64,000 nucleotides of DNA from Halarcobacter mediterraneus. Lineage in GTDB: Bacteria > Campylobacterota > Campylobacteria > Campylobacterales > Arcobacteraceae. The stretch covers positions 248,001-312,000 of the forward strand of contig NZ_NXIE01000003.1 in the NCBI RefSeq assembly GCF_004116625.1, read 5' to 3'. Below, in pieces: positions 1 to 64,000 of the stretch (position 1 is the first letter of the stretch; each line of letters begins with the position of its first letter). The notes beneath the pieces were generated by a model. It was not told the DNA's origin, searched no databases, and saw nothing but the letters and a program-made list of their open reading frames with translations. The position numbers and the translations under genes are program-made.

Positions 1-956
1 TGTAATTTTATTTCTTGTTCTATTTTCTTATTATATAAATAGAAAAATAGAAAGGCTATACTTATACATAAAATAATAATCATTGAAGTAACTACAAAAA
101 AGTTGTATTGTTTTTTATTCCAATTTAAAAGACTTTTTTCATAGTCTAATTTAACACCTAAAGCTAAAGGATAATCTTCAGTCAAAATATACGTTACTAT
201 ATATTTAACTTCATCTATGTTCTCAATTCCTGTAGCTTGGTTCTTTTCTACTGCTTCATCTAGTAAATCATTTTTAGAAATTTGCTTACCTAATTTATTA
301 GTTTCTTTAGTAGACATTAAAAGTATTCCATCTAATCTAATTATTTCAAAAACAATATTTTCTGTATTCATATTTAAAATAAATCTATTAGAGAAATATT
401 CACTATTTAAGTTTACTATTACATCATACTCTTTATTGGCTACTTTTATTTTTTTTAACAAAGGGATAAAAGATAAATCATGTTTATTTATTTCTTCATC
501 ATTTAAATAAACACTATTTCCTGAGATAAAATCTCTACCAATCCAAGGCGTTGAAACCTGCAATAAAGAACTATCAAAAATAGCTTTTGGAAAAAAGTTT
601 TGGTTTTTTATAAATAAATCTATATTATGTTCATTTGAACTAAAAAGTATCTTTTCATCTTTTAAGATATTTATAGACCTAATTTGAGGATAACTTCTTA
701 ATATCTTTTCTAAATGTAGATTAATCTTAGAATCATTGTTTTTTTCTATAATTGAAGAAAGATTTAAAATAGATTGTTCTATATTTGAGATATCTTGGTT
801 TAACTCTTTTGAAAAGGCTTTTGCATTTAACTGAGATATCTTTATATAACTATCGATAGCTTCATCTTTTAGCATGGAGAAAGAGTACATTATACTTGAA
901 AGAATACTTAGTAAAGCTACTAAAGTGGCTACAATTATTTTTATTCGCTTTTTCAT
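1..956 (-). CDS. Membrane sensor protein, 3' part cut off by the window edge
   Basis: The start codon lies at 956 on the minus strand and the frame stays open to base 1, so only the N-terminal half (about 318 residues) is visible. Residues 5-25 form a transmembrane helix. A periplasmic region of about 250 residues follows, of double-CACHE-like size, and a second hydrophobic helix (around residues 275-300) leads into the cytoplasm. This layout is typical of a CACHE-type histidine kinase, chemoreceptor or diguanylate cyclase; the output domain is outside the window, so which one cannot be decided. The gene begins 5 bases after the stop of the solute-binding protein upstream, so the two are almost certainly cotranscribed. 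Confidence 0.8.
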   Translation of the reverse strand, partial: MKKRIKIIVATLVALLSILSSIMYSFSMLKDEAIDSYIKISQLNAKAFSKELNQDISNIEQSILNLSSIIEKNNDSKINLHLEKILRSYPQIRSINILKDEKILFSSNEHNIDLFIKNQNFFPKAIFDSSLLQVSTPWIGRDFISGNSVYLNDEEINKHDLSFIPLLKKIKVANKEYDVIVNLNSEYFSNRFILNMNTENIVFEIIRLDGILLMSTKETNKLGKQISKNDLLDEAVEKNQATGIENIDEVKYIVTYILTEDYPLALGVKLDYEKSLLNWNKKQYNFFVVTSMIIILCISIAFLFFYLYNKKIEQEIKL

Positions 957-961
957 GAAAC

Positions 962-1762
962 TTATTTTAACTTAACTATTGATTCCAAACCATTTTTTTT
1001 GGCTAAGTTTAGTAGTCTTCCATCCCTTTTTATATCTTTAATAAACCGCTCTACTCTATTGTAAAGTTTATCATCTGAATACTTTAAAGTCCAAGCATAA
1101 GAAGTTAGATAATAGTTATTTTCTGGACTAATTAGTTTTGCCCAATCAGTTTTTTCAAGCATTTTTTTTGCATAAGGATAATCTGTCATAAAAACATCAG
1201 CTCTCCCTGCTTGAACCTCATCTTCTCTTTGCTTAAAACCTTTTATAACTATAAGCTCTGCATTTTTTAATTTTTCTTTCATAATTGGTTCATGGTAAGT
1301 TCCTTGAGCAACAGCTACAATAACTCCATTTTTATCAATATCATTCCAAGTTTTTACTTTCTTATTTGTTTTTGTTGTAATTGCATAAATATCACTTTGT
1401 AAATGAGCCGTTGTGAATCTCATTTTTTCTCTTCTTTTTTCTGTATTTCCTATTGCAAACATTGCAATATCACACTTATTTGAAGTAACATCTTTTATTA
1501 AAGAAGGAAAAGAACTTTTTACAAAAGTTAATTTTACATTTAAATCTTTGGCTAACTCTTTTGCTAAATCACTATCTATTCCTACTATTCTCTGGATTCT
1601 TGGGTCAATATATGAGATCCCATAATATTGGGGCCAAATACAAACTTTGATTTCATTATTTTTTATAATTTTATCTAGCGTACTCTCTTTAGCCATAAGA
1701 ATATTTGAAAAAACAGTTAAATAAACTAATATATAAAAAAAGACTTTCTTCATTGTTTTCAC
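962..1762 (-). CDS. Periplasmic amino-acid-type solute-binding protein (SBP family 3), orphan
   Basis: This 266-residue protein has an N-terminal signal peptide (hydrophobic core about residues 7-22, cleavage after NILMA) and the bilobed SBP_bac_3 fold. Recognisable blocks are the VGIDSDLAKELAKDLNVK lobe-1 motif, the KCDIAMFAIG turn and the GRADVFMTDYPYA lobe-2 hinge. Members normally deliver amino acids to an ABC permease, but no permease or ATPase gene lies nearby. It sits 2 bases after the triple-PAS/EAL gene and 5 bases before a membrane sensor. I infer that it acts as a ligand-binding co-sensor for one of these signalling proteins rather than in transport. The ligand is unknown. Confidence 0.85.
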   Translation of the reverse strand: MKTMKKVFFYILVYLTVFSNILMAKESTLDKIIKNNEIKVCIWPQYYGISYIDPRIQRIVGIDSDLAKELAKDLNVKLTFVKSSFPSLIKDVTSNKCDIAMFAIGNTEKRREKMRFTTAHLQSDIYAITTKTNKKVKTWNDIDKNGVIVAVAQGTYHEPIMKEKLKNAELIVIKGFKQREDEVQAGRADVFMTDYPYAKKMLEKTDWAKLISPENNYYLTSYAWTLKYSDDKLYNRVERFIKDIKRDGRLLNLAKKNGLESIVKLK

Positions 1763-1764
1763 CT

Positions 1765-4068
1765 TTATAAATCTTCTTGTGGTTTACCTAAATAAAATCC
1801 TTGAGAGTAGTCAACTCCTAATCCAGATACTTTATCAAATAATTCTTTACTAGATATAAATTCTGCGATAGTTTTTATTTTCATTTTTTTGCTAAAGGTT
1901 AATATTGATTTTACTATTTCTAAAGAGTTTTCATCTTCCAAAATTCTTTTTATAATTGAACCATCAATTTTCACATAGTCTGCATTTATTTTTACTAAAT
2001 ACTCAAAATTACTATATCCACTTCCAAAGTCATCTATAGCAACTTTACAACCTAAATCTTTTACTTTATTTATAAACTCATAAACTGGTTCATAAATAGT
2101 TATTTTCTCAGATTCTACTAACTCTAGAACTAACCTATTTGCTATTTTATACTCTTCTATTTTTGAAAATAAGTATTTTTTTAAATCCTCATCAAAGATA
2201 TCTTCAACTGTTAAGTTTATAGAAAACTCATAAGGTTCATCTTTAAATTTTTCAAAAGATTTATGAATAACTCTTTTTGTAATATCTAAATATTGTCTTG
2301 ATTTTTTTGCTATATCTAAGAACATAAAAGGAGATATAATTTCCCCATTTGTATCTTGAAGTCTAACTAAAGCCTCATACTTTTCAATTTTCTTTTTAGT
2401 ATTATTGTAAATTGGTTGATAATAAACAATTATTCTATCTTCATTTAATGCTAATTTTATTTTTTCTGTCCACTTAATATTTTCTACATACTCTTTTTCA
2501 ATATTTAAATCATTTGAATAAATTAGTAAATCTTTATTGTTTTTTTTCGCATATTTATTTACTATTTCTGCTGTATTAAGAAGTTTTTCTTTGCTTTCAA
2601 AAGAAACACCACAAGTAGTGAGTAAATGAATTTCATCAATCTCTAAATTTACAAAAGTGTTTTTTAATTTATTTAATAATTGATTTATAAAAGAAAGAAA
2701 TTTTTTATGGGATACTTTACTGTTTAAAACTGCAAACTTATCAACAGAACTTCTGTAAACGATGAAGTCTTTATCTACTAAGTCTATAAGTATTTTTGAG
2801 AACTTAACAAGTAATTCATCTCCTACTTTATACCCATAAAAATCACTTATAAAAGAGAAGTTGTTTATTTCTATAATAGCTAAAGAATTTTCTATATTTT
2901 CTTCTATATCTATTAATAGTTTTTCTCTATTATACAAACCTGTTAATTGGTCTTTTTTTACAATTTCAAATTCAGTTATATCTTGGGCAAATTTTACTAC
3001 TTTTATGGGTTTTTTATCAATATCTAAAATAGGAGTATAAGTAGCTTGTATCCAAACTTTTTTGCCATTTTTGCCAAGTCTTAAATATTTGCCTGTATCG
3101 AAGTTACCTTCATTTAATTTATCCCAAAAACTTTTATACTCCATAGAGTTTTTATAAGAATCTTCAACAAAAATACTATGATGTTTGCCTTTTATCTCTT
3201 CTAAAGAGTAATTCATTGCTTTTAAGAAGTTTTCATTTGCATTTAGTATTTTTCCACTCATATCAAACTCAATAACTGATTGAGATTTATTTATCGCTTC
3301 TAATTGTCCGGTATGATATAAACTTGATAATTTGTCTTGTGTAATATCTTGTGCAAACTTTACAATCTTTATAAGTTTGTTATCAATATTAAAAATAGGA
3401 TTATAAGTAGCTTGTATCCAAACTCTTCTACCATTTTTTGCGATTCTTAGATACTCTCCTGAATCAAATCTACCTTCATTTAACTTTTTCCAAAAGTTTT
3501 TATATTCCATAGAGTTTTTATAAGGGTCTTCAACAAAGATACTATGATGTTTACCTACAACCTCATCTAAGTCAAAAGCAAATATCTCTAAAAAGTTATC
3601 ATTTGCAGTAAGAATTTTCCCATCTAAACTAAACTCAATAACAGCTTGGGATTTATTTATAGCTTGTATTTGACCTGCATAATTAAGGTTTTGTAATTTT
3701 CTTTCTGTAATATCTTGTGCAAATTTCAATATCTCAAAAACTTTTCCCTCATCATCTAATAAAGGTTTATAAGAAGCCTGAATAAAAACTGAATCTTTAT
3801 TTTTCTTTATTCTTTTAAACTCTTCATTTTGGATATTCCCTTCTAGTAAATCCTGCCAAAACTTATCATATTCTTTTGAATGAGCATAGTTTTTGTCACA
3901 AAGTATTTTATGATGTTTATTTTCTATTTCATTTAATTTATATCCAAATAAGGTAAGGAATTTTTCATTTGCATATTTAATTGTTCCATCGATGCGAAAG
4001 GAGATGATTGCATAGTTTTCATTAAGTGCTTTTTTTAAAGCTATTTCTCGTTTTGTTTTTGAATCCAT
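1765..4068 (-). CDS. Triple-PAS protein with degenerate GGDEF and intact EAL domain (c-di-GMP phosphodiesterase)
   Basis: A 767-residue protein without transmembrane helices. Three PAS-PAC modules (about residues 10-130, 131-252, 253-372) are of the type found in BdlA-like redox sensors, sharing the KHHSIFVED and VWIQATY blocks. Next comes a GGDEF domain (375-535) whose signature position reads SSVDKF, so it should lack diguanylate cyclase activity. The EAL domain (545-765) keeps EALVRL, the IDDFGSGY metal/loop motif, YVKIDGS, TIAEF and SQGFYLGKP, so c-di-GMP hydrolysis is expected. It is the first gene of a tight operon with the binding protein and the membrane sensor. What the PAS domains bind (haem, FAD or nothing) cannot be read from sequence. 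Confidence 0.9.
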   Translation of the reverse strand: MDSKTKREIALKKALNENYAIISFRIDGTIKYANEKFLTLFGYKLNEIENKHHKILCDKNYAHSKEYDKFWQDLLEGNIQNEEFKRIKKNKDSVFIQASYKPLLDDEGKVFEILKFAQDITERKLQNLNYAGQIQAINKSQAVIEFSLDGKILTANDNFLEIFAFDLDEVVGKHHSIFVEDPYKNSMEYKNFWKKLNEGRFDSGEYLRIAKNGRRVWIQATYNPIFNIDNKLIKIVKFAQDITQDKLSSLYHTGQLEAINKSQSVIEFDMSGKILNANENFLKAMNYSLEEIKGKHHSIFVEDSYKNSMEYKSFWDKLNEGNFDTGKYLRLGKNGKKVWIQATYTPILDIDKKPIKVVKFAQDITEFEIVKKDQLTGLYNREKLLIDIEENIENSLAIIEINNFSFISDFYGYKVGDELLVKFSKILIDLVDKDFIVYRSSVDKFAVLNSKVSHKKFLSFINQLLNKLKNTFVNLEIDEIHLLTTCGVSFESKEKLLNTAEIVNKYAKKNNKDLLIYSNDLNIEKEYVENIKWTEKIKLALNEDRIIVYYQPIYNNTKKKIEKYEALVRLQDTNGEIISPFMFLDIAKKSRQYLDITKRVIHKSFEKFKDEPYEFSINLTVEDIFDEDLKKYLFSKIEEYKIANRLVLELVESEKITIYEPVYEFINKVKDLGCKVAIDDFGSGYSNFEYLVKINADYVKIDGSIIKRILEDENSLEIVKSILTFSKKMKIKTIAEFISSKELFDKVSGLGVDYSQGFYLGKPQEDL
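2955..3686 (-). repeat. Tandem 366-bp internal duplication encoding PAS2 and PAS3
   Basis: The second and third PAS modules of the EAL protein are strongly alike at DNA level. For example, the CCATAGAGTTTTTATAAG string occurs at 3141 and 3507, exactly 366 bp (122 codons) apart, and flanking bases also match. PAS1 is clearly more diverged. Unit borders are approximate. Confidence 0.8.
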
Positions 4069-4267
4069 TTTATTTCTTTTATTTTTTAATATTTTTATGA
4101 AGATAAATTATTTATATAACCAAATAGTAAATATTTTACATAAAATGGTATTTACTCTTACTGAAAAATTTAAACTGGTAATTTTTGTATTTAATTTTGG
4201 GGTTTGGAGTAGTGTTGATTAAGGATATTATTTGTTAGGAAAATTGAAAGTAATAAGTTCATTAAAA

Positions 4268-4344
4268 TGGCACGCCTGGTAGGATTCGAACCCACAACCA
4301 CCCGGGCCGAAACCGGGAGCTCTATCCAGTTGAGCCACAGACGC
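4268..4344 (-). tRNA. tRNA-Arg (anticodon TCG)
   Basis: The reverse complement folds into a complete cloverleaf: acceptor GCGTCTG paired to CAGGCGT (G-T at both wobble positions), D-stem GCTC/GAGC, anticodon stem CCCGG/CCGGG with loop TTTCGGC, T-stem GTGGG/CCTAC with loop TTCGAAT, discriminator G and an encoded CCA. Positions 34-36 are TCG, so it reads CGA-type arginine codons. It stands alone between the PAS/EAL operon and the MscS gene. Confidence 0.97.
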
Positions 4345-4459
4345 GTTAGTTTTGAGAATAGTATTTTACAAATTTTGTCATTAAGAACATCTTATCTTAT
4401 ATCAATAGTAAGTTTTTTTTGAATATAATCGGATTTATTTCACAATAAGGGGTAATTTT

Positions 4460-6241
4460 ATGAAAAATAAATTTCTAATAATTTTATATTTATTTATTCC
4501 TATTTTACTATTTTCACAGAATCTTGATACAAAAAGAACTATTGATGAGCATTTAGACGAGCAAATGCTTGTTGCACTTAAAGTTGTTGAAAATATAAAT
4601 AAAGAAAAATATTTAAAATCTCAAATAGATGAAAAAGAGCTTAATAAACAAGTTCACTATTTACTCAATAAAATTGATATAAACAAAAGAGAAGGAAATT
4701 TTGTTGCAGTAGAAAGAGATAAAATAAAGATTCTGATTCTACAAGAGAAAAGAGAGTATGAAAAAACATTAAAAGAGATAATCAAAGCAAAAAACTCTTA
4801 TAAAGACAAAGCTTATTTTAGAAAGATTTTAGAAGATAATATAAAACTTCTTGAAAAAAACTCTTTTTCTCAATTTAATGATATTTATCAAAAAGCATTA
4901 AAAGATATCAATACTCCAGTATCAAAAGAACTTGTAGATGCCTATAATACTTTGAAAGAACAAAGTTCTAAGCAACTTTTTGTTTTAAAATACTTACTTG
5001 ATAATATAAATGAATATAGAGAGTCATATTTTTTCATTGATAATTTCAATATTGAATATATTATCAATAAAATAGACTCACAGCCTATGATTTCAACTGT
5101 TTCACAATTTACATCATATTATTTCAAATTTTCTATAGGAGAAATATTATTTGTAATAGTGGTAATGGTATTTTTTAGAATAATAAACACTAGATTGATT
5201 TTCCTATTCACAACTTTCGTAAATAAGATTTTTATAAAAAATAGTGAAAAAGCAGAAGATGAGATGGAACTTTTCATAAAAGACTCTATTGAAAAACCTT
5301 TGATTTTTGCTCTTTATACTTTATCAATTCATATTTCTATTTATGCCCTTATAAAAGATACGGAGGTAATAGATAAAATAATTCCTTGGATAAATACTAT
5401 TTATATGGGTGTTTTAACTTGGGCTTCATATTCTTTACTTACAAACTGGATTTCAAACTATGCTGAAAATCTAGTAAAAAGATATCAAAATGTTAGAAGA
5501 GAGATGATTGTATTTATTTTAAGAATTACAAAAGTAGTTTTAATTTTACTTGTAATTTTATTTCTTTTCTCTCAATTAGGAATTGATATCAAAGCTATTG
5601 CAGCTTCATTAGGTGTTGGGGGTATTGCTATTGCTTTAGCATCAAAAGATACTTTAGCAAACTTTTTTGGTTCTTTAAATATTATGACCGACAATTCTTT
5701 TTCTCAAGGAGATTGGATAGTTGCAAATAGTGTTGAAGGAACTGTAGTAGATATCAGAATGAGAACTACTAGAATAAGAACCTTTGATAATGCAATGATT
5801 ACTATTCCAAACTCTGAACTTGCAAATACAAATATAAAAAACTATTCAAAAAGAAGAATTGGAAGAAGAATCCAAATGAAAGTTGGTGTAACTTATGAAA
5901 GTGCTATGACAGATATAAAAAAGCTTAAAGATGATATTGAAAATATGCTTCAAAACCATCCTGATATTGCAACAGAGAAAAACTCTATTCTTGGAAAAGC
6001 AAGAAGATTTGAAGCTATAAAAAGAGAAGATTTACAAGGTGTAAAAAGAACTTTATTAGTTTATATTGATGAATTTGATAATAGTTCTGTTAATATTTTA
6101 GTTTATTGCTTTAGTAAAAGTCCAGATTGGGAAGAGTGGTTAAGAGTAAAAGAAGATGTTATTATCAAAATAAGTGAACTTGTTCATAAAAATAATTGTG
6201 AATTTGCATATCCAACACAAACACTATTTGTAAGAAAATAA
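4460..6241 (+). CDS. MscS-family mechanosensitive ion channel
   Basis: A 593-residue member with a cleavable signal peptide (about residues 1-19), an extended periplasmic mostly helical, charged region (20-220), several membrane helices (about 225-245, 275-300, 310-330, 350-375) and the conserved pore helix/MscS core starting at IDIKAIAASLGVGGIAIALA (about 375-394). This is followed by the soluble beta domain with GDWIV and the cage domain (to 593). Such channels release osmolytes when membrane tension rises. It is much longer than E. coli MscS (286 residues), resembling mid-size paralogs with a periplasmic extension. It is monocistronic and ends in a strong hairpin shared with the convergent neighbour. 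Confidence 0.92.
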   Translation: MKNKFLIILYLFIPILLFSQNLDTKRTIDEHLDEQMLVALKVVENINKEKYLKSQIDEKELNKQVHYLLNKIDINKREGNFVAVERDKIKILILQEKREYEKTLKEIIKAKNSYKDKAYFRKILEDNIKLLEKNSFSQFNDIYQKALKDINTPVSKELVDAYNTLKEQSSKQLFVLKYLLDNINEYRESYFFIDNFNIEYIINKIDSQPMISTVSQFTSYYFKFSIGEILFVIVVMVFFRIINTRLIFLFTTFVNKIFIKNSEKAEDEMELFIKDSIEKPLIFALYTLSIHISIYALIKDTEVIDKIIPWINTIYMGVLTWASYSLLTNWISNYAENLVKRYQNVRREMIVFILRITKVVLILLVILFLFSQLGIDIKAIAASLGVGGIAIALASKDTLANFFGSLNIMTDNSFSQGDWIVANSVEGTVVDIRMRTTRIRTFDNAMITIPNSELANTNIKNYSKRRIGRRIQMKVGVTYESAMTDIKKLKDDIENMLQNHPDIATEKNSILGKARRFEAIKREDLQGVKRTLLVYIDEFDNSSVNILVYCFSKSPDWEEWLRVKEDVIIKISELVHKNNCEFAYPTQTLFVRK

Positions 6242-6265
6242 ACCACTAAATTCAGTGGTTTATTT
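6236..6265. terminator. Bidirectional terminator between the MscS and GGDEF genes
   Basis: Perfect 12-bp stem (AAATAAACCACT / AGTGGTTTATTT) with a 6-base loop, overlapping both stop codons of the convergent genes. The A-run before and T-run after let it work in both directions. Confidence 0.9.
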
Positions 6266-7063
6266 AAACTCTTTTTTGTTTTTATACATTAGTTCATCTA
6301 CTTTATTTAAAATATCTTCAAAGTTATCATTTCTTTTGAAAGGAACCAAACCATAAGAAAAAGAAAAACTTAAAGAATCAATTTTTGAAGATTTTAGTTT
6401 TTGTTGTGACAGTTTTTCTTGTGCTTGATAAACTTTTTTATCAGCATTTAAAACACTACACTTATCTTTATTAAATAAAATTATAAACTCATCTCCAGCA
6501 TATCTTACAATATCCATATCATCAGATTCAATCTCATTTCTTAAAAAGTTTACTAAATATTTTAATACTTGATCCCCAACTAAGTGTCCATAAGAATCAT
6601 TTATTGATTTAAATTTATTCAAGTCAATAAATGCCATAAAACCATCATGGATAAATCTATCATTTGATAAATAAATATCCATAAACCATTTTCTATTATA
6701 AGCACCTGTTAAATTATCAGAGAAAAGTTCTTTTTGTAAATAAGAAATTTGCTCTTTCATTTTATCAAGCTCTTTTTTAATATGTTCTAATGTTCTTGTA
6801 TCATTATTTTCAATAGCTACTTTTGCTTTACTTGTAGAATTATGAAGAGTATTTAGGTTTTCATTTGTTTTTTTTACTACATTATCTATTGAATCACAAT
6901 CTTGTTTAAGGTCTTTGAAAATAACATTTTGATCTTCTAAATCAACTTTTAATTCTTTTGCATTATTTTCAAAAACTTGAGAATAAGTACCTGGTAAAAT
7001 TATATTTTCTTTTCTTAATTGTTTTACAGTTAAAAAAGTTACTTCTTTTAAACTATTACTCAT
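6260..7063 (-). CDS. Diguanylate cyclase (soluble GGDEF protein)
   Basis: This 267-residue cytoplasmic protein has a helical, partly coiled-coil N-terminal region (1-110) and a C-terminal GGDEF domain (about 115-267). The active-site signature is RYAGDEF, an allowed AGDEF variant, with the upstream FIDLNKFKSINDSYGH metal/GTP motif intact, so c-di-GMP synthesis is expected. The RxxD inhibitory site that usually precedes the signature is absent (Ser and Met at the Arg and Asp positions), so product inhibition at that site is unlikely. No known input domain is recognisable in the N-terminal half. It is a single gene convergent with the MscS gene. Confidence 0.9.
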   Translation of the reverse strand: MSNSLKEVTFLTVKQLRKENIILPGTYSQVFENNAKELKVDLEDQNVIFKDLKQDCDSIDNVVKKTNENLNTLHNSTSKAKVAIENNDTRTLEHIKKELDKMKEQISYLQKELFSDNLTGAYNRKWFMDIYLSNDRFIHDGFMAFIDLNKFKSINDSYGHLVGDQVLKYLVNFLRNEIESDDMDIVRYAGDEFIILFNKDKCSVLNADKKVYQAQEKLSQQKLKSSKIDSLSFSFSYGLVPFKRNDNFEDILNKVDELMYKNKKEFK

Positions 7064-7119
7064 AAATAAATTGTCCTAAAATTTAAAACTACGGGATTAT
7101 ATTCAAATATGGATTAAAA

Positions 7120-7995
7120 TTATTTTATAATAGCATCAAATAAAACTAAAAAGAAAAATACAATACCAAGGTAACCATTTACAGTAAAAAATGCTTTATC
7201 AATTTTTGTAAAATCTTTATTTACTAAATAGTGTTCATAAGAAAGCATAATAGCCCCTGCTAGAACTGCTAGATAAGTAAATATCCCACTATTTGAATTT
7301 ATTGCAAATAAAAGCCAAAAACTAACTGTTAGAAAGTGAAAAACTCTAGAAATAAGCATAGTATTTTTTGCACCAAATTTACTAGGAATTGAATGAAGCC
7401 CAAGTTTTTTATCTACTTCCATATCTTGTAATGAGTATAAAAGGTCAAAACCAGCAACCCAAAACATAACACCTAAACTTAATAAAACTGACCATAAAGT
7501 AATCGTTTCGCTAACTGCAACAACTCCTGCAATAGGTGCAAGAGCTAAGGAAATTCCTAAAATCACATGGGCTAAATATGAAAATCTTTTAAAGTATGAA
7601 TATGAGCCAATAATTATTAGAATAGGAACTGATAAATAAAAAGCTAAATCATTTACAAAATATGCAACTACTATAAATCCCAAAGCATTTGCAATGTTAA
7701 AAATCAACATTGCCATTGGACTTACTCTTCCATCAACATTTGGTCTATTTATAGTTCTTGGATTTAAAGCATCAATATCTCTATCCATATATCTATTAAA
7801 TCCCATTGCAAAATTTCTTGCAGTAATTGCAGCTAATATACCAAGAACTAAAAGTTTAAAACCAAACCAAGCAGAGTTATTTGTTTCAACAGAAGCAACT
7901 ATCATTGCAATAAATATAAAAGGCAATGAAAAAATTGAGTGTTTGAACATTACTAGTTCATTAAAATCATTTAAAAGTTTTTTTATTTTATTCAT
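7120..7995 (-). CDS. mqnP: UbiA-family polyprenyltransferase, probably MqnP of the futalosine menaquinone pathway
   Basis: A 291-residue integral membrane protein with about eight helices. Both Asp-rich prenyl-diphosphate motifs of the UbiA family are present: NRYMDRDID (about residues 67-75) and LYSLQDMEVDKK (about 187-198). The family attaches a polyprenyl chain to an aromatic ring. Campylobacterota make menaquinone through futalosine and lack ubiquinone, so this copy is best read as MqnP acting after MqnD/MqnL rather than as UbiA. The other mqn genes are not in the window, so the specific role is inferred from lineage. It is divergent from miaA across a gap of about 50 bp. Confidence 0.8.
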   Translation of the reverse strand: MNKIKKLLNDFNELVMFKHSIFSLPFIFIAMIVASVETNNSAWFGFKLLVLGILAAITARNFAMGFNRYMDRDIDALNPRTINRPNVDGRVSPMAMLIFNIANALGFIVVAYFVNDLAFYLSVPILIIIGSYSYFKRFSYLAHVILGISLALAPIAGVVAVSETITLWSVLLSLGVMFWVAGFDLLYSLQDMEVDKKLGLHSIPSKFGAKNTMLISRVFHFLTVSFWLLFAINSNSGIFTYLAVLAGAIMLSYEHYLVNKDFTKIDKAFFTVNGYLGIVFFFLVLFDAIIK

Positions 7996-8046
7996 TTTGG
8001 GATTATATCAAAATATAATTTAGTCTTCTTTTGATAAAATCTTTTT

Positions 8047-8922
8047 ATGAAAGAAATTGCAATTATTGGCTCAACTGCCTCTGGGAAAACAGGATTATCA
8101 TTAGATATAGCTAAAAAAACAAACTCTATTATCTTATCCCTTGATTCTTTATCTGTCTATAAAGAGATTGATATTGCCTCTGCAAAACCTACAAAAGAAG
8201 AAAGAGGAGATATTGTTCATTTTGGAATAGATGAAGTCTACCCAAATGAAAAGTTTGATGTAATAGAATTTTTTGAGTGTTACAAAAAAGCTAAAAATTT
8301 TGCAAAAGAGAATGACAAAAACCTTATTATTGTTGGAGGAACTGGTTTTTATTTAAAAGCTTTGATTGAAGGTTTATCAACAGGTGTAAACAAAGATATA
8401 AAACTTGATATACCCCTAAAAGAAGCCTATGAACTTTTATATTCTTTAGATAAAAAATATATGGAAAAAATTGCTCCAAATGATAAATATAGAATAGAAA
8501 AAGCCTACTCTATTTATAAACAATCAAAGCTAATTCCTAGTGAATACTTTGAAAAAAATCCTAAAATTCCTCTTGCCAAAGACTTAAAAGTTTTTGAAAT
8601 TATTTGGGAAAGAGAAGAATTAAAAAATAGAATTAAACTAAGAACCTCACAAATGATAAATGAAGGAATCATTGATGAAGTAATCTATTTAGAAAACAAA
8701 TATAGAAGAACTCCTAACTGTATGGCTTCAATTGGAATAATAGAAACCTTAGAATATCTTGATGGCAAGATTACAAAAAAAGAACTTGAAGAAAAAATTT
8801 CATTAAATACTTCAAAATTAGCAAAACGCCAAAATACTTTTAATAAAGGTCAATTCAAAGAAAAGACTTCAAATATTATAGAAAACTTAAATTCAGATAT
8901 TCTTAAGTATTTTTCGATATAA
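8047..8922 (+). CDS. miaA: tRNA dimethylallyltransferase MiaA
   Basis: A 291-residue enzyme that adds a dimethylallyl group to N6 of A37 in tRNAs reading UNN codons. The P-loop GSTASGKT is at residues 8-15. The substrate-binding DSLSVYKEIDIASAKPT block follows at about residue 34; it has Ser where many MiaA proteins have Gln. VGGTGFYLKAL lies near residue 97 and the C-terminal SIGIIE and KRQNTF elements contact tRNA. Length fits the family. It is followed after 84 bp by rpmE; whether the two share a transcript is unclear. Confidence 0.95.
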   Translation: MKEIAIIGSTASGKTGLSLDIAKKTNSIILSLDSLSVYKEIDIASAKPTKEERGDIVHFGIDEVYPNEKFDVIEFFECYKKAKNFAKENDKNLIIVGGTGFYLKALIEGLSTGVNKDIKLDIPLKEAYELLYSLDKKYMEKIAPNDKYRIEKAYSIYKQSKLIPSEYFEKNPKIPLAKDLKVFEIIWEREELKNRIKLRTSQMINEGIIDEVIYLENKYRRTPNCMASIGIIETLEYLDGKITKKELEEKISLNTSKLAKRQNTFNKGQFKEKTSNIIENLNSDILKYFSI

Positions 8923-9006
8923 TCCATCTTCATTTTAAAGAGTTTACTAAAGGGCGGCAAAAGACTCGACCTTTTATTAAACATTAGTCAAATTAAGGAA
9001 AATAAA

Positions 9007-9249
9007 GTGAGAAAAGATATACATCCAAAAGTTAATCCAGTAGTATTTGTTGACGTATCAACAGGTAAAGAATTCGTTACTATTTCTACATTAACTTCAG
9101 ATAAAACTAAAGAAATTGATGGTGTTGAGCACTTCGTTATCAATGTTGAGATTTCTTCAGACTCTCACCCATTCTTTACTGGTGAGCAAAAAATTGTTGA
9201 TGCTGCTGGTAGAGTAGAGAAATTCAAAGCTAAATACGCACAAAAATAA
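9007..9249 (+). CDS. rpmE: 50S ribosomal protein L31, zinc-independent (cysteine-free) form
   Basis: An 80-residue L31. GTG at 9007, preceded by AAGGAAAATAAA, gives the start MRKDIHP. The SDSHPFFTG and AGRVEKF blocks are diagnostic. None of the four zinc-ligand cysteines of the C+ form are present; the protein has no cysteine at all, so it is the C-minus (type B) form. In other bacteria such forms replace the zinc form under zinc limitation. No second L31 gene is in this window, so whether this is the only copy is unknown. It is directly followed by rsmI. Confidence 0.93.
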   Translation: MRKDIHPKVNPVVFVDVSTGKEFVTISTLTSDKTKEIDGVEHFVINVEISSDSHPFFTGEQKIVDAAGRVEKFKAKYAQK

Positions 9250-9262
9250 TTGTTGCTATAAA

Positions 9263-10069
9263 TTGCTTACTTTAGTTCCAACTCCAATAGGAAATCTTGA
9301 TGATATTTCTAAAAGAGCATTAAATGCTCTTATGGAGGCGGAACTAATTTTTTGTGAAGATACAAGAGTCACAAAAAAACTTCTTCAACTTCTAAGTGAA
9401 AGAGAAAACTTAGAGTTTAACTGCAAAGATTTCAAATCTTTCCATTCACACAATGAAAATCAAGTTTTAAAAACATTAACACCTGAAGATTTCAATAAAA
9501 ATATTGTTTATATGAGTGATGCTGGTATGCCTTGTGTTTCAGACCCAGGAGCTACACTTGTACAATACTGTATTAACAATAATTTAGAATATGATGTACT
9601 TCCAGGAGCAAATGCAGTTTTAACAGCTTTTGCAATGAGCGGTTTCTTAAATACAGAATTTACTTTTTTTGGTTTTTTAGCTCATAAGGGAAAAGAGCGA
9701 AAAGAAAAACTAACAAAGGTAATGCAAAGCCCTACTTTATCGATTCTTTATGAATCTCCCCATAGACTTTTAAAAACTATAGAAGAGATAAAAAATATTG
9801 ATGAGAGTAGAACTATCTTTTTAGCAAAAGAGATAACAAAACTTCATCAAAAAACCTATAAAGATTCTGCTTTAAATATGTATGAAAAATTTACTAAAGA
9901 GAATATTAGAGGTGAATGGGTAATTATTATAGAACCTACTAAAACAACTGGAACTAATCTTGATATAGAAGATATAGAAAAACTTGATATTGCTCCAAAA
10001 ATTAAAGCAAAACTTCTTGCAAAGATGACAGGTAAAAGTGTAAAAGAGGTTTATAGTAATTTAAGATAA
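9263..10069 (+). CDS. rsmI: 16S rRNA (cytidine-1402-2'-O)-methyltransferase RsmI
   Basis: A 268-residue SAM-dependent tetrapyrrole-methylase-fold enzyme. N-terminal VPTPIGNLDDIS, EDTRVTKKLL, SDAGMPCVSDPG, LPGANAV and YESPHRL are the conserved RsmI blocks. It methylates the ribose of C1402 in the 16S decoding centre. A TTG start at 9263 gives MLTLVPTPIGN, 13 bases after the rpmE stop. No good Shine-Dalgarno sequence is visible, so translation may be coupled to rpmE. The C-terminal HTH-like segment (about 225-268) is present. Confidence 0.93.
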   Translation: MLTLVPTPIGNLDDISKRALNALMEAELIFCEDTRVTKKLLQLLSERENLEFNCKDFKSFHSHNENQVLKTLTPEDFNKNIVYMSDAGMPCVSDPGATLVQYCINNNLEYDVLPGANAVLTAFAMSGFLNTEFTFFGFLAHKGKERKEKLTKVMQSPTLSILYESPHRLLKTIEEIKNIDESRTIFLAKEITKLHQKTYKDSALNMYEKFTKENIRGEWVIIIEPTKTTGTNLDIEDIEKLDIAPKIKAKLLAKMTGKSVKEVYSNLR

Positions 10070-10086
10070 GAAGATCTACCTTCTTA
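10067..10086. terminator. Short hairpin between convergent rsmI and the FIST chemoreceptor gene
   Basis: A 7-bp inverted repeat (TAAGAAG / CTTCTTA) with a 6-base loop covers the rsmI stop codon and the end of the convergent gene. Stem is short and the flanking T-tract weak, so termination strength is uncertain. Confidence 0.45.
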
Positions 10087-12048
10087 CCTAAATCTTTCCA
10101 ATCTTTCTAAACTTTTTTGAACCTTATCAATTTGAAGTATACTTTCAGATAACATATCAAAACTATCTTTTTTATTAGCAATAAAAGAGTTTGTATCTCT
10201 TGTACTTTGTTTTATTTTATCAAATGAATCACTTATAACTCCTGTATTATCTGAAATAGATTTTAATGAAGAACTTGAATCATCTATCATTTTTGCTGTA
10301 TCTTTAATAGAATTTACTGTTAAATCTACTGAAGTATTACTTGATTTTAAACCATCTTGAGTTCTTTTTGCAAGTTTTTTTACCTCATCGGCAACGACTT
10401 TAAAACCTTTTCCATATTCACCTGCCCTTGAGGCTTCAATCGCAGCATTTAGTGCTAAAAGATTTGTTTGTATTGCAATATCAGATATTGATGACAATAC
10501 TTTTTTAATCTCATCGGCATTATTTGTTAGTCTTCTCATATTTTCTACAAGATTAGTATTTGTTTCTACATTTCCCATAACTTCATTTGTAAAAATATCA
10601 AATTTTTGATTTAACTCATCAATAATTACATTTCCTTTTTGTGTATTCTCATATACATCATTAATGATACTTATCATATCTTGTACCAAAGGAAAAGCTT
10701 CTCTTAAAGTATTAATTACAGCTGTTCTTACTCTTGCCATTAATTCAAGTTGATAAATCTCTTTTTTCTCATAGTATGATGAATACTGAGCATATTTTCT
10801 AACAAAACCATCAACAAACTCATCTCTAAAATCATTTTCATTTTCAACTTTGTAAAAGAATATTGCGGTAAGAGTTTGATTGATATTTATACCTAAAAGT
10901 TCTCCAAAAGTCGAAAACCCTGCAACAGGGAACTCATTAAAAGTTTTTAATGAATTTAAATGGTTTTGATTTAATAACCTTCTTAATATACAATCATTAA
11001 AAATAGCACCCAAAGGTTGAACTTTTTTTTCAGAAGCAAATCTTCTATAATCGATTTCTGTTTGTTCTAAAAAGTTTTTATTTCTTACCAAATATAAAAT
11101 ATCTCCAAAGGAGATATCACAGAAAAATGCTATATTTTTATTTTCAATATCTACATTTGCCACTGATCTAATATAAATATCCTTATCAATTTTTATAGCA
11201 AAAGTATAATCTTTAAGTGTATTTGCTAACTCTTCTAAGGAGCATCTTAACTGATGACAAAGGACATCTAAAAAGTTGACAATTTCATTTGTTGATTTAT
11301 TCAATACACTTGATACAGTTCTTTTTAAAACATCAGCTTCAGCTATTAGATATGAGGCATTTGTTTCTTCACAACTTTGAGATTTGAAAACCCCGTATTT
11401 TATCCCATCTTTTAACTTTATCAATGAAACAACAGCTTTATGCCTTACAGCTTGGTCATTGTTGAAAATATAAGTTTCTTTGAAATCAAGTTTACCTCCT
11501 GCAGAACCACCAACAATTAGGCATGGTAATTTCCCACTTTTGTAAACAGCTTCTGTAAAAAAACTCTCACTATTTGACAAACCATCAATTAAAGTCAAGG
11601 CAAAAGTATTTTCATGATTAATTTTTGTATTTATATTGACTCTATTTAACTCTTGAGCAATTCGTTCAACTCTTTGTGAATGATTCATATTAGATGAATT
11701 TAAATCCTCACTAAAAAGTGGTACAGATATAATTTCAACACTTTCAATTATTTCACTTGAAAAAGATTGTAAAACAATATTATTCCAAGTTGAACTAGCA
11801 TCGTTATACAATAAATCTCTTTTTTGATTAATATCAAAAGTGCAAAGTTCTCCAGCTGTAGTTAGTAAAATAACTTTAGTACTACTTGGAAATAAAGATT
11901 TTATTTTTTGTGAAATAGTATTAAAATTTAGATGTGGAGAAATATAACCTAATACAAAGATTGGTGCTTTTTCATCAAAATACAAATCTTTTATAAAAGA
12001 TTCATCTATTTTTAACTCATCTGTATTTACAGTTTTTATGTATTGCAT
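10084..12048 (-). CDS. Soluble methyl-accepting chemotaxis protein with FIST sensor domain
   Basis: This 654-residue protein has no signal peptide or transmembrane segment. Residues 1-230 match a FIST_N domain ([13 protein letters not shown] and the [10 protein letters not shown] turn) and about 230-400 FIST_C ([25 protein letters not shown]). A short methyl-accepting signalling region follows (about 430-654), with the hairpin tip [20 protein letters not shown] and the trailing [21 protein letters not shown] domains are thought to bind small metabolites such as amino acids. The receptor should feed CheA/CheW from the cytoplasm. There is no C-terminal CheR-binding pentapeptide. It is monocistronic. 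Confidence 0.92.
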
Positions 12049-12183
12049 AAGAAACCCTTTTTACTGTATTGCATTTTCAAATAGTAGCAGAAGAATATAG
12101 CGTGAATATATCTTGTACAAGTACTTGAAACAATATTTCTCTTTGAAAGTGAATTATCAACAACTTTTAGATAAAATCTAGCC

Positions 12184-12867
12184 ATGATTATATATGGCAA
12201 ACAAGTAGTACTTTATGTACTAGAGAAATATCCTTCTCTTATCGAAGAAGTAATGTTTTCAAAAGAATTAGAACCAAAACTTTTTAAAAAATTTGCAAGC
12301 TTAGATAAAAAGATTATCAAGTTAGATAATAAAAAAGCACAAGCTATGGCAAAAGGAGGAAACCATCAAGGTTTTTTTCTAAAACTTAAGGAGTTTGAAA
12401 CAACTAATCTAAAAGCAATAAAAGACTCTACCTTTATTGTAATACTTGATGGACTTACAGATGTAGGGAATATTGGAGCTATTTGTAGAACTGCTTATTC
12501 ACTAGGTGTTGATGCAATCATTGCTTCAAATGTAAAACAACTGAACTATGAAGGCATTGCAAGAACAAGTAGTGGTGCTTTATTTGATATTCAATTTTGC
12601 CAAATACCAAATATTTTAGATGTAATAAATGAATTAAAACAAAACAACTTTACACTTATGGGAGCTTCTATGGATGGAGAAAACCTAAAAGAGTTTAAAA
12701 ACCAAAATGAAAAGACTGCTTTATTTCTAGGAAGTGAAGGCTTTGGTCTTTCAAATAAAGTTATTAAAAAACTTGACAAAAAAATATCTATTGAAATGGC
12801 TAACAACTTTGATTCTTTAAATGTTTCAGTAGCAGGTGGAATATTAATTTATAATTTAATGAAATAA
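12184..12867 (+). CDS. rlmB: SPOUT-family RNA 2'-O-methyltransferase, RlmB/TrmH type
   Basis: A 227-residue SpoU-class methyltransferase. An N-terminal substrate-binding domain (1-75, with GGNHQGFFLK) is followed by the knotted catalytic domain. Motif 1 is DGLTDVGNIGAICRTAYSLG (about 96-115), motif 2 is FLGSEGFGLS and motif 3 is SLNVSVAGGILIYNL. The closest characterised role is Gm2251 methylation of 23S rRNA (RlmB); TrmH-like tRNA activity cannot be excluded. It heads a run of plus-strand genes ending with hom. Confidence 0.87.
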   Translation: MIIYGKQVVLYVLEKYPSLIEEVMFSKELEPKLFKKFASLDKKIIKLDNKKAQAMAKGGNHQGFFLKLKEFETTNLKAIKDSTFIVILDGLTDVGNIGAICRTAYSLGVDAIIASNVKQLNYEGIARTSSGALFDIQFCQIPNILDVINELKQNNFTLMGASMDGENLKEFKNQNEKTALFLGSEGFGLSNKVIKKLDKKISIEMANNFDSLNVSVAGGILIYNLMK

Positions 12868-12876
12868 GAGAAAACT

Positions 12877-13698
12877 ATGAAAAAACTTTTACTAATCTTT
12901 ATATGTTCTATTGTTTTAAATGCTAATGATTTAAGTGAAAGAATTATTAACATAATTGGGAATAATAAGTTTATAGAAAACAAAGGTCTAATAAACTATG
13001 TATTTTCTAAGAAGAACTCTTTTTATGATGTAAATGGAAGAGTACAATACATTGAACTTCTTTCTAAACTTCAAGAAAATGGACTACTTCATTTATCTTT
13101 TTCAAAACCACAAGATATAAATATAACATTTAATATTAATTCAGACCCTATTAAATCTTTAAAAATATTAGCAGACTCATTAAAATCACTGGGATACTAT
13201 CACTATTTTACAAAAAAACTTTTATATACTAAAGAAGGTTATCTACAATGGATAATCACACTAAAAACAGAAGCCGCCATCGACCCTCTTATGTTATCAA
13301 AAGAGTTTGAAAAATATAATTGTAAACTAATAGATATCAAAAAAGAGGGGTTAATCAGTTGGGTATATGATATTGATACATCTTTCTCAACTATTTATGA
13401 TGCTAAAGAAATTTTAGTAAATGAAAAAATTGATTTGAAAAAACCATTAAGACCATATGTTTTTAAAGTTTCAAATGCAAACAAAATATTAATAAATTCA
13501 AAATATGGCAATAGATGGTTTCCGCATATTGTATTTTATGATAGACATCTAAAAATTTTAGATGTTGTAAAAAAAGAACAAAGACATCAAAAACTTGAAG
13601 TGGAAATACCACAATATACAAAATATATAAAAGTTGATGATCTTTTTACCCTTGCTAATATCAAGCGAGGATTAAGTGTAATAATTAAGGAGAAATAA
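12877..13698 (+). CDS. Exported protein of unknown function
   Basis: A 273-residue protein with an N-terminal signal peptide (MKKLLLIFICSIVLNANDLS, probable cleavage near residue 17). The rest is soluble, with alternating charged helices and strands and no repeats, lipobox or membrane helix. I recognise no domain. It begins 9 bases after rlmB and ends 1 base before the aminotransferase start, so it is part of that operon. Genes of this sort are common in Campylobacterota genomes without assigned function; a periplasmic location is the only safe inference. Confidence 0.8.
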   Translation: MKKLLLIFICSIVLNANDLSERIINIIGNNKFIENKGLINYVFSKKNSFYDVNGRVQYIELLSKLQENGLLHLSFSKPQDINITFNINSDPIKSLKILADSLKSLGYYHYFTKKLLYTKEGYLQWIITLKTEAAIDPLMLSKEFEKYNCKLIDIKKEGLISWVYDIDTSFSTIYDAKEILVNEKIDLKKPLRPYVFKVSNANKILINSKYGNRWFPHIVFYDRHLKILDVVKKEQRHQKLEVEIPQYTKYIKVDDLFTLANIKRGLSVIIKEK

Positions 13699-13699
13699 A

Positions 13700-14911
13700 A
13701 TGTTTCCAGAGATAGAATTTGAGAGAATGAGAAGACTTCCAAACTACGTATTTGCAGAAGTTAATAATATAAAAATGGAAGCAAGAAGAGCTGGTGAAGA
13801 TATTATAGATTTTTCAATGGGTAATCCAGATGGACCAGCACCACAACATATTGTTGATAAACTAAAAGAAACAGCAGATAAACCTAAAAACCATGGCTAT
13901 AGTGCAAGTGCAGGTATTTATAAATTAAGACTTGCTATTTGTAACTGGTATAAAAGAAAATATGGAGTTGATTACCTAGATCCAAATAAACATGCGTGTG
14001 CAACAATGGGTTCAAAAGAAGGTTATGTTCATCTTGTTCAGGCAGTGGTAAATGTAGGTGATGTAGCTGTTGTTCCAGATCCAACTTATCCAATTCATTC
14101 ATATGCTTTTATGCTTGCAGGTGCGGCAATTCATAACTTTGAGCTTCCTTTCAATGAAGAAAATTTTAAAGTAGATGAAGAACTTTTCTTTGAAAGACTA
14201 CAAAAGACTTTAAATGAGTCAATTCCAAAAGTAAAATATGTTCTTGTGAACTTTCCTCACAATCCATCTTGTGCAACAATAAGACCAGAATTTTACCAAA
14301 GACTTGTTGATTTAGCAAAAAAAGAGAGATTTTATATTATCTCTGATATTGCTTATGCAGATATTACATTTGATGGTTATACAACTCCTTCAATTTTCCA
14401 AGCAGAAGGTGCACTTGATGTAGCTGTTGAATCTTTCACACTTTCGAAATCATATAATATGGCAGGATGGAGAGTTGGTTTTATGGTAGGAAATGAAAGA
14501 CTAATTGGAGCATTAAAAAGAATCAAATCTTGGCTTGATTATGGAATGTTTACACCTATTCAAGTTGCTGCAACAGTAGCACTTGATGGACCACAAGAGT
14601 GTGTTGCAGAGCATACAGAAAAATATAGAAAAAGAAGAGATGTTATGATTGAAGCATTTAAAGATGCTGGTTGGGAAATGAGTATCCCTGATGCTTCAAT
14701 GTTTATTTGGGCAAAGATTCCTGAAAAAGCAAGACATCTTGGAAGTATGGAATTCTCAAAACAGCTTCTTACAGAAGCAAAAGTAGCTGTAAGTCCTGGT
14801 ATTGGATTTGGTAATTATGGGGAAGGTTATGTAAGAATTGCCCTAATTGAAAATGAAAAAAGAATCAGACAAGCTGCAAGAAATATAAAAAAATATTTAA
14901 ATACTTTATAA
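13700..14911 (+). CDS. Class I/II PLP aminotransferase (AlaC / LL-diaminopimelate aminotransferase-like)
   Basis: A 403-residue fold-type I aminotransferase. Conserved elements are the N-terminal DFSMGNPDGP, the PDPTYPIH cofactor loop, NFPHNPSC, SDIAYADITFDG and the PLP-lysine motif SFTLSKSYNMAGWRVGF (Lys near residue 252). The C-terminal substrate arginine block GEGYVRIALIENE is also present. Homologs are annotated either as glutamate-pyruvate aminotransferase AlaC or LL-diaminopimelate aminotransferase; sequence alone does not separate these. Being 12 bases upstream of hom fits an amino acid role in the aspartate family or in alanine synthesis. Confidence 0.85.
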   Translation: MFPEIEFERMRRLPNYVFAEVNNIKMEARRAGEDIIDFSMGNPDGPAPQHIVDKLKETADKPKNHGYSASAGIYKLRLAICNWYKRKYGVDYLDPNKHACATMGSKEGYVHLVQAVVNVGDVAVVPDPTYPIHSYAFMLAGAAIHNFELPFNEENFKVDEELFFERLQKTLNESIPKVKYVLVNFPHNPSCATIRPEFYQRLVDLAKKERFYIISDIAYADITFDGYTTPSIFQAEGALDVAVESFTLSKSYNMAGWRVGFMVGNERLIGALKRIKSWLDYGMFTPIQVAATVALDGPQECVAEHTEKYRKRRDVMIEAFKDAGWEMSIPDASMFIWAKIPEKARHLGSMEFSKQLLTEAKVAVSPGIGFGNYGEGYVRIALIENEKRIRQAARNIKKYLNTL

Positions 14912-14923
14912 TAGGACGGTTTA

Positions 14924-16183
14924 ATGAAAATAGGAATTATTGGTGTCGGTACAGTTGGTGCTAGTGTTGCAAATATACTAAAAGACAATAAAGATATAAT
15001 TACTGCAAGAGCAGGAGTTGAATTAGAACCTGTAATAGGTGTAGTTAATAACTTAAATAAACAAAGAGATGTATCAATAAAATTAACAGATAATGTTGAT
15101 GATGTTTTAAATGATGATTCAATTGATATTGTTGTAGAACTAATGGGTGGAATAGAAAAGCCATATGAAGTAGTAAAAAAAGCACTTGCAAAAGGTAAAG
15201 CTGTGGTTACTGCAAATAAAGCTCTTCTTGCTTATCATAGATATGAACTACAAGATTTAGCAGGAGATACTCCTTTTGAATATGAAGCAGCAGTTGCTGG
15301 TGGTATTCCAATTATTAATGCCTTAAGAGATGGTTTAACGGCAAACCATATTGAATCAATCAGAGGTATTATGAATGGTACTTGTAACTATATGCTTACA
15401 AAAATGATAAATGAAGGTGTAGATTACGATACTATTTTAAAAGAGTCACAAGATTTAGGTTATGCAGAAGCAGACCCAACATTTGATGTTGGTGGTTTTG
15501 ATGCAGCCCATAAACTTCTTATTTTAGGCTCGATTGCTTATGGAATCGATGCAAAACCTGAAGATATTTTAATTGAAGGTATTGAAAATATTACACCTGC
15601 AGATATAGATTTTGCAAATGAATTTAACTACTCAATTAAACTTTTAACAATTGCAAAAAAAGTTGGAAGTAAAATTGAATTAAGAGTTCATCCTGTTTTA
15701 ATTCCAAATGATGAAATGATTGCAAAAGTTGATGGAGTAATGAATGGAGTTTCTGTAATTGGAGATAAAGTTGGAGAAACTATGTACTATGGTCCAGGAG
15801 CAGGAGGAAATGCAACAGCAAGTGCTGTAATTGCAAATATTGTAGATATAGCTAGACGTGGTAAAGGTTCTCCAATGTTAGGTTTTGAATCTTCACATGG
15901 AGAAAATTTAACATTAATGCCAAAAGATGAGATTCAAACAAAATATTACTTAAGACTTAAAGTAGAAGACAAAGCTGGTGTTCTATCAAAAGTGTCTACT
16001 ATTTTTGCTGATAAAAATATTTCTATTGAAAAAATGATTCAAAAACCATTAAAAGATAAGGCAGCTCACTTACTACTTTCAACACATACTTGTATTGAAA
16101 AAAATATAAATGATGCACTTAAAGCATTAGAAGATGCAAGTGTAGTAACAGAAAAACCTGCAATGATTAGAATAGAAGCATAA
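14924..16183 (+). CDS. hom: Homoserine dehydrogenase with C-terminal ACT domain
   Basis: A 419-residue monofunctional enzyme that reduces aspartate semialdehyde to homoserine for threonine and methionine synthesis. The NAD(P) motif GIIGVGTVGASVA is at residues 3-15. VTANKALLAYH carries the catalytic lysine region, and the substrate domain is marked by AAVAGGIPIINALRDGL, GIMNGTCNYMLT and GYAEADPTFDVGGFDAAHK. An ACT domain (about 340-415, KVEDKAGVLSKVSTIFADKNIS) should give feedback control, usually by threonine. Last gene of the rlmB operon, followed by a hairpin. Confidence 0.95.
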   Translation: MKIGIIGVGTVGASVANILKDNKDIITARAGVELEPVIGVVNNLNKQRDVSIKLTDNVDDVLNDDSIDIVVELMGGIEKPYEVVKKALAKGKAVVTANKALLAYHRYELQDLAGDTPFEYEAAVAGGIPIINALRDGLTANHIESIRGIMNGTCNYMLTKMINEGVDYDTILKESQDLGYAEADPTFDVGGFDAAHKLLILGSIAYGIDAKPEDILIEGIENITPADIDFANEFNYSIKLLTIAKKVGSKIELRVHPVLIPNDEMIAKVDGVMNGVSVIGDKVGETMYYGPGAGGNATASAVIANIVDIARRGKGSPMLGFESSHGENLTLMPKDEIQTKYYLRLKVEDKAGVLSKVSTIFADKNISIEKMIQKPLKDKAAHLLLSTHTCIEKNINDALKALEDASVVTEKPAMIRIEA

Positions 16184-16195
16184 ACTGCTTCTATT
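16171..16195. terminator. Hairpin after hom
   Basis: A perfect 10-bp stem (AATAGAAGCA / TGCTTCTATT) with a TAAAC loop covers the hom stop codon and the end of the convergent NTF2-like remnant. It is followed by a weak T-rich run, so it probably terminates hom and may act in both directions. Confidence 0.75.
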
Positions 16196-16442
16196 TCTTA
16201 CTAAATTTATATTCCAATAAAGCTGTGTCTTTAAAAAACTGATATCTTTTAATTTTCCCTTCTTCAAAGTCAATTAATGCCATCCAATCTGTTTCATAAT
16301 TCTTTTTATTCTTTTTAATTTCATATTTTAAATAACCTTTTACAAAAACACTATTTTCATTTTCACCTAAACTTTCAATTCTAAAATCAAGAGTTTTGTA
16401 ATACTTATTTAAATGCTCAAAAAATTTTGAACTATTTTCTTT
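16191..16442 (-). pseudogene. C-terminal remnant of an NTF2/SnoaL-like protein
   Basis: Reading the minus strand from 16442 to the TAG at 16191 gives about 83 in-frame residues with no start codon, and a stop codon precedes them at 16443-16445. The pattern VFVKGYLKYEI followed by DWMALIDFEEGKIKRYQFFKDTALL matches the last strands of a nuclear transport factor 2/SnoaL-like fold (compare the intact family member at 24799-25206). The N-terminal half is missing. The fragment overlaps, in another frame, the end of the broken isochorismatase gene, so one deletion may have joined the two. Confidence 0.7.
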
Positions 16443-16846
16443 TTATTTACTTTAGCTTTCAAGGACAAAAACTTTTTTGTTGTTATTTCATTTGCAAAAT
16501 GATGGACAATATATCTAAAAAAACATTCCTGCTCCTCTTTTGTAAAAGAGCTTGTAGCATCAGAAATAATAGTTGTATTATAACCTTTATCGTGAGCTTC
16601 TCGCATAGTTGAATCAACACATACATTTGTAGCATAAGATAGAACTTTTTTAGAATTATCAATTGAGTTTCTAAATTGTTTTTTGTCTTTCATCATATTA
16701 GATAACTTTGTTCCTTCCTTTAACCACTCATTTTGGTATTCAATCAAAACTAAAGCACTTTTTTCTAATGAAATTTTCTTCATTTTTTCTCCTTCTTTTG
16801 CATATAAGTTTAGTATTACTAAGCAAATTAAAAATATTTTTGCCAT
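16409..16846 (-). pseudogene. Isochorismatase-family hydrolase with a large internal deletion
   Basis: The 145-residue frame starts with a signal-like segment and then KSALVLIEYQNEWL, the first strand and catalytic Asp region of cysteine hydrolases (here Glu at the usual Asp position). After about residue 68 it jumps to YATNVCVDSTMREAHDKGYNTTIISDA, the block with the catalytic cysteine. The roughly 80 residues normally between them, including the catalytic lysine, are missing; an intact enzyme has about 180-200 residues. The last 14 residues run out of frame into the NTF2-like remnant. It is very probably inactive. It is divergent from the MerR gene, whose operator-like palindromes lie in between. 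Confidence 0.8.
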
Positions 16847-16859
16847 TTATTTTCCTTAT

Positions 16860-16928
16860 TTGTAGATTAATTACAATATTTGAAGGTTAATTCTTACATT
16901 AGTATCCTTAATTGTAAATTAATTACAA
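16860..16928. promoter_or_regulatory. Two phased palindromes between the broken hydrolase and merR (candidate MerR operators)
   Basis: TTGTAG-N5-TTACAA at 16860-16876 and TTGTAA-N5-TTACAA at 16912-16928 are near-identical 17-bp dyads whose centres are 52 bp apart, close to five helical turns. They fill the divergent promoter region of the decayed hydrolase gene and the merR-MATE operon. I infer that they bind the MerR-type protein encoded at 16960. Confidence 0.6.
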
Positions 16929-16959
16929 TTATTGTATTCTAACTTACTAAAGGAATGAA

Positions 16960-17271
16960 ATGATAGAACAATTATTTGACCCAAAACTTGTTTCTCAATT
17001 ATTAGTAAGTATTGGTGATGTTTCAGAGGTTACTGGAATACCACAAAGAAAGTTAAGATACTGGGAAGATAAAGGGATAATAATATCTTCTTGCCAAAAA
17101 GAAGGTGGTACTAGAAAATTTGATTATTTAAATATAAAAAAAATACTTCTTATAAAAGAACTCCTTGATGAAGGTTTTACTCTTGATGCTTCTGTTAAAA
17201 AAGTTGAAGAAAGAATAAAAAAACTTGAAGAAGCCTTTAAAAAAATAAAAGAAAAGACTCAAACAAATTGA
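16960..17271 (+). CDS. MerR-family transcriptional regulator
   Basis: A 103-residue protein with a winged-helix MerR DNA-binding domain (about residues 15-85; LVSIGDVSEVTGIPQRKLRYWEDKGII then TRKFDYLNIKKILLIKELLDEGFTL) and a short C-terminal coiled coil for dimerisation (86-103). There is no effector domain and no cysteine pair for metal binding, so the inducer is not evident. It overlaps the start of the MATE exporter gene by 3 bases, pointing to control of that exporter and of itself through the palindromes upstream. Confidence 0.88.
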   Translation: MIEQLFDPKLVSQLLVSIGDVSEVTGIPQRKLRYWEDKGIIISSCQKEGGTRKFDYLNIKKILLIKELLDEGFTLDASVKKVEERIKKLEEAFKKIKEKTQTN

Positions 17272-18620
17272 AAACAAATTCACATTTACTTAATGATGAT
17301 ATTCCAACATTATTAAAACAAATCACTATTCCCGCAAGTACTGGTATGTTTTTTAACACCATGTACAATGTTGTAGATACTTTTTATGCTGGACTTATTT
17401 CCACACAAGCTATTTCTGCACTTTCTTTATCATTTATGATATTTTTTACGATTATAGGTCTAGGTTATGGTTTTTCTTCTGCAATCACAGCTTTGATAGG
17501 AAATGCCAGTGGAAAATCTAAAAGATTTTTAGCTTCACTTTATGCCCATAAAGGAATATTTTTTATGCAGCTAGTGGCAGTTGTTTTAACCATAGTTGGT
17601 TTTATAATGTCTCCATATTTATTTAAGCTACTTGGAGCAAGTGGCGAATATATGAATATGGCTTTGGATTATATAAATATAATTTTAGCTGGAACAATAT
17701 TTTTTATGACAAACTTTGCCTTAAATGCAATACTTGTATCAAGGGGAGATACAAAGTCTTATAGAAATACTTTAATATTTGGTTTTTTTGCAAACTTGAT
17801 TTTAAATCCTTTATTTATTTATGGATTTTTATTTATTCCTGCAATGGGATTAAAAGGAATTGCCCTTTCAACTGTTTTAATACAAATAATCAATGCTTTA
17901 TATTTACTAAAAAAAGTTATGGAAACAAAACTAGTTCACTTTGAAAAGATTAACTATTTTTTTCCTCATAAAAAGATATATAAAGAAATGATAAGTCAAG
18001 GTATCCCTTCTTCTATGAATATGCTTATTATGTCTATTGGTTCACTTATTTTAATGTATTTTGTTTCTTTATATGGAGTAAAAGCAGTTGCAGGATACGG
18101 AATAGGTTTTAGAGTTGAACAGATTATGCTATTGCCTGCTCTTGGACTTAGTTCCGCTGTATTGGCTCTTGTTTCAAATAATTATGGAGCAAAAAAATAT
18201 GACAGAGTACAAGAAACAGTAAACACAGCTTTAAAATATGGTTTTATAATAGCAACATTTGGGATAGTTTTTTTATATATTTTTGGGAAAACTATAATTT
18301 CTCAGTTTGATTCAGACCCTATTGTAATTGGTTTTGGATATGACTATTTAGTAGTCGAAGTTTTAATTTTCTATGCGTATGTTGTGTTATTTGTTTGTGT
18401 ATCAATTTTACAAGGAATAAAAAAACCTAAAATGATTTTATACATAGCTTTATATAGACAAATTATTGCTAAATATGCTATTGCATATGTACTCGTTATT
18501 TGGTTTGCTTTGGAGTACATTTATCTTTGGGTTGGAGTTTTATTTATGATTTATAGCGCAGCTATTTTTACATATTTTTATACGCAAAACTTATTGAAAC
18601 TTCATGTTAAAAAAGATTAA
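17268..18620 (+). CDS. MATE-family multidrug/toxin efflux transporter
   Basis: A 450-residue membrane protein with about twelve helices in two related halves, each opening with a MATE block (ITIPASTGMFFNTMYNVVDTFYAGLIS near residue 20; GIPSSMNMLIMSIGSLILMYFVS near residue 245). Members exchange Na+ or H+ for cationic drugs or metabolites. A TTG start at 17268 overlaps the merR stop (TTGA), so translation is probably coupled. It is convergent with the hvfC-like gene. Substrate unknown. Confidence 0.9.
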   Translation: MKTNSHLLNDDIPTLLKQITIPASTGMFFNTMYNVVDTFYAGLISTQAISALSLSFMIFFTIIGLGYGFSSAITALIGNASGKSKRFLASLYAHKGIFFMQLVAVVLTIVGFIMSPYLFKLLGASGEYMNMALDYINIILAGTIFFMTNFALNAILVSRGDTKSYRNTLIFGFFANLILNPLFIYGFLFIPAMGLKGIALSTVLIQIINALYLLKKVMETKLVHFEKINYFFPHKKIYKEMISQGIPSSMNMLIMSIGSLILMYFVSLYGVKAVAGYGIGFRVEQIMLLPALGLSSAVLALVSNNYGAKKYDRVQETVNTALKYGFIIATFGIVFLYIFGKTIISQFDSDPIVIGFGYDYLVVEVLIFYAYVVLFVCVSILQGIKKPKMILYIALYRQIIAKYAIAYVLVIWFALEYIYLWVGVLFMIYSAAIFTYFYTQNLLKLHVKKD

Positions 18621-18661
18621 ATAAATTTAGTAAAATGTAAAATCTTAAAAAGATAAGAACT

Positions 18662-19351
18662 TTAAAAGACTCTTTTACTTAATAAGTGAGTTAAGGGTTC
18701 TTTTAAAAGTTTTTTTGCTTCTTTAAAATCTATTTCATTCTCTTTACAAAGCTTTTTTAGAAGTGATGATAGGTTTTGTTTTTTATTTAAGTTTTTTAGT
18801 AAATAGTAGATTATAGGGTTTATTTCTCTATAAATAACATCATTTGTCTCAAAATCATAATAAATCACTAAATAGTTTTCTCTTTTTCTTTCACACTCTT
18901 TATTTATCAAATCATATTTGAATTTTTTAATTCTTGCACTTTGACTTAATTTATAACTATTTTTATAAGAGAATTTCTTTTGTTTCTTCTCTTTATACTC
19001 TTTCATATAAAGTTCTATTTCTATCCAATCATAAAATAAAAGTTCATAAATATATTTTTTATCATGGAAGAATTTATTCTTTTTTACAAACTTTCGATAG
19101 TCATTTGGTATTTGCCATACAAAAGGTGTTTCAGGAGTATCTTTCATAAAAGCTTTTATTGTTTTTTCTAAATCTTTTTCATCAATTAGTTCAATATAAA
19201 GAGGAAAACTATTTTGTATAACTTCATAATATCTTTGATATACAAGTTTTTGATAAACAGCAACTGCTGAATTAGCAACTTCTTCATTTTGAGATAATAA
19301 ATTATCAAAAAATCTCTGTTCAATATCTTTTTCTAAAATTTTTTCAGACAT
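18662..19351 (-). CDS. hvfC: DUF2063 protein, HvfC-type partner of the MNIO enzyme
   Basis: A 229-residue cytoplasmic protein. The N-terminal DUF2063 region (about 5-110: AVYQKLVYQRYYEVIQNSFP, then ETPFVWQIPNDYRKFV) is followed by a charged region and a winged-helix-like C-terminus (about 165-229: INPIIYYLLKNLNKKQNLSSLL). In HvfABC/bufferin systems the DUF2063 protein binds the precursor peptide and is needed for modification by the DUF692 enzyme. Its start overlaps the stop of the MNIO gene by 8 bases (ATGTCTGA), which supports a working pair. The C-terminal domain is basic, but DNA binding is not implied. Confidence 0.87.
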   Translation of the reverse strand: MSEKILEKDIEQRFFDNLLSQNEEVANSAVAVYQKLVYQRYYEVIQNSFPLYIELIDEKDLEKTIKAFMKDTPETPFVWQIPNDYRKFVKKNKFFHDKKYIYELLFYDWIEIELYMKEYKEKKQKKFSYKNSYKLSQSARIKKFKYDLINKECERKRENYLVIYYDFETNDVIYREINPIIYYLLKNLNKKQNLSSLLKKLCKENEIDFKEAKKLLKEPLTHLLSKRVF

Positions 19352-20165
19352 TTTGAACTCTTTTTACTATATCACTCATTTGAATATATTCTTGCTCAAG
19401 TTCACTTAAAGGAGGAATATTATTATCCCTTTCTATCATAACAGGAGCTTGTATTTGTTTTAATGTATATTCTAAAAGTTTCCAGACTCCTGAACAAATA
19501 GGCATACCATGAGAATCAATTTTTAAACCTAATTCTTCATCACTATAATGCCCTGCCATATGCATATAAGCAACTTTGCTTTTATCTATTTCATCTATAA
19601 ATTTTCTTGCTTTAAAAGAGTGGTTTACAGAGTTTACAAAGACATTATTCACATCTAAAAGCATTTTTGCTCCAGATTTTTCTAAGACTTCATTTATAAA
19701 ATCAACTTCTCTCATCTCTGAATAAGGGACATAATAATATGTAGCATTTTCAAGTATCAAGTTTCTTTGAATAATATCCTCAACTTCTTTTACTCTATCA
19801 CTAATTATTTCAACCATTTTTTTAGTCATAGGCACAGGTAATAATTCATAAGATTGTTTTCCATGTAAAGAAGAGAAAGAAAGATGTTCAGAATAATATT
19901 CTATTTTATATCTATCTAAAAAGTTTTTTATCTGTTTGATGAACTTTTTATTTAGTCCATCAACAGAACCTATAGATAAAGATAAACCATGAGCAACGGT
20001 AGGTCTAGAAAAAACAGCTTCCTCAAAGGCTTTTTCATAGATTCTTGGCATATGCATCCAATTTTCAGGAGTGACTTCCCACCAATCTGGTTGAAAATCA
20101 CTTGAAGAGATATCTAATAAAAAATCACTTCTTAAACCTAAACCACAGCCTTTTAAATTTATCAT
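19344..20165 (-). CDS. hvfB: DUF692 multinuclear non-haem iron oxidase (MNIO), HvfB-type RiPP-modifying enzyme
   Basis: A 273-residue TIM-barrel enzyme. All expected metal-ligand blocks are present: TVAHGLSLSIG (His), YSEHLSF (Glu, His), ILENATYY (Glu), LLDVNNVFVN (Asp, Asn), MHMAGHY (His), KIDSHGMP (Asp, His) and MIERDNNIP (Glu). MNIO enzymes oxidise cysteine residues in peptide substrates; HvfB-type members make oxazolone-thioamide groups from cysteines in GKCG motifs, giving copper ligands. Here the gene follows directly (18 bases) a secreted peptide with four GKCG repeats and overlaps the DUF2063 gene. The exact product chemistry is inferred from the family. Confidence 0.93.
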   Translation of the reverse strand: MINLKGCGLGLRSDFLLDISSSDFQPDWWEVTPENWMHMPRIYEKAFEEAVFSRPTVAHGLSLSIGSVDGLNKKFIKQIKNFLDRYKIEYYSEHLSFSSLHGKQSYELLPVPMTKKMVEIISDRVKEVEDIIQRNLILENATYYYVPYSEMREVDFINEVLEKSGAKMLLDVNNVFVNSVNHSFKARKFIDEIDKSKVAYMHMAGHYSDEELGLKIDSHGMPICSGVWKLLEYTLKQIQAPVMIERDNNIPPLSELEQEYIQMSDIVKRVQNV

Positions 20166-20183
20166 TTAACTATCTTCACCATT

Positions 20184-20495
20184 TCATCCACATTTTCCAG
20201 CGCCACAAGAACCTTCAACTTTCTTTTTTGCTTTATCATTTGCACCGCATTTCCCAGCTCCACAAGAAGCTACAGATTTTTTACCTGCATTTCCTGACAT
20301 TTCACCTTTATTAGCTTTTTTCTTAGTATCGCCACCGCATTTTCCAGCTCCACAAGAACCTTTTTTTTCTACTTTTTTAGCTTCTCCACCACACTTTCCA
20401 GCACCACAAGAACCATTTCCTGCGTATGCACCTGTACTAGATAGTGCTGCCCCAAGTAAAACACCTGCTAATTTTATTTTTGTATTTTTTTTCAT
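20184..20495 (-). CDS. hvfA: Secreted Cys-repeat precursor peptide (HvfA/bufferin-like RiPP)
   Basis: A 103-residue peptide. Residues 1-25 are a Sec-type signal peptide ending in AYA. The mature part is Gly/Lys-rich and carries four copies of a nine-residue unit: GSCGAGKCG at 28-36, 46-54 and 95-103, and ASCGAGKCG at 76-84. The last copy ends the protein. All eight cysteines lie in these units. Known HvfA peptides carry EGKCG; here the Glu is Ala in every copy. It has its own AAAAAAGGAT ribosome site and lies just upstream of the MNIO and DUF2063 genes. Expected role: a modified, copper-binding periplasmic peptide. Confidence 0.9.
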   Translation of the reverse strand: MKKNTKIKLAGVLLGAALSSTGAYAGNGSCGAGKCGGEAKKVEKKGSCGAGKCGGDTKKKANKGEMSGNAGKKSVASCGAGKCGANDKAKKKVEGSCGAGKCG

Positions 20496-20559
20496 TCATA
20501 TCCTTTTTTTGTATTTATATTCTATTTATTTACTTTTAAAATAATTTAAAAAAATCAAA

Positions 20560-21138
20560 CTATTTTTCTACTGCTGAAACCTCAATAATAAGTTTTACAT
20601 TCTCACTTACAGCAACTCCACCAAATTCTAAAGCTTTGTTCCATTTAAGTCCATAATCCATTCTATTTACTTCACCTTCTAAAGTGAAACCTACTCTATT
20701 ATTCCCTTTAAAATCTTTTACTGTTGCAATATCATCAACTTCTAGCTTAACTTCTTTTGTTACACCTCTCATTGTTAAATCGCCAGTCATTACTCCTTCA
20801 TCACCATCAGCCTTATAAGATTTCATTTTAAAAGTGATTTCAGGGAATTTATCTGCTGCAAAAAAGTCATCACTTCTTAGGTGATTATCTCTTTTTTCAA
20901 TTCCTGTATTAATTGATGTTGCTTTTATTGTTGCTTCTAAAGCATTAAAAGTCTTATTTTTATAATCAAAATCTATTTTTGCATCATAATCACTAAACTT
21001 TCCTTTTACATTTGTAATCATTAAATGCTTTACAGAAAAACCTACATCTGAGTGCCCTTTGTCTATTGAATGTGGTGTTGCATTTGCTAAGCCAACTGAA
21101 AGTAGTCCTGCTGCAAATAGTTTTAATAAAGTTTTCAT
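20560..21138 (-). CDS. YceI-family periplasmic protein
   Basis: A 192-residue protein with a signal peptide (1-20, cleavage near GLANA-TP) and a complete YceI lipocalin-like barrel: HSIDKGHSDVGFSVKHLMI, the NTGIEKRDNHLRSDDFFAADKFPEI block and the GDLTMRGVTKEVKL strand. Characterised YceI proteins bind long isoprenoids such as polyprenyl quinones in the periplasm. It is the first gene of the minus-strand run leading into hvfA-hvfB-hvfC (64-bp gap) and faces the two-component system. Its link to the peptide system is by position and probable shared regulation only. Confidence 0.92.
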   Translation of the reverse strand: MKTLLKLFAAGLLSVGLANATPHSIDKGHSDVGFSVKHLMITNVKGKFSDYDAKIDFDYKNKTFNALEATIKATSINTGIEKRDNHLRSDDFFAADKFPEITFKMKSYKADGDEGVMTGDLTMRGVTKEVKLEVDDIATVKDFKGNNRVGFTLEGEVNRMDYGLKWNKALEFGGVAVSENVKLIIEVSAVEK

Positions 21139-21182
21139 TCTTTACTCCTTTTTTTTGTGATATTAAAATTTTAATAAAGTTT

Positions 21183-21212
21183 TGTAAAGTTATTGTGTAG
21201 AACCTGTGTAGA
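21183..21212. promoter_or_regulatory. Three 11-bp-phased direct repeats (candidate OmpR-type regulator site)
   Basis: TGTAAAGT at 21183, TGTGTAGA at 21194 and TGTGTAGA at 21205 start exactly 11 bp apart. Winged-helix OmpR-family regulators bind head-to-tail repeats with this spacing. The site lies between yceI and the regulator gene, about 45-75 bp from the yceI start and 34-63 bp from the regulator start. It could serve both promoters. Confidence 0.65.
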
Positions 21213-21232
21213 TTTATTTTTTTATTCTATGT

Positions 21233-21238
21233 TATACT
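21233..21238 (+). promoter_or_regulatory. -10-like element just upstream of the response regulator start
   Basis: TATACT lies only 7 bases before the ATG at 21246, after an AT-rich stretch. If used, transcription would begin at or next to the start codon, giving a leaderless mRNA; there is no Shine-Dalgarno sequence in the gap. Confidence 0.45.
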
Positions 21239-21245
21239 TCAATTT

Positions 21246-21905
21246 ATGAAAATACTACTACTTGAAGATGATTTAATACTAAATGAAATAATTGAAGAAT
21301 TTTTAGAAGGTCTAGGTTATACTGTAACTTGTGTTTATGATGGGATGAAAGCAAGTGAGACTATATATGATGAACAATTTGACTTACTAATTTTAGACGT
21401 AAATGTTCCAACAATAACTGGTTTTGACTTTTTAAAAAGTTTAAGAGAAGAATCAATTACCACACCTGCAATTTTTATAACATCATTAAACTCTATTGAA
21501 GATATAGAAGAAGGTTTTAATGCAGGGGCTGATGATTATTTGAAAAAACCTTTTGAATTAAAAGAATTAGAATTAAGAATAAACAATATAAAAAGGCTAC
21601 TTCATTTAGATACAGATGAACTAGCTATTGATGAAAAAATTAAATTTAACACTAAATTAAATTATATTAACTATGAAGGAATAAAAACAAAACTTCCATT
21701 AAAAGAAGCACAAGTTTTAAAGTACCTTTTAAAAAATACAAATAGGTGTGTTTCGCAAGATGAATTATCTTCGAATATCTGGTCATATGAGTCAGCACCA
21801 ACTTCTTCTACGATAAGAACTTATATAAAAAATATAAGAAAAATAGTAGGAGAAGATTATATAGAAACAATAAAAGGAGTAGGTTATAGATTTAACAAGA
21901 AATGA
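21246..21905 (+). CDS. OmpR/PhoB-family response regulator
   Basis: A 219-residue regulator. The receiver domain (1-115) has the acidic pair E7-D8-D9, the phosphorylation site D51 (LILDVNVP), the T78-S79 switch region and K100 (DDYLKKPFEL). The winged-helix DNA-binding domain (about 125-219) ends with the usual TIRTYIKNIRKIVGEDYIETIKGVGYRF pattern. It overlaps the following histidine kinase gene and is divergent from yceI-hvfABC. Together with the phased repeats in the gap this suggests that it controls that operon and itself; the signal is unknown. Confidence 0.93.
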   Translation: MKILLLEDDLILNEIIEEFLEGLGYTVTCVYDGMKASETIYDEQFDLLILDVNVPTITGFDFLKSLREESITTPAIFITSLNSIEDIEEGFNAGADDYLKKPFELKELELRINNIKRLLHLDTDELAIDEKIKFNTKLNYINYEGIKTKLPLKEAQVLKYLLKNTNRCVSQDELSSNIWSYESAPTSSTIRTYIKNIRKIVGEDYIETIKGVGYRFNKK

Positions 21906-23058
21906 GAGAATCACTTTTCTTAGATTTTTAGGACTTTATTTAGGTTCTTCTTTTATTCTTCTTACTATAATTTTTTGGCAGTTTTATAAAATTGAATATA
22001 AACTTTATTATGACTTAGTTTCTTCAAATATGCAAAATATTGCTTCTAAGATTTCAGCAAATATTATATATGCAGATATGTCTGGTTTATCTATTGATAC
22101 TTCCAAAATATCTGATAGTATTCAATATAAATATGCTTTATATGACATAAATCATAATAAAATTGCAGGGAACATTCAAGAAGAGGTAAATACAAAAGAA
22201 CCTATTCAAAGGATAAAAGGTAGTTACATCTTAGTAGATAGTACTCCAAAAGGTCACCTTGGCGTATACCACATTGCCATTCAAGAAAATAGTTTCATAA
22301 AGATTAGAAAAGAATTACTTGAAGATATTGTTTTTTATTTTGTTTTAATTTTTTCTCTCTTAAGTTTAATAGGATACTACTTAGCAAATTTGTTTATTAA
22401 CCCAATTATCAATGAAAGAAGAAAGTTAAATACTTTTATAAAAGATACAACCCATGAATTAAATACTCCTATTACTGCTATTTTAATGTCTACAGGAAAA
22501 GGAGCACCTTTGACAGAAAAAAATATGCAAAGAATAAATTTAAGTGCAAAAAGAATTTCAGAAATATACAAAGACTTAGTTTATTTATTTTTACAAGATA
22601 ATAAAAAGATTCACGAACCTAGAAATATATCTTTAGATGAAGTTATAAATGAACAACTTGAATACTTCCAAGCTTTTGCAAATAAAAAGAAACTAACTAT
22701 TAATTCAGAATTAGAGAAAACTATTTATAAAATAGATAAAGAGAGTTTTATTCGTATGTTCAATAATGTTGTTTCAAATGCTATCAAATATAATAAAATA
22801 AATGGAACTATTTCTGTAGAACTAAAAGACTATATTTTAACAGTGAAAGATACAGGTATTGGAATAAAAAAAGATAGATTAAAAGATATTTTTAAAAGAT
22901 ACTATAGAGCAACAAAAGAACAAGGTGGTTTTGGGGTAGGATTAAGTATTGTTTATCATATTTGTAAAACATACGGAATAAAAATTAATGTAGAATCTAA
23001 AGAAGGAGAAGGAACAAGTTTCACTTTTAAACTAAAGAAAAAAGAAGATAAATCTTAA
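21886..23058 (+). CDS. Membrane sensor histidine kinase with no canonical start codon
   Basis: The coherent kinase frame opens after a stop at 21880 and reads IDLTRNERITFLRFLGLYLG. The first in-frame ATG (22030) would delete the first membrane helix, so I place the start at the ATA of 21886, 6 bases after an AGGAG. That position is an inference. Helix 1 is about residues 12-35, a periplasmic loop of about 100 residues follows, and helix 2 is near 150-172. The HisKA motif is TTHELNTPITA (His phosphosite) and the ATPase boxes are NNVVSNAIKYN, VKDTGIGI and GGFGVGLSIVYHI. It overlaps the regulator gene by 20 bases and is its natural partner. Confidence 0.82.
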   Translation: MDLTRNERITFLRFLGLYLGSSFILLTIIFWQFYKIEYKLYYDLVSSNMQNIASKISANIIYADMSGLSIDTSKISDSIQYKYALYDINHNKIAGNIQEEVNTKEPIQRIKGSYILVDSTPKGHLGVYHIAIQENSFIKIRKELLEDIVFYFVLIFSLLSLIGYYLANLFINPIINERRKLNTFIKDTTHELNTPITAILMSTGKGAPLTEKNMQRINLSAKRISEIYKDLVYLFLQDNKKIHEPRNISLDEVINEQLEYFQAFANKKKLTINSELEKTIYKIDKESFIRMFNNVVSNAIKYNKINGTISVELKDYILTVKDTGIGIKKDRLKDIFKRYYRATKEQGGFGVGLSIVYHICKTYGIKINVESKEGEGTSFTFKLKKKEDKS

Positions 23059-23174
23059 GAATATAACTTTAAAATTAAATAATAATTTATAGAAATAAGT
23101 AATTTATGGATATGTTTCAAATACTTTTGATTAAAAATAAGATAAAATAACTAAATTTTCCACAAAGATAGAGT

Positions 23175-23909
23175 ATGAGTCCAGGTAAAAAAATATTTTT
23201 TTTAATTTTATTTCTTATATTACTAATTATTTTATGTGTAACTACTCATTTAGACTCCTTACACAAGAAAGTATATCCTGAAGCTTTTGAAGAACCTATT
23301 ACAACAACACCTATGCTAAAGGAAGAGAGTATTCAAAAGAAAGAAGAAATAGTCCCACCTTTAGAGAAAGATAAAAGTCTTGCAGTTAAAGAAAAACCTA
23401 AAAAAGAAGAGATAAAAATACAAAAAGAAGAAAAAGAAAATACTATTTTTATTGAAAAACCTGATACTCCTTTAATAACTACAGATAAGAGATATAAAAG
23501 AACAAGAGCAGAAAAACCTATTGAAGAGATGTCTCTTGATAGTCAACTACTACAAATAAGAATCAGAGACTATGTTACAAAATATCCTGTTGTTTTTAAA
23601 AAATCTAGTAATGAACTTACACAAAAAGGCTTAACAACTATAAGTACAGTTGTTAAAATCTTAAATAACTATCCAAATATTAAAATAGAAGTTGCAGGAC
23701 ATACTGATGCAGCTGGTTCTAAAAAATATAATTATAATGTATCTGTAAATAGAGCAGTTGAAGTAAAAAAACAAATGATTGAATATGGCTTTGATAAAAA
23801 CAGAGTAAAAGCAAGAGGATATGGAGAATATATTCCCCTTGTAGAAAACTCTCCAAGTGGATATTCAAAAGTAAATAGAAGAGTTGAGTTCAATATAGTA
23901 GAGGAATAA
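23175..23909 (+). CDS. Inner-membrane-anchored OmpA-family protein
   Basis: A 244-residue protein. Residues 5-25 form a single membrane helix, 35-115 a Lys/Glu/Pro-rich spacer, and about 120-244 an OmpA-like peptidoglycan-binding domain (IEVAGHTDAAGSKKYNYNVS, NRAVEVKKQMIEYGFDKNRV, ARGYGEYIP, NRRVEFNI). The helix lacks a clear cleavage site, so the protein is likely held in the inner membrane and reaches peptidoglycan, as in MotB-like or Pal-like proteins. It is followed after 3 bases by a small membrane HhH protein, forming a two-gene unit. Confidence 0.85.
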   Translation: MSPGKKIFFLILFLILLIILCVTTHLDSLHKKVYPEAFEEPITTTPMLKEESIQKKEEIVPPLEKDKSLAVKEKPKKEEIKIQKEEKENTIFIEKPDTPLITTDKRYKRTRAEKPIEEMSLDSQLLQIRIRDYVTKYPVVFKKSSNELTQKGLTTISTVVKILNNYPNIKIEVAGHTDAAGSKKYNYNVSVNRAVEVKKQMIEYGFDKNRVKARGYGEYIPLVENSPSGYSKVNRRVEFNIVEE

Positions 23910-23912
23910 AAA

Positions 23913-24326
23913 GTGGTAGAAATAGCATCTCAAATAGTTTTATGCTTAATAATAGCAGCTGTAATAGGATTTTTTATTGGTTTTATTGCAGGGAAAATGG
24001 TAGGAGAAAAAAATCAAAGTACTATTTATAGTGCAAATACTGTCTCAAATGTTGGAGCTCAAAGTAATATTTACAATAAGCCCATAATTAGAAGTGCTCC
24101 AAGACCCATGGGAAAAGACTCCCTACAGCAAATTGAAGGTATTGATAAGAATATAGAAGTAAAACTAAATGAACTTGGTATCTTTCATTTTGATCAAATC
24201 TCAGAATGGTCAGAAAAAAACTGTAAATGGGTTGAAGAGTATTTAAAACTTGAAGAGAATCAAATTTCTAATGATAACTGGTTAATAGAAGCAAAAAATC
24301 TATCAAGAAACCCAAAAATTAGATGA
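23913..24326 (+). CDS. Small membrane protein with helix-hairpin-helix-like domain
   Basis: A 137-residue protein starting at GTG (23913). Residues 4-30 form a membrane helix with glycine spacing (IGFFIGFIAGKMVG). After a flexible linker, residues 68-135 (DSLQQIEGIDKNIEVKLNELGIFHFDQIS...NWLIEAKNLSR) match the H3TH/HhH-like domain often annotated as predicted 5' DNA nuclease or attached to NADH dehydrogenase subunit E. No catalytic residues are recognisable. It is 3 bases after the OmpA-like gene. Function unknown. Confidence 0.75.
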   Translation: MVEIASQIVLCLIIAAVIGFFIGFIAGKMVGEKNQSTIYSANTVSNVGAQSNIYNKPIIRSAPRPMGKDSLQQIEGIDKNIEVKLNELGIFHFDQISEWSEKNCKWVEEYLKLEENQISNDNWLIEAKNLSRNPKIR

Positions 24327-24348
24327 TGAATTAATCTTCATCATCTAA
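24319..24348. terminator. Bidirectional hairpin between convergent genes
   Basis: Perfect 12-bp stem (TTAGATGATGAA / TTCATCATCTAA) with a 6-base loop. It covers the stop of the HhH gene and the acidic C-terminal codons of the convergent small gene. Confidence 0.7.
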
Positions 24349-24534
24349 GTCATAATTATATATATCGTCATAATCATCATAATCTACAGTGAAAATCTTT
24401 TGATACCCTAACTTTTGTAACTCAATATCAACATTTTCCTCTGATAGTCTATTTTTTACTTTTTCCATAATTAAGTCAATATGCTCTTCTTTAACATCAT
24501 TTGCTCTTAACTCATAAATAAATGACTCTAACAC
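24331..24534 (-). CDS. Small acidic protein of unknown function
   Basis: A 67-residue cytoplasmic protein. The N-terminal 35 residues look helical (LESFIYELRANDVKEEHIDLIMEKVKNRL) and the tail is extremely acidic and tyrosine-rich (residues 51-67, repeated DYDD/DDIYNYD). Its stop is covered by a strong hairpin and its start lies 2 bases after the preceding 75-residue gene, so the two are cotranscribed. No family recognised. Confidence 0.65.
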   Translation of the reverse strand: MLESFIYELRANDVKEEHIDLIMEKVKNRLSEENVDIELQKLGYQKIFTVDYDDYDDIYNYDLDDED

Positions 24535-24536
24535 TT

Positions 24537-24764
24537 TTATTTCCTTGAAATTAAAATATCCGCTAAGGTTACCACATCTTTTAAAGTAAGCCTTGCTGTT
24601 CTTGAGACTACATCTTCCAATGTTAAGTTATTTTCTAAAATTAGATTAATAGCTCCCATATAATCCCTTCTTAGCTTTATACAACTTGCTATATCATAAA
24701 TAGTTTTCATAATAGGGTTTTCTAGTTCATAATTGCCAATAAAAATATCATAATAGTTTGCCAA
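24537..24764 (-). CDS. Small helical protein of unknown function
   Basis: A 75-residue protein, all-helical by composition (SCIKLRRDYMGAINLILENN; LTLKDVVTLADILISRK), without signal or membrane segment. It follows the NTF2-like gene by 34 bases and precedes the acidic small protein by 2 bases. No family recognised. Tight packing on the same strand supports it as a real gene. Confidence 0.65.
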   Translation of the reverse strand: MANYYDIFIGNYELENPIMKTIYDIASCIKLRRDYMGAINLILENNLTLEDVVSRTARLTLKDVVTLADILISRK

Positions 24765-24798
24765 TATATTTCCTTATAATAAACAATCTACTATAAAT

Positions 24799-25206
24799 CT
24801 ATTTTTGCAACTGTTTATATAAGGTTGCTAAATCACCAAGAACCCAAATATCAACTATTTTGTTATCTTTAAATTTAAAAAAAGAAGCCCCATTATATTT
24901 GATTCTATTATTAGTAGCTTCAAATTCAAAAAGTTTTCCTTTATGAGTTCCATTATAAACTGCTCTTACTGCTATTTTTGAGTCTTCTTCTATCATTACT
25001 TCTATTCCATGATAAAGATTAGGAATTCCAGTTATAACTTTATCCATATACTCTTCAAACTCTTTTTTACCTTTTGTTTGAATGTTCAAAGAACCATGAA
25101 ACTCTATTTCATCATCAAAAAGAATATCAATATACTCTTTATTATGTTTATTCCAAAGTTCTTCATAGTACTCTTTTACCATTGTTTTATAAGATTTTAT
25201 TTTCAC
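24799..25206 (-). CDS. NTF2/SnoaL-like family protein
   Basis: A 135-residue cytoplasmic protein with the cone-shaped NTF2-like fold: an N-terminal helix (MVKEYYEELWNKHNKEYIDILFDDEIEFHG), the GKKEFEEYMDKVITGIPNLYHGIEVMIEEDSKIAVRAVYNGTHKG core and the closing FFKFKDNKIVDIWVLGD strand. Such proteins are polyketide-cyclase-like or small-ligand binders with varied roles; no specific function is implied. It begins 8 bases after rimK. Confidence 0.85.
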   Translation of the reverse strand: MKIKSYKTMVKEYYEELWNKHNKEYIDILFDDEIEFHGSLNIQTKGKKEFEEYMDKVITGIPNLYHGIEVMIEEDSKIAVRAVYNGTHKGKLFEFEATNNRIKYNGASFFKFKDNKIVDIWVLGDLATLYKQLQK

Positions 25207-25214
25207 CTTTTTAC

Positions 25215-26120
25215 CTATAAATTATTCTTACTTTTTTTATTTTCAATTGTTGAATTGTTTTCTATATATTCAATAATCAAAGATGCAATATCAACTTTTG
25301 AAGCAGTTTCAATTCCTTCTAAGCCTGGAGAAGAGTTAACTTCTATTACAACCGGACCTTTTTGTGTTCTTAGGATATCAACTCCTGCAACACTTAATCC
25401 AAGAACTTTTGCTGCTTGTATTGCTAATCCTTTCTCTTGATTTGAAATTTCAACTAAACTTGCAGTTCCTCCTCTATGTAAATTTGACCTAAACTCTCCA
25501 TCAGGGGCTTGTCTTTTTATTGAAGCTACAACCTTGTCTTCAATTACAAAGCATCTAATATCAGCTCCTTGTGCTTCTTTTACATATTCTTGAACTAAGA
25601 TATTTGCTTTTAATTCCATAAAAGCTCCAAGAACACTCTCTGCTGCTTTATTTGTTTCTGCTAGAACTACCCCTAAACCTTGAGTTCCTTCTAATAGTTT
25701 TACAACTAAAGGTGCTCCGCCTACCATTTGAATTAAATCTTTTATATCATCAGCAGAACTTGCAAAGCCTGTAATAGGTAAAGCAATATTATGTCCTGCT
25801 AAAATTTGCATTGATCTTAATTTATCCCTTGATCTTGTTATTGCAATAGATTTATTTAGAGTATAAACGCCCATCATTTCAAATTGTCTTACAACACTAG
25901 TTCCATAAAATGTAACATCCGAACCAATTCTTGGGATAATAGCATCAAACTCATCTAATATTCTTCCCTTATAATGAATTTTAGGGTTATTTGATGTAAT
26001 ATTCATATAACAAGAAAGAGTATCAATTACCTCTACTCCATGCCCTCTTTGTTCACAAGCCTCTATTAATCTTTTTGTTGAATATAATTTTTCATTTCTT
26101 GATAATATCGCTATTTTCAT
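25215..26120 (-). CDS. rimK: RimK-family ATP-grasp glutamate ligase
   Basis: A 301-residue ATP-grasp ligase: N-terminal RimK domain with [20 protein letters not shown], then ATP-binding [15 protein letters not shown], the [18 protein letters not shown] segment and the Mg-binding [16 protein letters not shown]-terminus. In E. coli RimK adds glutamates to the C-terminus of ribosomal protein S6 and can make poly-alpha-glutamate. The start codon overlaps by one base the stop of an M42-like peptidase gene, so the two are coexpressed. Confidence 0.92.
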
Positions 26121-27235
26121 TATTCACTTTCATCTTTAATTAAAATATTTTTTAAAATATACAATACACTTTTTACAGACCTTACACTCGCTGTTTCTTC
26201 TACTGTATGGTAACCAGTAGTTGGTATTTGTAAAGTTGTTCCTTGAATTGAGCCTTTTGACTCTTTTACTATTCTTCCTAACTCTGTACTTCCTAAAGAA
26301 AGCAAAGGAAGGTTTTGCTCACTTAAAATTTTATTTTTCTCTTGTATATAACTATCTTTACAAGAGAAGTTTATGTTATTTTTATGACAAAAATTTTTTA
26401 GTATTTTTAACAATGGAGATTTAAACCTTGCATTTGCATCTCTATTTCTTAAAACAACATCTTGAAGTTCTGCTTCATTCCTAGTACTATAAGGACTTGT
26501 ATCTAAAACTAATAATTCAGAAGTAGTCAACTCATTTTTTTTAAACCAATCATATACAAACCTCCAACTTCTTCCTGCCTCTTCTTGTGCAGTAAAAAAT
26601 GCTGTTCCTTGATATCCACTTTTATACAAATAAATTATAATAGCAGCGGAGATAACATTATCTAGCTGAGCAGAAATCAATTCTTCATCAATATTTAACT
26701 TATCTACAAAAGCAACTGGAGTACCCGGTAACAAGTGTTCTAAACCATCAATTTTGAACATTAAGTTATTTATCTGTTCATTCATATAGACTTCATTTAT
26801 CTGCCCTATTCCTAGATAACTTCCTGACCAAGGTTCATATGCTTGAACTTGTTGGTTTATAAATCTAGATGCAATAGTTTGATAAGTTTGTTCAGATACT
26901 GAATTTCCCTTTAAATCTGTTCTATTTTTACTTTGAAATGCTGCAAATTGAAACTCATTTGGACCAGTGCACACTAATCCATGCCTATCAATATGTGCAC
27001 TTAACATTCCATCATTTGGTTCACTTCCTTGTGAAACTAAAATACCATCATAATAAAATGTTTTAATCCCTAATTCATCTAGTTCTCTTTTTAAATATAA
27101 GAAAAATGAGTGTTCATAACCAATTACAGATGGTACTCTTATTAACTGTTTTAAAGTATCTAGAAAAGAAGTGAAGTTTTCAATATTTGATATTAATTCA
27201 CTTGATTTTTTAATAGATAGCTTCTTAAATTTCAT
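26120..27235 (-). CDS. M42-like metallo-aminopeptidase (M20/M42 superfamily)
   Basis: A 371-residue cytoplasmic protein with the co-catalytic di-metal peptidase pattern: SAHIDRHG (first His-x-Asp), [10 protein letters not shown] (bridging Asp), [11 protein letters not shown] (catalytic and metal Glu pair), LVLDTSPYS (metal Asp) and GYHTVEE (last His). The insert between the first and second ligands fits the PDZ-like dimerisation domain of M42 enzymes, which include glutamyl aminopeptidases. It is the first gene of the operon with rimK, so it may trim glutamyl tails or peptides made by RimK; that pairing is an inference. Confidence 0.8.
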
Positions 27236-27282
27236 TTTTATGCCTTAAAAAAAAGTGTAGAACAAGGTGTGTTACAAGTAAT

Positions 27283-27528
27283 TTAGTTTAGTTCTTCTTT
27301 TGAATTCTCTAATGCTTCTTCAACTTCTGATTGGCATTCATATAACTTTGTCTCACATTGAGAACTACACTCATCATAAGAATTTTCTTTTTCTTCACAT
27401 TGTGTTAAACAATCATCATATGCTTTTTCACATGATGCAAATTTATCTTCTAACGTATTTTCAACATCTATATTTGCATTTAATATTGAAAAAGATAAAA
27501 AAGCTAAAATAGCAATTTTTTTTATCAT
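27283..27528 (-). CDS. Small exported protein with symmetric twin Cx3C cysteine motif
   Basis: An 81-residue protein with a signal peptide (1-18, cleavage after LNANI or near it). The mature part is acidic and helical, with six cysteines spaced C-x6-C-x3-C-x9-C-x3-C-x6-C, which is mirror symmetric. Such twin Cx3C spacing suits a disulfide-stapled helical hairpin in an oxidising compartment, so a periplasmic location with three disulfides (or a metal site) is likely. No known family recognised. A 20-bp palindrome lies 32 bases upstream of the start. Confidence 0.8.
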   Translation of the reverse strand: MIKKIAILAFLSFSILNANIDVENTLEDKFASCEKAYDDCLTQCEEKENSYDECSSQCETKLYECQSEVEEALENSKEELN

Positions 27529-27559
27529 TTATTTGTCTCTCCTAAATATAAGACTAAAA

Positions 27560-27579
27560 GTACTTAAGAGCTTAAGTAC
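27560..27579. promoter_or_regulatory. 20-bp palindrome upstream of the twin Cx3C gene
   Basis: Perfect 9-bp arms GTACTTAAG / CTTAAGTAC around AG. It sits 32-51 bp before the start codon, next to a TATATT-like -10 on the minus strand, so it could be an operator overlapping the -35 region. A hairpin role in RNA is the alternative. Confidence 0.5.
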
Positions 27580-27750
27580 AACAATATTTTCTTTGCCTTA
27601 TTCTACTTTGAAATTATAAATCCAAAAACTGCTAAATAAACTGAAAATTTTCTTAAAGTACTGCTATATAGTCTCTAAGTGGCTTTTTTTGAGCTTTTTT
27701 TAGAATTTTTTTTTAATTGTAATTTTGATTTTTTTGTTAAAAGAATAGAA

Positions 27751-27784
27751 AAAAAGTTAAATTTTTAATAAAATTTAACTTTTT
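27751..27784 (-). terminator. Terminator of the phosphatase operon
   Basis: A perfect 15-bp stem (AAAAAGTTAAATTTT / AAAATTTAACTTTTT) with a 4-base loop, followed on the minus strand by TTTTTTTCTATT. It starts at the stop codon of the phosphatase gene, which ends the minus-strand operon from 30333. Confidence 0.9.
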
Positions 27785-28233
27785 TATATGTTTTTTATTT
27801 CGTTAATAAAATTTTTAGTACAAGTATTTATCATTGAAAAGACTTTGTCAAAGCCTTCAAATCCATTAAAGAAATATGGGTCAGGAACATCTTCCCCCTC
27901 ATATCCAAAGTCTCCTAATTTAAAAACCTTTTTGCAGCCAAGTTTTTTTAGATTTGAGACATTAGAATCATCAAGTCCAATTACATAATCAAACTTTTCA
28001 AAATCTTCTATTTTTATTTGTTTTGCCCTTTGCCTTGAAATATCAATACCATTTTGATGTGCAACTTTAATAGAATTTTCACAAGGTGCTTCACCTATAT
28101 GCCAACTTCCTGTTCCTGCACTTTCTATATAAATATCAAGTTTTTTATTTCTAATATACTCTTTTGCAATTCCTTCAGCTAAAGGAGACCTACAAATATT
28201 TCCTAAACAAACAAAGATTATAGACTTACTCAT
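27784..28233 (-). CDS. Low-molecular-weight protein tyrosine phosphatase
   Basis: A 149-residue enzyme with the N-terminal P-loop VCLGNICRSP (catalytic Cys9, Arg15) and the general-acid aspartate in DVPDPYFFNG (about residues 119-128). Bacterial members remove phosphate from tyrosine kinases or act on exopolysaccharide control; no tyrosine kinase is nearby. It overlaps the nitrilase gene by 4 bases (ATGA) and is the last gene of the operon with the phosphohexomutase. Confidence 0.93.
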   Translation of the reverse strand: MSKSIIFVCLGNICRSPLAEGIAKEYIRNKKLDIYIESAGTGSWHIGEAPCENSIKVAHQNGIDISRQRAKQIKIEDFEKFDYVIGLDDSNVSNLKKLGCKKVFKLGDFGYEGEDVPDPYFFNGFEGFDKVFSMINTCTKNFINEIKNI

Positions 28234-28952
28234 TTTTTCTTTAGTCCAATATCAATATATTTTCTAATCTTTTTAATTTCAGAAAGTTGCATTTCATGTT
28301 CTATTTTGTCTTTTGAATCATCTCTAATTTCTTCTCCCCAAGGAGTAATTATTCCACTTCCTTTTGCCATATTATCATCCGCAGCATTTGCTGCTAAAAC
28401 ATAACATTGGTTTGCAACAGCTAAAGCTTTTGTCATAGTTTCAAAGTGATTTTTTCTTTTAATCCCCCACATTGAAGGATTTAAAATCAAATCAGCACCT
28501 AAAACTTTTAACCAATATTTAGGGAATCTAACTTCAAAACATATTAATGTTGCTACTTTAAAACCATCTATATCTATGATTTTCATATTATCTAGTTTCC
28601 CTTTACTAAAATAATCAGGTTCATCCCCTAAAGGAAATAGCTTATGTTTTGATTGGGTATGAATTATTTTTTTATTATGAAAAATATATAAAGTATTAAA
28701 AAAATCAATATCTTCTTTTTCTATAAGTGTTATTGCAATAGTTTTATTCTCTGAATATTTTTTTAATTTTTTTATTGCTTTTTGAGCAAACTCTGCTGCT
28801 TCATCCATTCGTTCATATGCAAAACCAGTAAGGCATACTTCTGGTGCTAAGATAAAAGATCCATCTTCACAAGAATTAATTAAAGTCTTTAAGTTTTTTA
28901 AATTTTCTTTGAAATTATCACTTGTTTTAGTTTGTAGTGCTACTAAGTTCAT
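28230..28952 (-). CDS. Carbon-nitrogen hydrolase (nitrilase superfamily)
   Basis: A 240-residue enzyme with the Glu-Lys-Cys triad: LAPEVCLTGF (Glu), KHKLFPLGDEP (Lys) and ATLICFEVRFPKYW (Cys), closing with NQCYVLAANA and SGIITPWGEE. These enzymes hydrolyse nitriles or amides such as omega-amides; the substrate is not evident. At 240 residues it is a short member. It overlaps the end of the phosphohexomutase gene by 26 bases. Confidence 0.88.
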   Translation of the reverse strand: MNLVALQTKTSDNFKENLKNLKTLINSCEDGSFILAPEVCLTGFAYERMDEAAEFAQKAIKKLKKYSENKTIAITLIEKEDIDFFNTLYIFHNKKIIHTQSKHKLFPLGDEPDYFSKGKLDNMKIIDIDGFKVATLICFEVRFPKYWLKVLGADLILNPSMWGIKRKNHFETMTKALAVANQCYVLAANAADDNMAKGSGIITPWGEEIRDDSKDKIEHEMQLSEIKKIRKYIDIGLKKK

Positions 28953-30333
28953 TTTTTGCTTCTTTTATTAAATTATTTAATTGTTTTTCATACTTTTTTG
29001 CTTCATTTTCATCAGTTGATTCAAATCTTGTCACAAGTACTGGTGTTGTATTTGAAGCTCTAACTAAGCCCCAACCTTTTTCAAAAATAACTCTTACTCC
29101 ATCAACATCAATAATATCCTTGATTTTAGGAAAATCTTTTGGTGGATTTTGTAAAAGTTCTTTTAATTTATCCATCAACAAAAACTTTTCTTCTTCACTT
29201 GTTTCAACTTTTATTTCTTCTGTAGAATATGTTTTTGGTAAAGCATCTATTTCTTTATCAATATCCATACCATTTCTAATAAGTTCTAAGACTCTAAAAG
29301 TTGCGTATATTGCATCATCAAAGCCATAATATCTATCATTAAAGAAAATATGTCCTGAAACCTCAGCAGCTAAATGAGCATTTACTTCTTTTAATTTTAC
29401 CTTTAAGTTAGAATGCCCTGTCTTATACATATAAGCTTTTCCTCTTTGATTTATAAGATCATACATAACTTGCGTACATTTTACTTCACCTACAACTACA
29501 GGTTTTTCTATATTTTTAGAAAAAAGCAATGCCATTATGTCACCTTTTACATTATGTTTTTTTGTTAAAAATGCAATTCTATCTGCATCTCCATCATATG
29601 CAAAACCATAATCAAAGTCACCTTCTAGTTTCTTCTTAATATCATGTAAATTTTCTTCAACACTTGGGTCTGGATGATGATTAGGGAAAGTGCCATCAGG
29701 TTCACAATATAAACCTTCATAGTTTAACTGCAATTTATCTAAAATTTCTGTTAATACTGTATCTGCAACCCCATTTCCACAATCAATAATAACCTTTTCT
29801 TTCATCGCTTTTAAAGAAGCAAATTCTTTTAATATAAAATCAATATATAAAGATTTCACATCTATTTCATAAGCTTTATCATTGTCTTCAATATCTATAT
29901 TTGAAGCTATTATCTCATTTCCTAAAGAGTAAATATCTTCTGCAAAAAAAGGCTTTTTATCAAATGTTATTTTAAAACCATTATATTCACTAGGATTATG
30001 ACTACCTGTAATCATAATTGAAGCACTGGGAGTTACTTTTTCATTTTCTATATTAAATGTCTGATAATTTGCAAAATAGTTTATTCCTGTGGCAACCATT
30101 TGCATATTTAAGACTTTACAACCAGCGGCATTTAGTCCACTTGCTAAATAAGAGAAAAGTTCAGGAGAGTGAGTTCTTGCATCAAAACCAATTGCAATAA
30201 AAGATTTCTCACCAAACTTTTCAAAAACTCTTTTTCCAAAAAAGTATCCTATAAGTTTTACAGATTCTTTATTTAACTCACTTCCAACAATACCTCTAAT
30301 ATCATACTCTCTAAAGATTGATTGATTTACCAT
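28927..30333 (-). CDS. Phosphomannomutase/phosphoglucomutase
   Basis: A 468-residue alpha-D-phosphohexomutase. The phosphoserine loop is MITGSHNPSEYNGFKITF (about residue 106), the Mg loop is YDGDADRIAF (about 246-255), the sugar-binding loop EVSGHIFFND and the C-terminal phosphate loop VRASNTTPVLVTRFES. It converts hexose 6-phosphates and 1-phosphates for cell-surface polysaccharide synthesis. First gene of the operon with the nitrilase and phosphatase; divergent from a response regulator across 73 bp. Confidence 0.93.
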   Translation of the reverse strand: MVNQSIFREYDIRGIVGSELNKESVKLIGYFFGKRVFEKFGEKSFIAIGFDARTHSPELFSYLASGLNAAGCKVLNMQMVATGINYFANYQTFNIENEKVTPSASIMITGSHNPSEYNGFKITFDKKPFFAEDIYSLGNEIIASNIDIEDNDKAYEIDVKSLYIDFILKEFASLKAMKEKVIIDCGNGVADTVLTEILDKLQLNYEGLYCEPDGTFPNHHPDPSVEENLHDIKKKLEGDFDYGFAYDGDADRIAFLTKKHNVKGDIMALLFSKNIEKPVVVGEVKCTQVMYDLINQRGKAYMYKTGHSNLKVKLKEVNAHLAAEVSGHIFFNDRYYGFDDAIYATFRVLELIRNGMDIDKEIDALPKTYSTEEIKVETSEEEKFLLMDKLKELLQNPPKDFPKIKDIIDVDGVRVIFEKGWGLVRASNTTPVLVTRFESTDENEAKKYEKQLNNLIKEAKNELSSTTN

Positions 30334-30395
30334 ATAAACCCTTGAAAAAATTTTGAAAATTATAGCAATTATTCAGTAGTAAAGAAATTAAGAGA

Positions 30396-30401
30396 TATAA
30401 T
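30396..30401 (+). promoter_or_regulatory. -10-like TATAAT directly before a response regulator start
   Basis: TATAAT lies 5 bases before the ATG at 30407, inside AGAGATATAATAAAAG. If used as a -10 element, the transcript would start at or just beyond the ATG, so either the mRNA is leaderless or this match is fortuitous. Confidence 0.4.
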
Positions 30402-30406
30402 AAAAG

Positions 30407-31087
30407 ATGCAAAAGGAATTAACAAAAAACATAAAAATATTATATGTTGAAGATGATGATATTGCTCGAGAAAATGGAATAGAATACCTTGAAAACTATT
30501 TTGATAAAGTTTATGAAGCAAAAGATGCCTTAAGTGCTTTAAAAATTTATAACCAAGAAAATCCTCATATAATAATCTCTGATATTCAAATGCCAAAACT
30601 AAATGGTTTAGAATTTATAAGAAAAATAAGACAAAAAGATAAGCAAACACAGATTATCATTCTTTCTGCCTTTTCAACAAAAGAGTACTTATTTGAGGCT
30701 ATTGAGTTACAACTTGTAAAATATCTTACAAAGCCAATTTGTGAAAATGAATTAAAAAAAGCTCTTGAAATATGTATTAATACTTTAAAAAATAATGAGT
30801 CAAATATAATACATTTAGATAATCATACTATCTTTGATACTTTTAACCAAGTTTTATTAAAAGATAAAGAGATTATAAAACTAAGAAAAAAAGAGTTAGA
30901 TTTATTGTCACTTCTAATTAAAAATAAAAATAGATTTATCACTTATGAAGAAATTGAAAATTTTATTTGGCAAGATAGTGCTATGACAAAAGATGCCTTA
31001 AAAACTCTAATTAAAAATTTAAAAACAAAAATACCAAAGGACTTAATACTTAATATCTCTAAATTAGGCTATAAAATTGAGCTTTGA
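30407..31087 (+). CDS. OmpR-like response regulator
   Basis: A 226-residue regulator with a receiver domain (8-125; acidic E15-D16-D17, phosphosite D59 in IISDIQMP, S/T at 86-89, Lys in YLTKPIC) and a divergent winged-helix C-terminus (about 135-226; KKELDLLSLLIKNKNRFITYEEIENFIW). It overlaps the following kinase gene by 11 bases. Its target is unknown; the divergent phosphohexomutase promoter is the nearest candidate. Confidence 0.9.
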   Translation: MQKELTKNIKILYVEDDDIARENGIEYLENYFDKVYEAKDALSALKIYNQENPHIIISDIQMPKLNGLEFIRKIRQKDKQTQIIILSAFSTKEYLFEAIELQLVKYLTKPICENELKKALEICINTLKNNESNIIHLDNHTIFDTFNQVLLKDKEIIKLRKKELDLLSLLIKNKNRFITYEEIENFIWQDSAMTKDALKTLIKNLKTKIPKDLILNISKLGYKIEL

Positions 31088-32393
31088 TGATTTTAATATT
31101 CTTCTTTATGGAATAATCTTTGGAATTGTTATTATGACTATTGTTTATACTTTTATTAGGTATATTTACTCAAAAGAATTCTTTTATATCTCATATTGTC
31201 TTATGCAAATTTTTTCTCTTATTTATATTTTAGCTTATAGTTCATTATTTAATATTTCTCATTATATAGAACAAATTTCACTCTTATTTGCAACTTTACT
31301 TGCTTTAGTGTTTGCAATAAATTTTTATGAAGGGAAGTTTATTCCAAAAGTTAAAACCTTTAAAGAACTAATAATCAATACTTTGCTTTTAAATATAGTA
31401 ATATTAACTGCTTTTTATCACTATATTTTATTTGAGTATCTTCCTTTTACAATTATTTATGCCATTTTATTTATTTCTGTTATTTTTAATTTAAAAAATG
31501 CAGGTCCTACACTTATTTATAGTGCGGGATGGTCTATTCTTTGTTTTACACTTTTTATTTTGGATTTTAAAAACTTTTATGAAGAGAAAGGATTTTTAGA
31601 TATTGTTCTTTTAGCCTTTGCTATTGAAGCTATTTTATTCACTTTTTCTGTATCCCATAAATATAACCGTTTGGAACAAAAAAATGAAGATTTTGAACAA
31701 ATGCTTTTACAACAATCAAAAATGGCAGAAAGTGGAAAGATGATAGCTAATATTGCCCATCAGTTTAGGCAACCACTTAATAATCTTTCATATATTTTAA
31801 TCAATATAAAAAATAGACTAGAAAATAAAAAGCTAGATATAGATTATTTTAATAAAAAATATTATCAAGCTAAAGAACAAATCGAGTTTCTCTCAAATAC
31901 TATAGAAGAATTTAAAGAGTTTTATACTCCTTCAAAACAAAAGGAAACTTTTTTAGTAAAAGAAGCTATTGAAAATAGCCTTTATATTTTAGAAGAAGAC
32001 TTGAAAAAACGAAATATTCAATATGAAATAAGTTTTTTAAAAGATGAAAATATAAAAGTTTTTGGAAGTAAAAACGAACTTTCACAAGTTATATTATCTC
32101 TTGTATCAAATGCTAGTGATGCTTTAAGTGATATAGAAAAACCTTTTATTAATATAATTATTGATTCAAATTCTGCTGATGTTAGTATTCATATAAAAGA
32201 TAATGGAAAAGGCATAAATAAAAAAATACAAGAAAAGATATTTGAACCTTATTTTACAACAAAAGAAAAAGGAACTGGATTAGGATTATATTTATCTAAA
32301 TTAATTATTGAAAAAAGTTTTAAAGGAAAAATACAAGTAGTTTCACAAAAAGAAGGTTCTTTATTTATCCTTCTTTTTGAAAAAGCTATTTAA
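31077..32393 (+). CDS. Multi-pass membrane sensor histidine kinase
   Basis: A 438-residue kinase beginning at TTG (31077), overlapping the regulator stop. Residues 8-200 contain about seven hydrophobic helices, resembling the 7TM-DISM sensor layout without the extracellular domain. The kinase core follows: MIANIAHQFRQPLNN (His phosphosite, near residue 226), LVSNASDALSD (N box), IHIKDNGKGI (G1) and EKGTGLGLYLSKLIIEK (G2). Its natural partner is the regulator immediately upstream. The 3' end overlaps the convergent ccoG gene by 8 bases. Confidence 0.9.
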   Translation: MSFDDFNILLYGIIFGIVIMTIVYTFIRYIYSKEFFYISYCLMQIFSLIYILAYSSLFNISHYIEQISLLFATLLALVFAINFYEGKFIPKVKTFKELIINTLLLNIVILTAFYHYILFEYLPFTIIYAILFISVIFNLKNAGPTLIYSAGWSILCFTLFILDFKNFYEEKGFLDIVLLAFAIEAILFTFSVSHKYNRLEQKNEDFEQMLLQQSKMAESGKMIANIAHQFRQPLNNLSYILINIKNRLENKKLDIDYFNKKYYQAKEQIEFLSNTIEEFKEFYTPSKQKETFLVKEAIENSLYILEEDLKKRNIQYEISFLKDENIKVFGSKNELSQVILSLVSNASDALSDIEKPFINIIIDSNSADVSIHIKDNGKGINKKIQEKIFEPYFTTKEKGTGLGLYLSKLIIEKSFKGKIQVVSQKEGSLFILLFEKAI

Positions 32394-33723
32394 GCAAATC
32401 TTTTCTAGGATAAATAAAAGACAATTCTCTTTGAACTTTTATTTCTTTATTCTCTTTTGCATAAATATTTATTTTTACTTTATATGCACTATCTTTTTTA
32501 TTTGTAGTTTTTAAAGCTTTTGAGGTTTGTAAGATTAATACAGTTTTTAGTCTTTGTTTTCCTTGCAGTTTAAGTGGTCTATATCTTTTTATTTTGAAAC
32601 TAGAATCAAGAATTTCTATATCAAAGGTATACTCTTTTTTATTTGTATTATGAATTGTTAAAACATAATTGTTTGTAACTGTATTTTCTTTTATTCCATA
32701 AAGTTTTGTAGTTTTATTTATATTTACTAAAAAATCTTCTTTTTCTCCTGTAAAATATAAAGCAAAGGCTAAACATAAAAATAAAGATACTATATAAACA
32801 AGATTTTTTAAAGAAAATAAAGGAGAGAGTTTATTATTTATTACTTCATTTGTACTTTCCCAATAAATCAAAGACTTTTTGCCAAGTTTCCCCATAACAG
32901 TACTACAAGCGTCTGAACATTCAAGACAGTTTATACACTCAACTTGCAAACCTTTTCTAATATCAATATGAGTAGGACAAATCTTTACACAAGCTTCACA
33001 AGTGGTACACTCTTCATTTCCACTCCACTGTTTAATATTTAAAATAGACTTTTCTGAGTTTTGGTAAATTTCTCCTCCCCTATTTGTATTGTAAACAACT
33101 TGTTTTGTGTTATTATCATAAAGAGTAGATTGTATTCTTGAATAAGGACAAGCAAAGGTGCAAAAATCTTCTTTCATAAAAACAATATCATAAATAAGAA
33201 ATAAAGCTGTACTAAGAATAAACATTATCATAAAAAAATGTTCTAAAGGATTTTGAAGATATAAAAAGAAATCCTCAGGAGGAACAAAATACCACATAAA
33301 ATTTATTGAAGCAAGTAAAGAAATTATGCCCCACAGGAATAAAGAGATATATTTTTTTATTTTAGTAGAGTTTTTTGAGTAATCAAGCTCTTTTTGCTTA
33401 TTTTTAATTCTTCTAAGACCTAATATTTTTGACTCAATTAAATCTCTATAAATAACCCTAAAAATAGTTTGAGGACAAGCCCAACCACACCAAACTCTAC
33501 CAAAAATAGATGTCATTGCAAATATTCCAATAAATAAAAACATTAGTAAAAATGGCATAACATATAACTCATTCATATTAAAAGCAAGTCCAAGAAAATG
33601 AAATTGCATTTTATCAAAAGATAAAAGAAGAAGATGGTTACCATTTATCTTTATAAAGGGCATTACAAAAACGATTATTGTGATAAAAAGATAAGTAAAA
33701 TATCTTTTTTTAGAAAAACTCAT
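32386..33723 (-). CDS. ccoG: Cytochrome c oxidase accessory protein CcoG
   Basis: A 445-residue membrane ferredoxin-like protein. Several helices (about 10-30, 40-60, 75-95, 155-175, 190-210, 330-350) surround cysteine motifs: WCGWACPQTIFR, CTFACPYSR, and the 2[4Fe-4S] domain CTTCEACVKICP and CINCLECSDAC. A C-terminal immunoglobulin-like domain (about 355-445) faces the periplasm. CcoG is a cupric reductase needed to assemble cbb3-type oxidase. The ccoNOQP genes are not in the window. Confidence 0.94.
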   Translation of the reverse strand: MSFSKKRYFTYLFITIIVFVMPFIKINGNHLLLLSFDKMQFHFLGLAFNMNELYVMPFLLMFLFIGIFAMTSIFGRVWCGWACPQTIFRVIYRDLIESKILGLRRIKNKQKELDYSKNSTKIKKYISLFLWGIISLLASINFMWYFVPPEDFFLYLQNPLEHFFMIMFILSTALFLIYDIVFMKEDFCTFACPYSRIQSTLYDNNTKQVVYNTNRGGEIYQNSEKSILNIKQWSGNEECTTCEACVKICPTHIDIRKGLQVECINCLECSDACSTVMGKLGKKSLIYWESTNEVINNKLSPLFSLKNLVYIVSLFLCLAFALYFTGEKEDFLVNINKTTKLYGIKENTVTNNYVLTIHNTNKKEYTFDIEILDSSFKIKRYRPLKLQGKQRLKTVLILQTSKALKTTNKKDSAYKVKINIYAKENKEIKVQRELSFIYPRKDLLK

Positions 33724-33806
33724 AATTAAACTCCTAGATTTTTATATCTAGAAGTTTAAAAAGAAAAGGTGTTCATTTAGTGGTATTATTTTATAAAGCT
33801 TTATTT

Positions 33807-34064
33807 TCAGTCTTTTAAAGCTTCTTCTCTTGCTTCCTTATCAAGTTTATCAAATCTTTTTAATAAGGCTTCTATTCCATAGAAATGCCTAAAATATAAA
33901 GTAAAGAATCCAAAACCTAAGATAGTAGATAAAGTATAACTATTTCTATACATTAAAAATTCATAGGTTTGTAAACATATGGTAATTAGAAGAAGTACCA
34001 TAAAAAAATATTGTCCAAACTTTCTAAAAAGCTCAAATTTTCTTGTCTTTTTACCTATTGTCAT
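33807..34064 (-). CDS. Small membrane protein of unknown function
   Basis: An 85-residue basic protein with two predicted membrane helices (about 15-35 and 42-62) and a charged C-terminal helix (LLKRFDKLDKEAREEALKD). It lies 83 bases upstream of ccoG on the same strand and may be cotranscribed with it, but no family is recognised. Confidence 0.65.
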   Translation of the reverse strand: MTIGKKTRKFELFRKFGQYFFMVLLLITICLQTYEFLMYRNSYTLSTILGFGFFTLYFRHFYGIEALLKRFDKLDKEAREEALKD

Positions 34065-34175
34065 AATTTTCCTTGGTTTTGATATTTAGTATCAATTATA
34101 GTTATACTAAGCTAAATATACTATTAATTATTATAAAGTATCTTTTTAATATAATTGCTACTTAGGAGAGTTATT

Positions 34176-34805
34176 ATGATTGATATCACATCTTTATATA
34201 TGTTTATTATTGCTTCTTTTTTATTATGCCTTGCTCCCGGACCAGATAATATCTATGTTTTAACACAAGGAATAACAAAAAGTAAAAAAGCAGCAATTGT
34301 TACAACCCTTGGACTTTGTTCTGGTATTATTATTCACACTTCTGCTGCTGCATTTGGAATATCAGTTATTTTCCAAACATCTGAACTTGCTTTTAATCTT
34401 GTAAAATATATTGGTGCAGCATATCTACTTTATATTGCATATCAAGCTTTTAAACATAGAAATGAAAAATTAGACTTGTCAATTCAAGATTCAACAAAAG
34501 AGTTGAAAAAACTTTATATAAAAGGTTTTGTTATGAATATATTAAACCCTAAAGTATCTATTTTTTTCCTTGCCTTTTTGCCTCAATTTGTAAATACACA
34601 ATTAGGAAATGTACCAATGCAAATGATTATTTTAGGTTTCATATTTATGGCTTTAACGATAATAGTTTTTTCTTTAATTGGAATTGCAGGTAATGTATTA
34701 AGCGAAAAGTTAGTAAAAAACCCTAGTATTTCTAAAGTACTAAATATTCTTACTTCTTTTGTATTAGGTAGTCTAGCTATAAAATTAGCTTTGAGTCAAA
34801 GATAA
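34176..34805 (+). CDS. LysE-family amino acid exporter
   Basis: A 209-residue membrane protein. I place the start at the ATG of 34176, which has AGGAG seven bases before it, rather than at an upstream TTG. The family signature CLAPGPDNIYVLTQGITKSK is at residues 16-35, followed by GIIIHTSAAAFGIS and NPKVSIFFLAFLPQFV. About six helices. Members export lysine, threonine, homoserine lactones or other amino acids; the substrate is unknown. It is monocistronic. Confidence 0.9.
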   Translation: MIDITSLYMFIIASFLLCLAPGPDNIYVLTQGITKSKKAAIVTTLGLCSGIIIHTSAAAFGISVIFQTSELAFNLVKYIGAAYLLYIAYQAFKHRNEKLDLSIQDSTKELKKLYIKGFVMNILNPKVSIFFLAFLPQFVNTQLGNVPMQMIILGFIFMALTIIVFSLIGIAGNVLSEKLVKNPSISKVLNILTSFVLGSLAIKLALSQR

Positions 34806-34811
34806 CAAAAT

Positions 34812-34833
34812 AAGATAGGAAGATTCCTATCTT
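34812..34833. terminator. Hairpin between the LysE-family gene and proA
   Basis: A 9-bp perfect stem (AAGATAGGA / TCCTATCTT) with an AGAT loop between the convergent genes, overlapping the proA stop codon. Confidence 0.75.
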
Positions 34834-36062
34834 GTTTGACCGTTTCCATAAACTTTATATTTAAAAGTTGTTAAGTCATTTATTCCCATTGGACCTCTTG
34901 AGTGAAGTTTATTTGTAGAAATTCCTACTTCTGCCCCAAGACCAAAAGCTCCACCATCAGTAAATCTTGTACTTGCATTTGCATAAACACAGGCAGCATC
35001 TACTTCATTTAAAAACTTATTTACCATTGAATAGTTTTCACTAATAATTGCTTCAGAATGCCCTGAACCATATTTTGAAATATGATCAATAGCTTCATCA
35101 ATATCATTTACAATCTTTATATTTAACTTATTTGCTAAATACTCAGTATCATAATCTTCATGTGTAGCACATTGAATATCAATATACTTTCTTGTTAAAT
35201 CACAACCTTTAAGCTCTGTTCCGTACTTTTCATAAGCTTCATGTAAAGGAGGTAAAATATAACTTGCTATATCTTTATGTATAAGTAAAGTTTCCATTGC
35301 ATTACAAACACCTGGTCTTGAACATTTTGCATTTAGAGCAATTTCTATGGCTTTTTGATGATTTGCATCTCTATCTAAATATACATGACACAATCCTTTA
35401 TCATGTTTAACAACTGGAACAGTAGAGTTTTCACTAACAAATTTAATTAAAGCTTCTCCCCCTCTTGGAACTATTAAGTCTACATACTTATCTTGTTTAA
35501 TTAAATTTGCAACCCCTTCTCTACTTGAATCAGGTAATAATGATATTGCTTGCTCTGGTAATTTGTTTTTTGCTAAAACATGTCTTAGAATATCAGCAAT
35601 TGCTTTATTTGAGTTTTCTGCTTCTTTTCCACCTTTTAAAACACAAACATTTCCACTTTTAAAACAAAGTGCTGCTGTATCACTAGTAACATTTGGTCTA
35701 CTTTCATAAATTATTCCAATTACTCCAATAGGGATAGATACTTTTTGAATATTTAAACCATTTTCCGTAACCCAACCATCAAGAGTTCTTCCCACTGGTT
35801 CTTTTAAAGAAGCTATTTCTCTTATAGCTTTTGCCATTTCATTTACTCTATCACCTGTAAGAAGAAGTCTGTCTAAAAGAGCTTCATCAAGGTTTCCTAG
35901 TCTTCCTACGCTCATATCTTTTTCATTGCAACCAATAATATAATCACAATTTTCGATTAAAGCATCTGCCATTTCATTTAAAATTCTATTTTTTATTTCA
36001 CCACTAAGTGTAGCTATTTGTTTACTTACTTTTTTTGATTCTTCTAAAAACTGTTGCATCAA
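34827..36062 (-). CDS. proA: Glutamate-5-semialdehyde dehydrogenase
   Basis: A 411-residue enzyme that reduces glutamyl 5-phosphate to the semialdehyde in proline synthesis. Diagnostic blocks are IPIGVIGIIYESRPNVTSDTAALC, LKGGKEAENSN, DLIVPRGG and the catalytic cysteine region NAKCSRPGVCNAMETLL, ending with FTDGGAFGLGAEVGIST. Length is normal. proB is not nearby. It is upstream-isolated and convergent with the LysE-family gene. Confidence 0.95.
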   Translation of the reverse strand: MMQQFLEESKKVSKQIATLSGEIKNRILNEMADALIENCDYIIGCNEKDMSVGRLGNLDEALLDRLLLTGDRVNEMAKAIREIASLKEPVGRTLDGWVTENGLNIQKVSIPIGVIGIIYESRPNVTSDTAALCFKSGNVCVLKGGKEAENSNKAIADILRHVLAKNKLPEQAISLLPDSSREGVANLIKQDKYVDLIVPRGGEALIKFVSENSTVPVVKHDKGLCHVYLDRDANHQKAIEIALNAKCSRPGVCNAMETLLIHKDIASYILPPLHEAYEKYGTELKGCDLTRKYIDIQCATHEDYDTEYLANKLNIKIVNDIDEAIDHISKYGSGHSEAIISENYSMVNKFLNEVDAACVYANASTRFTDGGAFGLGAEVGISTNKLHSRGPMGINDLTTFKYKVYGNGQTR

Positions 36063-36134
36063 TTTTCCTAAATTGTTTTTGATTTGGTATTTTATCTAAT
36101 TTTAATTATGAAGTTATAAAAAAGAAAGAGAGAA

Positions 36135-36161
36135 AAAGAAGTAGTTAGATACTACTTCTTT
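36135..36161 (-). terminator. Terminator of trxA
   Basis: An 11-bp stem (AAAGAAGTAGT / ACTACTTCTTT) with a 5-base loop, followed on the minus strand by TTTTTCTCTC. It lies 10 bases after the trxA stop. Confidence 0.88.
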
Positions 36162-36170
36162 ATATTTTGA

Positions 36171-36485
36171 TTATAGTGAGTTTATTTTATCAGCTAATGC
36201 TTGTTTAGATTGTGCACCAACTAAAGTATCAACTACTTCTCCGTCTTTCATAAATACAATTGTAGGAATTGATCTTACTCCATATTTAACCGCTAAATCT
36301 TGTTGCTCATCTGTATTTACTTTACAAATATTTGCTTTTCCATCAAAGTCTTCTGCTAATTCATCAATAACAGGAGCAAGCATTCTACAAGGTCCGCACC
36401 ATGGAGCCCAAAAATCTACTAAAGATACACCTTCTTTTACTGTTGCATCAAAATTATCATTTGTTAATTCAATATATTTACCCAT
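36171..36485 (-). CDS. trxA: Thioredoxin
   Basis: A 104-residue thioredoxin with the active site WAPWCGPCRM (Cys30, Cys33), the buried Asp in SLVDFWAPW, the cis-proline segment IRxx-type as RSIPTIVFMKDG and no signal peptide. It reduces protein disulfides in the cytoplasm. It is divergent from a redox-type HxlR regulator across 138 bp that contains a TACT-N4-AGTA dyad, so it may be under the control of that regulator. Confidence 0.96.
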   Translation of the reverse strand: MGKYIELTNDNFDATVKEGVSLVDFWAPWCGPCRMLAPVIDELAEDFDGKANICKVNTDEQQDLAVKYGVRSIPTIVFMKDGEVVDTLVGAQSKQALADKINSL

Positions 36486-36544
36486 AAATTATCCTTTTAT
36501 TTTTTTGTAAGAGTATATTAACTTAATAGTAAAATATTGTCAAG

Positions 36545-36564
36545 TATGTACTATTTAGTACTAT
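36545..36564. promoter_or_regulatory. HxlR operator candidate between trxA and the regulator
   Basis: TATGTACTATTTAGTACTAT contains the dyad TACT-N4-AGTA (36549-36560) and the direct repeat GTACTAT at 36548 and 36558, ten bases apart. Operators of DUF24/HxlR regulators such as YodB are of the TACT...AGTA type. The 10-mer TATGTACTAT recurs upstream of the second hxlR-type gene at 40002. Confidence 0.55.
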
Positions 36565-36623
36565 AGTTACTTTTAAGTTCCTATAAAACTTTTTTTCTTT
36601 ATAATAAATTAAAAAGGTTCAAC

Positions 36624-36980
36624 ATGGAAGCAAAGATTTACAACTGTTTTTTTCAACTTGCAACAGATATGATTGGAGGAAAATGGAAAGGTATGGTTCT
36701 TTGGGCTTTAAAAAAAGGTGTGAAAAGAAATGGAGAACTTAAAAAACTAATACCATACATTAGTCAAAAAATGTTAACTCAACAATTAAGAGAACTAGAA
36801 GATGTAGGAATTGTAAAAAGGATTGTTTATCCAGTCATTCCTCCAAAGGTTGAATATGAATTAACAAAAGACGGTGAGAAACTAATTCCTATTTTACAAA
36901 AACTCCATGATTGGGGTAAAGAGTATGCAAAAGAACATGAAATAAATTTAACAAAAGATGCAAATTGTGTGATTGAATAA
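36624..36980 (+). CDS. HxlR/DUF24-family regulator with N-terminal cysteine
   Basis: A 118-residue winged-helix regulator: the DUF24 core IGGKWKGMVLWAL, RNGELKKLIPYISQKMLTQQLRELEDVGIVKR and IPPKVEYELTKDGEKLIPIL. Cys8 (IYNCFF) lies where DUF24 redox sensors such as HypR and YodB carry their reactive cysteine; a further Cys is at residue 115. It is divergent from trxA. It is about half identical by eye to the second HxlR protein at 40047. Confidence 0.9.
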   Translation: MEAKIYNCFFQLATDMIGGKWKGMVLWALKKGVKRNGELKKLIPYISQKMLTQQLRELEDVGIVKRIVYPVIPPKVEYELTKDGEKLIPILQKLHDWGKEYAKEHEINLTKDANCVIE

Positions 36981-36990
36981 TCACACAATT
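36963..36990. terminator. Hairpin between the HxlR gene and the lpoB-like gene
   Basis: A perfect 12-bp stem (AATTGTGTGATT / AATCACACAATT) with a GAAT loop between convergent genes. No long T-tract follows on either strand, so it may mainly protect 3' ends. Confidence 0.7.
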
Positions 36991-37599
36991 CTACCAAATT
37001 ACACTATCGTTTGAACCAACTTTTTCAATAATAGTTTCATCTTCCCAAATAGCTAAACCTGATTCTATATTTGTTAAAGTCATTTGAAAATAATATTCAA
37101 CATATTGATCATCATCGTCTGTTCTAGATACTCTTTGTAAAATTTCACCTGATAAAGATAAATTAGGAGCATAAAGAGTATGTTTTTTTGCAATTGTATC
37201 TTGTCTAAACTCTTCATTCCCTCTTAATTTTCTTACTTCTTGTGCAGTATCATCTCTTTGGGTTCCTAGGGCTGTTGTTACTATTGCTTTTCCTGATTTC
37301 AAAATAGCAACTCTAATCTTTTTAGTTAACATTTTTACATTAACTCGCTGTGTTGTATCATTCAATATATCACTTATCATAAGAACTGATTTATTTGTAT
37401 CATTTCTATTTAAGGTCCCACTTTCAAGTAAAGATTTGACCATATTACTAGCTGCTTTTTCAAAGTCTCTACTATCTAATCCTAACGTTATAGGAGATTT
37501 CTCTTTTGTTCCTTCTCCTACATAATGACTTTTTGTAGAGCAAGCTGTAAAAAACACTATTAAAAAAATTGTTACAACTAAAAACCTTATTTTTTTCAT
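36991..37599 (-). CDS. LpoB-like lipoprotein (penicillin-binding protein activator)
   Basis: A 202-residue lipoprotein with the lipobox FFTACSTKS (lipidated Cys20). The rest is the LpoB-type alpha/beta domain (SVLMISDILNDTTQRVNVKMLTKKIRVAIL... ; YAPNLSLSGEILQRV; YYFQMTLTNIESGLAIWEDE). In E. coli LpoB stimulates PBP1b from the outer membrane. Campylobacterota copies have no proven partner. It follows the COG3014 lipoprotein gene by 9 bases, so the pair is an operon. Confidence 0.85.
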   Translation of the reverse strand: MKKIRFLVVTIFLIVFFTACSTKSHYVGEGTKEKSPITLGLDSRDFEKAASNMVKSLLESGTLNRNDTNKSVLMISDILNDTTQRVNVKMLTKKIRVAILKSGKAIVTTALGTQRDDTAQEVRKLRGNEEFRQDTIAKKHTLYAPNLSLSGEILQRVSRTDDDDQYVEYYFQMTLTNIESGLAIWEDETIIEKVGSNDSVIW

Positions 37600-37608
37600 T
37601 TTTACTCC

Positions 37609-38952
37609 TTAATATAAAATACTATGAACAGTATTTTTCCCTCTAATTTCAGATTTTATATAGATAATGGCATTTTTTCCCTTAGGAATAGAAATTAATT
37701 CAATTATATTTTCATTGTCATCTTTTATAATAATAGGATTTTCTTTTAATTCTATTCTTTTACTTTCAAAAGATTTGGGAAGATTATTCCATATTCTTAC
37801 ATCTGCTCTTGTTGTTAATCCTTGATACATAATAGAAAGAAAGCTTCCTAAAGCATCTGATTTCCTTTGAAATTCATACTGTGCTAAAGTTTTTGTTAAT
37901 GAATTTAAAATTGCCTGCGAAAGAATAAGAGGAAACTCTTTTTTAAACTCTGTTTTTATAATAGTATCCATACTGCAAATTTCTATAGTTTTTTGATTTT
38001 TTATCTGTAGATAATCATAAGAATAATTTCTTTCTTTCAAACTAGGAAGAGCAATAGCAGTATAAAGAACTCTATTACTAACTAAAAATAAAGGAAGGTC
38101 TAATCTTTTTTCTTCCTTATATATTCCTTGCCCATTTTCATATATAAGCCAAAGATAATTAGTTGTATCTTTTTCATTTTTTAAAAATCTTTCATTTAAT
38201 AGGTAATCTTCTTTTATTTGCTTATTATCTGGATTCATTTGTAATGATTCTTTAAAAAGAGTTCTTGCTTTTTGATAATCCTTTTGTAAAAAGAAATAAA
38301 TACCAGCAAGATATGAAGAAAAAGGATTTATAAAATTAGGGTAAGCTTGAAAATCACTTAATAAATTCTTATACTGACTATATACTATATTTTGGCTTTT
38401 TGGGTTTTCTACAAGTTTCTTAATAGTTTGAGATTCTTGTTTATAAAGTTGTTCTTTTTTCTTTTTAATTTCATCTTCAAAAAATTCTTTTGCTCTTCTT
38501 TGTCTGTCTAAAGTTCGGTTAAACTCCACCCTTGCATTTGAATGGTCACCTAAACTAGCAAAATTTAATGCTTTATAAGTATTAACCATTATTCTTTCAT
38601 AAATATTTCCCTCATAAGCATTTATATTGTTATTTACAAGAACCTCTTTTGTTCCTTGAGAAATATTTTTCAAAGTATTTTGAATATCTATTTTTTTATA
38701 CTCTTGTTCTGCTTTATCAAAAAATTCATTACTTCTTTTGTAATCTTTACAATTTCTTGCTAAGGAACCTCCTTGAAGGCTCCAAAATAAAATATCCTCA
38801 TTATCTTCTATTTTTTCATTAATTATTTCATAATTACAAGAGTTAGAAAGAAATACTTTATCCAATTCTCTCATTGTTTGATTGTGCCCCGTAATTGCTA
38901 CACAACCGTTAAAAAATAATACAATAATAAATAAAAGAATTGAATTTTTCAT
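37609..38952 (-). CDS. COG3014-type lipoprotein with TPR-like repeats
   Basis: A 447-residue lipoprotein (lipobox FFNGCVAIT, Cys17). Residues 50-270 are helical with TPR-like spacing (LARNCKDYKRSNEFFDKAEQEYKK; YEGNIYERIMVNTYKALNFASLGDHSNARVEFNRTL; YFFLQKDYQKARTLFKESLQMNP). The C-terminal part is beta-rich. It matches the uncharacterised COG3014 family, which often stands next to lpoB-like genes. Envelope assembly is a likely area of action, but the function is unknown. Confidence 0.8.
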   Translation of the reverse strand: MKNSILLFIIVLFFNGCVAITGHNQTMRELDKVFLSNSCNYEIINEKIEDNEDILFWSLQGGSLARNCKDYKRSNEFFDKAEQEYKKIDIQNTLKNISQGTKEVLVNNNINAYEGNIYERIMVNTYKALNFASLGDHSNARVEFNRTLDRQRRAKEFFEDEIKKKKEQLYKQESQTIKKLVENPKSQNIVYSQYKNLLSDFQAYPNFINPFSSYLAGIYFFLQKDYQKARTLFKESLQMNPDNKQIKEDYLLNERFLKNEKDTTNYLWLIYENGQGIYKEEKRLDLPLFLVSNRVLYTAIALPSLKERNYSYDYLQIKNQKTIEICSMDTIIKTEFKKEFPLILSQAILNSLTKTLAQYEFQRKSDALGSFLSIMYQGLTTRADVRIWNNLPKSFESKRIELKENPIIIKDDNENIIELISIPKGKNAIIYIKSEIRGKNTVHSILY

Positions 38953-38953
38953 C

Positions 38954-39928
38954 TTATATTTTAACTAAATACCTTCCTACTGCTTTTCCTTGTAGTAATT
39001 TATCATAAGCTTCTTTTATTTCTTCTAAGCTAATTTCTGTTGTTAAATTTTCTAGTGTATCTATTGCAAACTCATTAGCTAATTTTTCCCAAGCTTTAAT
39101 CTTTTTTTCTATTTTACATTCAACTGAATCAATTCCTATAAGTCTAACTCCTCTTAAAATAAAAGGAAATACATTTGTATTTAATTGAAAGGAAGAAGTT
39201 AATCCACAACAAGTAGCAACTCCATCATATTTTACTATTTTTAAAGCTTCAGCTAAAATATTTCCACCAACAGTATCAATAACTCCATCATACTTTTCAC
39301 TCCCCATTGGTCTTTTGTTTTCAATATCAAAATCATTTCTTAGAATTACTTCAGAAGCTCCAAGCTCTTTTAAAAATGGAATTTTATCTTCTTTCCCTGA
39401 AATTGCAGTCACTTCAAATCCAAGCTTATTTAAAATACTAACAGCAATACTTCCAACCCCTCCTGTTGCACCTGTTACTAAGATTTTCCCTTCTGTAATA
39501 CCATTATTTAAAAGTTCATTTACAGATAAAGCTGCTGTTAATCCTGCTGTTCCATAAGTCATAATCTCTTTATCACTTATTCCTACAGGAATATTAACTA
39601 CCCATGAAGCTGGTACTTTTACATATTCACTATGTCCACCATTTGTATTCATTCCTAAATCATAGCCAGTAACAACAACTTTTTCTCCTTCTTTAAATTT
39701 TTCACTTGAACTTTTTTCAATTGTTCCTGCTAAATCTACCCCTGTAATATGAGGAAAAACTCTTGTTACACCTGGATTACCTATTGAACTTAATGCATCT
39801 TTATAGTTTAAACCAGAATATGAAACCTTTATTAAAACTTCATTTTCTTCTAAAGTTGGAATTTCAACTTCTTTAACTCCACAATGAAACTTTTTTTCTT
39901 CAACTTTTTCTACTACTAATGCTTTCAT
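38954..39928 (-). CDS. YhdH/AcuI-type quinone oxidoreductase-like reductase
   Basis: A 324-residue zinc-free medium-chain dehydrogenase. Blocks: VSYSGLNYKDALSSIGNPGVTR, PHITGVDLAGTIE, the NADPH motif VTGATGGVGSIAVSILNKLG and the YDGVIDTVGGNILAEALK segment. The family includes acryloyl-CoA reductase AcuI; members detoxify acryloyl-CoA or reactive enones. It is divergent from an HxlR-type regulator with a reactive-type cysteine, fitting electrophile-induced expression. Confidence 0.87.
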   Translation of the reverse strand: MKALVVEKVEEKKFHCGVKEVEIPTLEENEVLIKVSYSGLNYKDALSSIGNPGVTRVFPHITGVDLAGTIEKSSSEKFKEGEKVVVTGYDLGMNTNGGHSEYVKVPASWVVNIPVGISDKEIMTYGTAGLTAALSVNELLNNGITEGKILVTGATGGVGSIAVSILNKLGFEVTAISGKEDKIPFLKELGASEVILRNDFDIENKRPMGSEKYDGVIDTVGGNILAEALKIVKYDGVATCCGLTSSFQLNTNVFPFILRGVRLIGIDSVECKIEKKIKAWEKLANEFAIDTLENLTTEISLEEIKEAYDKLLQGKAVGRYLVKI

Positions 39929-40001
39929 TTATTATCCTTTTTATTTTATTAGTAAAAGTCTAACTAATATATGTTATAATTACAAGAACATACAAAAAAG
40001 A

Positions 40002-40011
40002 TATGTACTAT
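40002..40011. promoter_or_regulatory. TATGTACTAT motif shared with the other HxlR promoter
   Basis: The exact 10-mer found at 36545 recurs here, 36 bp before the HxlR start at 40047 and 74 bp from the divergent reductase start. An inverted partner, ACATA at 39988, makes a looser dyad ACATA-N9-TATGT. Confidence 0.5.
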
Positions 40012-40046
40012 CAAAAAAGATACCATATGAAAAGATGGAGTATTAG

Positions 40047-40394
40047 ATGACAAAAAAAATTGAAACTGAAGAAAAAATTGAAAAATGCCCTGTTGAAACT
40101 GCTCTTGATATTTTAGCAGGAAAGTGGAAAATTTTAATTTTATGGTATTTAAGAAGAGAAACTTTGAGGTTTAGTGAATTGCAAAGAATGCTTCCTAAAG
40201 TTACTCAAAAAATGTTAGTTCAAAAACTAAGAGAGTTAGAAAAAGATGGAATAATTCATAGAGAAGTCTATCCTATAGTTCCTCCAAAGGTTGAATACTC
40301 TTTAACAGAATATGGAGAAACTTTAAAACCTATACTAAAACAAATGTATCTTTGGGGAGAAATTCATAAAAAAAAGTTAAATAAAAAATTTTAG
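40047..40394 (+). CDS. HxlR/DUF24-family regulator with N-terminal cysteine
   Basis: A 115-residue winged-helix protein: [23 protein letters not shown], then [31 protein letters not shown] and [12 protein letters not shown]. The only cysteine, Cys14, occupies the position of the redox-active residue in DUF24 regulators. It is divergent from the AcuI/YhdH-like reductase gene and is the obvious candidate to control it. Its 3' end overlaps the convergent small membrane protein gene by 18 bases. Confidence 0.9.
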
Positions 40395-40667
40395 AAATAG
40401 AAATATCCCAGTAGATATTATTAAAACAATAGTAAGTATAAGTTCAAATGGAATAAAGCTCATACCTAATAAAGTATGGGTTCCTTTATTTCTTCTTTGA
40501 ATATATTGTTCAAATCTTAAAAAAGGGTTGCCAAATATTCTATTTAGTATATAACTAATCAAAGTAGCCGCTATAAAACCATACAAATAATAAATCTGAT
40601 TTTCAGACAAGATTTCTTGTGCAATAATGATAAATGCCAAGTAGAATATAAATATATAATTAATCAT
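40377..40667 (-). CDS. Small membrane protein of unknown function
   Basis: A 96-residue protein with three hydrophobic helices (about 2-20, 25-43, 70-94) separated by a basic loop ([20 protein letters not shown]). Its end overlaps the HxlR gene on the other strand. Upstream, 63 bases separate it from the FetB-like gene, which is on the same strand but downstream in transcription order is this gene, so they may be cotranscribed. No family recognised. Confidence 0.65.
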
Positions 40668-40730
40668 GATAATCCTTCTTATTATTATAAAAAAGCTATC
40701 TTTAGAGGCTACTTAATATAAGTAATATTA

Positions 40731-41420
40731 TTATAATTTGTTATTTTTAATTGAAAAGTAAACAATTGAACTTATTCCTGCACTTGAGAGTGTCATTGCC
40801 ATTATCATAATTTGATATCTAACTGCAACCAAAGGATCAACTCCTGATAAAATTTGTCCCGTCATCATTCCCGGCAAAGAGACTAATCCTACAGCAAGTA
40901 AGGAATTTATTTGGGGTATCATACAGGCTTTAAAAGCTATTTTTCTTGCTTCAAAAAAGTTCGTTCTTTCTATTTCTTTTTCAAATCGCTCAATTGCCAA
41001 GGATAAGGCATTCATTGTACTTGCAAAAACCATTCCTGCAATGGGTATGACATATTGAGGTTCATATATTTTTTCTAACTGTAAAATAAAATAAACAATT
41101 AAAAGTAAATTTATGAAACTTGATACAAAAACTGATAAAACTATCTGTTTATAATGAGTAATACTTTTATCTTTTGTATTTCGTAAAGTAATCCAAGAGC
41201 TTACAAAAAGCATAAAAAGAAGTATACCTATTCCTATTTTTATATCATCTGTTTTAAAAATAAAAACTAATAGATATCCTATAATTAAAAGTTGTATTAG
41301 CATTCTAAGAGTTGAAATAAGTATATCAGTTTTATCATTTGTCCATTTATAATAATAAAACCAAACAAAAAATAAAGGAAGAAAAATCAAAGATAAATTA
41401 AAAAATGAGATAGTTTTCAT
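40731..41420 (-). CDS. FetB/UPF0014-family permease, ATPase partner absent
   Basis: A 229-residue membrane protein with about six helices. The conserved FetB block IPIAGMVFASTMNALSLAIERFE is near residues 124-146, followed by the LPGMMTGQILSGVDPLVAVRYQIMIM motif. FetAB of E. coli exports iron and protects against peroxide stress; FetB needs the ATPase FetA. No ATPase gene is adjacent (gpsA lies 3 bases upstream), so the partner is either elsewhere or lost. Confidence 0.85.
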   Translation of the reverse strand: MKTISFFNLSLIFLPLFFVWFYYYKWTNDKTDILISTLRMLIQLLIIGYLLVFIFKTDDIKIGIGILLFMLFVSSWITLRNTKDKSITHYKQIVLSVFVSSFINLLLIVYFILQLEKIYEPQYVIPIAGMVFASTMNALSLAIERFEKEIERTNFFEARKIAFKACMIPQINSLLAVGLVSLPGMMTGQILSGVDPLVAVRYQIMIMAMTLSSAGISSIVYFSIKNNKL

Positions 41421-41423
41421 TTT

Positions 41424-42320
41424 CTAACTTTTAAGTAAATCCTTAAGACTATCTTGAGCACTTTTACCTTCAAGAATAAGCTTAACTTCATTTGCGATAG
41501 GAGTATAGATTTTATACTTTTTTGAAAGTTTGTGTATTGCTTCTGAAGTTTTAACACCTTCTGCAACCTCTCCAAGCTCTTCTAGTATTGTTTTTAAAGC
41601 TTTTCCTTGTGCAAGTCCGAGTCCAACTCTAAAATTTCTACTAAGTTCGCTACTTGCAGTTAAAAATAAATCCCCTGCACCACTAAGACCTATAAAACTT
41701 GATTTTCTTGCACCAAACTCTTTTCCAAATCTTTGCATCTCAACAAGCCCTCTTGAAATAAGTGAAGCTCTTGCATTATTTCCTAGTTTTAAACCTTGAC
41801 AAATTCCACTAGCAATTGCAATTACATTTTTATAAGCTCCACAAACTTCTGCCCCAATTACATCATCTGAATAATATGTTTTTAAGAATCTTGGAAACAT
41901 AGGAGAAACTTCTTTATATAACTTTCTTGATTTTGAGTTAATTACAATAGCAGCAGGTAAAGCTTGCATAACTTCACTTGCAAAAGATGGTCCTGAAATA
42001 AATCCTATATTTTTTCTAGGAATAAACTCTTCATAAATTTCATTTAAAAATTCACCTGTACTTGCTTCAATACCCTTTGCTGCAACAAGTATTTTTTGTC
42101 CTGAAAAAACAAAGTTTTCTTGTAACCATTCTCTAATTTCTTGAGCAGGAATAGCAATAACTAAATATTCACAATCTAAAGCAGTTTGTAAGTCTACAAA
42201 ATCTTTAATATCTCTTTTTGTTCTTGAAGTTATTAAACATTTTTGATTTTGGCTAAGGGCAAAATGAAGTGCTTGTCCCCATTTACCTGCTCCTATTACT
42301 GCAATAGATTTTTCAGCCAT
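41424..42320 (-). CDS. gpsA: Glycerol-3-phosphate dehydrogenase [NAD(P)+]
   Basis: A 298-residue enzyme that makes sn-glycerol 3-phosphate for phospholipids. NAD(P) motif VIGAGKWGQALHFAL (5-19), FISGPSFASEV, the catalytic lysine in EVCGAYKNVIAIASG and SGAGDLFLTASSELSRN are all present. It lies 3 bases after gatB and before the FetB-like gene, in a compact minus-strand operon. Confidence 0.95.
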   Translation of the reverse strand: MAEKSIAVIGAGKWGQALHFALSQNQKCLITSRTKRDIKDFVDLQTALDCEYLVIAIPAQEIREWLQENFVFSGQKILVAAKGIEASTGEFLNEIYEEFIPRKNIGFISGPSFASEVMQALPAAIVINSKSRKLYKEVSPMFPRFLKTYYSDDVIGAEVCGAYKNVIAIASGICQGLKLGNNARASLISRGLVEMQRFGKEFGARKSSFIGLSGAGDLFLTASSELSRNFRVGLGLAQGKALKTILEELGEVAEGVKTSEAIHKLSKKYKIYTPIANEVKLILEGKSAQDSLKDLLKS

Positions 42321-42323
42321 AAA

Positions 42324-43751
42324 TTATCCTAATCTTTGTTTTAAAAGTTCATTTACTTTTTGTGGATTTGCACTACCTTTAGAAGCTTTCATAGTTTGAC
42401 CTACAAAGAATCCAAACAGTTTGTCTTTTCCACCTTTGTATTGTTCTACTTTATCCTCATTTGCTGCTAATATTCCATCAATAATTTTTAAAATAGCTCC
42501 ATCATCAGATACTTGTTTTAATCCAAGTTCATCAATAACTGCATCAATTTCTGAATCAGGGTTTTTCATTAAGTAATCAAGTACTTCTTTAGCTGCTTTT
42601 CCAGAGATAGTTCCATCTTCAATAGCTTTTACAACACCTGCAAGTTTTTTAGCATCTACTGGAGAGTTTTCTAAAGTCATTCCCTCTGTAAATCTTGCAG
42701 GTAACTCAACAGTTAACCATGTTGCTGCATTTTTACCAGAAATTCCTTCTTTCATCATTTCATCAAAGAAATTTGCAGTCTCTAAAGAAGCAGTAATAAC
42801 TGAAGCATCATACTCTTTAATACCAAAGTCATTTACAAATCTTTGTTTTTTTTCATCTGGAAGCTCTGGGATTTTTGAATATTTTTCCATCATTTCATCT
42901 GTAATTATAAGAGGTAAAAGGTCTGGGTCTGGGAAATATCTATAATCAGCAGCATCTTCCTTACCTCTCATAGATCTAGTTTCACCTTTTTCTGGGTCAA
43001 ATAGTCTTGTTTCTTGTACAATTTCCGTATCGTGAATTCCATCTTCCCAAGCTTCAATATGTCTATTTACTTCATATTTAATTGCTTTTTCGATGAACTT
43101 AAATGAGTTCATATTCTTAATTTCACATCTTGTATATAACTTATCATCACCTTTTGGTCTAATTGATACGTTAACATCACATCTAAAACTTCCTTCTTGC
43201 ATATTAGCATCTGAAATTCCAAGGTATCTTACAATTGAATGAAGCTTTTTAAGATATAAAATAGCTTCTTCTGCTGTTCTCATATCTGGTTCAGAAACGA
43301 TTTCAAGAAGAGGTGTTCCTGCACGGTTTAAATCCACATGAGAAACAGAACCAGCATGGATATTTTTCCCTGCATCATTTTCTAAATGAGCTCTTGTAAC
43401 TCCAATAGTTTTACTTGTTCCATCTTCAAAATCAATTACTAATTCACCAAGTCCTACAACAGGAACTTCAAATTGAGAAATTTGATAACCATTTGGTAAG
43501 TCTGGATAAAAATAATTTTTTCTATTAAAAACTGACTTTTTATTTATTTTTGATTTAAGTGCAGTTCCTAACATAATTGCTTTATGTACTGCTTCTTTAT
43601 TTAATACTGGAAGAGCTCCTGGAAGTCCTAAACAAGTTGGGCATACATTTGTATTTGGTTCTTCTCCAAAACTTGTTGCACAAGAACAGAATAGTTTACT
43701 TTTTGTATTTAGTTGAACATGTACTTCTAATCCAATAATAACTTCAAACAT
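42324..43751 (-). CDS. gatB: Aspartyl/glutamyl-tRNA amidotransferase subunit B
   Basis: A 475-residue GatB. N-terminal [21 protein letters not shown], zinc-type cysteines CSCATSFG...[36 protein letters not shown] and [12 protein letters not shown]. The C-terminal YqeY-like tail domain (about 330-475) is complete. With GatA and GatC it converts misacylated Glu-tRNAGln and Asp-tRNAAsn; those genes are not in the window. It starts 10 bases after the SurA-like gene. Confidence 0.97.
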
Positions 43752-43761
43752 CTATTTCCTT

Positions 43762-44616
43762 TTATCTTACTATTTTTATATCAGCTGATAGTTTTAGTTT
43801 TTCAAAATAATCTTTTAAATATTTTTTCTCTCTATCTTGCATTACTATATTAAATATTCTATCTCTAACATTTTCAAATGCGATAATATCTTGATTTTCT
43901 TTATGAGAAATAAATAAAGATACATAATGTTTATCTGAAGTAAAGATAGGAGTAAATTTATTTATTGCTGTCTCATTTAAAATATATCTTAATTGAGGAT
44001 TTAAATTAGATTGGTCTAAATCTACTGGAGCTTTATTTACTCCTTGAATATTTAACATAGGATTTGTTCTAGCTTCTTCTAAAGCTCTTCTATCTTTTGA
44101 TGAATATTGGATTGCTTTTACTTTTGATGCTGTTTTAAACATATTTTTATTATTTTCATAATAAATTTTCAAGTCCTCTTCTGTAGCTACTTTTACATTT
44201 CCTCTAACAAGTTTATTTGTTAATTTCTCTCTTAAGATTAATTGTCTTGTTTTTTCTTCATATGCTGCATAATCTTTATATTGCTGCCTAATAATTGATT
44301 TAAATTCATATAAATCCATTCCATTAGAAGCCGCAAGTTTTTCTAAATAGTTATTAACATCAAAAATATCTGCTGTAATATTATTGTCATCTACTAATTG
44401 ATCAAATAAAACCTCATCAATAAGTTGACTTACTGCTTTATCTTTGCTTATATTAGCTTGGGCTTTTCTTTTTTCAATATCATAAAGTGTAATTGGTTCA
44501 TCATTTACAACTAGTGCTATTGCATCAACTAATTGCTGCGCAAATGATAAAGAAGCAAAAGTTACTAAAGCAAGTAGTATTTTCTTAACTGAAAACAAGT
44601 TTCTCTTTCCATCCAT
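43762..44616 (-). CDS. SurA-like periplasmic chaperone
   Basis: A 284-residue protein with a signal peptide (about 10-26, cleavage SLSFA-QQ). The SurA_N domain follows (VDAIALVVNDEPITLYDIEKRKAQANISKDKAVSQLIDEVLFDQLV..., 28-160). The remaining part (160-284) resembles a single, degenerate parvulin domain without the usual catalytic signature. Expected role: chaperone for outer-membrane proteins in the periplasm. The start at 44616 is chosen for AAGGATG seven bases upstream. It heads the gatB-gpsA operon. Confidence 0.83.
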   Translation of the reverse strand: MDGKRNLFSVKKILLALVTFASLSFAQQLVDAIALVVNDEPITLYDIEKRKAQANISKDKAVSQLIDEVLFDQLVDDNNITADIFDVNNYLEKLAASNGMDLYEFKSIIRQQYKDYAAYEEKTRQLILREKLTNKLVRGNVKVATEEDLKIYYENNKNMFKTASKVKAIQYSSKDRRALEEARTNPMLNIQGVNKAPVDLDQSNLNPQLRYILNETAINKFTPIFTSDKHYVSLFISHKENQDIIAFENVRDRIFNIVMQDREKKYLKDYFEKLKLSADIKIVR

Positions 44617-44656
44617 TATTTCATCCTTTTGTAGCTATTAAACTTAAGTTTAATGT

Positions 44657-44698
44657 AAAAACAGACATTTTACCAAATTAATGGTAAATATCTGTTTT
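44657..44698 (-). terminator. Terminator of the D-lactate dehydrogenase/TRAP operon
   Basis: A long stem with one bulge (AAAACAGATATTTACCA pairing with TGGTAAAATGTCTGTTTT on the minus strand) around TTAATT, followed by more T residues. It lies 27 bases past the dehydrogenase stop. Confidence 0.85.
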
Positions 44699-44724
44699 GT
44701 TCTAAAAAAAGATTATTTATTTTT

Positions 44725-47553
44725 TTAATTTGTACACTTATCCACTAGATAAAAAATAGAATTATAATCTAAGCCAGAAGTTTCGCTTAAACCAATTTCA
44801 CAAGTCTTTGAAGTAGAAAATGCATATTTCGCACCTTTTACATCATCTTTTAAAAATCTAAGTGCAGATTGATTAAGTTCAGGGAAAGTAAAGCCTCTAT
44901 CCCCTGCAAAACCACAACATTTTACATTTTCTGGAACAATTACATTTGTTGAACACATTTTTGCTAATTCTATAAACTTTTCATGTAATCCCATTTTTCT
45001 TGATGAACAAGTTGTATGAATAGTTATTGGTTCATCTATTTGTGTAAACTTTAAATTCTCTTTTAATACATCTAAAGTAAACTCAATTGGCTCATAAACC
45101 TTCATTCCATCTTGGAAACTTTCAAGCATCTTTTTAGTACAAGGACTTGTATCACAAAGTATTGGATACTCTCCAAAATTACTAATCTCTTTTAAAGCCT
45201 GCTCTAACTCATCACTTTTTTGTTTAGCTTGCTTATTAAACCCTTTTGAAGAAAAAGGCATTCCACAACATAAGCTATCTATATTCTTAGGAAATAGTAC
45301 TTGGTAACCAGCTTTTTGAAGTAAGCTAACTGTTATATCAAAGAGTTCTTCTTCAACTGTTGTTTTGCTATCTCTTCCCATTGTTCTATTTATACAAGAA
45401 GGGAAATATACAACTTTTTTATCTACAAGTCTTTGCTCAAAGTTTGTATCTATTGAAGTTGGTCTTGGTAGACTTGCACTCCATTTTGGTAAGTTTCCTT
45501 TTGTTAGGTCTCTCATAGAAGAAGTGAAACCTTCCATACTTGGTGTTCCAATCATCTTATGAAGTAAATTAGCTCCACCTAAACCAAATTTCATTCCCTT
45601 TAAAGTTGTAGAGAAATTATTTGCTACAAAAGAAGCTATTTTATCAGCTCTAGAACTTATTTGTTCAGCTCTTAAATGTTTTGTTAAACTTCCAGTATCA
45701 ATCTTAACAGGACAAGCAGTTGAACATAAAGAACATGTTGCACATGTTTCTATTCCATCATATTGATATAAATCTTTATACTCTTTAGCCTCCTCAAAGT
45801 TTCCTTCTCTTTCAAGCTTAGAGATTTCTCTATTTATAACAATTCTTTGTCTAGGAGTTAAAGTAATATCATTTGAAGGACAAGTAGGCTCACAGAATCC
45901 ACACTCAATACAAGTATCAACTAACTCATTTGTTGCAGGCATTGCTTTTAAGTTCTTTAGGTGAGCTTCTGCATCATCATTTATAATAACACCAGGATTT
46001 AAAAGTCCTTTTGGGTCAAATACTTCTTTGATTCTTTTCATCATTGAATAAGCAGTTTTACCCCACTCTACTTCAATAAATGCAGCCATGTTTCTTCCTG
46101 TACCATGCTCTGCTTTTAAACTTCCTTGATATTTTACTGCAACTGATGAAACTACATCATTCATAAACTCATCATATCTTTTTACTTCAGATTCAATTGA
46201 GAAGTCTTGAGTAAATACAAAGTGGAAGTTACCTTCTAATGCATGTCCAAAAATTAAAGCCTCGCTATAACCATGTTTTTTAAATAGTGCTTGTAGCTCC
46301 AATGTAGCTTCAGCTAGCACTTCAATAGGATATGCAACATCTTCAATAATAACAGTTGTTCCAACTTCTCTTACTGCTCCAACTGCTGGGAATAATCCTT
46401 TTCTAATCTTCCAATAAAGAGTATACTCACGAACATCTTTTGTAAAATAAATATCTCTTACAACAGAGAACTCTTCAAGTAACTCTTCCAGCTCTTTGAT
46501 TTGAACATCTAAGGACTCATCATTTACTGCTCTTGTTTCTATTAGAAGTGCCGTTACATTTTCATCAAAATCTTTAATATACTCTGGCATCGCTGGATCA
46601 TTTTCAATACTTGCAAGTCCTGCTCTGTCCATAAGTTCAACTGCATCTACTGTAATAGTTTTTGCTTCACGTGCAAGTTTGATTTTAGTAACCGCATTAC
46701 AGGCTTCTTTTACATCTTTAAAATAAATAAGTGCTGAAGCTTTATCTTTTAAATCTTCAACTGTTTCATAAGTAATCTCTTCAATAAAGGCTAAAGTTCC
46801 TTCACTACCAATAATTAAGTGCTGTAAAATCTCAAATACATCATCAAAATCAATTAGTGCATTTATTGAGTAACCACATGTGTTTTTAATTTTAAACTTT
46901 TTTGCAATTAAAGCTGATAACTCTTCATCACTTTTTGTTTCCTTAGAAATCTTTTCTAAACCTTCAATTAAATCTTTATGAGAAAGCTTAAAAGCTTGTT
47001 TTGATTCTTCATTTGCAGTATCTAGTTTTGTACCATCTGCAAAAATTAGTTTCATAGATTTTAAAGTCTTATATGAGTTTTGTGAAATTCCACAACACAT
47101 ACCTGAAGCATTATTGGCTGCAATTCCACCAATCATTGCTGCATTTATACTTGCGGGGTCTGGTCCAATTTTTTTACCATATGGTGCAAGTAGATTATTT
47201 ACTTCTTGTCCTGTAAGTGCAGGTTGTAAAGTAATAGCACTTTTATCATCAGAGATTCTAAAATCTCTAAAGTTTCTAGATGTAACAATTAAAATAGAAT
47301 CACTTATTGCTTGTCCTGAAAGCGAAGTTCCTGCTGCTCTAAATGTAACACTTAATTCCATTGCATTTGATAATTTTAATATCTCTTCAACTTCTTTTGC
47401 ATTGTCTGTTTTAATTACAATTTTTGGGATTAATCTATAAAAAGAGGCATCCGTTCCATAAGCTAATGTATGCAACTTGTCTGTAAATAATTTTTTAGTA
47501 TCAATTATTTTTGATACCTCATTATAAAACTCTTGGTATTTTCCTTCTAACAT
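44725..47553 (-). CDS. FAD- and Fe-S-binding D-lactate dehydrogenase
   Basis: A 942-residue fusion enzyme. Residues 35-260 are an FAD_binding_4 domain (FRAAGTSLSGQAISDSI; GPDPASINAAMIGGIAANNASG). Residues 270-525 are the FAD-oxidase C-terminal domain (GHALEGNFHFVF; EHGTGRNMAAFIE). A two-cluster ferredoxin domain follows (CIECGFCEPTCP, CATCSLCSTACP), then two CCG domains (CCGMPFSSKG, CCGFAGDRGF). This architecture is that of quinone-linked D-lactate dehydrogenases. Its position after a TRAP transporter and near lutABC supports lactate as substrate; other 2-hydroxy acids are possible. Confidence 0.9.
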   Translation of the reverse strand: MLEGKYQEFYNEVSKIIDTKKLFTDKLHTLAYGTDASFYRLIPKIVIKTDNAKEVEEILKLSNAMELSVTFRAAGTSLSGQAISDSILIVTSRNFRDFRISDDKSAITLQPALTGQEVNNLLAPYGKKIGPDPASINAAMIGGIAANNASGMCCGISQNSYKTLKSMKLIFADGTKLDTANEESKQAFKLSHKDLIEGLEKISKETKSDEELSALIAKKFKIKNTCGYSINALIDFDDVFEILQHLIIGSEGTLAFIEEITYETVEDLKDKASALIYFKDVKEACNAVTKIKLAREAKTITVDAVELMDRAGLASIENDPAMPEYIKDFDENVTALLIETRAVNDESLDVQIKELEELLEEFSVVRDIYFTKDVREYTLYWKIRKGLFPAVGAVREVGTTVIIEDVAYPIEVLAEATLELQALFKKHGYSEALIFGHALEGNFHFVFTQDFSIESEVKRYDEFMNDVVSSVAVKYQGSLKAEHGTGRNMAAFIEVEWGKTAYSMMKRIKEVFDPKGLLNPGVIINDDAEAHLKNLKAMPATNELVDTCIECGFCEPTCPSNDITLTPRQRIVINREISKLEREGNFEEAKEYKDLYQYDGIETCATCSLCSTACPVKIDTGSLTKHLRAEQISSRADKIASFVANNFSTTLKGMKFGLGGANLLHKMIGTPSMEGFTSSMRDLTKGNLPKWSASLPRPTSIDTNFEQRLVDKKVVYFPSCINRTMGRDSKTTVEEELFDITVSLLQKAGYQVLFPKNIDSLCCGMPFSSKGFNKQAKQKSDELEQALKEISNFGEYPILCDTSPCTKKMLESFQDGMKVYEPIEFTLDVLKENLKFTQIDEPITIHTTCSSRKMGLHEKFIELAKMCSTNVIVPENVKCCGFAGDRGFTFPELNQSALRFLKDDVKGAKYAFSTSKTCEIGLSETSGLDYNSIFYLVDKCTN

Positions 47554-47597
47554 TTTTTGTCCTTATAAATTTTTCTTTGTTAAATTTATAAAAAATA

Positions 47598-47711
47598 TTA
47601 TTCAAGGCGTGGGACAGTATATATTCTTTGTTGTGGATCATCAATAAAAGAGTACATTCTATCTTTGGTTTTAAATACTAAATTTGTTAAAAGTTTTAAA
47701 AACATCGACAT
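47598..47711 (-). CDS. 37-residue small protein in the lactate operon
   Basis: An open frame of 37 codons (MSMFLKLLTNLVFKTKDRMY at the start, ending TVPRLE) lies between dctM and the dehydrogenase gene. An excellent ribosome site, AAGGAG six bases before the ATG, falls right after the dctM stop. The first part is hydrophobic and amphipathic with basic residues and could lie on the membrane; the tail is polar. No family recognised. It may be a TRAP or dehydrogenase accessory peptide, or only a coupling leader. Confidence 0.6.
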   Translation of the reverse strand: MSMFLKLLTNLVFKTKDRMYSFIDDPQQRIYTVPRLE

Positions 47712-47728
47712 TACATACTCCTTTATCA

Positions 47729-49102
47729 TTATATGTCAGCAGACATTCCAAATATTTCTGGATAAAAGGCAACAAGACCAAGTACTATCACTTGTATTAT
47801 AATAAAGGGTAGGACTCCTTTATAAATCTGAGAAGTTGTCACCCCAGCTGGAGCACATCCTTTTAAATAAAAGAGTGAAAAACCAAAAGGTGGTGTTAAA
47901 AATGATGTTTGTAAGTTCATTGCAATTAAAATCGCAAACCAAACAGGATTGATTCCTAAAGTTTCTGCTACTGGAATTAAAATAGGAACAATAATATATG
48001 AAATCTCAATAAAATCAATAAAGAACCCTAAAATTAAAATTGCCAACATTGTGAAAATTACAAATCCCCACTTATCATCACCAGGTAAACTCATCATTGC
48101 ATGCTCAACAATTTCTTCTCCACCAGTATAAGAAAACACCATAGAAAATGCTGTTGCACCAATTAAAATACCAAAAACCATAGAAGTGATTTTTACTGAT
48201 TCTAAAGCTGCTTCTTTTACCATTTTAATTGAAAATGTTTTATATAAGGCTGCTAAAACAATCGCACCAATACAACCTACGGCAGCTGATTCAGTTGGAG
48301 TGGCAACTCCTGCAAAAATAGAACCAAGAACTAAAATAATTAAAGTTAAAGAAGGAATAATATCTATTAAAGCTCTAATAACTTGTTTCTTTTTACTTCC
48401 TCTACTTGGGTCAGCAGGAATTACAGGTGCCATATCTTTTTTTATAAAAGAGACTACTAAAATAAAAACAATATATGCACAAACAAGTGCTAATCCTGGA
48501 CCAACCGCTGAAGCAAAAAGATCCCCTACTGGTACTTGAAAAACATCCCCTAAAATAATAAGAACAATAGAAGGGGGAATAATTTGACCAAGGGTCCCTG
48601 AAGCACAGATTGTACCAGTTGCTAATTCTGTATTGTATTTATATTTTAACATAACAGGAAGAGAAATAACTCCCATTGCCACAACAGAAGCACCTACAAC
48701 TCCAGTTGAAGCTGCAAGTAAAGTACCAACTAAAACAGTAGAAATTGCAACACCACCTCTAATTTCTCCAAATAAAAACCCCATTGATTCTAAAAGCTTT
48801 TCAGCAAGCCCAGTTTTTTGTAAAACAATTCCCATGAAAATAAACATAGGAATTGCCATTAAAATAGTACTTTGTTGTATAGCAAAAATTCTAAAAGGCA
48901 TATAATCAAACATTGCAATACCCTCAGCCCATCCTTCACTTAAAAGTTGAGCTAAAGCAGTTCCTTCTTCAGAATAAGAAAAAACTTCTAAAAAACCAGC
49001 AAATATTCCAAAAAAGACCGAAACAGCTGCAAAGGTAAATGCTACTGGAAATCCAATAATCAGCATAAATAATGCTGTAAAGAACATAACTATACCAATC
49101 AT
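47729..49102 (-). CDS. dctM: TRAP transporter large permease (DctM family)
   Basis: A 457-residue membrane protein with about twelve helices. Family blocks: MFIFMGIVLQKTGLAEKLLE, GASVVAMGVISLPVMLKYKY, TICASGTLGQIIPPSIVLIILGD and LGFFIDFIEISYIIVPIL. It is the Na+-coupled transport subunit of a tripartite TRAP importer. Its start overlaps the small-subunit stop by 4 bases. The family is the longer DctM type seen with 2-hydroxy and keto acid binding proteins. Confidence 0.93.
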   Translation of the reverse strand: MIGIVMFFTALFMLIIGFPVAFTFAAVSVFFGIFAGFLEVFSYSEEGTALAQLLSEGWAEGIAMFDYMPFRIFAIQQSTILMAIPMFIFMGIVLQKTGLAEKLLESMGFLFGEIRGGVAISTVLVGTLLAASTGVVGASVVAMGVISLPVMLKYKYNTELATGTICASGTLGQIIPPSIVLIILGDVFQVPVGDLFASAVGPGLALVCAYIVFILVVSFIKKDMAPVIPADPSRGSKKKQVIRALIDIIPSLTLIILVLGSIFAGVATPTESAAVGCIGAIVLAALYKTFSIKMVKEAALESVKITSMVFGILIGATAFSMVFSYTGGEEIVEHAMMSLPGDDKWGFVIFTMLAILILGFFIDFIEISYIIVPILIPVAETLGINPVWFAILIAMNLQTSFLTPPFGFSLFYLKGCAPAGVTTSQIYKGVLPFIIIQVIVLGLVAFYPEIFGMSADI

Positions 49103-49725
49103 TTTGATTCTCCTTTTTCATCTTTATTTGCATAAGGGTCAATATCTACAATATGATGTTTATGGTCATTTAGTTCACATTTTAGATTTTCAATTTCACC
49201 TTTTAAATTATATTCATCCATTGGATGTAAACCTTTATATATATTTAAATTTCTAATAAAAAATCCAATTGTTGTGATAATCAATAAAAAGAAAGATAAA
49301 GGAATAAGAGATTTAACAATCCATCTGTATGGTAAACCACCTGGATCACCACTTTGTTCCATTGAAAGATAAGCTTCATGAGCATTATTAATTGAACTAA
49401 GTCCTACTAAAAGGGCAATAGGTAAAATAAATAATACAGAACCTACCATATTAATAAGCGCTTTTCTTTTAGGGCTAAACTTATCATAAACTAAATCTAC
49501 TCTTACGTGTCCATCTTCTTTTAGAGTATATGCTACTCCAAGAAGAATGATTACAGAAAAAAGATGCCATTCCATCTCTTGCATTGCAATACTTCCTGTT
49601 TTAAAAAAATATCTCATTATTACATCATAAAATACATTTAAAATCATAAGAACCATTGCAATTGCAGTAATAGTTCCAATAAAGTCAGCAAATTTATTAA
49701 AAGCTCGCTCAAGTTTTAATAACAT
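49099..49725 (-). CDS. dctQ: TRAP transporter small permease (DctQ family)
   Basis: A 208-residue protein with four membrane helices (about 15-40, 52-72, 90-112, 132-155) and the DctQ pattern (FYDVIMRYFFKTGSIAMQEMEWHLFSVIILLGVAYTLKEDGHVRVDL). The C-terminal 45 residues form a long charged cytoplasmic tail. It bridges the binding protein and the large subunit. It overlaps dctM (ATGA). Confidence 0.92.
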   Translation of the reverse strand: MLLKLERAFNKFADFIGTITAIAMVLMILNVFYDVIMRYFFKTGSIAMQEMEWHLFSVIILLGVAYTLKEDGHVRVDLVYDKFSPKRKALINMVGSVLFILPIALLVGLSSINNAHEAYLSMEQSGDPGGLPYRWIVKSLIPLSFFLLIITTIGFFIRNLNIYKGLHPMDEYNLKGEIENLKCELNDHKHHIVDIDPYANKDEKGESK

Positions 49726-49800
49726 TAAAATTCCTTTTGGTTTTAAAAATAAGTAAAATAAAAATATTTTGTTAGTCTATATTTATGTTACTTATCATAT

Positions 49801-49824
49801 AAAACCCTCCTAATGGAGAGTTTT
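49801..49824 (-). terminator. Intercistronic stem-loop between dctP and dctQ
   Basis: A 10-bp stem (AAAACTCTCC / GGAGGGTTTT on the minus strand, one G-T pair) with an ATTA loop followed by a short AT-rich run, 18 bases past the dctP stop. It likely stops part of the transcripts or protects the dctP 3' end, giving more binding protein than permease. Confidence 0.7.
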
Positions 49825-49841
49825 ATAGTATTAAGACAAGC

Positions 49842-50912
49842 CTATAAATTATCTTTTAAGTAAATATAATCAGACATTTCTGTCCACTTTCTAACTTTCT
49901 TCTGATAAGCTTCTTGAGAATCAAAAATCTCTTTTAATAGAGGTTGCCCTTTAACCATCTCTTTTCTTAATTCTGCATTTGCTTTTTTCATAGCATCCAT
50001 TACAGGTTTTGGAAAAGTTTTTACTTTAATATTTGGATATTCTTTTTCCATCTTTTGCCAAGCTTCTGAACTCATATGATAATTTTGAATGTACATATCA
50101 TAAGCACTTGCTCTCATTGCTGTAATTAAAATCGCTTGTAAATCTTTTGGTAGTTTTTTATAAGCTCTTTCATTTACTAAAAATTGTAAGTCTAATCCTG
50201 GTTCATGCCAACCTGTATAATAATAAGGAGCAATTTTATGGAATCCCATATTAATATCCATACCAGGTCCAACCCATTCTAAAGCATCAATCGTTCCTCT
50301 TTCAAGTGAAGTATATAATTCACCTGGAGCAATATTAGTTACTGTAAGTCCTAGTTTTGCCATTACTTCCCCTGCAAAACCTGGGATTCTCATTTTAAGA
50401 CCTTTTAAATCATCTACAGTATTGATTTCTTTTCTAAACCAACCTCCCATTTGATTTCCTGAACTTCCTCCTGGGAAAGACAATACTTTATGTTTTTTAT
50501 AAACTTTTTTCATAAGTTCCATTCCACCACCATAATAGAACCATGCATATTGTTCTGGCATTGTCATACCAAAAGGCATTGTACTAAAAGGGAAAGTATT
50601 AATATCTTTACCTTTCCAGTAATATGAAGCTGAATGTCCCATATCATATTGTCCACCTTTTACCATATCTAAAATTCCCAAGGCAGCTTTGTGTTTGTTT
50701 GAAGCATCAACTCTAATGATTAACCTACCATCAGACATTTCCTCAACCATTTTTGCCATATTTTTAGGGGCATCAATAAAGGGTGATAAAGTTGGTCCCC
50801 AAGTTGTTGCCAACTTCCATTTATATACTTTTTTAGCCATTGCTTCAGAACTTAATCCCGCAATAAGTGCTGCAGCTACAAGCAGTTTAGTTGTCTTACC
50901 AAACATATTCAT
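49842..50912 (-). CDS. dctP: TRAP transporter solute-binding protein (DctP/TakP/LctP type)
   Basis: A 356-residue periplasmic protein with a signal peptide (1-26, cleavage EAMA-KK). Blocks VYKWKLATTWGPTLSPF, LKGLKMRIPGFAGEVMAKLG and TIDALEWVGPGMDINMGFHK carry the conserved carboxylate-binding arginine and the Trp/Asp of the TakP/LctP subfamily, which binds 2-oxo acids or lactate as calcium or sodium complexes. Lactate is favoured by the neighbouring lactate oxidation genes. The ligand cannot be fixed from sequence. Confidence 0.9.
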   Translation of the reverse strand: MNMFGKTTKLLVAAALIAGLSSEAMAKKVYKWKLATTWGPTLSPFIDAPKNMAKMVEEMSDGRLIIRVDASNKHKAALGILDMVKGGQYDMGHSASYYWKGKDINTFPFSTMPFGMTMPEQYAWFYYGGGMELMKKVYKKHKVLSFPGGSSGNQMGGWFRKEINTVDDLKGLKMRIPGFAGEVMAKLGLTVTNIAPGELYTSLERGTIDALEWVGPGMDINMGFHKIAPYYYTGWHEPGLDLQFLVNERAYKKLPKDLQAILITAMRASAYDMYIQNYHMSSEAWQKMEKEYPNIKVKTFPKPVMDAMKKANAELRKEMVKGQPLLKEIFDSQEAYQKKVRKWTEMSDYIYLKDNL

Positions 50913-51000
50913 ATGAACTCCTTTTTTTGTGTATCATAAAAATTGTAACTTGCAGAAATGAAAAAGATATGATATTTTGCTTTTATAAAGTAAGAAAGAA

Positions 51001-51064
51001 GCTATTTTTAAGGAAATTTTATTAGTTTCTTGATTTTTATTAAAATTGCTATTTTTGTGCTATT
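51001..51064. promoter_or_regulatory. GCTATT repeats upstream of the TRAP operon
   Basis: GCTATTTTTA at 51001, GCTATTTTTG at 51048 and GCTATTATAG at 51059. The last two start 11 bp apart, the spacing preferred by OmpR-family regulators. They lie between the response regulator gene and dctP, 89-152 bp before the dctP start. Candidate site for the adjacent regulator. Confidence 0.45.
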
Positions 51065-51073
51065 ATAGACCGA

Positions 51074-51718
51074 TTACTCAACTTTAAAAATATATCCTGT
51101 ATCAACTACGGTATGAATATAATCTTTTTTTAAAACTTTTCTAAGTCTTCTTACTAAAGACCTAATTGAGTCAATTGAAGCAAAAGAACCTTCCCAAACA
51201 TAACTTTCTATTTCCGCATAGGTTATTACTTGATTTTTCTTAGTTAAAAGTAAGTTCATAAGTAATCTCTCTTTTTTTGTAAGTCTATGTTCTTCAGTTT
51301 CCATACATAAAGTTGAAGATTTATAATCAAAATAAGAGTTTTCATCAAAGTACTCCTTTTCATCTTTTATTTTACATAGTTTTTCTATTTTTATTTCAAG
51401 TTCATCAATAAAAAATGGTTTTTTTAAATAATCATTACAACCAAAGTCATATGCTTCTTTTATCATATCAAGCTCAACTGTTGCACTTATTATAATAATC
51501 GGTACCTCAGCATAATAATTTCTAATTTTCTTTAAGATATTTATTCCATCAATATTAGGTACATTTATATCAAGAATAAAGCAAGAAAAACCTTCATCTA
51601 TACTATCTAAAGCCTCTTTTCCATCTATATAATTAAAAACTTTGTAACCTTTAATTTCTAATCTTTTTTTTATGGTTTCATTTAACTTTTTATTATCTTC
51701 AAGTAATAAGATTTTCAT
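51074..51718 (-). CDS. OmpR-family response regulator of the lactate/TRAP locus
   Basis: A 214-residue regulator: receiver with E7-D8, phosphosite D50 (CFILDINVP), S78-A79 and K99 (CNDYLKKPFF), then a winged-helix domain (about 125-214; RLTKKERLLMNLLLTKKNQVITYAEIESYVW, SLVRRLRKVLKKDYIHTVVDTGYIF). It starts 3 bases after its kinase gene. It stands directly upstream of the TRAP operon, so control of dctPQM and the lactate genes is likely. Confidence 0.92.
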   Translation of the reverse strand: MKILLLEDNKKLNETIKKRLEIKGYKVFNYIDGKEALDSIDEGFSCFILDINVPNIDGINILKKIRNYYAEVPIIIISATVELDMIKEAYDFGCNDYLKKPFFIDELEIKIEKLCKIKDEKEYFDENSYFDYKSSTLCMETEEHRLTKKERLLMNLLLTKKNQVITYAEIESYVWEGSFASIDSIRSLVRRLRKVLKKDYIHTVVDTGYIFKVE

Positions 51719-51721
51719 TTT

Positions 51722-53893
51722 TTACCTCTTTTTTGGAAGTTTTATAGTAAAGACTACATTTTTATCTCTATTTTGTGCTGTTATTTGTCCATTCATCTTA
51801 TCTTCAACAATTACTTTAGCCATATAAAGACCAAAACCTGTACCCCTTTTTTTAGTTGTGAAATAAGGTTCAAATATTTTATCAATTATATTTGCTTCAA
51901 TATTTCCACCATCATCCATTATCTCTATTTTATTATGATTTTTAGATTCTTCAATATTAATAGTTAAATTATATTTTTCTTCTGTCTTTTTTTCTAAAAT
52001 TTTATTTTTTGCATTATTAATTAAATTTAATAAAACTTGTTTAAATTCATTTTCATAACCATAAATTAATAAATCATCATTTTTATAGTTTATTTTCATA
52101 TTTATATTTGAATAAAAAAGTTGTTTTCCCATAATTTCTAAAATTTCTTCAAAGGAATTTCTTATTGAAAAGATAACTTTTTTTGTTGATGGTTTTAAAA
52201 AGTTTCTAAAATCTGTCAAAGTTTTAGACATATATTTTATTTGAACCATTGAATCATTTACAAATTCCTCAACTTGGGAATTTTTTAATTCTCCTAATAA
52301 AAATGATGTTTGTATATCTTGAACTTGGGCAGAAAGTTCGACTAAAGGTTCATTCCACTGGTGAGCAATTGCTGCAATCATGTCACCCATTTCAGCTAAT
52401 TTACCTTGCTGAATTAAAAACTGTTTTTGTTGTACCTCTTCTGTAATATCATCCATTATACATACAATTCCACCAATTGAACTGTCATTGTTAAGATATA
52501 CAGCTTTTTTGATAATTATATGTTTCATTTGATTGTCATTTAAATGTAAAGTCATCTCAGAAGTATTTTTACCCAATGTTTTTAAAAGTCTTTTATCTAT
52601 TAATTCATTTTTATTAGCTATATCCGAAGGGAAAAAATCCCTCGCGTTTTTTCCTATTACTTCTTTTTTGGGAATATCTAGAAGATCAGAAAAAGCTTTG
52701 TTGCAACCTAAAAACTTTCCATCTATATTTTTATAATAGATTGCATTAGGTAAAGTATCTAATAAAACCTTATCAAACTTAATCCTATTTTGTAAATCCT
52801 TTTCTACTTTTTTTCTTCTTTGAATATTTGCTTTCATTGAAAAAATCATAATTAATAAAACACTAATAATTATGACTATAGTTACAATAAGTTTTGTATA
52901 CTTCCTAAAAAAATCATGGGGTTCATTTATTATTTCATACTCTTCTAAAATATCTTTAACACTTAAATCAAATCTATCTAACTCTTTATAATCAAAAATA
53001 TATCTATTTGGGGATTTTTCTATAATTGGAATTTCCCTTACATCTTTTCCATTTAATACTTGCATAGCCATATAAGAAACAGCTTCACCTTGTGCTTTTG
53101 CAGAAGTTAATAAGCCACCTATCATTCCATAATCTAAATAAAAATCCCAAAGACCATAAATAGGTACTTGACTCACATCATATATTTTTTTAAAACTTTG
53201 CTTATAAGTAAAAAACTTTCCTGTAGTATCTTTAAATAAAAGTACAAATAAAAGAGCACTTTTTTTTCTGTTTAAATTAAGTACCTTCTTTTTTAAGTTA
53301 TCAATATCTAAATTATCTATATACTCAATATTAATCTTTTTTGAATACTTCTCAATAACTTTTCTTAAATCTCTTTTTACTGCATATCCTGTTTTTGATT
53401 TATCATTTATTATTACCAACTTTTCTAAATTTGGTTGCATTCGTAAAATCAACTCAAAATTCTTTTCTAAATCAACTTGTTCAACGACACCTGTCATATA
53501 TTTTTTCATATTATTTTGTTCTAAAAAAGCTTTATCAAAATTATTAATTCCACAAAATAGTATAGGTAAATCTTTAAAAAGATACTCATGGTATTTAATT
53601 GCAAAATCAAAAGCATTATTATCACTAACAATTACAAGGTCAAAATCCCTTGTGGATAACTGTTTTTTGTAAATTTCTCCCAATTGATTTAAATATCTAG
53701 AGCCTGCTATATGTTTGGTATCCATATAAATAGTTGTAAGGTTTATATCTTTTTCATCTTTAAATCTTTTTTCAATTTCTAAAGAAATATCATCACTCCA
53801 TTTATACCCTTTATGATATGAATGAAGTAATAATACTTCCTTTGAAGCAAAAGAAAAAGTAAAAGCAACTAATACAACTAATAATATTTTCAA
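51722..53893 (-). CDS. Sensor histidine kinase with periplasmic ABC-substrate-binding-like domain and PAS
   Basis: A 723-residue kinase. Signal/anchor at 1-16, then a periplasmic binding-protein-like domain (18-315; VLLLHSYHKGYKWSDDIS, YGLWDFYLDYGMIGGLLTSAKAQG) of the ABC_sub_bind type. A membrane helix lies at about 335-358, a PAS domain at 375-490 (LPNAIYYKNIDGKFLGCNKAF), HisKA with IAAIAHQWNEPL (about 507-518) and ATPase boxes NLINNAKNKI, EIMDDGGN and GTGFGLYMAK. The D-G-G-N G1 box is slightly unusual. It probably senses the TRAP substrate or a related acid. Confidence 0.92.
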   Translation of the reverse strand: MKILLVVLVAFTFSFASKEVLLLHSYHKGYKWSDDISLEIEKRFKDEKDINLTTIYMDTKHIAGSRYLNQLGEIYKKQLSTRDFDLVIVSDNNAFDFAIKYHEYLFKDLPILFCGINNFDKAFLEQNNMKKYMTGVVEQVDLEKNFELILRMQPNLEKLVIINDKSKTGYAVKRDLRKVIEKYSKKINIEYIDNLDIDNLKKKVLNLNRKKSALLFVLLFKDTTGKFFTYKQSFKKIYDVSQVPIYGLWDFYLDYGMIGGLLTSAKAQGEAVSYMAMQVLNGKDVREIPIIEKSPNRYIFDYKELDRFDLSVKDILEEYEIINEPHDFFRKYTKLIVTIVIIISVLLIMIFSMKANIQRRKKVEKDLQNRIKFDKVLLDTLPNAIYYKNIDGKFLGCNKAFSDLLDIPKKEVIGKNARDFFPSDIANKNELIDKRLLKTLGKNTSEMTLHLNDNQMKHIIIKKAVYLNNDSSIGGIVCIMDDITEEVQQKQFLIQQGKLAEMGDMIAAIAHQWNEPLVELSAQVQDIQTSFLLGELKNSQVEEFVNDSMVQIKYMSKTLTDFRNFLKPSTKKVIFSIRNSFEEILEIMGKQLFYSNINMKINYKNDDLLIYGYENEFKQVLLNLINNAKNKILEKKTEEKYNLTINIEESKNHNKIEIMDDGGNIEANIIDKIFEPYFTTKKRGTGFGLYMAKVIVEDKMNGQITAQNRDKNVVFTIKLPKKR

Positions 53894-53936
53894 AATAATC
53901 CTTCTATTATTTTATGATTATATCACAGATACTAGC

Positions 53937-54521
53937 TTATTCTACAAAAATCACATATCCTGATTTAGGACCGTGCGCTCCAATTACCAAGGATTGTTCA
54001 ATATCTGCAGTTTTAGAAGGACCACTAATAAACGCTCCATATGAAGGCTCACCAAAAGAGATTAATTCATAGGCTTCATGCATATTATTAACTATCGCAC
54101 TTTTTTCTAATACTAAAATGATATTTTGTGCAATGAAATATAAAGCTCTGTGTCTGTTGTCCCTATTTTTAACCCAAACAGCACCATTTTCTGCAACTGC
54201 AAATTCACCTTTTACAACAGCTAAATCAATATCTTTTAGCTTATGTGGATCATTCTCTTTATTTGCATCAAAGTTTGCTAAAGAAAAGCCCTCTACATTG
54301 GAAGTTATAATTTTTTCATCTGGATATATAGATTTAATTGTTTCTTCTAACTCTTCTTTTTTAATAAATAAAGCTTTTCCTCCAACTGATTCAAGCATAG
54401 TTGAAAAGTAAGAGTGTTTATCTTCAAAAGTTAATCCAAAATTTGAGTAATCTGGAAGAGTTGTATCTTGGACTACATTATTAGTTCTAATATTTTTTAA
54501 TATTAATTCTTTACTTGTCAT
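53937..54521 (-). CDS. lutC: L-lactate utilisation protein LutC (LUD domain)
   Basis: A 194-residue LUD-domain protein. The start at 54521 (MTSKELILKNIRTN) overlaps the lutB stop by 11 bases and is preferred to an upstream start that would run deep into lutB. The blocks AVAENGAVWVKNRDN, SFGEPSYGAFISGPSKTADIEQSLVIGAHGP are diagnostic. With LutA and LutB it oxidises L-lactate to pyruvate. Electron acceptor and catalytic subunit of the complex are not settled by sequence. Confidence 0.92.
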   Translation of the reverse strand: MTSKELILKNIRTNNVVQDTTLPDYSNFGLTFEDKHSYFSTMLESVGGKALFIKKEELEETIKSIYPDEKIITSNVEGFSLANFDANKENDPHKLKDIDLAVVKGEFAVAENGAVWVKNRDNRHRALYFIAQNIILVLEKSAIVNNMHEAYELISFGEPSYGAFISGPSKTADIEQSLVIGAHGPKSGYVIFVE

Positions 54522-55893
54522 TTCCAAACTCCTCTTTATAAAGCTCTTTAAAACTTTTCTTTGGCATATCAGGTAAATCCCTTTGTTTTCCCCAAACATT
54601 AAATCTATTGTAAATCATAAACTTAGGTAAATTTGGTACCACTTTTCTGGCTATCTTTCCTGCAAAATCAAATAGTGCTGGTTTACTCATTAACCAAGAT
54701 GCAAATTGCATAGAAAGTCTTTTTTGATTTGAGATAATATTCATTTCCCTTAAATCTTGTCTATGGGTGTAAAGTTGCGAATCTAGGTCAATCTTAACAG
54801 GACAAACATTTGTACAAGAACCACAAAGAGTACAAGCAAATGATAAAGTTTTATGCTTTTTTGGATCCCTAAATGTTCCTAATGTTGATCCAATTGGACC
54901 AGGAATAACATAATCATATGAGTGACCACCAGATCTTCTATAAATAGGACAAGTATTCATACAAGCTCCACATCTAATACAGTTTAATGCTTTTTTATAA
55001 GATTCAGACTGTAAAAATGGTGTTCTTTTATTATCCACAATTACAATATGCATTTGTCCACCTTCAACTGGTCCATGAAAGTGAGAAGTATATGAAGTGA
55101 TAGCTTGTCCAGTTGCACTTCTTGCAAGAAGTCTTGTAAATACAGATAAATCTTGAAGTCTAGGAATTACTTTTTCAATTCCCATACATGCAATATGAAG
55201 TTTTGGTAAAGAAGCACCCATGTCTGCATTACCTTCATTTGTACAAACTACAACTCCACCTGTATTTGCAATAGCAAAGTTAACCCCTGTAATACCAGCA
55301 TCAGCATCTAAGAACTTTTGTCTTAAATCTTCTCTTGCTGCTCTTGTTAAATATGTAGGGTCATAGTTTCCTTTTTCAGTTCCCATTTCTTTATGAAAAG
55401 TATCAGAAACATCTTGTTTTTTTAAGTGAATTGCAGGAAGTACAATATGAGAAGGTGGTTCATTTCTAAGTTGAACAATTCTTTCACCTAAATCGGTATC
55501 AACTACTTCCATTCCTTTTGACTCTAGGTATGGATTTAAATGGCACTCTTCTGTTAACATAGATTTTGATTTAACAACTTTTTTTACGTTGTTCTCACTT
55601 AATATTCTATGTACTATTTCATTGTGTTCTTGTGCATCTTTTGCAAAATGAACTTTTATTCCCTTTGCATTTGCATTTTTTTCAAACTCTAAAAGATATT
55701 TATCTAAGTTTGCCATAGTATGAGACTTGATTTGATCTGCATATTTTCTTAAAGTTTCCCACTCTGGAATAGTTTTTGAGATTCTATCTCTTTTTTCTCT
55801 TACAAACCAAAGAGCTTGGTCATGCCAATGCATTCTTTCATCGTTTGCAACAAACTCTTTTGCTTTTGCTGGATGGTTATGTAAAATACTCAT
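54511..55893 (-). CDS. lutB: L-lactate utilisation iron-sulfur protein LutB
   Basis: A 460-residue protein: N-terminal LUD domain (about 60-290; KSKSMLTEECHLNPYLESKG, AIANTGGVVVCTNEGNADMGAS) and a [4Fe-4S] ferredoxin domain (CIRCGACMNTCPIYRRSGGH, CTLCGSCTNVCPVKID, about 305-370), with a C-terminal DUF3390 region (about 385-460). It belongs to the three-gene lactate oxidase cluster; its start overlaps the lutA stop by 4 bases. Confidence 0.95.
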   Translation of the reverse strand: MSILHNHPAKAKEFVANDERMHWHDQALWFVREKRDRISKTIPEWETLRKYADQIKSHTMANLDKYLLEFEKNANAKGIKVHFAKDAQEHNEIVHRILSENNVKKVVKSKSMLTEECHLNPYLESKGMEVVDTDLGERIVQLRNEPPSHIVLPAIHLKKQDVSDTFHKEMGTEKGNYDPTYLTRAAREDLRQKFLDADAGITGVNFAIANTGGVVVCTNEGNADMGASLPKLHIACMGIEKVIPRLQDLSVFTRLLARSATGQAITSYTSHFHGPVEGGQMHIVIVDNKRTPFLQSESYKKALNCIRCGACMNTCPIYRRSGGHSYDYVIPGPIGSTLGTFRDPKKHKTLSFACTLCGSCTNVCPVKIDLDSQLYTHRQDLREMNIISNQKRLSMQFASWLMSKPALFDFAGKIARKVVPNLPKFMIYNRFNVWGKQRDLPDMPKKSFKELYKEEFGNDK

Positions 55894-56642
55894 AATTGAA
55901 CCTTTCCTGCAAGGATTTCAGTTATATGCATTACTTTTAAAGGTTTATTTTCTCTATTTATTAAACCTTGCATATGCATAAGACATGACATATCAGCACC
56001 TGTCATTATCTCAACATTTGAGTCAATGTGGTCTTTAATTCTATCTTTACCCATTGCAACAGAAATATCTTCTTCTGTTATAGCAAAGGTTCCACCAAAA
56101 CCACAACACTCATCTTCTCTGTTTAATTCAACAATTTCTATTCCCTCTACTAAATTAAGTAGGTTTTTTAGCTTATTATTTTTAGGAATATTAAGTTCAC
56201 TTGCACTTCCTAATTTTAAACCTCTATGTCCATGACAAGAGTTATGAACTCCTACTTTGTGTGGGAAATAAGAATCAATTTTTTCTACTTTAATAATATC
56301 ATGTAAAAATTCACACACTTCGTAAATAGAAGTTTTCACTTTATTGTAGTCTTTATCATCTTCATCAAAAAATGCTTCGTAATGATCTTTTACCATAGTT
56401 ACACATGAACCAGTTGGAGCAACAATATAGTCATATTTTTTGAATATTTCCACAAACCTAAGTGCTAATGTTTTCATATCTTTAGAGCAGCCTGAATTTG
56501 CCATTGGCTGCCCACAACATGTTTGGTCCATTGGATACTCAACATCCATATTAAATTTCTTTAATAGTTTTAAAGTTGCCATCGAACTATTTGGATACAA
56601 CTCATTCATAAAACAGGGAATAAATAAACCTACTTTCATCAT
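55890..56642 (-). CDS. lutA: L-lactate utilisation protein LutA (CCG domains)
   Basis: A 250-residue cytoplasmic protein with two CCG cysteine-rich domains: MDQTCCGQPMANSGC (about 38-52) and DECCGFGGTFA (about 180-190), the type that holds noncubane Fe-S clusters in heterodisulfide-reductase-like proteins. First gene of lutABC. An AAGGATATT ribosome site precedes it. The TCS and TRAP genes follow on the same strand. Confidence 0.95.
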   Translation of the reverse strand: MMKVGLFIPCFMNELYPNSSMATLKLLKKFNMDVEYPMDQTCCGQPMANSGCSKDMKTLALRFVEIFKKYDYIVAPTGSCVTMVKDHYEAFFDEDDKDYNKVKTSIYEVCEFLHDIIKVEKIDSYFPHKVGVHNSCHGHRGLKLGSASELNIPKNNKLKNLLNLVEGIEIVELNREDECCGFGGTFAITEEDISVAMGKDRIKDHIDSNVEIMTGADMSCLMHMQGLINRENKPLKVMHITEILAGKVQL

Positions 56643-56732
56643 AATATCCTTAATCTATTTTTGATTTATAGAAAAAGTATATATTATCAATATGAGAAAT
56701 TTATGATATTTTACTATATTTGACTAAATAGT

Positions 56733-57305
56733 TTAGTGCTTTAAAAAAATGGAAATATCATTATCCAAGTAATAGTCTTTTATATAAATTTCTTTACCTA
56801 AGCCTTCACAAAAGTCAATTACTTTTTCATATGCTACACCATTTAAAGTATGAGATTTTAGAAAATTAAAAACAAAACCTTTTTTTGAAGAATTTAAACA
56901 ATTTTCAATAAACCTAAACATCTGTTTTTTTCTAAGTATATTCATAGCACCACTACAAACAAAATAATCAGCTTCAGGCAAAGAGTCTTTTAAAATATCT
57001 TTTACTAAAAATTTATTATTAGGAAAACGCTTTTCACTTAAAGAAATCATCTTCTCTTCAACATCAATACCAAGATATAATTTAGGCTCTAAACTGGACT
57101 TTTTCAAATAATTTAAATACTCTGCGAAGCCACATCCTGCATCTACTAAAGTTGATTTTTCAATATCTTCTTTTATAAAAGAGTTTAATATTTCGAATCT
57201 AAGGTATTGAGTAAATTGGGACTGCCAATGTACACCTCTTGCACTTATTCCATATTTATCTATTGCTTTTTTATAGAATTTATGATTATTAATTCCACCA
57301 ATCAT
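56733..57305 (-). CDS. SAM-dependent methyltransferase (class I)
   Basis: A 190-residue protein with the Rossmann motif I LVDAGCGFAEYLNYLKK (about 50-66), the acidic motif II YLGIDVEEKMISLS and motif IV ADYFVCSGAMNIL. No substrate-specific domain is visible. It overlaps the dCMP deaminase gene by 4 bases. Substrate unknown. Confidence 0.85.
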   Translation of the reverse strand: MIGGINNHKFYKKAIDKYGISARGVHWQSQFTQYLRFEILNSFIKEDIEKSTLVDAGCGFAEYLNYLKKSSLEPKLYLGIDVEEKMISLSEKRFPNNKFLVKDILKDSLPEADYFVCSGAMNILRKKQMFRFIENCLNSSKKGFVFNFLKSHTLNGVAYEKVIDFCEGLGKEIYIKDYYLDNDISIFLKH

Positions 57306-57736
57306 TTAATTTGCTCTATTATAACTCCATTGTCTTTTATAAATTTAGAAACAATATCAGAGTTGGTATGTTCATAAGCTTTATCATAAACTATTCTTTT
57401 AATACCTGCAGCTATTAAATTTTTAGAACATTCACTGCAAGGTTCCAAAGTTACATATATAGTACCACCCTCAATACTAATCCCTTTTCTTGCAGCCCAA
57501 ATTAAAGCATTCATTTCTGCGTGAATCTCATAAGTTTTTGACCACTCATGATGATCTTTTGTATATTCTCCATCCCAATGTGTACTACAATTAATATAAC
57601 CAGCTGGTGTTCCATTATATCCAGTAGATAAAATTCTCCCATCTTTTACAATCACTGCACCTACTTGTTTTGACACACATTTTGAAGCACTTGCAATTTC
57701 ATGTGCAATGTTAATAAAATTTCTATCACTTATCAT
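57302..57736 (-). CDS. Deoxycytidylate (dCMP) deaminase
   Basis: A 144-residue zinc deaminase, taking the ATG at 57736 (MISDRNFINIAH) that has AGGAAG upstream, instead of one six codons earlier. The catalytic HAEMNALIWAA (zinc His and proton-shuttling Glu) and TLEPCSECSKNLIAAGI (two zinc Cys) motifs are present. The insert CSTHWDGEYTKDHHEWS with extra His/Cys fits the structural zinc site of dCMP deaminases. It makes dUMP for thymidylate synthesis. It is divergent from accB. Confidence 0.92.
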   Translation of the reverse strand: MISDRNFINIAHEIASASKCVSKQVGAVIVKDGRILSTGYNGTPAGYINCSTHWDGEYTKDHHEWSKTYEIHAEMNALIWAARKGISIEGGTIYVTLEPCSECSKNLIAAGIKRIVYDKAYEHTNSDIVSKFIKDNGVIIEQIK

Positions 57737-57951
57737 TTTTCTTCCTAGTTTCAATTAATTTCATAAAAATTACCACAAAGTTGTATTTTTATAAATTAGT
57801 GTTTTTTTATCAGTTTATGCTCTTTTTTTATCTCTATTTAGTATATTTTGTAAGATATGAGCTAATTTTACCATAATTCTAAAATTTACTATAAGAATTT
57901 ATAACATTAATTATGGTATTATTTCCAAAATTTGATTATAAAAGGTTAAAC

Positions 57952-58413
57952 ATGGATTTTAAAGAAATAAAAGAATTAATAAGAGTATTTGATAAAAGTG
58001 AATTAAATAAACTAAAAGTAAAAGAAGGAGAATTTGAAGTTTCTATGCAAAAAGGGTTTGAAACTGGAACTGTAGTAACAACTGCTGCTCCAATTGCAGC
58101 ACCTGCACCTGCTACTACTCAAGCAGCACCTGTTCCTGCTGTAGTTCCAGGAGAATCAGCAACTACTATTGCAGGAGATACAATCAACTCTCCTATGGTA
58201 GGAACATACTATGAAGCTCCATCACCAGAAGCTCCTGCTTTTGTAAAAAAAGGTGATACTGTAAAAAAAGGTCAAACACTTTGTATTTTAGAAGCAATGA
58301 AAATTATGAATGAAGTTGAAGCAGAATTCGATTGCAAAATTATTGATGTTTTAATTGAAAATGGAAAACCTGTTGAATATGATATGCCATTATTTGCAGT
58401 AGAAAAACTTTAA
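57952..58413 (+). CDS. accB: Biotin carboxyl carrier protein of acetyl-CoA carboxylase
   Basis: A 153-residue BCCP. The ATG at 57952 (MDFKEIKELIRVF, the canonical AccB N-terminus) follows AAAGGTTAAAC. An Ala/Pro-rich linker (about 38-75) leads to the biotinyl domain, with the biotin lysine in LEAMKIMNEVEAE (near residue 119). It carries the carboxyl group in fatty acid synthesis. It forms an operon with accC 15 bases downstream. Confidence 0.96.
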   Translation: MDFKEIKELIRVFDKSELNKLKVKEGEFEVSMQKGFETGTVVTTAAPIAAPAPATTQAAPVPAVVPGESATTIAGDTINSPMVGTYYEAPSPEAPAFVKKGDTVKKGQTLCILEAMKIMNEVEAEFDCKIIDVLIENGKPVEYDMPLFAVEKL

Positions 58414-58427
58414 TAAAGAGTTTTGCT

Positions 58428-59780
58428 ATGGCTGAAATAAAAAAGATATTAATCGCTAATAGAGGAGAAATAGTTCAAAGAGCTATTAGAACTATTAGAG
58501 AAATGGGTAAAAAATCTGTTGCAATTTATAGTGTAGGAGATAAAAATGCTTCATATTTAAAACATGCAGATGAAGCAATTTGTATTGGTGATGTTAAATC
58601 AATTGATTCATATTTAAATATTCCTGCAATTATCACTGCTGCTGAAATTACAGGTTGTGATGCAATTTTTCCAGGATATGGATTTTTATCAGAAAATCAA
58701 GATTTTGTAGAAATTTGTAAATTACATGATATTAAATTCATTGGTCCATCAACTGATGTAATGGAAAAAATGGCTGATAAATCAAAAGCAAAAGATGAAA
58801 TGATAAAAGCAGGTGTTCCTGTTGTTCCAGGTAGCCCTGGTGCCGTTCATTCTGTAGAGGAAGCTAAAAAAGTTGCTGAAGAAATTGGTTATCCAATTAT
58901 GGCAAAAGCAAGTGCAGGTGGTGGTGGAAGAGGAATGAGACTTATTGAATCAGAAGATAAATTTGAACAACTTTTTACAGCTGCCTCTTCTGAAGCACTT
59001 GCTGCCTTTGGTGATGGAACAATGTATCTTGAAAGATTTATCAATAATCCAAGACATATTGAAGTACAAGTTGTTGGTGATTCTCATGGAAATGCTATTC
59101 ATATTGGAGAAAGAGATTGTTCACTTCAAAGAAGACACCAAAAAGTTATTGAAGAGTCTCCTGCAATTTTGTTAAATGAAGAAACAAGACAAAATCTTTT
59201 AGATGTTGCTGTTAAGGCAACAAAATATTTAAAATATGAAGGAGCTGGTACATTTGAATTTTTAGCAGATGACCAACAAAACTTCTATTTTATGGAAATG
59301 AATACTAGACTTCAAGTTGAACATCCTGTTTCAGAAATGGTTTCTGGAATTGATATTATTGAACTAATGATAAAAGTTGCACAAGGAGAAGAATTGCCTC
59401 CTCAAGAGACTATTAAGTTTAGAGGACACTCTATTGAAGTAAGAATTACAGCAGAAGACCCAAACTCTTTCCTACCAAGTCCTGGAAAAGTTTCACAATG
59501 GTTTGTTCCAGGAGGAAGAAATGTAAGAGTTGACTCTCATGTTTATGCAGGATATATAGTTCCTCCTTATTATGACTCAATGATTGGAAAACTAATTGTT
59601 TGGGGAAGAAGTAGAGAAAAAGCTATAAATATTATGAAAAGAGCTTTAAATGAGTTTGAAGTAGAAGGAATTAGAACAACTATTCCATTCCATAAAAAGA
59701 TGATGGAAAATGAAGATTTTATTTCAAATAATTATGATACAAAATACTTAGAAAACTATAAAAAATTAGATGACTTATAA
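58428..59780 (+). CDS. accC: Biotin carboxylase subunit of acetyl-CoA carboxylase
   Basis: A 450-residue ATP-grasp enzyme: KILIANRGEIVQRAIRTIREMG start, MAKASAGGGGRGMRLI (ATP loop), ERDCSLQRRHQKVIEESPA, FYFMEMNTRLQVEHPVSEMV and the C-terminal YYDSMIGKLIVWG domain. It carboxylates biotin on AccB. The stop overlaps the base of a strong hairpin. Confidence 0.97.
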   Translation: MAEIKKILIANRGEIVQRAIRTIREMGKKSVAIYSVGDKNASYLKHADEAICIGDVKSIDSYLNIPAIITAAEITGCDAIFPGYGFLSENQDFVEICKLHDIKFIGPSTDVMEKMADKSKAKDEMIKAGVPVVPGSPGAVHSVEEAKKVAEEIGYPIMAKASAGGGGRGMRLIESEDKFEQLFTAASSEALAAFGDGTMYLERFINNPRHIEVQVVGDSHGNAIHIGERDCSLQRRHQKVIEESPAILLNEETRQNLLDVAVKATKYLKYEGAGTFEFLADDQQNFYFMEMNTRLQVEHPVSEMVSGIDIIELMIKVAQGEELPPQETIKFRGHSIEVRITAEDPNSFLPSPGKVSQWFVPGGRNVRVDSHVYAGYIVPPYYDSMIGKLIVWGRSREKAINIMKRALNEFEVEGIRTTIPFHKKMMENEDFISNNYDTKYLENYKKLDDL

Positions 59781-59807
59781 AAGCTAGAGGTAACCACCTC
59801 TGGCTTT
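59780..59807 (+). terminator. Terminator of accBC
   Basis: A 12-bp stem (AAAGCTAGAGGT / ACCTCTGGCTTT, one T-G pair) with an AACC loop, followed by a T-rich stretch. It begins at the accC stop codon. Confidence 0.82.
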
Positions 59808-60017
59808 ACAGCTTTCTTTTAGCCTATTTTAGATATAATTGGCAAAACTATACACAGATATATACTATTTCTACTTTGAGTCTCTAGTTTCAAAGCACTG
59901 CTTTTTTCAGTAAGCATCAAGTTTTTTAATCAAGTTTTATTAAATACAAACGGTTTATATTAGTGTATTTTTTTATATTAAATGCCTATGTCAAGGCAAA
60001 ATACACAAAGGTAATAA
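59808..60017 (+). promoter_or_regulatory. Promoter and probable long leader of the helicase gene
   Basis: The 210 bases between the accC terminator and the helicase ATG hold no gene. They contain small stems such as CTTTGA-N10-TCAAAG (about 59875-59896), a T-rich run and an AAAGG ribosome site. DEAD-box helicase genes of cold-shock type often have long structured leaders, so a regulatory leader is plausible, but no transcription start can be fixed. Confidence 0.4.
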
Positions 60018-61457
60018 ATGACATTTAATGAATTTAATTTCAAAGAAAACTTACAAAAAGCAATTGATGAAGCAGGTTTTAAAGAACCAAGTCCTATTCA
60101 AAAAGATGCTATTCCTGTAATTCTAGAAGGAAAAGATATTGTAGGTCAAGCACATACAGGTACAGGAAAAACAGCAGCTTTTGGTTTACCACTTATTAAT
60201 AAGATGAAAGGTGATAAAGAAGTTGAAGCTGTAGTAATTGTTCCTACAAGAGAACTTGCAATGCAAGTTAGTGACGAACTTTTTAGGTTTGGTAAAAATC
60301 TAGGAATTAACACAGCAACAGTATATGGTGGACAATCTTATTCAAGACAGTTAAAACATATTGAAAATGCAGGTATTATTGTAGCAACTCCAGGAAGATT
60401 TTTAGACTTATTAAAAGGTAAAAAGATTAATATCAAACCTTCTTTTATAGTTCTAGATGAAGCAGATGAGATGCTTGATATGGGATTTTTAGATGATATT
60501 AAAGAAATCTTCAACTTTATGCCAAAAGAAAGACAAACACTATTGTTTTCTGCAACAATGCCTACAGCAATAAAAACTCTTGCTAAAACTATTTTAAAAG
60601 AACCAGAGTTTATAACTATTACAAAATCAGAAATAACAAATTCAAAAATTACTCAAACATTTTATGTGGTTGATGAATTTGAAAGAGATGATGCTTTAAT
60701 TAGACTTTATGATTTTAAAAACCCTGAGAAATCTATCATTTTTTGTAGAACGAAAAAAGAAGTTGATAGATTATCTACATTTTTAGTTTCTCAAGGCTTT
60801 AGTGCTAAAGGTCTTCATGGAGATATGGAACAAAGACAAAGAGAAGAAGCAATAAATGCTTTTAAAAAGAAAAAACTAGAAATTTTAATTGCTACTGATG
60901 TTGCAGCAAGAGGACTAGATGTAAATGATGTAACTCATGTATTTAATTATCATTTACCATTTGATTCAGAAAGCTATGTTCATAGAATTGGAAGAACTGG
61001 ACGTGCAGGAAAAGATGGGACAGCAGTTTCTATTGTAACTCCCCATGAATTTAGAATGTTACAAAAAATTCAAAAAGCTACTGGTGGAAAACTTGAAGCT
61101 AAAGTTATTCCAAATGTAGCATCTGTAAAAGAAAAAAAGACTGACTCATTAAAAAGTAAAATCACAGAACAAAAAGTTTATGATTCTGGGGTTGATTTAG
61201 TTGAATCTTTAAAAGAAGAATATGATTTATCAACAATTGCTCACAAACTAGCTTCTATGCTTACAAATAGTACTTATGTAAAAGGAAATAATAATATCGG
61301 TAAATCTCATACAGATATTAAAAGACTATTTGAAAGACTTAAAGACGATAGAGGAAATGGTGGTTCAAGAAATGGTAATAGAGGTGGAAGAGGAAGAAGA
61401 AATAGCAACTCTAGAAATAGAAACCAAGACCAAAAAAGAAGACCAAGAAGAAGATAA
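60018..61457 (+). CDS. DEAD-box RNA helicase
   Basis: A 479-residue helicase. Q motif FKEPSPIQKDAIP, motif I AHTGTGKT, Ia PTRELA, II VLDEADEM, III SATMP, IV IIFCRTK, V ATDVAARGLDV and VI HRIGRTGRAG are all intact. The C-terminal 35 residues are Arg/Gly/Asn-rich (GGSRNGNRGGRGRRNSNSRN) and should bind RNA unspecifically. Closest types are RhlE/CshA/DeaD; a role in ribosome assembly or mRNA decay in the cold is usual. It is monocistronic and ends in a hairpin. Confidence 0.95.
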   Translation: MTFNEFNFKENLQKAIDEAGFKEPSPIQKDAIPVILEGKDIVGQAHTGTGKTAAFGLPLINKMKGDKEVEAVVIVPTRELAMQVSDELFRFGKNLGINTATVYGGQSYSRQLKHIENAGIIVATPGRFLDLLKGKKINIKPSFIVLDEADEMLDMGFLDDIKEIFNFMPKERQTLLFSATMPTAIKTLAKTILKEPEFITITKSEITNSKITQTFYVVDEFERDDALIRLYDFKNPEKSIIFCRTKKEVDRLSTFLVSQGFSAKGLHGDMEQRQREEAINAFKKKKLEILIATDVAARGLDVNDVTHVFNYHLPFDSESYVHRIGRTGRAGKDGTAVSIVTPHEFRMLQKIQKATGGKLEAKVIPNVASVKEKKTDSLKSKITEQKVYDSGVDLVESLKEEYDLSTIAHKLASMLTNSTYVKGNNNIGKSHTDIKRLFERLKDDRGNGGSRNGNRGGRGRRNSNSRNRNQDQKRRPRRR

Positions 61458-61459
61458 AA

Positions 61460-61485
61460 ATTGGGAATTTTTTCCCAGTTTTATT
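61460..61485 (+). terminator. Terminator of the helicase gene
   Basis: An 8-bp stem (ATTGGGAA / TTCCCAGT) with a TTTT loop followed by TTTATT, directly after the helicase stop codon. Confidence 0.78.
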
Positions 61486-61558
61486 AAGTAAAAACTACGC
61501 CTACAGAAAACTCTAATTTTATTTTTGATAACATCTATCAAAAATCTCAAGTAAGAAA

Positions 61559-61678
61559 ATGACAAAACATTACAAAAACCTTCTTTATTATATCCAAAGA
61601 ATGGTAGGTGATAAAGAACAAGCTATAGATATTATGTAAAAGCCTTGGAACCCAACCGTAAGTTTATAAATTATTAGT
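61559..61678 (+). pseudogene. Remnant of a FecI-type ECF sigma factor gene
   Basis: From the ATG at 61559, 26 codons read MTKHYKNLLYYIQRMVGDKE and on through QAIDI, the N-terminus of FecI-like sigma factors, before a stop at 61637. Shifting frame at that point restores YVKALE, the next conserved segment of region 2 (usual order DIVQETYxKALE). A deletion of about a dozen bases thus removed VQET and broke the frame. Nothing of regions 2.2-4 remains. It lies about 350 bp upstream of a shortened TonB-receptor-like gene, the usual FecI neighbour. Confidence 0.72.
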
Positions 61679-61984
61679 TAGAACCAATATTTTATAAAAA
61701 GTTAACGAACTTATAATGAGATTATTTACTTTTCATTATTCTTTTTTGTTTATAATTTCTTTAGTAGGTTTCAAACTTATATTGTATATTCTCCCCCGAT
61801 TATTCAATATTTGAAGCCTCATTTAATCTCCAAAATTAGAACATGGGTTTATATGCTGAGAATTGTGTTCCTTGTATTAGTATTGATTCATATAAATTTC
61901 CATGTTCTACCTTTAACTAAAAACTTTTTATATATACTTTTTATAGTATAATTCTCTTACAATAAGGGGTTAAAAGGTTTATCT
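61640..61984. other. Intergenic region between the sigma remnant and the barrel gene
   Basis: No intact gene is seen here. It holds the tail of the sigma remnant, a long inverted repeat (61837-61909), AT-rich promoter-like sequence (TATAGTATAAT around 61944-61954) and an AAGGGG ribosome-site-like run before the ATG at 61985. It probably once contained a fecR-like gene. Confidence 0.5.
61837..61909. repeat. 73-bp inverted repeat with long hairpin
   Basis: TAGAACATGG at 61837-61846 pairs with CCATGTTCTA at 61900-61909; inside, TTTATAT (61848-61854) pairs with ATATAAA (61890-61896). This gives 17 pairs with a small asymmetric internal loop and a 35-base terminal loop. It may be a structured RNA, a small palindromic mobile element or a relic. 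Confidence 0.55.
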
Positions 61985-63214
61985 ATGAGTAAAAGTATTT
62001 TTCTTTTTTTTACTTTTTTTTTATTATCAACTAAACTTCTTGCAGAAGAAAATACTTATGAGTTTGTAGATACTTATAATGGTTTTAATGATAAATTAAA
62101 ATGGGTAAATCTAGATAAAGAAGAAGCTGAATTTAAAATGGGTAAAGAAGATGACTTTTTCAAATATATGCTAAATTATAAGCTTAAAAAAGCTGGTTAT
62201 CAAAGTGACGACAATACTTATACTAAATATAATGATTTATATGATGAAGAAAATATGTATAATCTTTTATTCAATAATTATATGTATCTAAATAATGAAA
62301 TCTGGTTAGATATTAATATGCAATATAAAGACTCTATAGGAAGTAACTATATTGCTAGCTCTATTTACAGAAAAAAAGATATTTCTCAAGAGTCTAATAT
62401 AAAACTATACTATAAACCCTACTCTTTTCTTACTACAAGTTTAAGTTTTGAAGGAACAAATATAGACACGATAGGTCATAAATCAGACTACAAAGTTTTT
62501 AAAGATAATAAAAACAAAAAGTTTAGTTTTAATGTAAAAAGTGATTTTGATTTTTTTTCCATTGATACCTCTTTATATCAAATCAATCGAGACTATATAT
62601 ATAGAAAAGAAAAAGAACTAGACAATGATTATATAGAAACAAGCGATAAAAGATATAAAGGAATTAGTCTTTCACTATCAAAAGAAGTTCAAAACTCATA
62701 CTCTATAAAAACTTCATTTTTTAAAGTAGATCGGGATTATAATTATATCTATGATGAAGAAGAGGATAATAGTTTTAAAAATATTGAAGAAGACTATCAA
62801 GGAGTTGAACTTTCTTTGTCAAAGAATTTAAGTGAAGATATTAAAGTAACCACCTCAGCAAAGGTTACTGATATTGAAGTTACGAATAGTAATTTGGATT
62901 ATCTAATAGGTAAAAAACCTAAATATTCTCCTGAAAAAAAAGCCGATGTAAGTTTAGAATATAGTTTAAAAAATATAAAATTTATAAGTAAAGTTTCACA
63001 TGTTGCAAAAAGGTATAGTGATAGTTCAAACAATGAAGAACTCGATAGTTATACAATAGGAAGTATTGGTGCTTCTTTTTTCACGCAGTTTAGAAATAAA
63101 GACTTGAGAATTGATTTAGATATAAAAAATATACTAAATGAAGAGTATTATATTTATTCTGATACGCAAGGGGATCCTAGAACTTTTCTTTTTAATATAA
63201 TGCTTGAGTTATAA
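61985..63214 (+). CDS. TonB-receptor-like outer-membrane beta-barrel lacking the plug domain
   Basis: A 409-residue protein with a signal peptide (1-20, cleavage LLAEE) and a body of alternating strands rich in Tyr and charged residues. The last 50 residues (LRIDLDIKNILNEEYYIYSDTQGDPRTFLFNIMLEL in part) are the typical C-terminal strands of a TonB-dependent receptor. The TonB box and plug domain, usually the first 150 residues, are missing, and the length is about half of normal. With the sigma remnant upstream I infer an internally deleted ferric-siderophore receptor. A naturally small porin-like barrel is the alternative. The frame itself is intact. Confidence 0.65.
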   Translation: MSKSIFLFFTFFLLSTKLLAEENTYEFVDTYNGFNDKLKWVNLDKEEAEFKMGKEDDFFKYMLNYKLKKAGYQSDDNTYTKYNDLYDEENMYNLLFNNYMYLNNEIWLDINMQYKDSIGSNYIASSIYRKKDISQESNIKLYYKPYSFLTTSLSFEGTNIDTIGHKSDYKVFKDNKNKKFSFNVKSDFDFFSIDTSLYQINRDYIYRKEKELDNDYIETSDKRYKGISLSLSKEVQNSYSIKTSFFKVDRDYNYIYDEEEDNSFKNIEEDYQGVELSLSKNLSEDIKVTTSAKVTDIEVTNSNLDYLIGKKPKYSPEKKADVSLEYSLKNIKFISKVSHVAKRYSDSSNNEELDSYTIGSIGASFFTQFRNKDLRIDLDIKNILNEEYYIYSDTQGDPRTFLFNIMLEL

Positions 63215-63223
63215 AATTTCATT

Positions 63224-63245
63224 AAGAAGAGGTTACCCTCTTCTT
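63224..63245. terminator. Bidirectional hairpin after the barrel gene
   Basis: A 9-bp perfect stem (AAGAAGAGG / CCTCTTCTT) with a TTAC loop between the convergent barrel and small-protein genes. Confidence 0.78.
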
Positions 63246-63253
63246 GTTATTCA

Positions 63254-63463
63254 TTAGTTGTAGTAGTTTTTTAAAGTTTTTTTAGCTTTTCTATAAGCAG
63301 TTTTAAAATCTCTACCAAAACCTCTAAAAGCACCATCTTTATTAAAAAATTCAATACTGTTTAGATTTCCTTTTTTCATTGTGATTACTCTAAACACATC
63401 AAATTCTTTTTTAACCTTTTCTATCTTTGTAGAATCTTTACTTCTTAAGATTGAAATGCTCAT
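63254..63463 (-). CDS. Small basic protein of unknown function
   Basis: A 69-residue cytoplasmic protein, basic (many Lys), with a probable beta-hairpin (FDVFRVITMKKGNLNSIEFF) and a C-terminal helix (FKTAYRKAKKTLKNYY). AAGGAG seven bases before the ATG supports translation. It stands alone between a hairpin and the PiT promoter region. No family recognised; nucleic acid binding is possible from charge only. Confidence 0.65.
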   Translation of the reverse strand: MSISILRSKDSTKIEKVKKEFDVFRVITMKKGNLNSIEFFNKDGAFRGFGRDFKTAYRKAKKTLKNYYN

Positions 63464-63722
63464 ATTTTCTCCTTTTTAATTTAGTTTCTCTATATTTTAT
63501 TACTATTCTATAGAAAAAAAACTATTTTGTCAAGTAATATTATTTAAATTGTATAAAAATTTAATATTATTTAGAAATTTAGAAGAATATATTATAGAGA
63601 TATGAAATAATATAGCTAGATTAGTAATATAAAACTTAAGCTTATTTAAAGGTTGTATAAGGAATTACCCAATAAAATCATACCAACACTAAATTACAAA
63701 ATAGTTACACAAAAGGGAAACT
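63464..63722. other. Intergenic region before the phosphate transporter gene
   Basis: About 260 AT-rich bases without a gene. They must hold the divergent promoters of the small basic protein and the PiT gene. TAACTTAAGCTT-like partial dyads occur around 63635, but no clear operator can be named. Confidence 0.4.
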
Positions 63723-64000
63723 TTGGATATTAAAACACTTCATAAATTTGAAAAAGCTACAGATGAAACACTACCAAGCTTTGCAAAATTTTCTTTAGCA
63801 CTTATATTCGTTGTACTTGTATTTTTATGGAGCTATACTTCACATGGCAATGTTCATAACAATACTTTCTTAATCATTGGAGCAGTATTTGGTGCTTATA
63901 TGGCTATGAATATTGGAGCCAATGATGTTGCAAATAATGTTGGTCCAGCTGTTGGCTCAAAAGCGATGACTCTTATGTGGGCAATTATTATTGCTGCCGT
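63723..64000 (+). CDS. PiT-family inorganic phosphate transporter, 3' end beyond the window
   Basis: The frame beginning at a TTG (63723), shortly after AAGGG, is open to the window end (92 complete codons). It reads LDIKTLHKFEKATDE, a hydrophobic helix (LALIFVVLVFLWSYTS) and then the PiT signature GANDVANNVGPAVGSKAMTL, which carries part of the phosphate-binding site. PiT proteins take up phosphate or metal phosphate with protons or sodium. The N-terminal cytoplasmic extension is the long form. Start codon choice is uncertain. Confidence 0.88.
   Translation, partial: MDIKTLHKFEKATDETLPSFAKFSLALIFVVLVFLWSYTSHGNVHNNTFLIIGAVFGAYMAMNIGANDVANNVGPAVGSKAMTLMWAIIIAA

Follow-up and report, generated by a model that had tools for sequence, protein, structure and literature searches.

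A yceI-hvfABC-type gene cluster with a candidate operator in Halarcobacter mediterraneus, and related peptide loci without enzymes in Arcobacteraceae

Introduction

What is made by a cluster of Halarcobacter mediterraneus in which a secreted Cys-repeat peptide is encoded with an MNIO enzyme, a DUF2063 partner and a YceI protein, and how far does the peptide depend on these enzymes? The first-pass annotation of the window (i.e. the whole stretch of 64,000 nucleotides analysed here) described a HvfABC/bufferin-like system of Campylobacterota, an origin that the sequence supports. The enzyme class itself is already known; the operator, the synteny with Crd-type efflux genes, the mutual exclusion of YceI and DoxX, and the peptide loci devoid of enzymes are new.

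According to passages of PMC13419390, the hvfABC(X)/oxazolin cluster of nontypeable Haemophilus influenzae also comprises a precursor, an MNIO and a DUF2063-type partner, and its HvfA is, like the peptide of the window, secreted, with paired Cys spaced CGxGKC. The two differ in their repeats (SCGAGKCG in the window vs. AEGKCGEGKCG), in the presence of YceI instead of the DoxX-like HvfX, and in the divergent CrdRS-like regulator of the window.

Gene content and layout

All four genes lie on the minus strand in the order and at the coordinates given by the first-pass annotation: yceI, the first gene of the operon (20560..21138), the HvfA-like precursor gene (20184..20495), the HvfB-type MNIO gene (DUF692; 19344..20165) and the gene for the HvfC-type DUF2063 partner (18662..19351). 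Between the end of yceI and the peptide gene are 64 bp, between the latter and the MNIO gene is an 18-bp spacer (20166-20183), and the MNIO and DUF2063 genes overlap by 8 bp; spacer and overlap were both correctly annotated. As the MNIO is preceded by a Cys-repeat precursor at a distance of at most 900 bp in 56/60 Campylobacterales loci, this layout is not due to chance. The case held to be damaging to the annotation, an enzyme pair lacking a precursor, was encountered at 4 of the 60 loci at most, with one of these interrupted where its contig stops. The annotation's reading of the cluster is partly right: its gene content is directly observed, and the cluster is of HvfABC/oxazolin type.

As previously noted, the cluster has no DoxX-like gene (HvfX). 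A single DoxX match occurs in the genome, on another contig and next to sigma-factor/FecR-like genes (neighbours named by eye), and this different context led to its rejection as the DoxX of the cluster.

The promoter scan gave 24 promoter-like sites vs. 16.7 expected, which is uninformative in this AT-rich stretch, and the terminator scan of the same stretch found none. A tandem-repeat search yielded a 29-bp two-copy repeat at 20477-20537; the SCGAGKCG units were not among the repeats listed.

Precursor peptide

The precursor has 103 residues, a signal peptide and four SCGAGKCG units with a total of eight Cys, as the annotation had it. Its N-terminus is the signal-type segment MKKNTKIKLAGVLLGAALSSTGAYA (by eye and conservation), i.e. 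25 codons (20421..20495, minus strand; cleavage site by eye) with a conserved KLAGxLLGAAL stretch. The HvfA repeat domain NF050137 is found with 38.3 bits (NCBIfam cut-off 19.5), and the full-length HvfA equivalog NF050188 reaches 20.7 of the 95 bits of its cut-off. With E values of up to 0.1 admitted, the peptide matched no Pfam family, DUF2282 included.

Concerning the sites of modification, the Cys of the GKCG motifs had been designated. Four Cys do follow a Lys, but there are eight candidates, the first Cys of each unit being preceded by Ser. Repeated EGKCG pentamers are absent from the peptide, whose units are AGKCG and SCG, with no Glu at position 1. Among peptides of the window's 31-row MNIO clade, Gly comes after Cys in 252/252 cases. 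In passages of PMC13097082 on FonBC, Ala is the sole residue accepted besides Gly in position-5 double variants, and Ser before Cys is not among the substitutions named there.

MNIO and its partner

The MNIO matches PF05114 (290.7 bits) and PDB 3bww (E 1.7e-47). Its conserved blocks are in place as annotated: all 103 aligned MNIOs have H59, H94, E139 and H202, and 102 of them have D171, D217, H219, E245 and D247. These residues are presumed metal ligands in this family. HvfB is the best of five NCBIfam models, with 310.1 bits, a score below its equivalog cut-off of 360. The partner protein carries the Pfam domains DUF2063 and NGO1945_C (PF09836 and PF22106; 31.4 and 33.1 bits, above gathering score), i.e. 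both the DUF2063 and the C-terminal partner domain of HvfC / PME type 1 proteins. It scores 81.6 of the 142 bits of the NCBIfam HvfC equivalog cut-off and matches PDB 3dee at E 2.9e-4.

Could the system be a DUF2282 or Buf2 bufferin? Buf1 and Buf2 have an MNIO with a DUF2063 partner, a Sec signal peptide and a copper link of their own, and the BufB model gives 249.8 bits on the MNIO. Yet the HvfB model fits better, and the peptide, unlike Buf1/Buf2, has no DUF2282 match or other Pfam family and possesses the HvfA repeat domain. A bufferin is thus highly improbable, and this identity was rejected on the Pfam and NCBIfam scores; of the earlier label, HvfABC-like stands, and bufferin in the strict sense does not.

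Two positions discussed as substrate contacts were compared, Ser13 and Asn248, mapped by motif to Arg16 and Phe250 of FonB, which lies outside the alignment. Ser13 is present in 31/31 MNIOs of the window's clade, vs. Arg (48), Gln (1) or an absent motif (1) in 50 mostly Pseudomonadota MNIOs. Asn248 is found in 56/60 Campylobacterales MNIOs, and Phe in 48 of the same 50, the other two lacking the motif. At both positions the enzyme would differ from the EGKCG enzymes and from the H. influenzae hvf enzyme. This counts against our preferred reading of the cluster, as do the equivalog scores below cut-off for HvfA, HvfB and HvfC and the Ser before the first Cys of each unit. The MNIO tree covers 58/60 rows, leaving out L157 (fused) and L159 (partial). 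The partial PF05114 match at L138 (genome G091) is to another kind of gene, within a sugar-type locus (by eye), and was not counted as an MNIO.

As for the product, passages of PMC13419390 and PMC13097082 reassign HvfA-type chemistry from oxazolone-thioamide to 5-thiooxazole, and the oxazolone-thioamide proposed by the first-pass annotation has to be given up. Since 5-thiooxazole formation also entails a change of -4 Da per Cys, the mass loss of 4 Da per Cys suggested as a check still holds. The fontiphorin/EGKCG captophorins (Buf_EGKCG) share with the window the MNIO-partner pair and Lys-Cys-Gly repeats, and their products are copper-binding 5-thiooxazoles, according to passages of PMC13097082; they are described for Pseudomonadota, and the words 'Campylobacter' and 'YceI' are absent from the main text of that paper. 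In the window, HvfB/HvfC would modify the peptide, which in turn would bind copper.

Signal peptide as a possible leader

At the same 21 loci, signal-peptide identity is 0.737 for HvfA vs. 0.418 for YceI, whose start is badly trimmed in 2/21 rows (L044 and L049); the mature parts reach 0.669 and 0.708, respectively. A first regular expression recognised 54/56 enzyme-linked and 4/41 enzyme-less signal peptides; it had been fitted to the enzyme-linked set and was discarded, so the claim is based on a matrix trained outside the family Arcobacteraceae. With this matrix, median scores are 16.2 in the presence of enzymes (36 sequences) vs. 8.9 in their absence (17), with p = 5.5e-7, kinship ignored. 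Signal-peptide conservation goes with enzyme presence, and without enzymes the match to the enzyme-linked motif is poorer. We propose that the HvfA signal peptide is the recognition leader for the enzymes, a role for which the authors of PMC12452194 mention preliminary support in a Buf1 system, with a Sec signal peptide as leader of the MNIO complex.

Candidate operator and regulator

Between yceI and the divergent response regulator gene lies a candidate operator of tandem 11-bp direct repeats (21183..21211, minus strand), formed by the overlapping 18-mers CTACACAGGTTCTACACA (21194-21211) and CTACACAATAACTTTACA (21183-21200). It is kept in 15/15 congeneric loci, which served to train a matrix. 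This was applied to 41 of the 45 non-congeneric loci, L054, L157, L166 and L169 being excluded for want of a precursor, and in 24/41 the highest-scoring site anywhere in the locus was just upstream of the operon, vs. 0.35 expected. By this strict count, 17/41 loci are missed; L052 and L137 do have a site, but it is not the top-scoring one there, and at L145 and L148 it is more than 220 bp away.

A pattern search of the genome itself matches the window's operator. Its two other matches precede cytochrome-like genes. No convincing operator was found before crdA in this genome, and a site there was rejected on that ground.

The adjacent genes, on the plus strand, encode an OmpR-family response regulator (21246..21905; PF00072, PF00486) and a sensor histidine kinase (listed ORF 22030..23058; PF02518, 90.2 bits), the open frame of the latter extending upstream to ~21883. 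In a tree of 43/47 response regulators, the window's 15-row clade (SH-aLRT 99) joins, at 89, 11 mostly Crd-linked regulators that include L052 and the crd regulator of the same genome, of which the window's regulator is a paralog. This grouping is with Crd-linked regulators of Arcobacteraceae, the tree holding no H. pylori sequence. A response regulator is found nearby in 29/60 Campylobacterales loci. The regulator of the window probably controls the operon; it would do so by binding the operator candidate, with copper as the likely inducing signal.

Copper-efflux context

CrdAB-CzcBA-type copper-efflux genes are located within ~8 kb in 20/60 Campylobacterales loci, so that they neighbour the hvf cluster in many relatives, and at L154 a copper-family P-type ATPase (TIGR01511, 619 bits; cut-off 397) stands beside it. 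In the genome under study, CusA/CzcA-type RND, OEP, CusB-type and YtkA/CrdA-like genes are ~62 kb away, with a separate two-component pair. Their order, CrdA(YtkA)-OEP-CusB/HlyD-RND plus a two-component pair, resembles that of H. pylori CrdRS/CrdAB-CzcBA; the Crd names rest on gene order and families rather than on comparison with H. pylori sequences. This synteny supports a copper context.

The main target of the modified peptide might instead be a different soft metal, or redox stress (nitric oxide, for instance). H. pylori CrdRS also responds to nitric oxide (passages of PMC9927306), neither DoxX nor YceI belongs to a copper-specific family, and the additional operator matches mentioned above fall before cytochrome-like genes. 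However, the neighbours are CusA/CzcA-type RND, CrdA/YtkA and copper P-type ATPase genes, and the related products studied bind copper (passages of PMC13097082), which makes a target other than copper rather improbable.

YceI and DoxX

YceI proteins form an isoprenoid-binding periplasmic family. The YceI at the head of the cluster, correctly annotated, matches PF04264 with 151.1 bits (gathering score 23.7) and PDB 5w37 at E 4.4e-42; 2fgs, 1y0g and 3hpe are of the same family. A single clade (support 96/89) takes in 11 of the 12 YceI rows linked to hvf; these linked copies, that of the window included, represent a paralog distinct from the other close YceI copies that the genomes carry. Among the 60 Campylobacterales loci, YceI is present in 22 and an adjacent DoxX in 16, and none has both, a pattern suggesting that the two stand in for each other as partners.

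YceI would have a role in the system, unless it is a co-transcribed bystander with no part in making or using the peptide. In the window's clade, 10/31 loci have neither YceI nor DoxX, so YceI is dispensable, and the sequence of the window's YceI contains no Cys. Against this, the hvf-linked copies are a paralog clade of their own, never share a locus with DoxX, and stay with hvfA in 13/16 enzyme-less family loci as well as at L159, in another family. A bystander YceI is quite possible, although we lean towards a partner.

Peptides without enzymes

The converse of an enzyme pair without precursor, a precursor without enzymes, is common and had not been foreseen by the first-pass annotation. 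The peptide persists in 15 Arcobacteraceae genomes that have neither MNIO nor HvfC, always beside yceI, DoxX or the Crd-type pump; the HvfC profile matched in 0/15 of them, while controls were detected in 5/5. Because the gene persists in these genomes, modification is not needed for whatever retains it, and the peptide may be of use even where the enzymes are missing. The counts correspond to 16 loci and 17 sequences, L206 encoding two peptides; they exclude L213 (nothing found) and L216 and L217 (other architectures, in MNIO-positive genomes). In G100, a sub-cut-off NF050137 match is unconfirmed.

The order sample comprises 398 genomes (two draws, taken as identical from their handles). MNIO is missing in 51/74 repeat-positive genomes, 8 of the 51 being below the NF050137 cut-off, a share that is overstated because NF050137 misses true precursors: it matches 23/38 MNIO genomes, of which 34 have a precursor by reading, and counting these 34 gives 51/85. 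The loci of 27 of the 51 were read (8 + 19). In three (L234-L236), the repeat is the tail of a secreted protein, with a cytochrome c domain (Pfam) in the two scanned. An NCBIfam model labels such peptides 'oxazolone/thioamide-modified' even in genomes where no enzyme was found.

Cys without a following Gly amounts to 17/143 in enzyme-less peptides vs. 0/252 in the window's clade. Such exceptions are confined to 5/17 sequences, 13 of the 17 cases coming from L201 and L206, and 6/25 enzyme-linked sequences outside the window's clade also break the rule; for both reasons, a relaxation of the Cys-Gly rule upon enzyme loss was set aside as weak. This comparison, like those of the signal peptides, ignores kinship.

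These loci bear on whether the peptide is mainly an unmodified, metallothionein-like thiol chelator of copper, with hvfBC as an accessory refining affinity or redox stability. Besides the 15 genomes, 14/16 enzyme-less family loci have their best operator site directly before yceI or hvfA, and the paired CGxGKC spacing is mostly retained. On the other hand, 36 family genomes (G091 not counted) retain hvfBC, with Cys-Gly (252/252) and the signal peptide tightly constrained, and enzyme-less copies could be slowly decaying. For the window, we regard such a chelator as unlikely. The general form, in which HvfA-type KCGxGKCG peptides are primarily secreted thiol copper peptides, independent of MNIO, and MNIO-HvfC an optional module, is close to an even call, with a slight lean against it. 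In this reading, Campylobacterales genomes with such peptides beside YceI, DoxX or a Crd-type pump, often under a copper-type operator, outnumber those with the enzymes, the enzyme pair is gained and lost over time, and the signal peptide would have been recruited as leader, to drift once the enzymes were lost.

Proposed role and significance

Our preferred reading, which we hold to be probable, is that yceI-hvfABC is a copper-stress operon of Arcobacteraceae, regulated and producing a thiooxazole-modified, exported peptide that holds Cu(I). The CrdRS-like pair (21246-23058) would bind the tandem repeats and switch on yceI-hvfA-hvfB-hvfC. In the cytoplasm, the signal peptide, with its unusual degree of conservation, would let HvfC/HvfB recognise the precursor, and the iron enzyme would turn Cys-Gly sites, eight at most, into 5-thiooxazoles by oxidation (-32 Da if complete). 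Exported by Sec, the peptide would hold periplasmic Cu(I) as a complement to the CrdAB-CzcBA-type pump, and YceI would fill the place held by DoxX in other Campylobacterales.

As a whole, the family offers a natural experiment, i.e. one locus with and without its modifying enzymes under a common control site. This makes testable what thiooxazoles gain over plain thiols and whether a Sec signal peptide is the leader read by the MNIO complex, and supplies a candidate regulator and operator.

Gene cluster and its neighbourhood

Four consecutive minus-strand genes make up the cluster claimed in the first-pass annotation: a Pfam-supported yceI at its head (20560-21138), a secreted 103-residue peptide (20184-20495), a Pfam-supported MNIO/DUF692 enzyme (19344-20165) and its DUF2063 partner, likewise Pfam-supported (18662-19351). 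The four Cys units claimed correspond to four SCGAGKCG units with eight Cys, and the peptide matches the NCBIfam HvfA repeat domain (38.3 vs. a cut-off of 19.5). As annotated, the peptide-MNIO spacer is 18 bp and the MNIO and DUF2063 genes overlap, by 8 bp; the yceI-peptide gap is 64 bp. Scores fall short of the full-length NCBIfam equivalog cut-offs (HvfA 20.7/95, HvfB 310.1/360, HvfC 81.6/142). Among named records, the closest relatives found belong to Halarcobacter, Arcobacter and Poseidonibacter. The cluster is a real HvfABC-type system. A regulator of the OmpR family and a histidine kinase (21246-23058) are encoded divergently from the operon. Upstream of the kinase's first ATG/GTG/TTG (22030), its frame stays open and runs into the last part of the regulator gene; this stretch (21883-22030) encodes a membrane-segment-like sequence and has no standard start codon, so that translation may begin at a rare start codon or by coupled initiation.

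Distribution of MNIO and its precursor

PF05114 matches were found in 37 of 104 Arcobacteraceae genomes and in 39 of the 398 genomes of a Campylobacterales sample; one match present in both sets (G091) is a different protein. Sixty MNIO loci were read. An enzyme pair kept in relatives that lack the precursor, named in the first-pass annotation as evidence against its reading, is rare, since 56/60 loci have a Cys-repeat precursor within 900 bp upstream of MNIO; the exceptions are L054, L157, L166 and L169, the last with only 394 bp of upstream sequence available. Within L157, MNIO and the DUF2063 partner are fused in one 521-aa ORF (2153-3715). As for L054 (genome G043), the pair lies directly 3' of a hemB-like gene (by eye), no Cys-rich precursor was seen nearby, and its MNIO is a long branch in the MNIO tree.

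YceI and DoxX

Concerning the partner genes adjoining the 60 clusters, YceI was found in 22, DoxX in 16, neither in 22 and both in none; some loci end at contig ends, and a divergent DoxX could go undetected because the phmmer seeds were from Campylobacterota. In the MNIO tree (58 rows), one clade of 31 rows (100/100) holds 21 YceI rows and ten with neither partner, without any DoxX. L159, from another family and absent from this tree, is an additional YceI link. Because the pattern is clustered by descent, the exclusivity of YceI and DoxX describes these loci and does not amount to a test. Outside Campylobacterota, a search of 50 loci, most of them from Pseudomonadota, gave no YceI match (one seed, E up to 1e-5).

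YceI genes are present in 15/15 genomes searched, and the hvf-linked copy is a paralog of its own: 11 of the 12 linked rows form one group (96/89), with L159 apart, and the closest row outside the group (98/98) is the L194/L218 copy, located before an enzyme-less peptide gene. Among top-ranked matches of a search with most subscription journals and all supplements outside its coverage, no literature was found joining YceI or CrdRS with DUF692, or treating these clusters in Campylobacterota. The terms 'campylobacter', 'epsilonproteo' and 'YceI' are absent from the main text of PMC12452194, the figures and tables of which may include such genomes.

Candidate operator and regulator

Between yceI and the regulator, an intergenic stretch of 107 bp contains 11-bp direct repeats (CTACACA, CTACACA, CTTTACA; 21183-21211). 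Their core is kept in 15/15 aligned congeneric loci, among them one missing yceI (L040), where the site precedes hvfA. With a matrix trained on these 15 loci and run over whole loci on both strands, the top site was on the correct strand and no more than 220 bp upstream of the operon in 24 of 41 other loci (0.35 expected), including DoxX-type clusters from further families (L152, L156, L158 and L171). Crd-type copper-efflux genes lie within about 8 kb of the cluster in 20/60 loci and a regulator is nearby in 29/60. In L052, ordered hvfABC-RR-HK-crdA-crdB-czcB-czcA, good sites precede both hvfA and crdA, and the kinase gene itself contains a match that scores higher. A crdA-associated sequence of 21 nt is reported to be bound by CrdR in H. 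pylori (PMC9927306).

In the response regulator tree (SH-aLRT only, short search), the window's clade of 15 joins, with a support of 89, a clade of 11 regulators, most of them Crd-linked, plus L147, which is consistent with the duplication of one copper regulator. In the window's own genome, a Crd-type operon lies about 62 kb from the hvf cluster; it has a separate two-component pair and no convincing operator. A pattern search of this genome returned the window operator and two further sites, and none with the reversed control pattern. These two sites (L134:1582 and L135:1651, on contig C1) precede small cytochrome-like genes, and one of the sites adjoins a related kinase.

Substrate motif and chemistry

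The oxazolone-thioamide product proposed in the first-pass annotation has been superseded: oxazolin and related products are now assigned 5-thiooxazole (PMC13419390; PMC13097082). For FonBC, the enzyme pair of fontiphorin, Lys is reported to be replaceable by Ala, Arg or Thr, only Ala among the tested variants is tolerated for the Gly after Cys, and Glu6 substitution impairs turnover (PMC13097082). In the window's clade, every Cys is followed by Gly (252/252), and Ser or Ala precedes the first Cys of each pair in 120/124; outside the clade, Lys precedes it in 47/64. The MNIO residue after GLGLR is Ser in 31/31 of the clade and in 2/29 outside it, whereas it is Arg in 48/50 non-Campylobacterota MNIOs; ERDN occurs in 56/60 Campylobacterales MNIOs vs. 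ERDF in 48/50 from outside Campylobacterota (positions mapped to FonB Arg16 and Phe250 by motif, not by FonB alignment). The residue before the first Cys thus changes in step with these MNIO positions. Given this context and the FonBC tolerance, up to eight Cys of the window peptide are expected to be modified, with less certainty for the half that lie in Ser-Cys sites.

Signal peptide

Within 21 loci, signal-peptide identity is 0.737 for HvfA vs. 0.418 for YceI, with mature parts alike in conservation (0.669 and 0.708). A matrix built from 18 precursors with linked enzymes, all from other families, gave, for Arcobacteraceae, medians of 16.2 for enzyme-linked (n = 36) vs. 8.9 for enzyme-less signal peptides (n = 17; p = 5.5e-7, kinship ignored, 12 of the 15 enzyme-less genomes being of one genus, g11), and -4.9 for 24 enzyme-less sequences of other families. 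Several enzyme-less signal peptides of g11 are still motif-like. Preliminary evidence is reported for the Buf1 signal peptide as part of the recognition sequence (PMC12452194); the HvfA pattern adds independent sequence support, from another family, for such a leader role.

Peptides without enzymes

NF050137, the HvfA repeat model, matched 46/104 Arcobacteraceae genomes, of which 15 lack MNIO (12 of g11, plus G023, G091 and G109). The HvfC profile found no partner in these 15 either (positive controls 5/5). Five are single-contig assemblies with a completeness of 99-100%; G078 reaches only 76%. Sixteen loci were read, those of the 15 genomes and a second copy in G024 (L218), where a DoxX-type hvfABC (L036) coexists with this separate enzyme-less yceI-hvfA unit. 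Most have the order czcA-operator-yceI-hvfA-(convergent MATE), hvfBC being absent (hvfA-MATE gap of 20 to 30 bp in L200). The partner is yceI in 13 loci and DoxX in one; yceI, DoxX or efflux genes adjoin the peptide in 15/15 genomes. The highest operator score of the locus falls directly 5' of yceI or hvfA in 14/16 loci (exceptions L205 and L215), and this retention argues against dead peptide genes, without proving expression. Directly 3' of the enzyme-less hvfA of L206 is a second Cys-rich, lipoprotein-like peptide (L206:6013-6327) with a lipobox-like stretch.

In the order sample, the repeat domain occurs in 74/398 genomes (66 above cut-off), 23 with MNIO and 51 without (43/66 above cut-off). 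The MNIO-less share is more fairly 51/85, because NF050137 overlooks true precursors, matching 23 of 38 MNIO genomes when 34 have one. Across 20 enzyme-less loci read outside the family (19 genomes), most matches are secreted or lipoprotein-like peptides, and a DoxX match lies within about 2.2 kb in ten (L219, L220, L224, L226-L231 and, as a weak fragment, L232). In three, the repeat forms a KCGxGKCG tail on a larger secreted protein, with no MNIO match in the genome (L234:3993-4616, L235:4031-4609, L236:1809-2345); L234 and L236, the two scanned, are cytochrome c by Pfam, and L235 is alike by eye.

Two MNIO-positive genomes carry further repeat proteins. In G024, a PCu(A)C copper chaperone (130 bits; L217:5981-6574) ends in three SCGQGKCG units and is a possible MNIO protein substrate. 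In the congener G005, a second Cys-repeat gene (L216:5774-6286) encodes a 171-aa secreted protein with many Cys, two CGAGKCG units and no Pfam match.

Buf_EGKCG precursors without MNIO were termed rare (67/2583 genomes) in a landscape paper, which already proposed that they may work without PTMs or may have lost their expression or function (PMC12452194). The stronger story lies outside 18662-21138, in the copper-type operator, the alternation of DoxX and YceI and the frequent persistence of the enzyme-less peptide.
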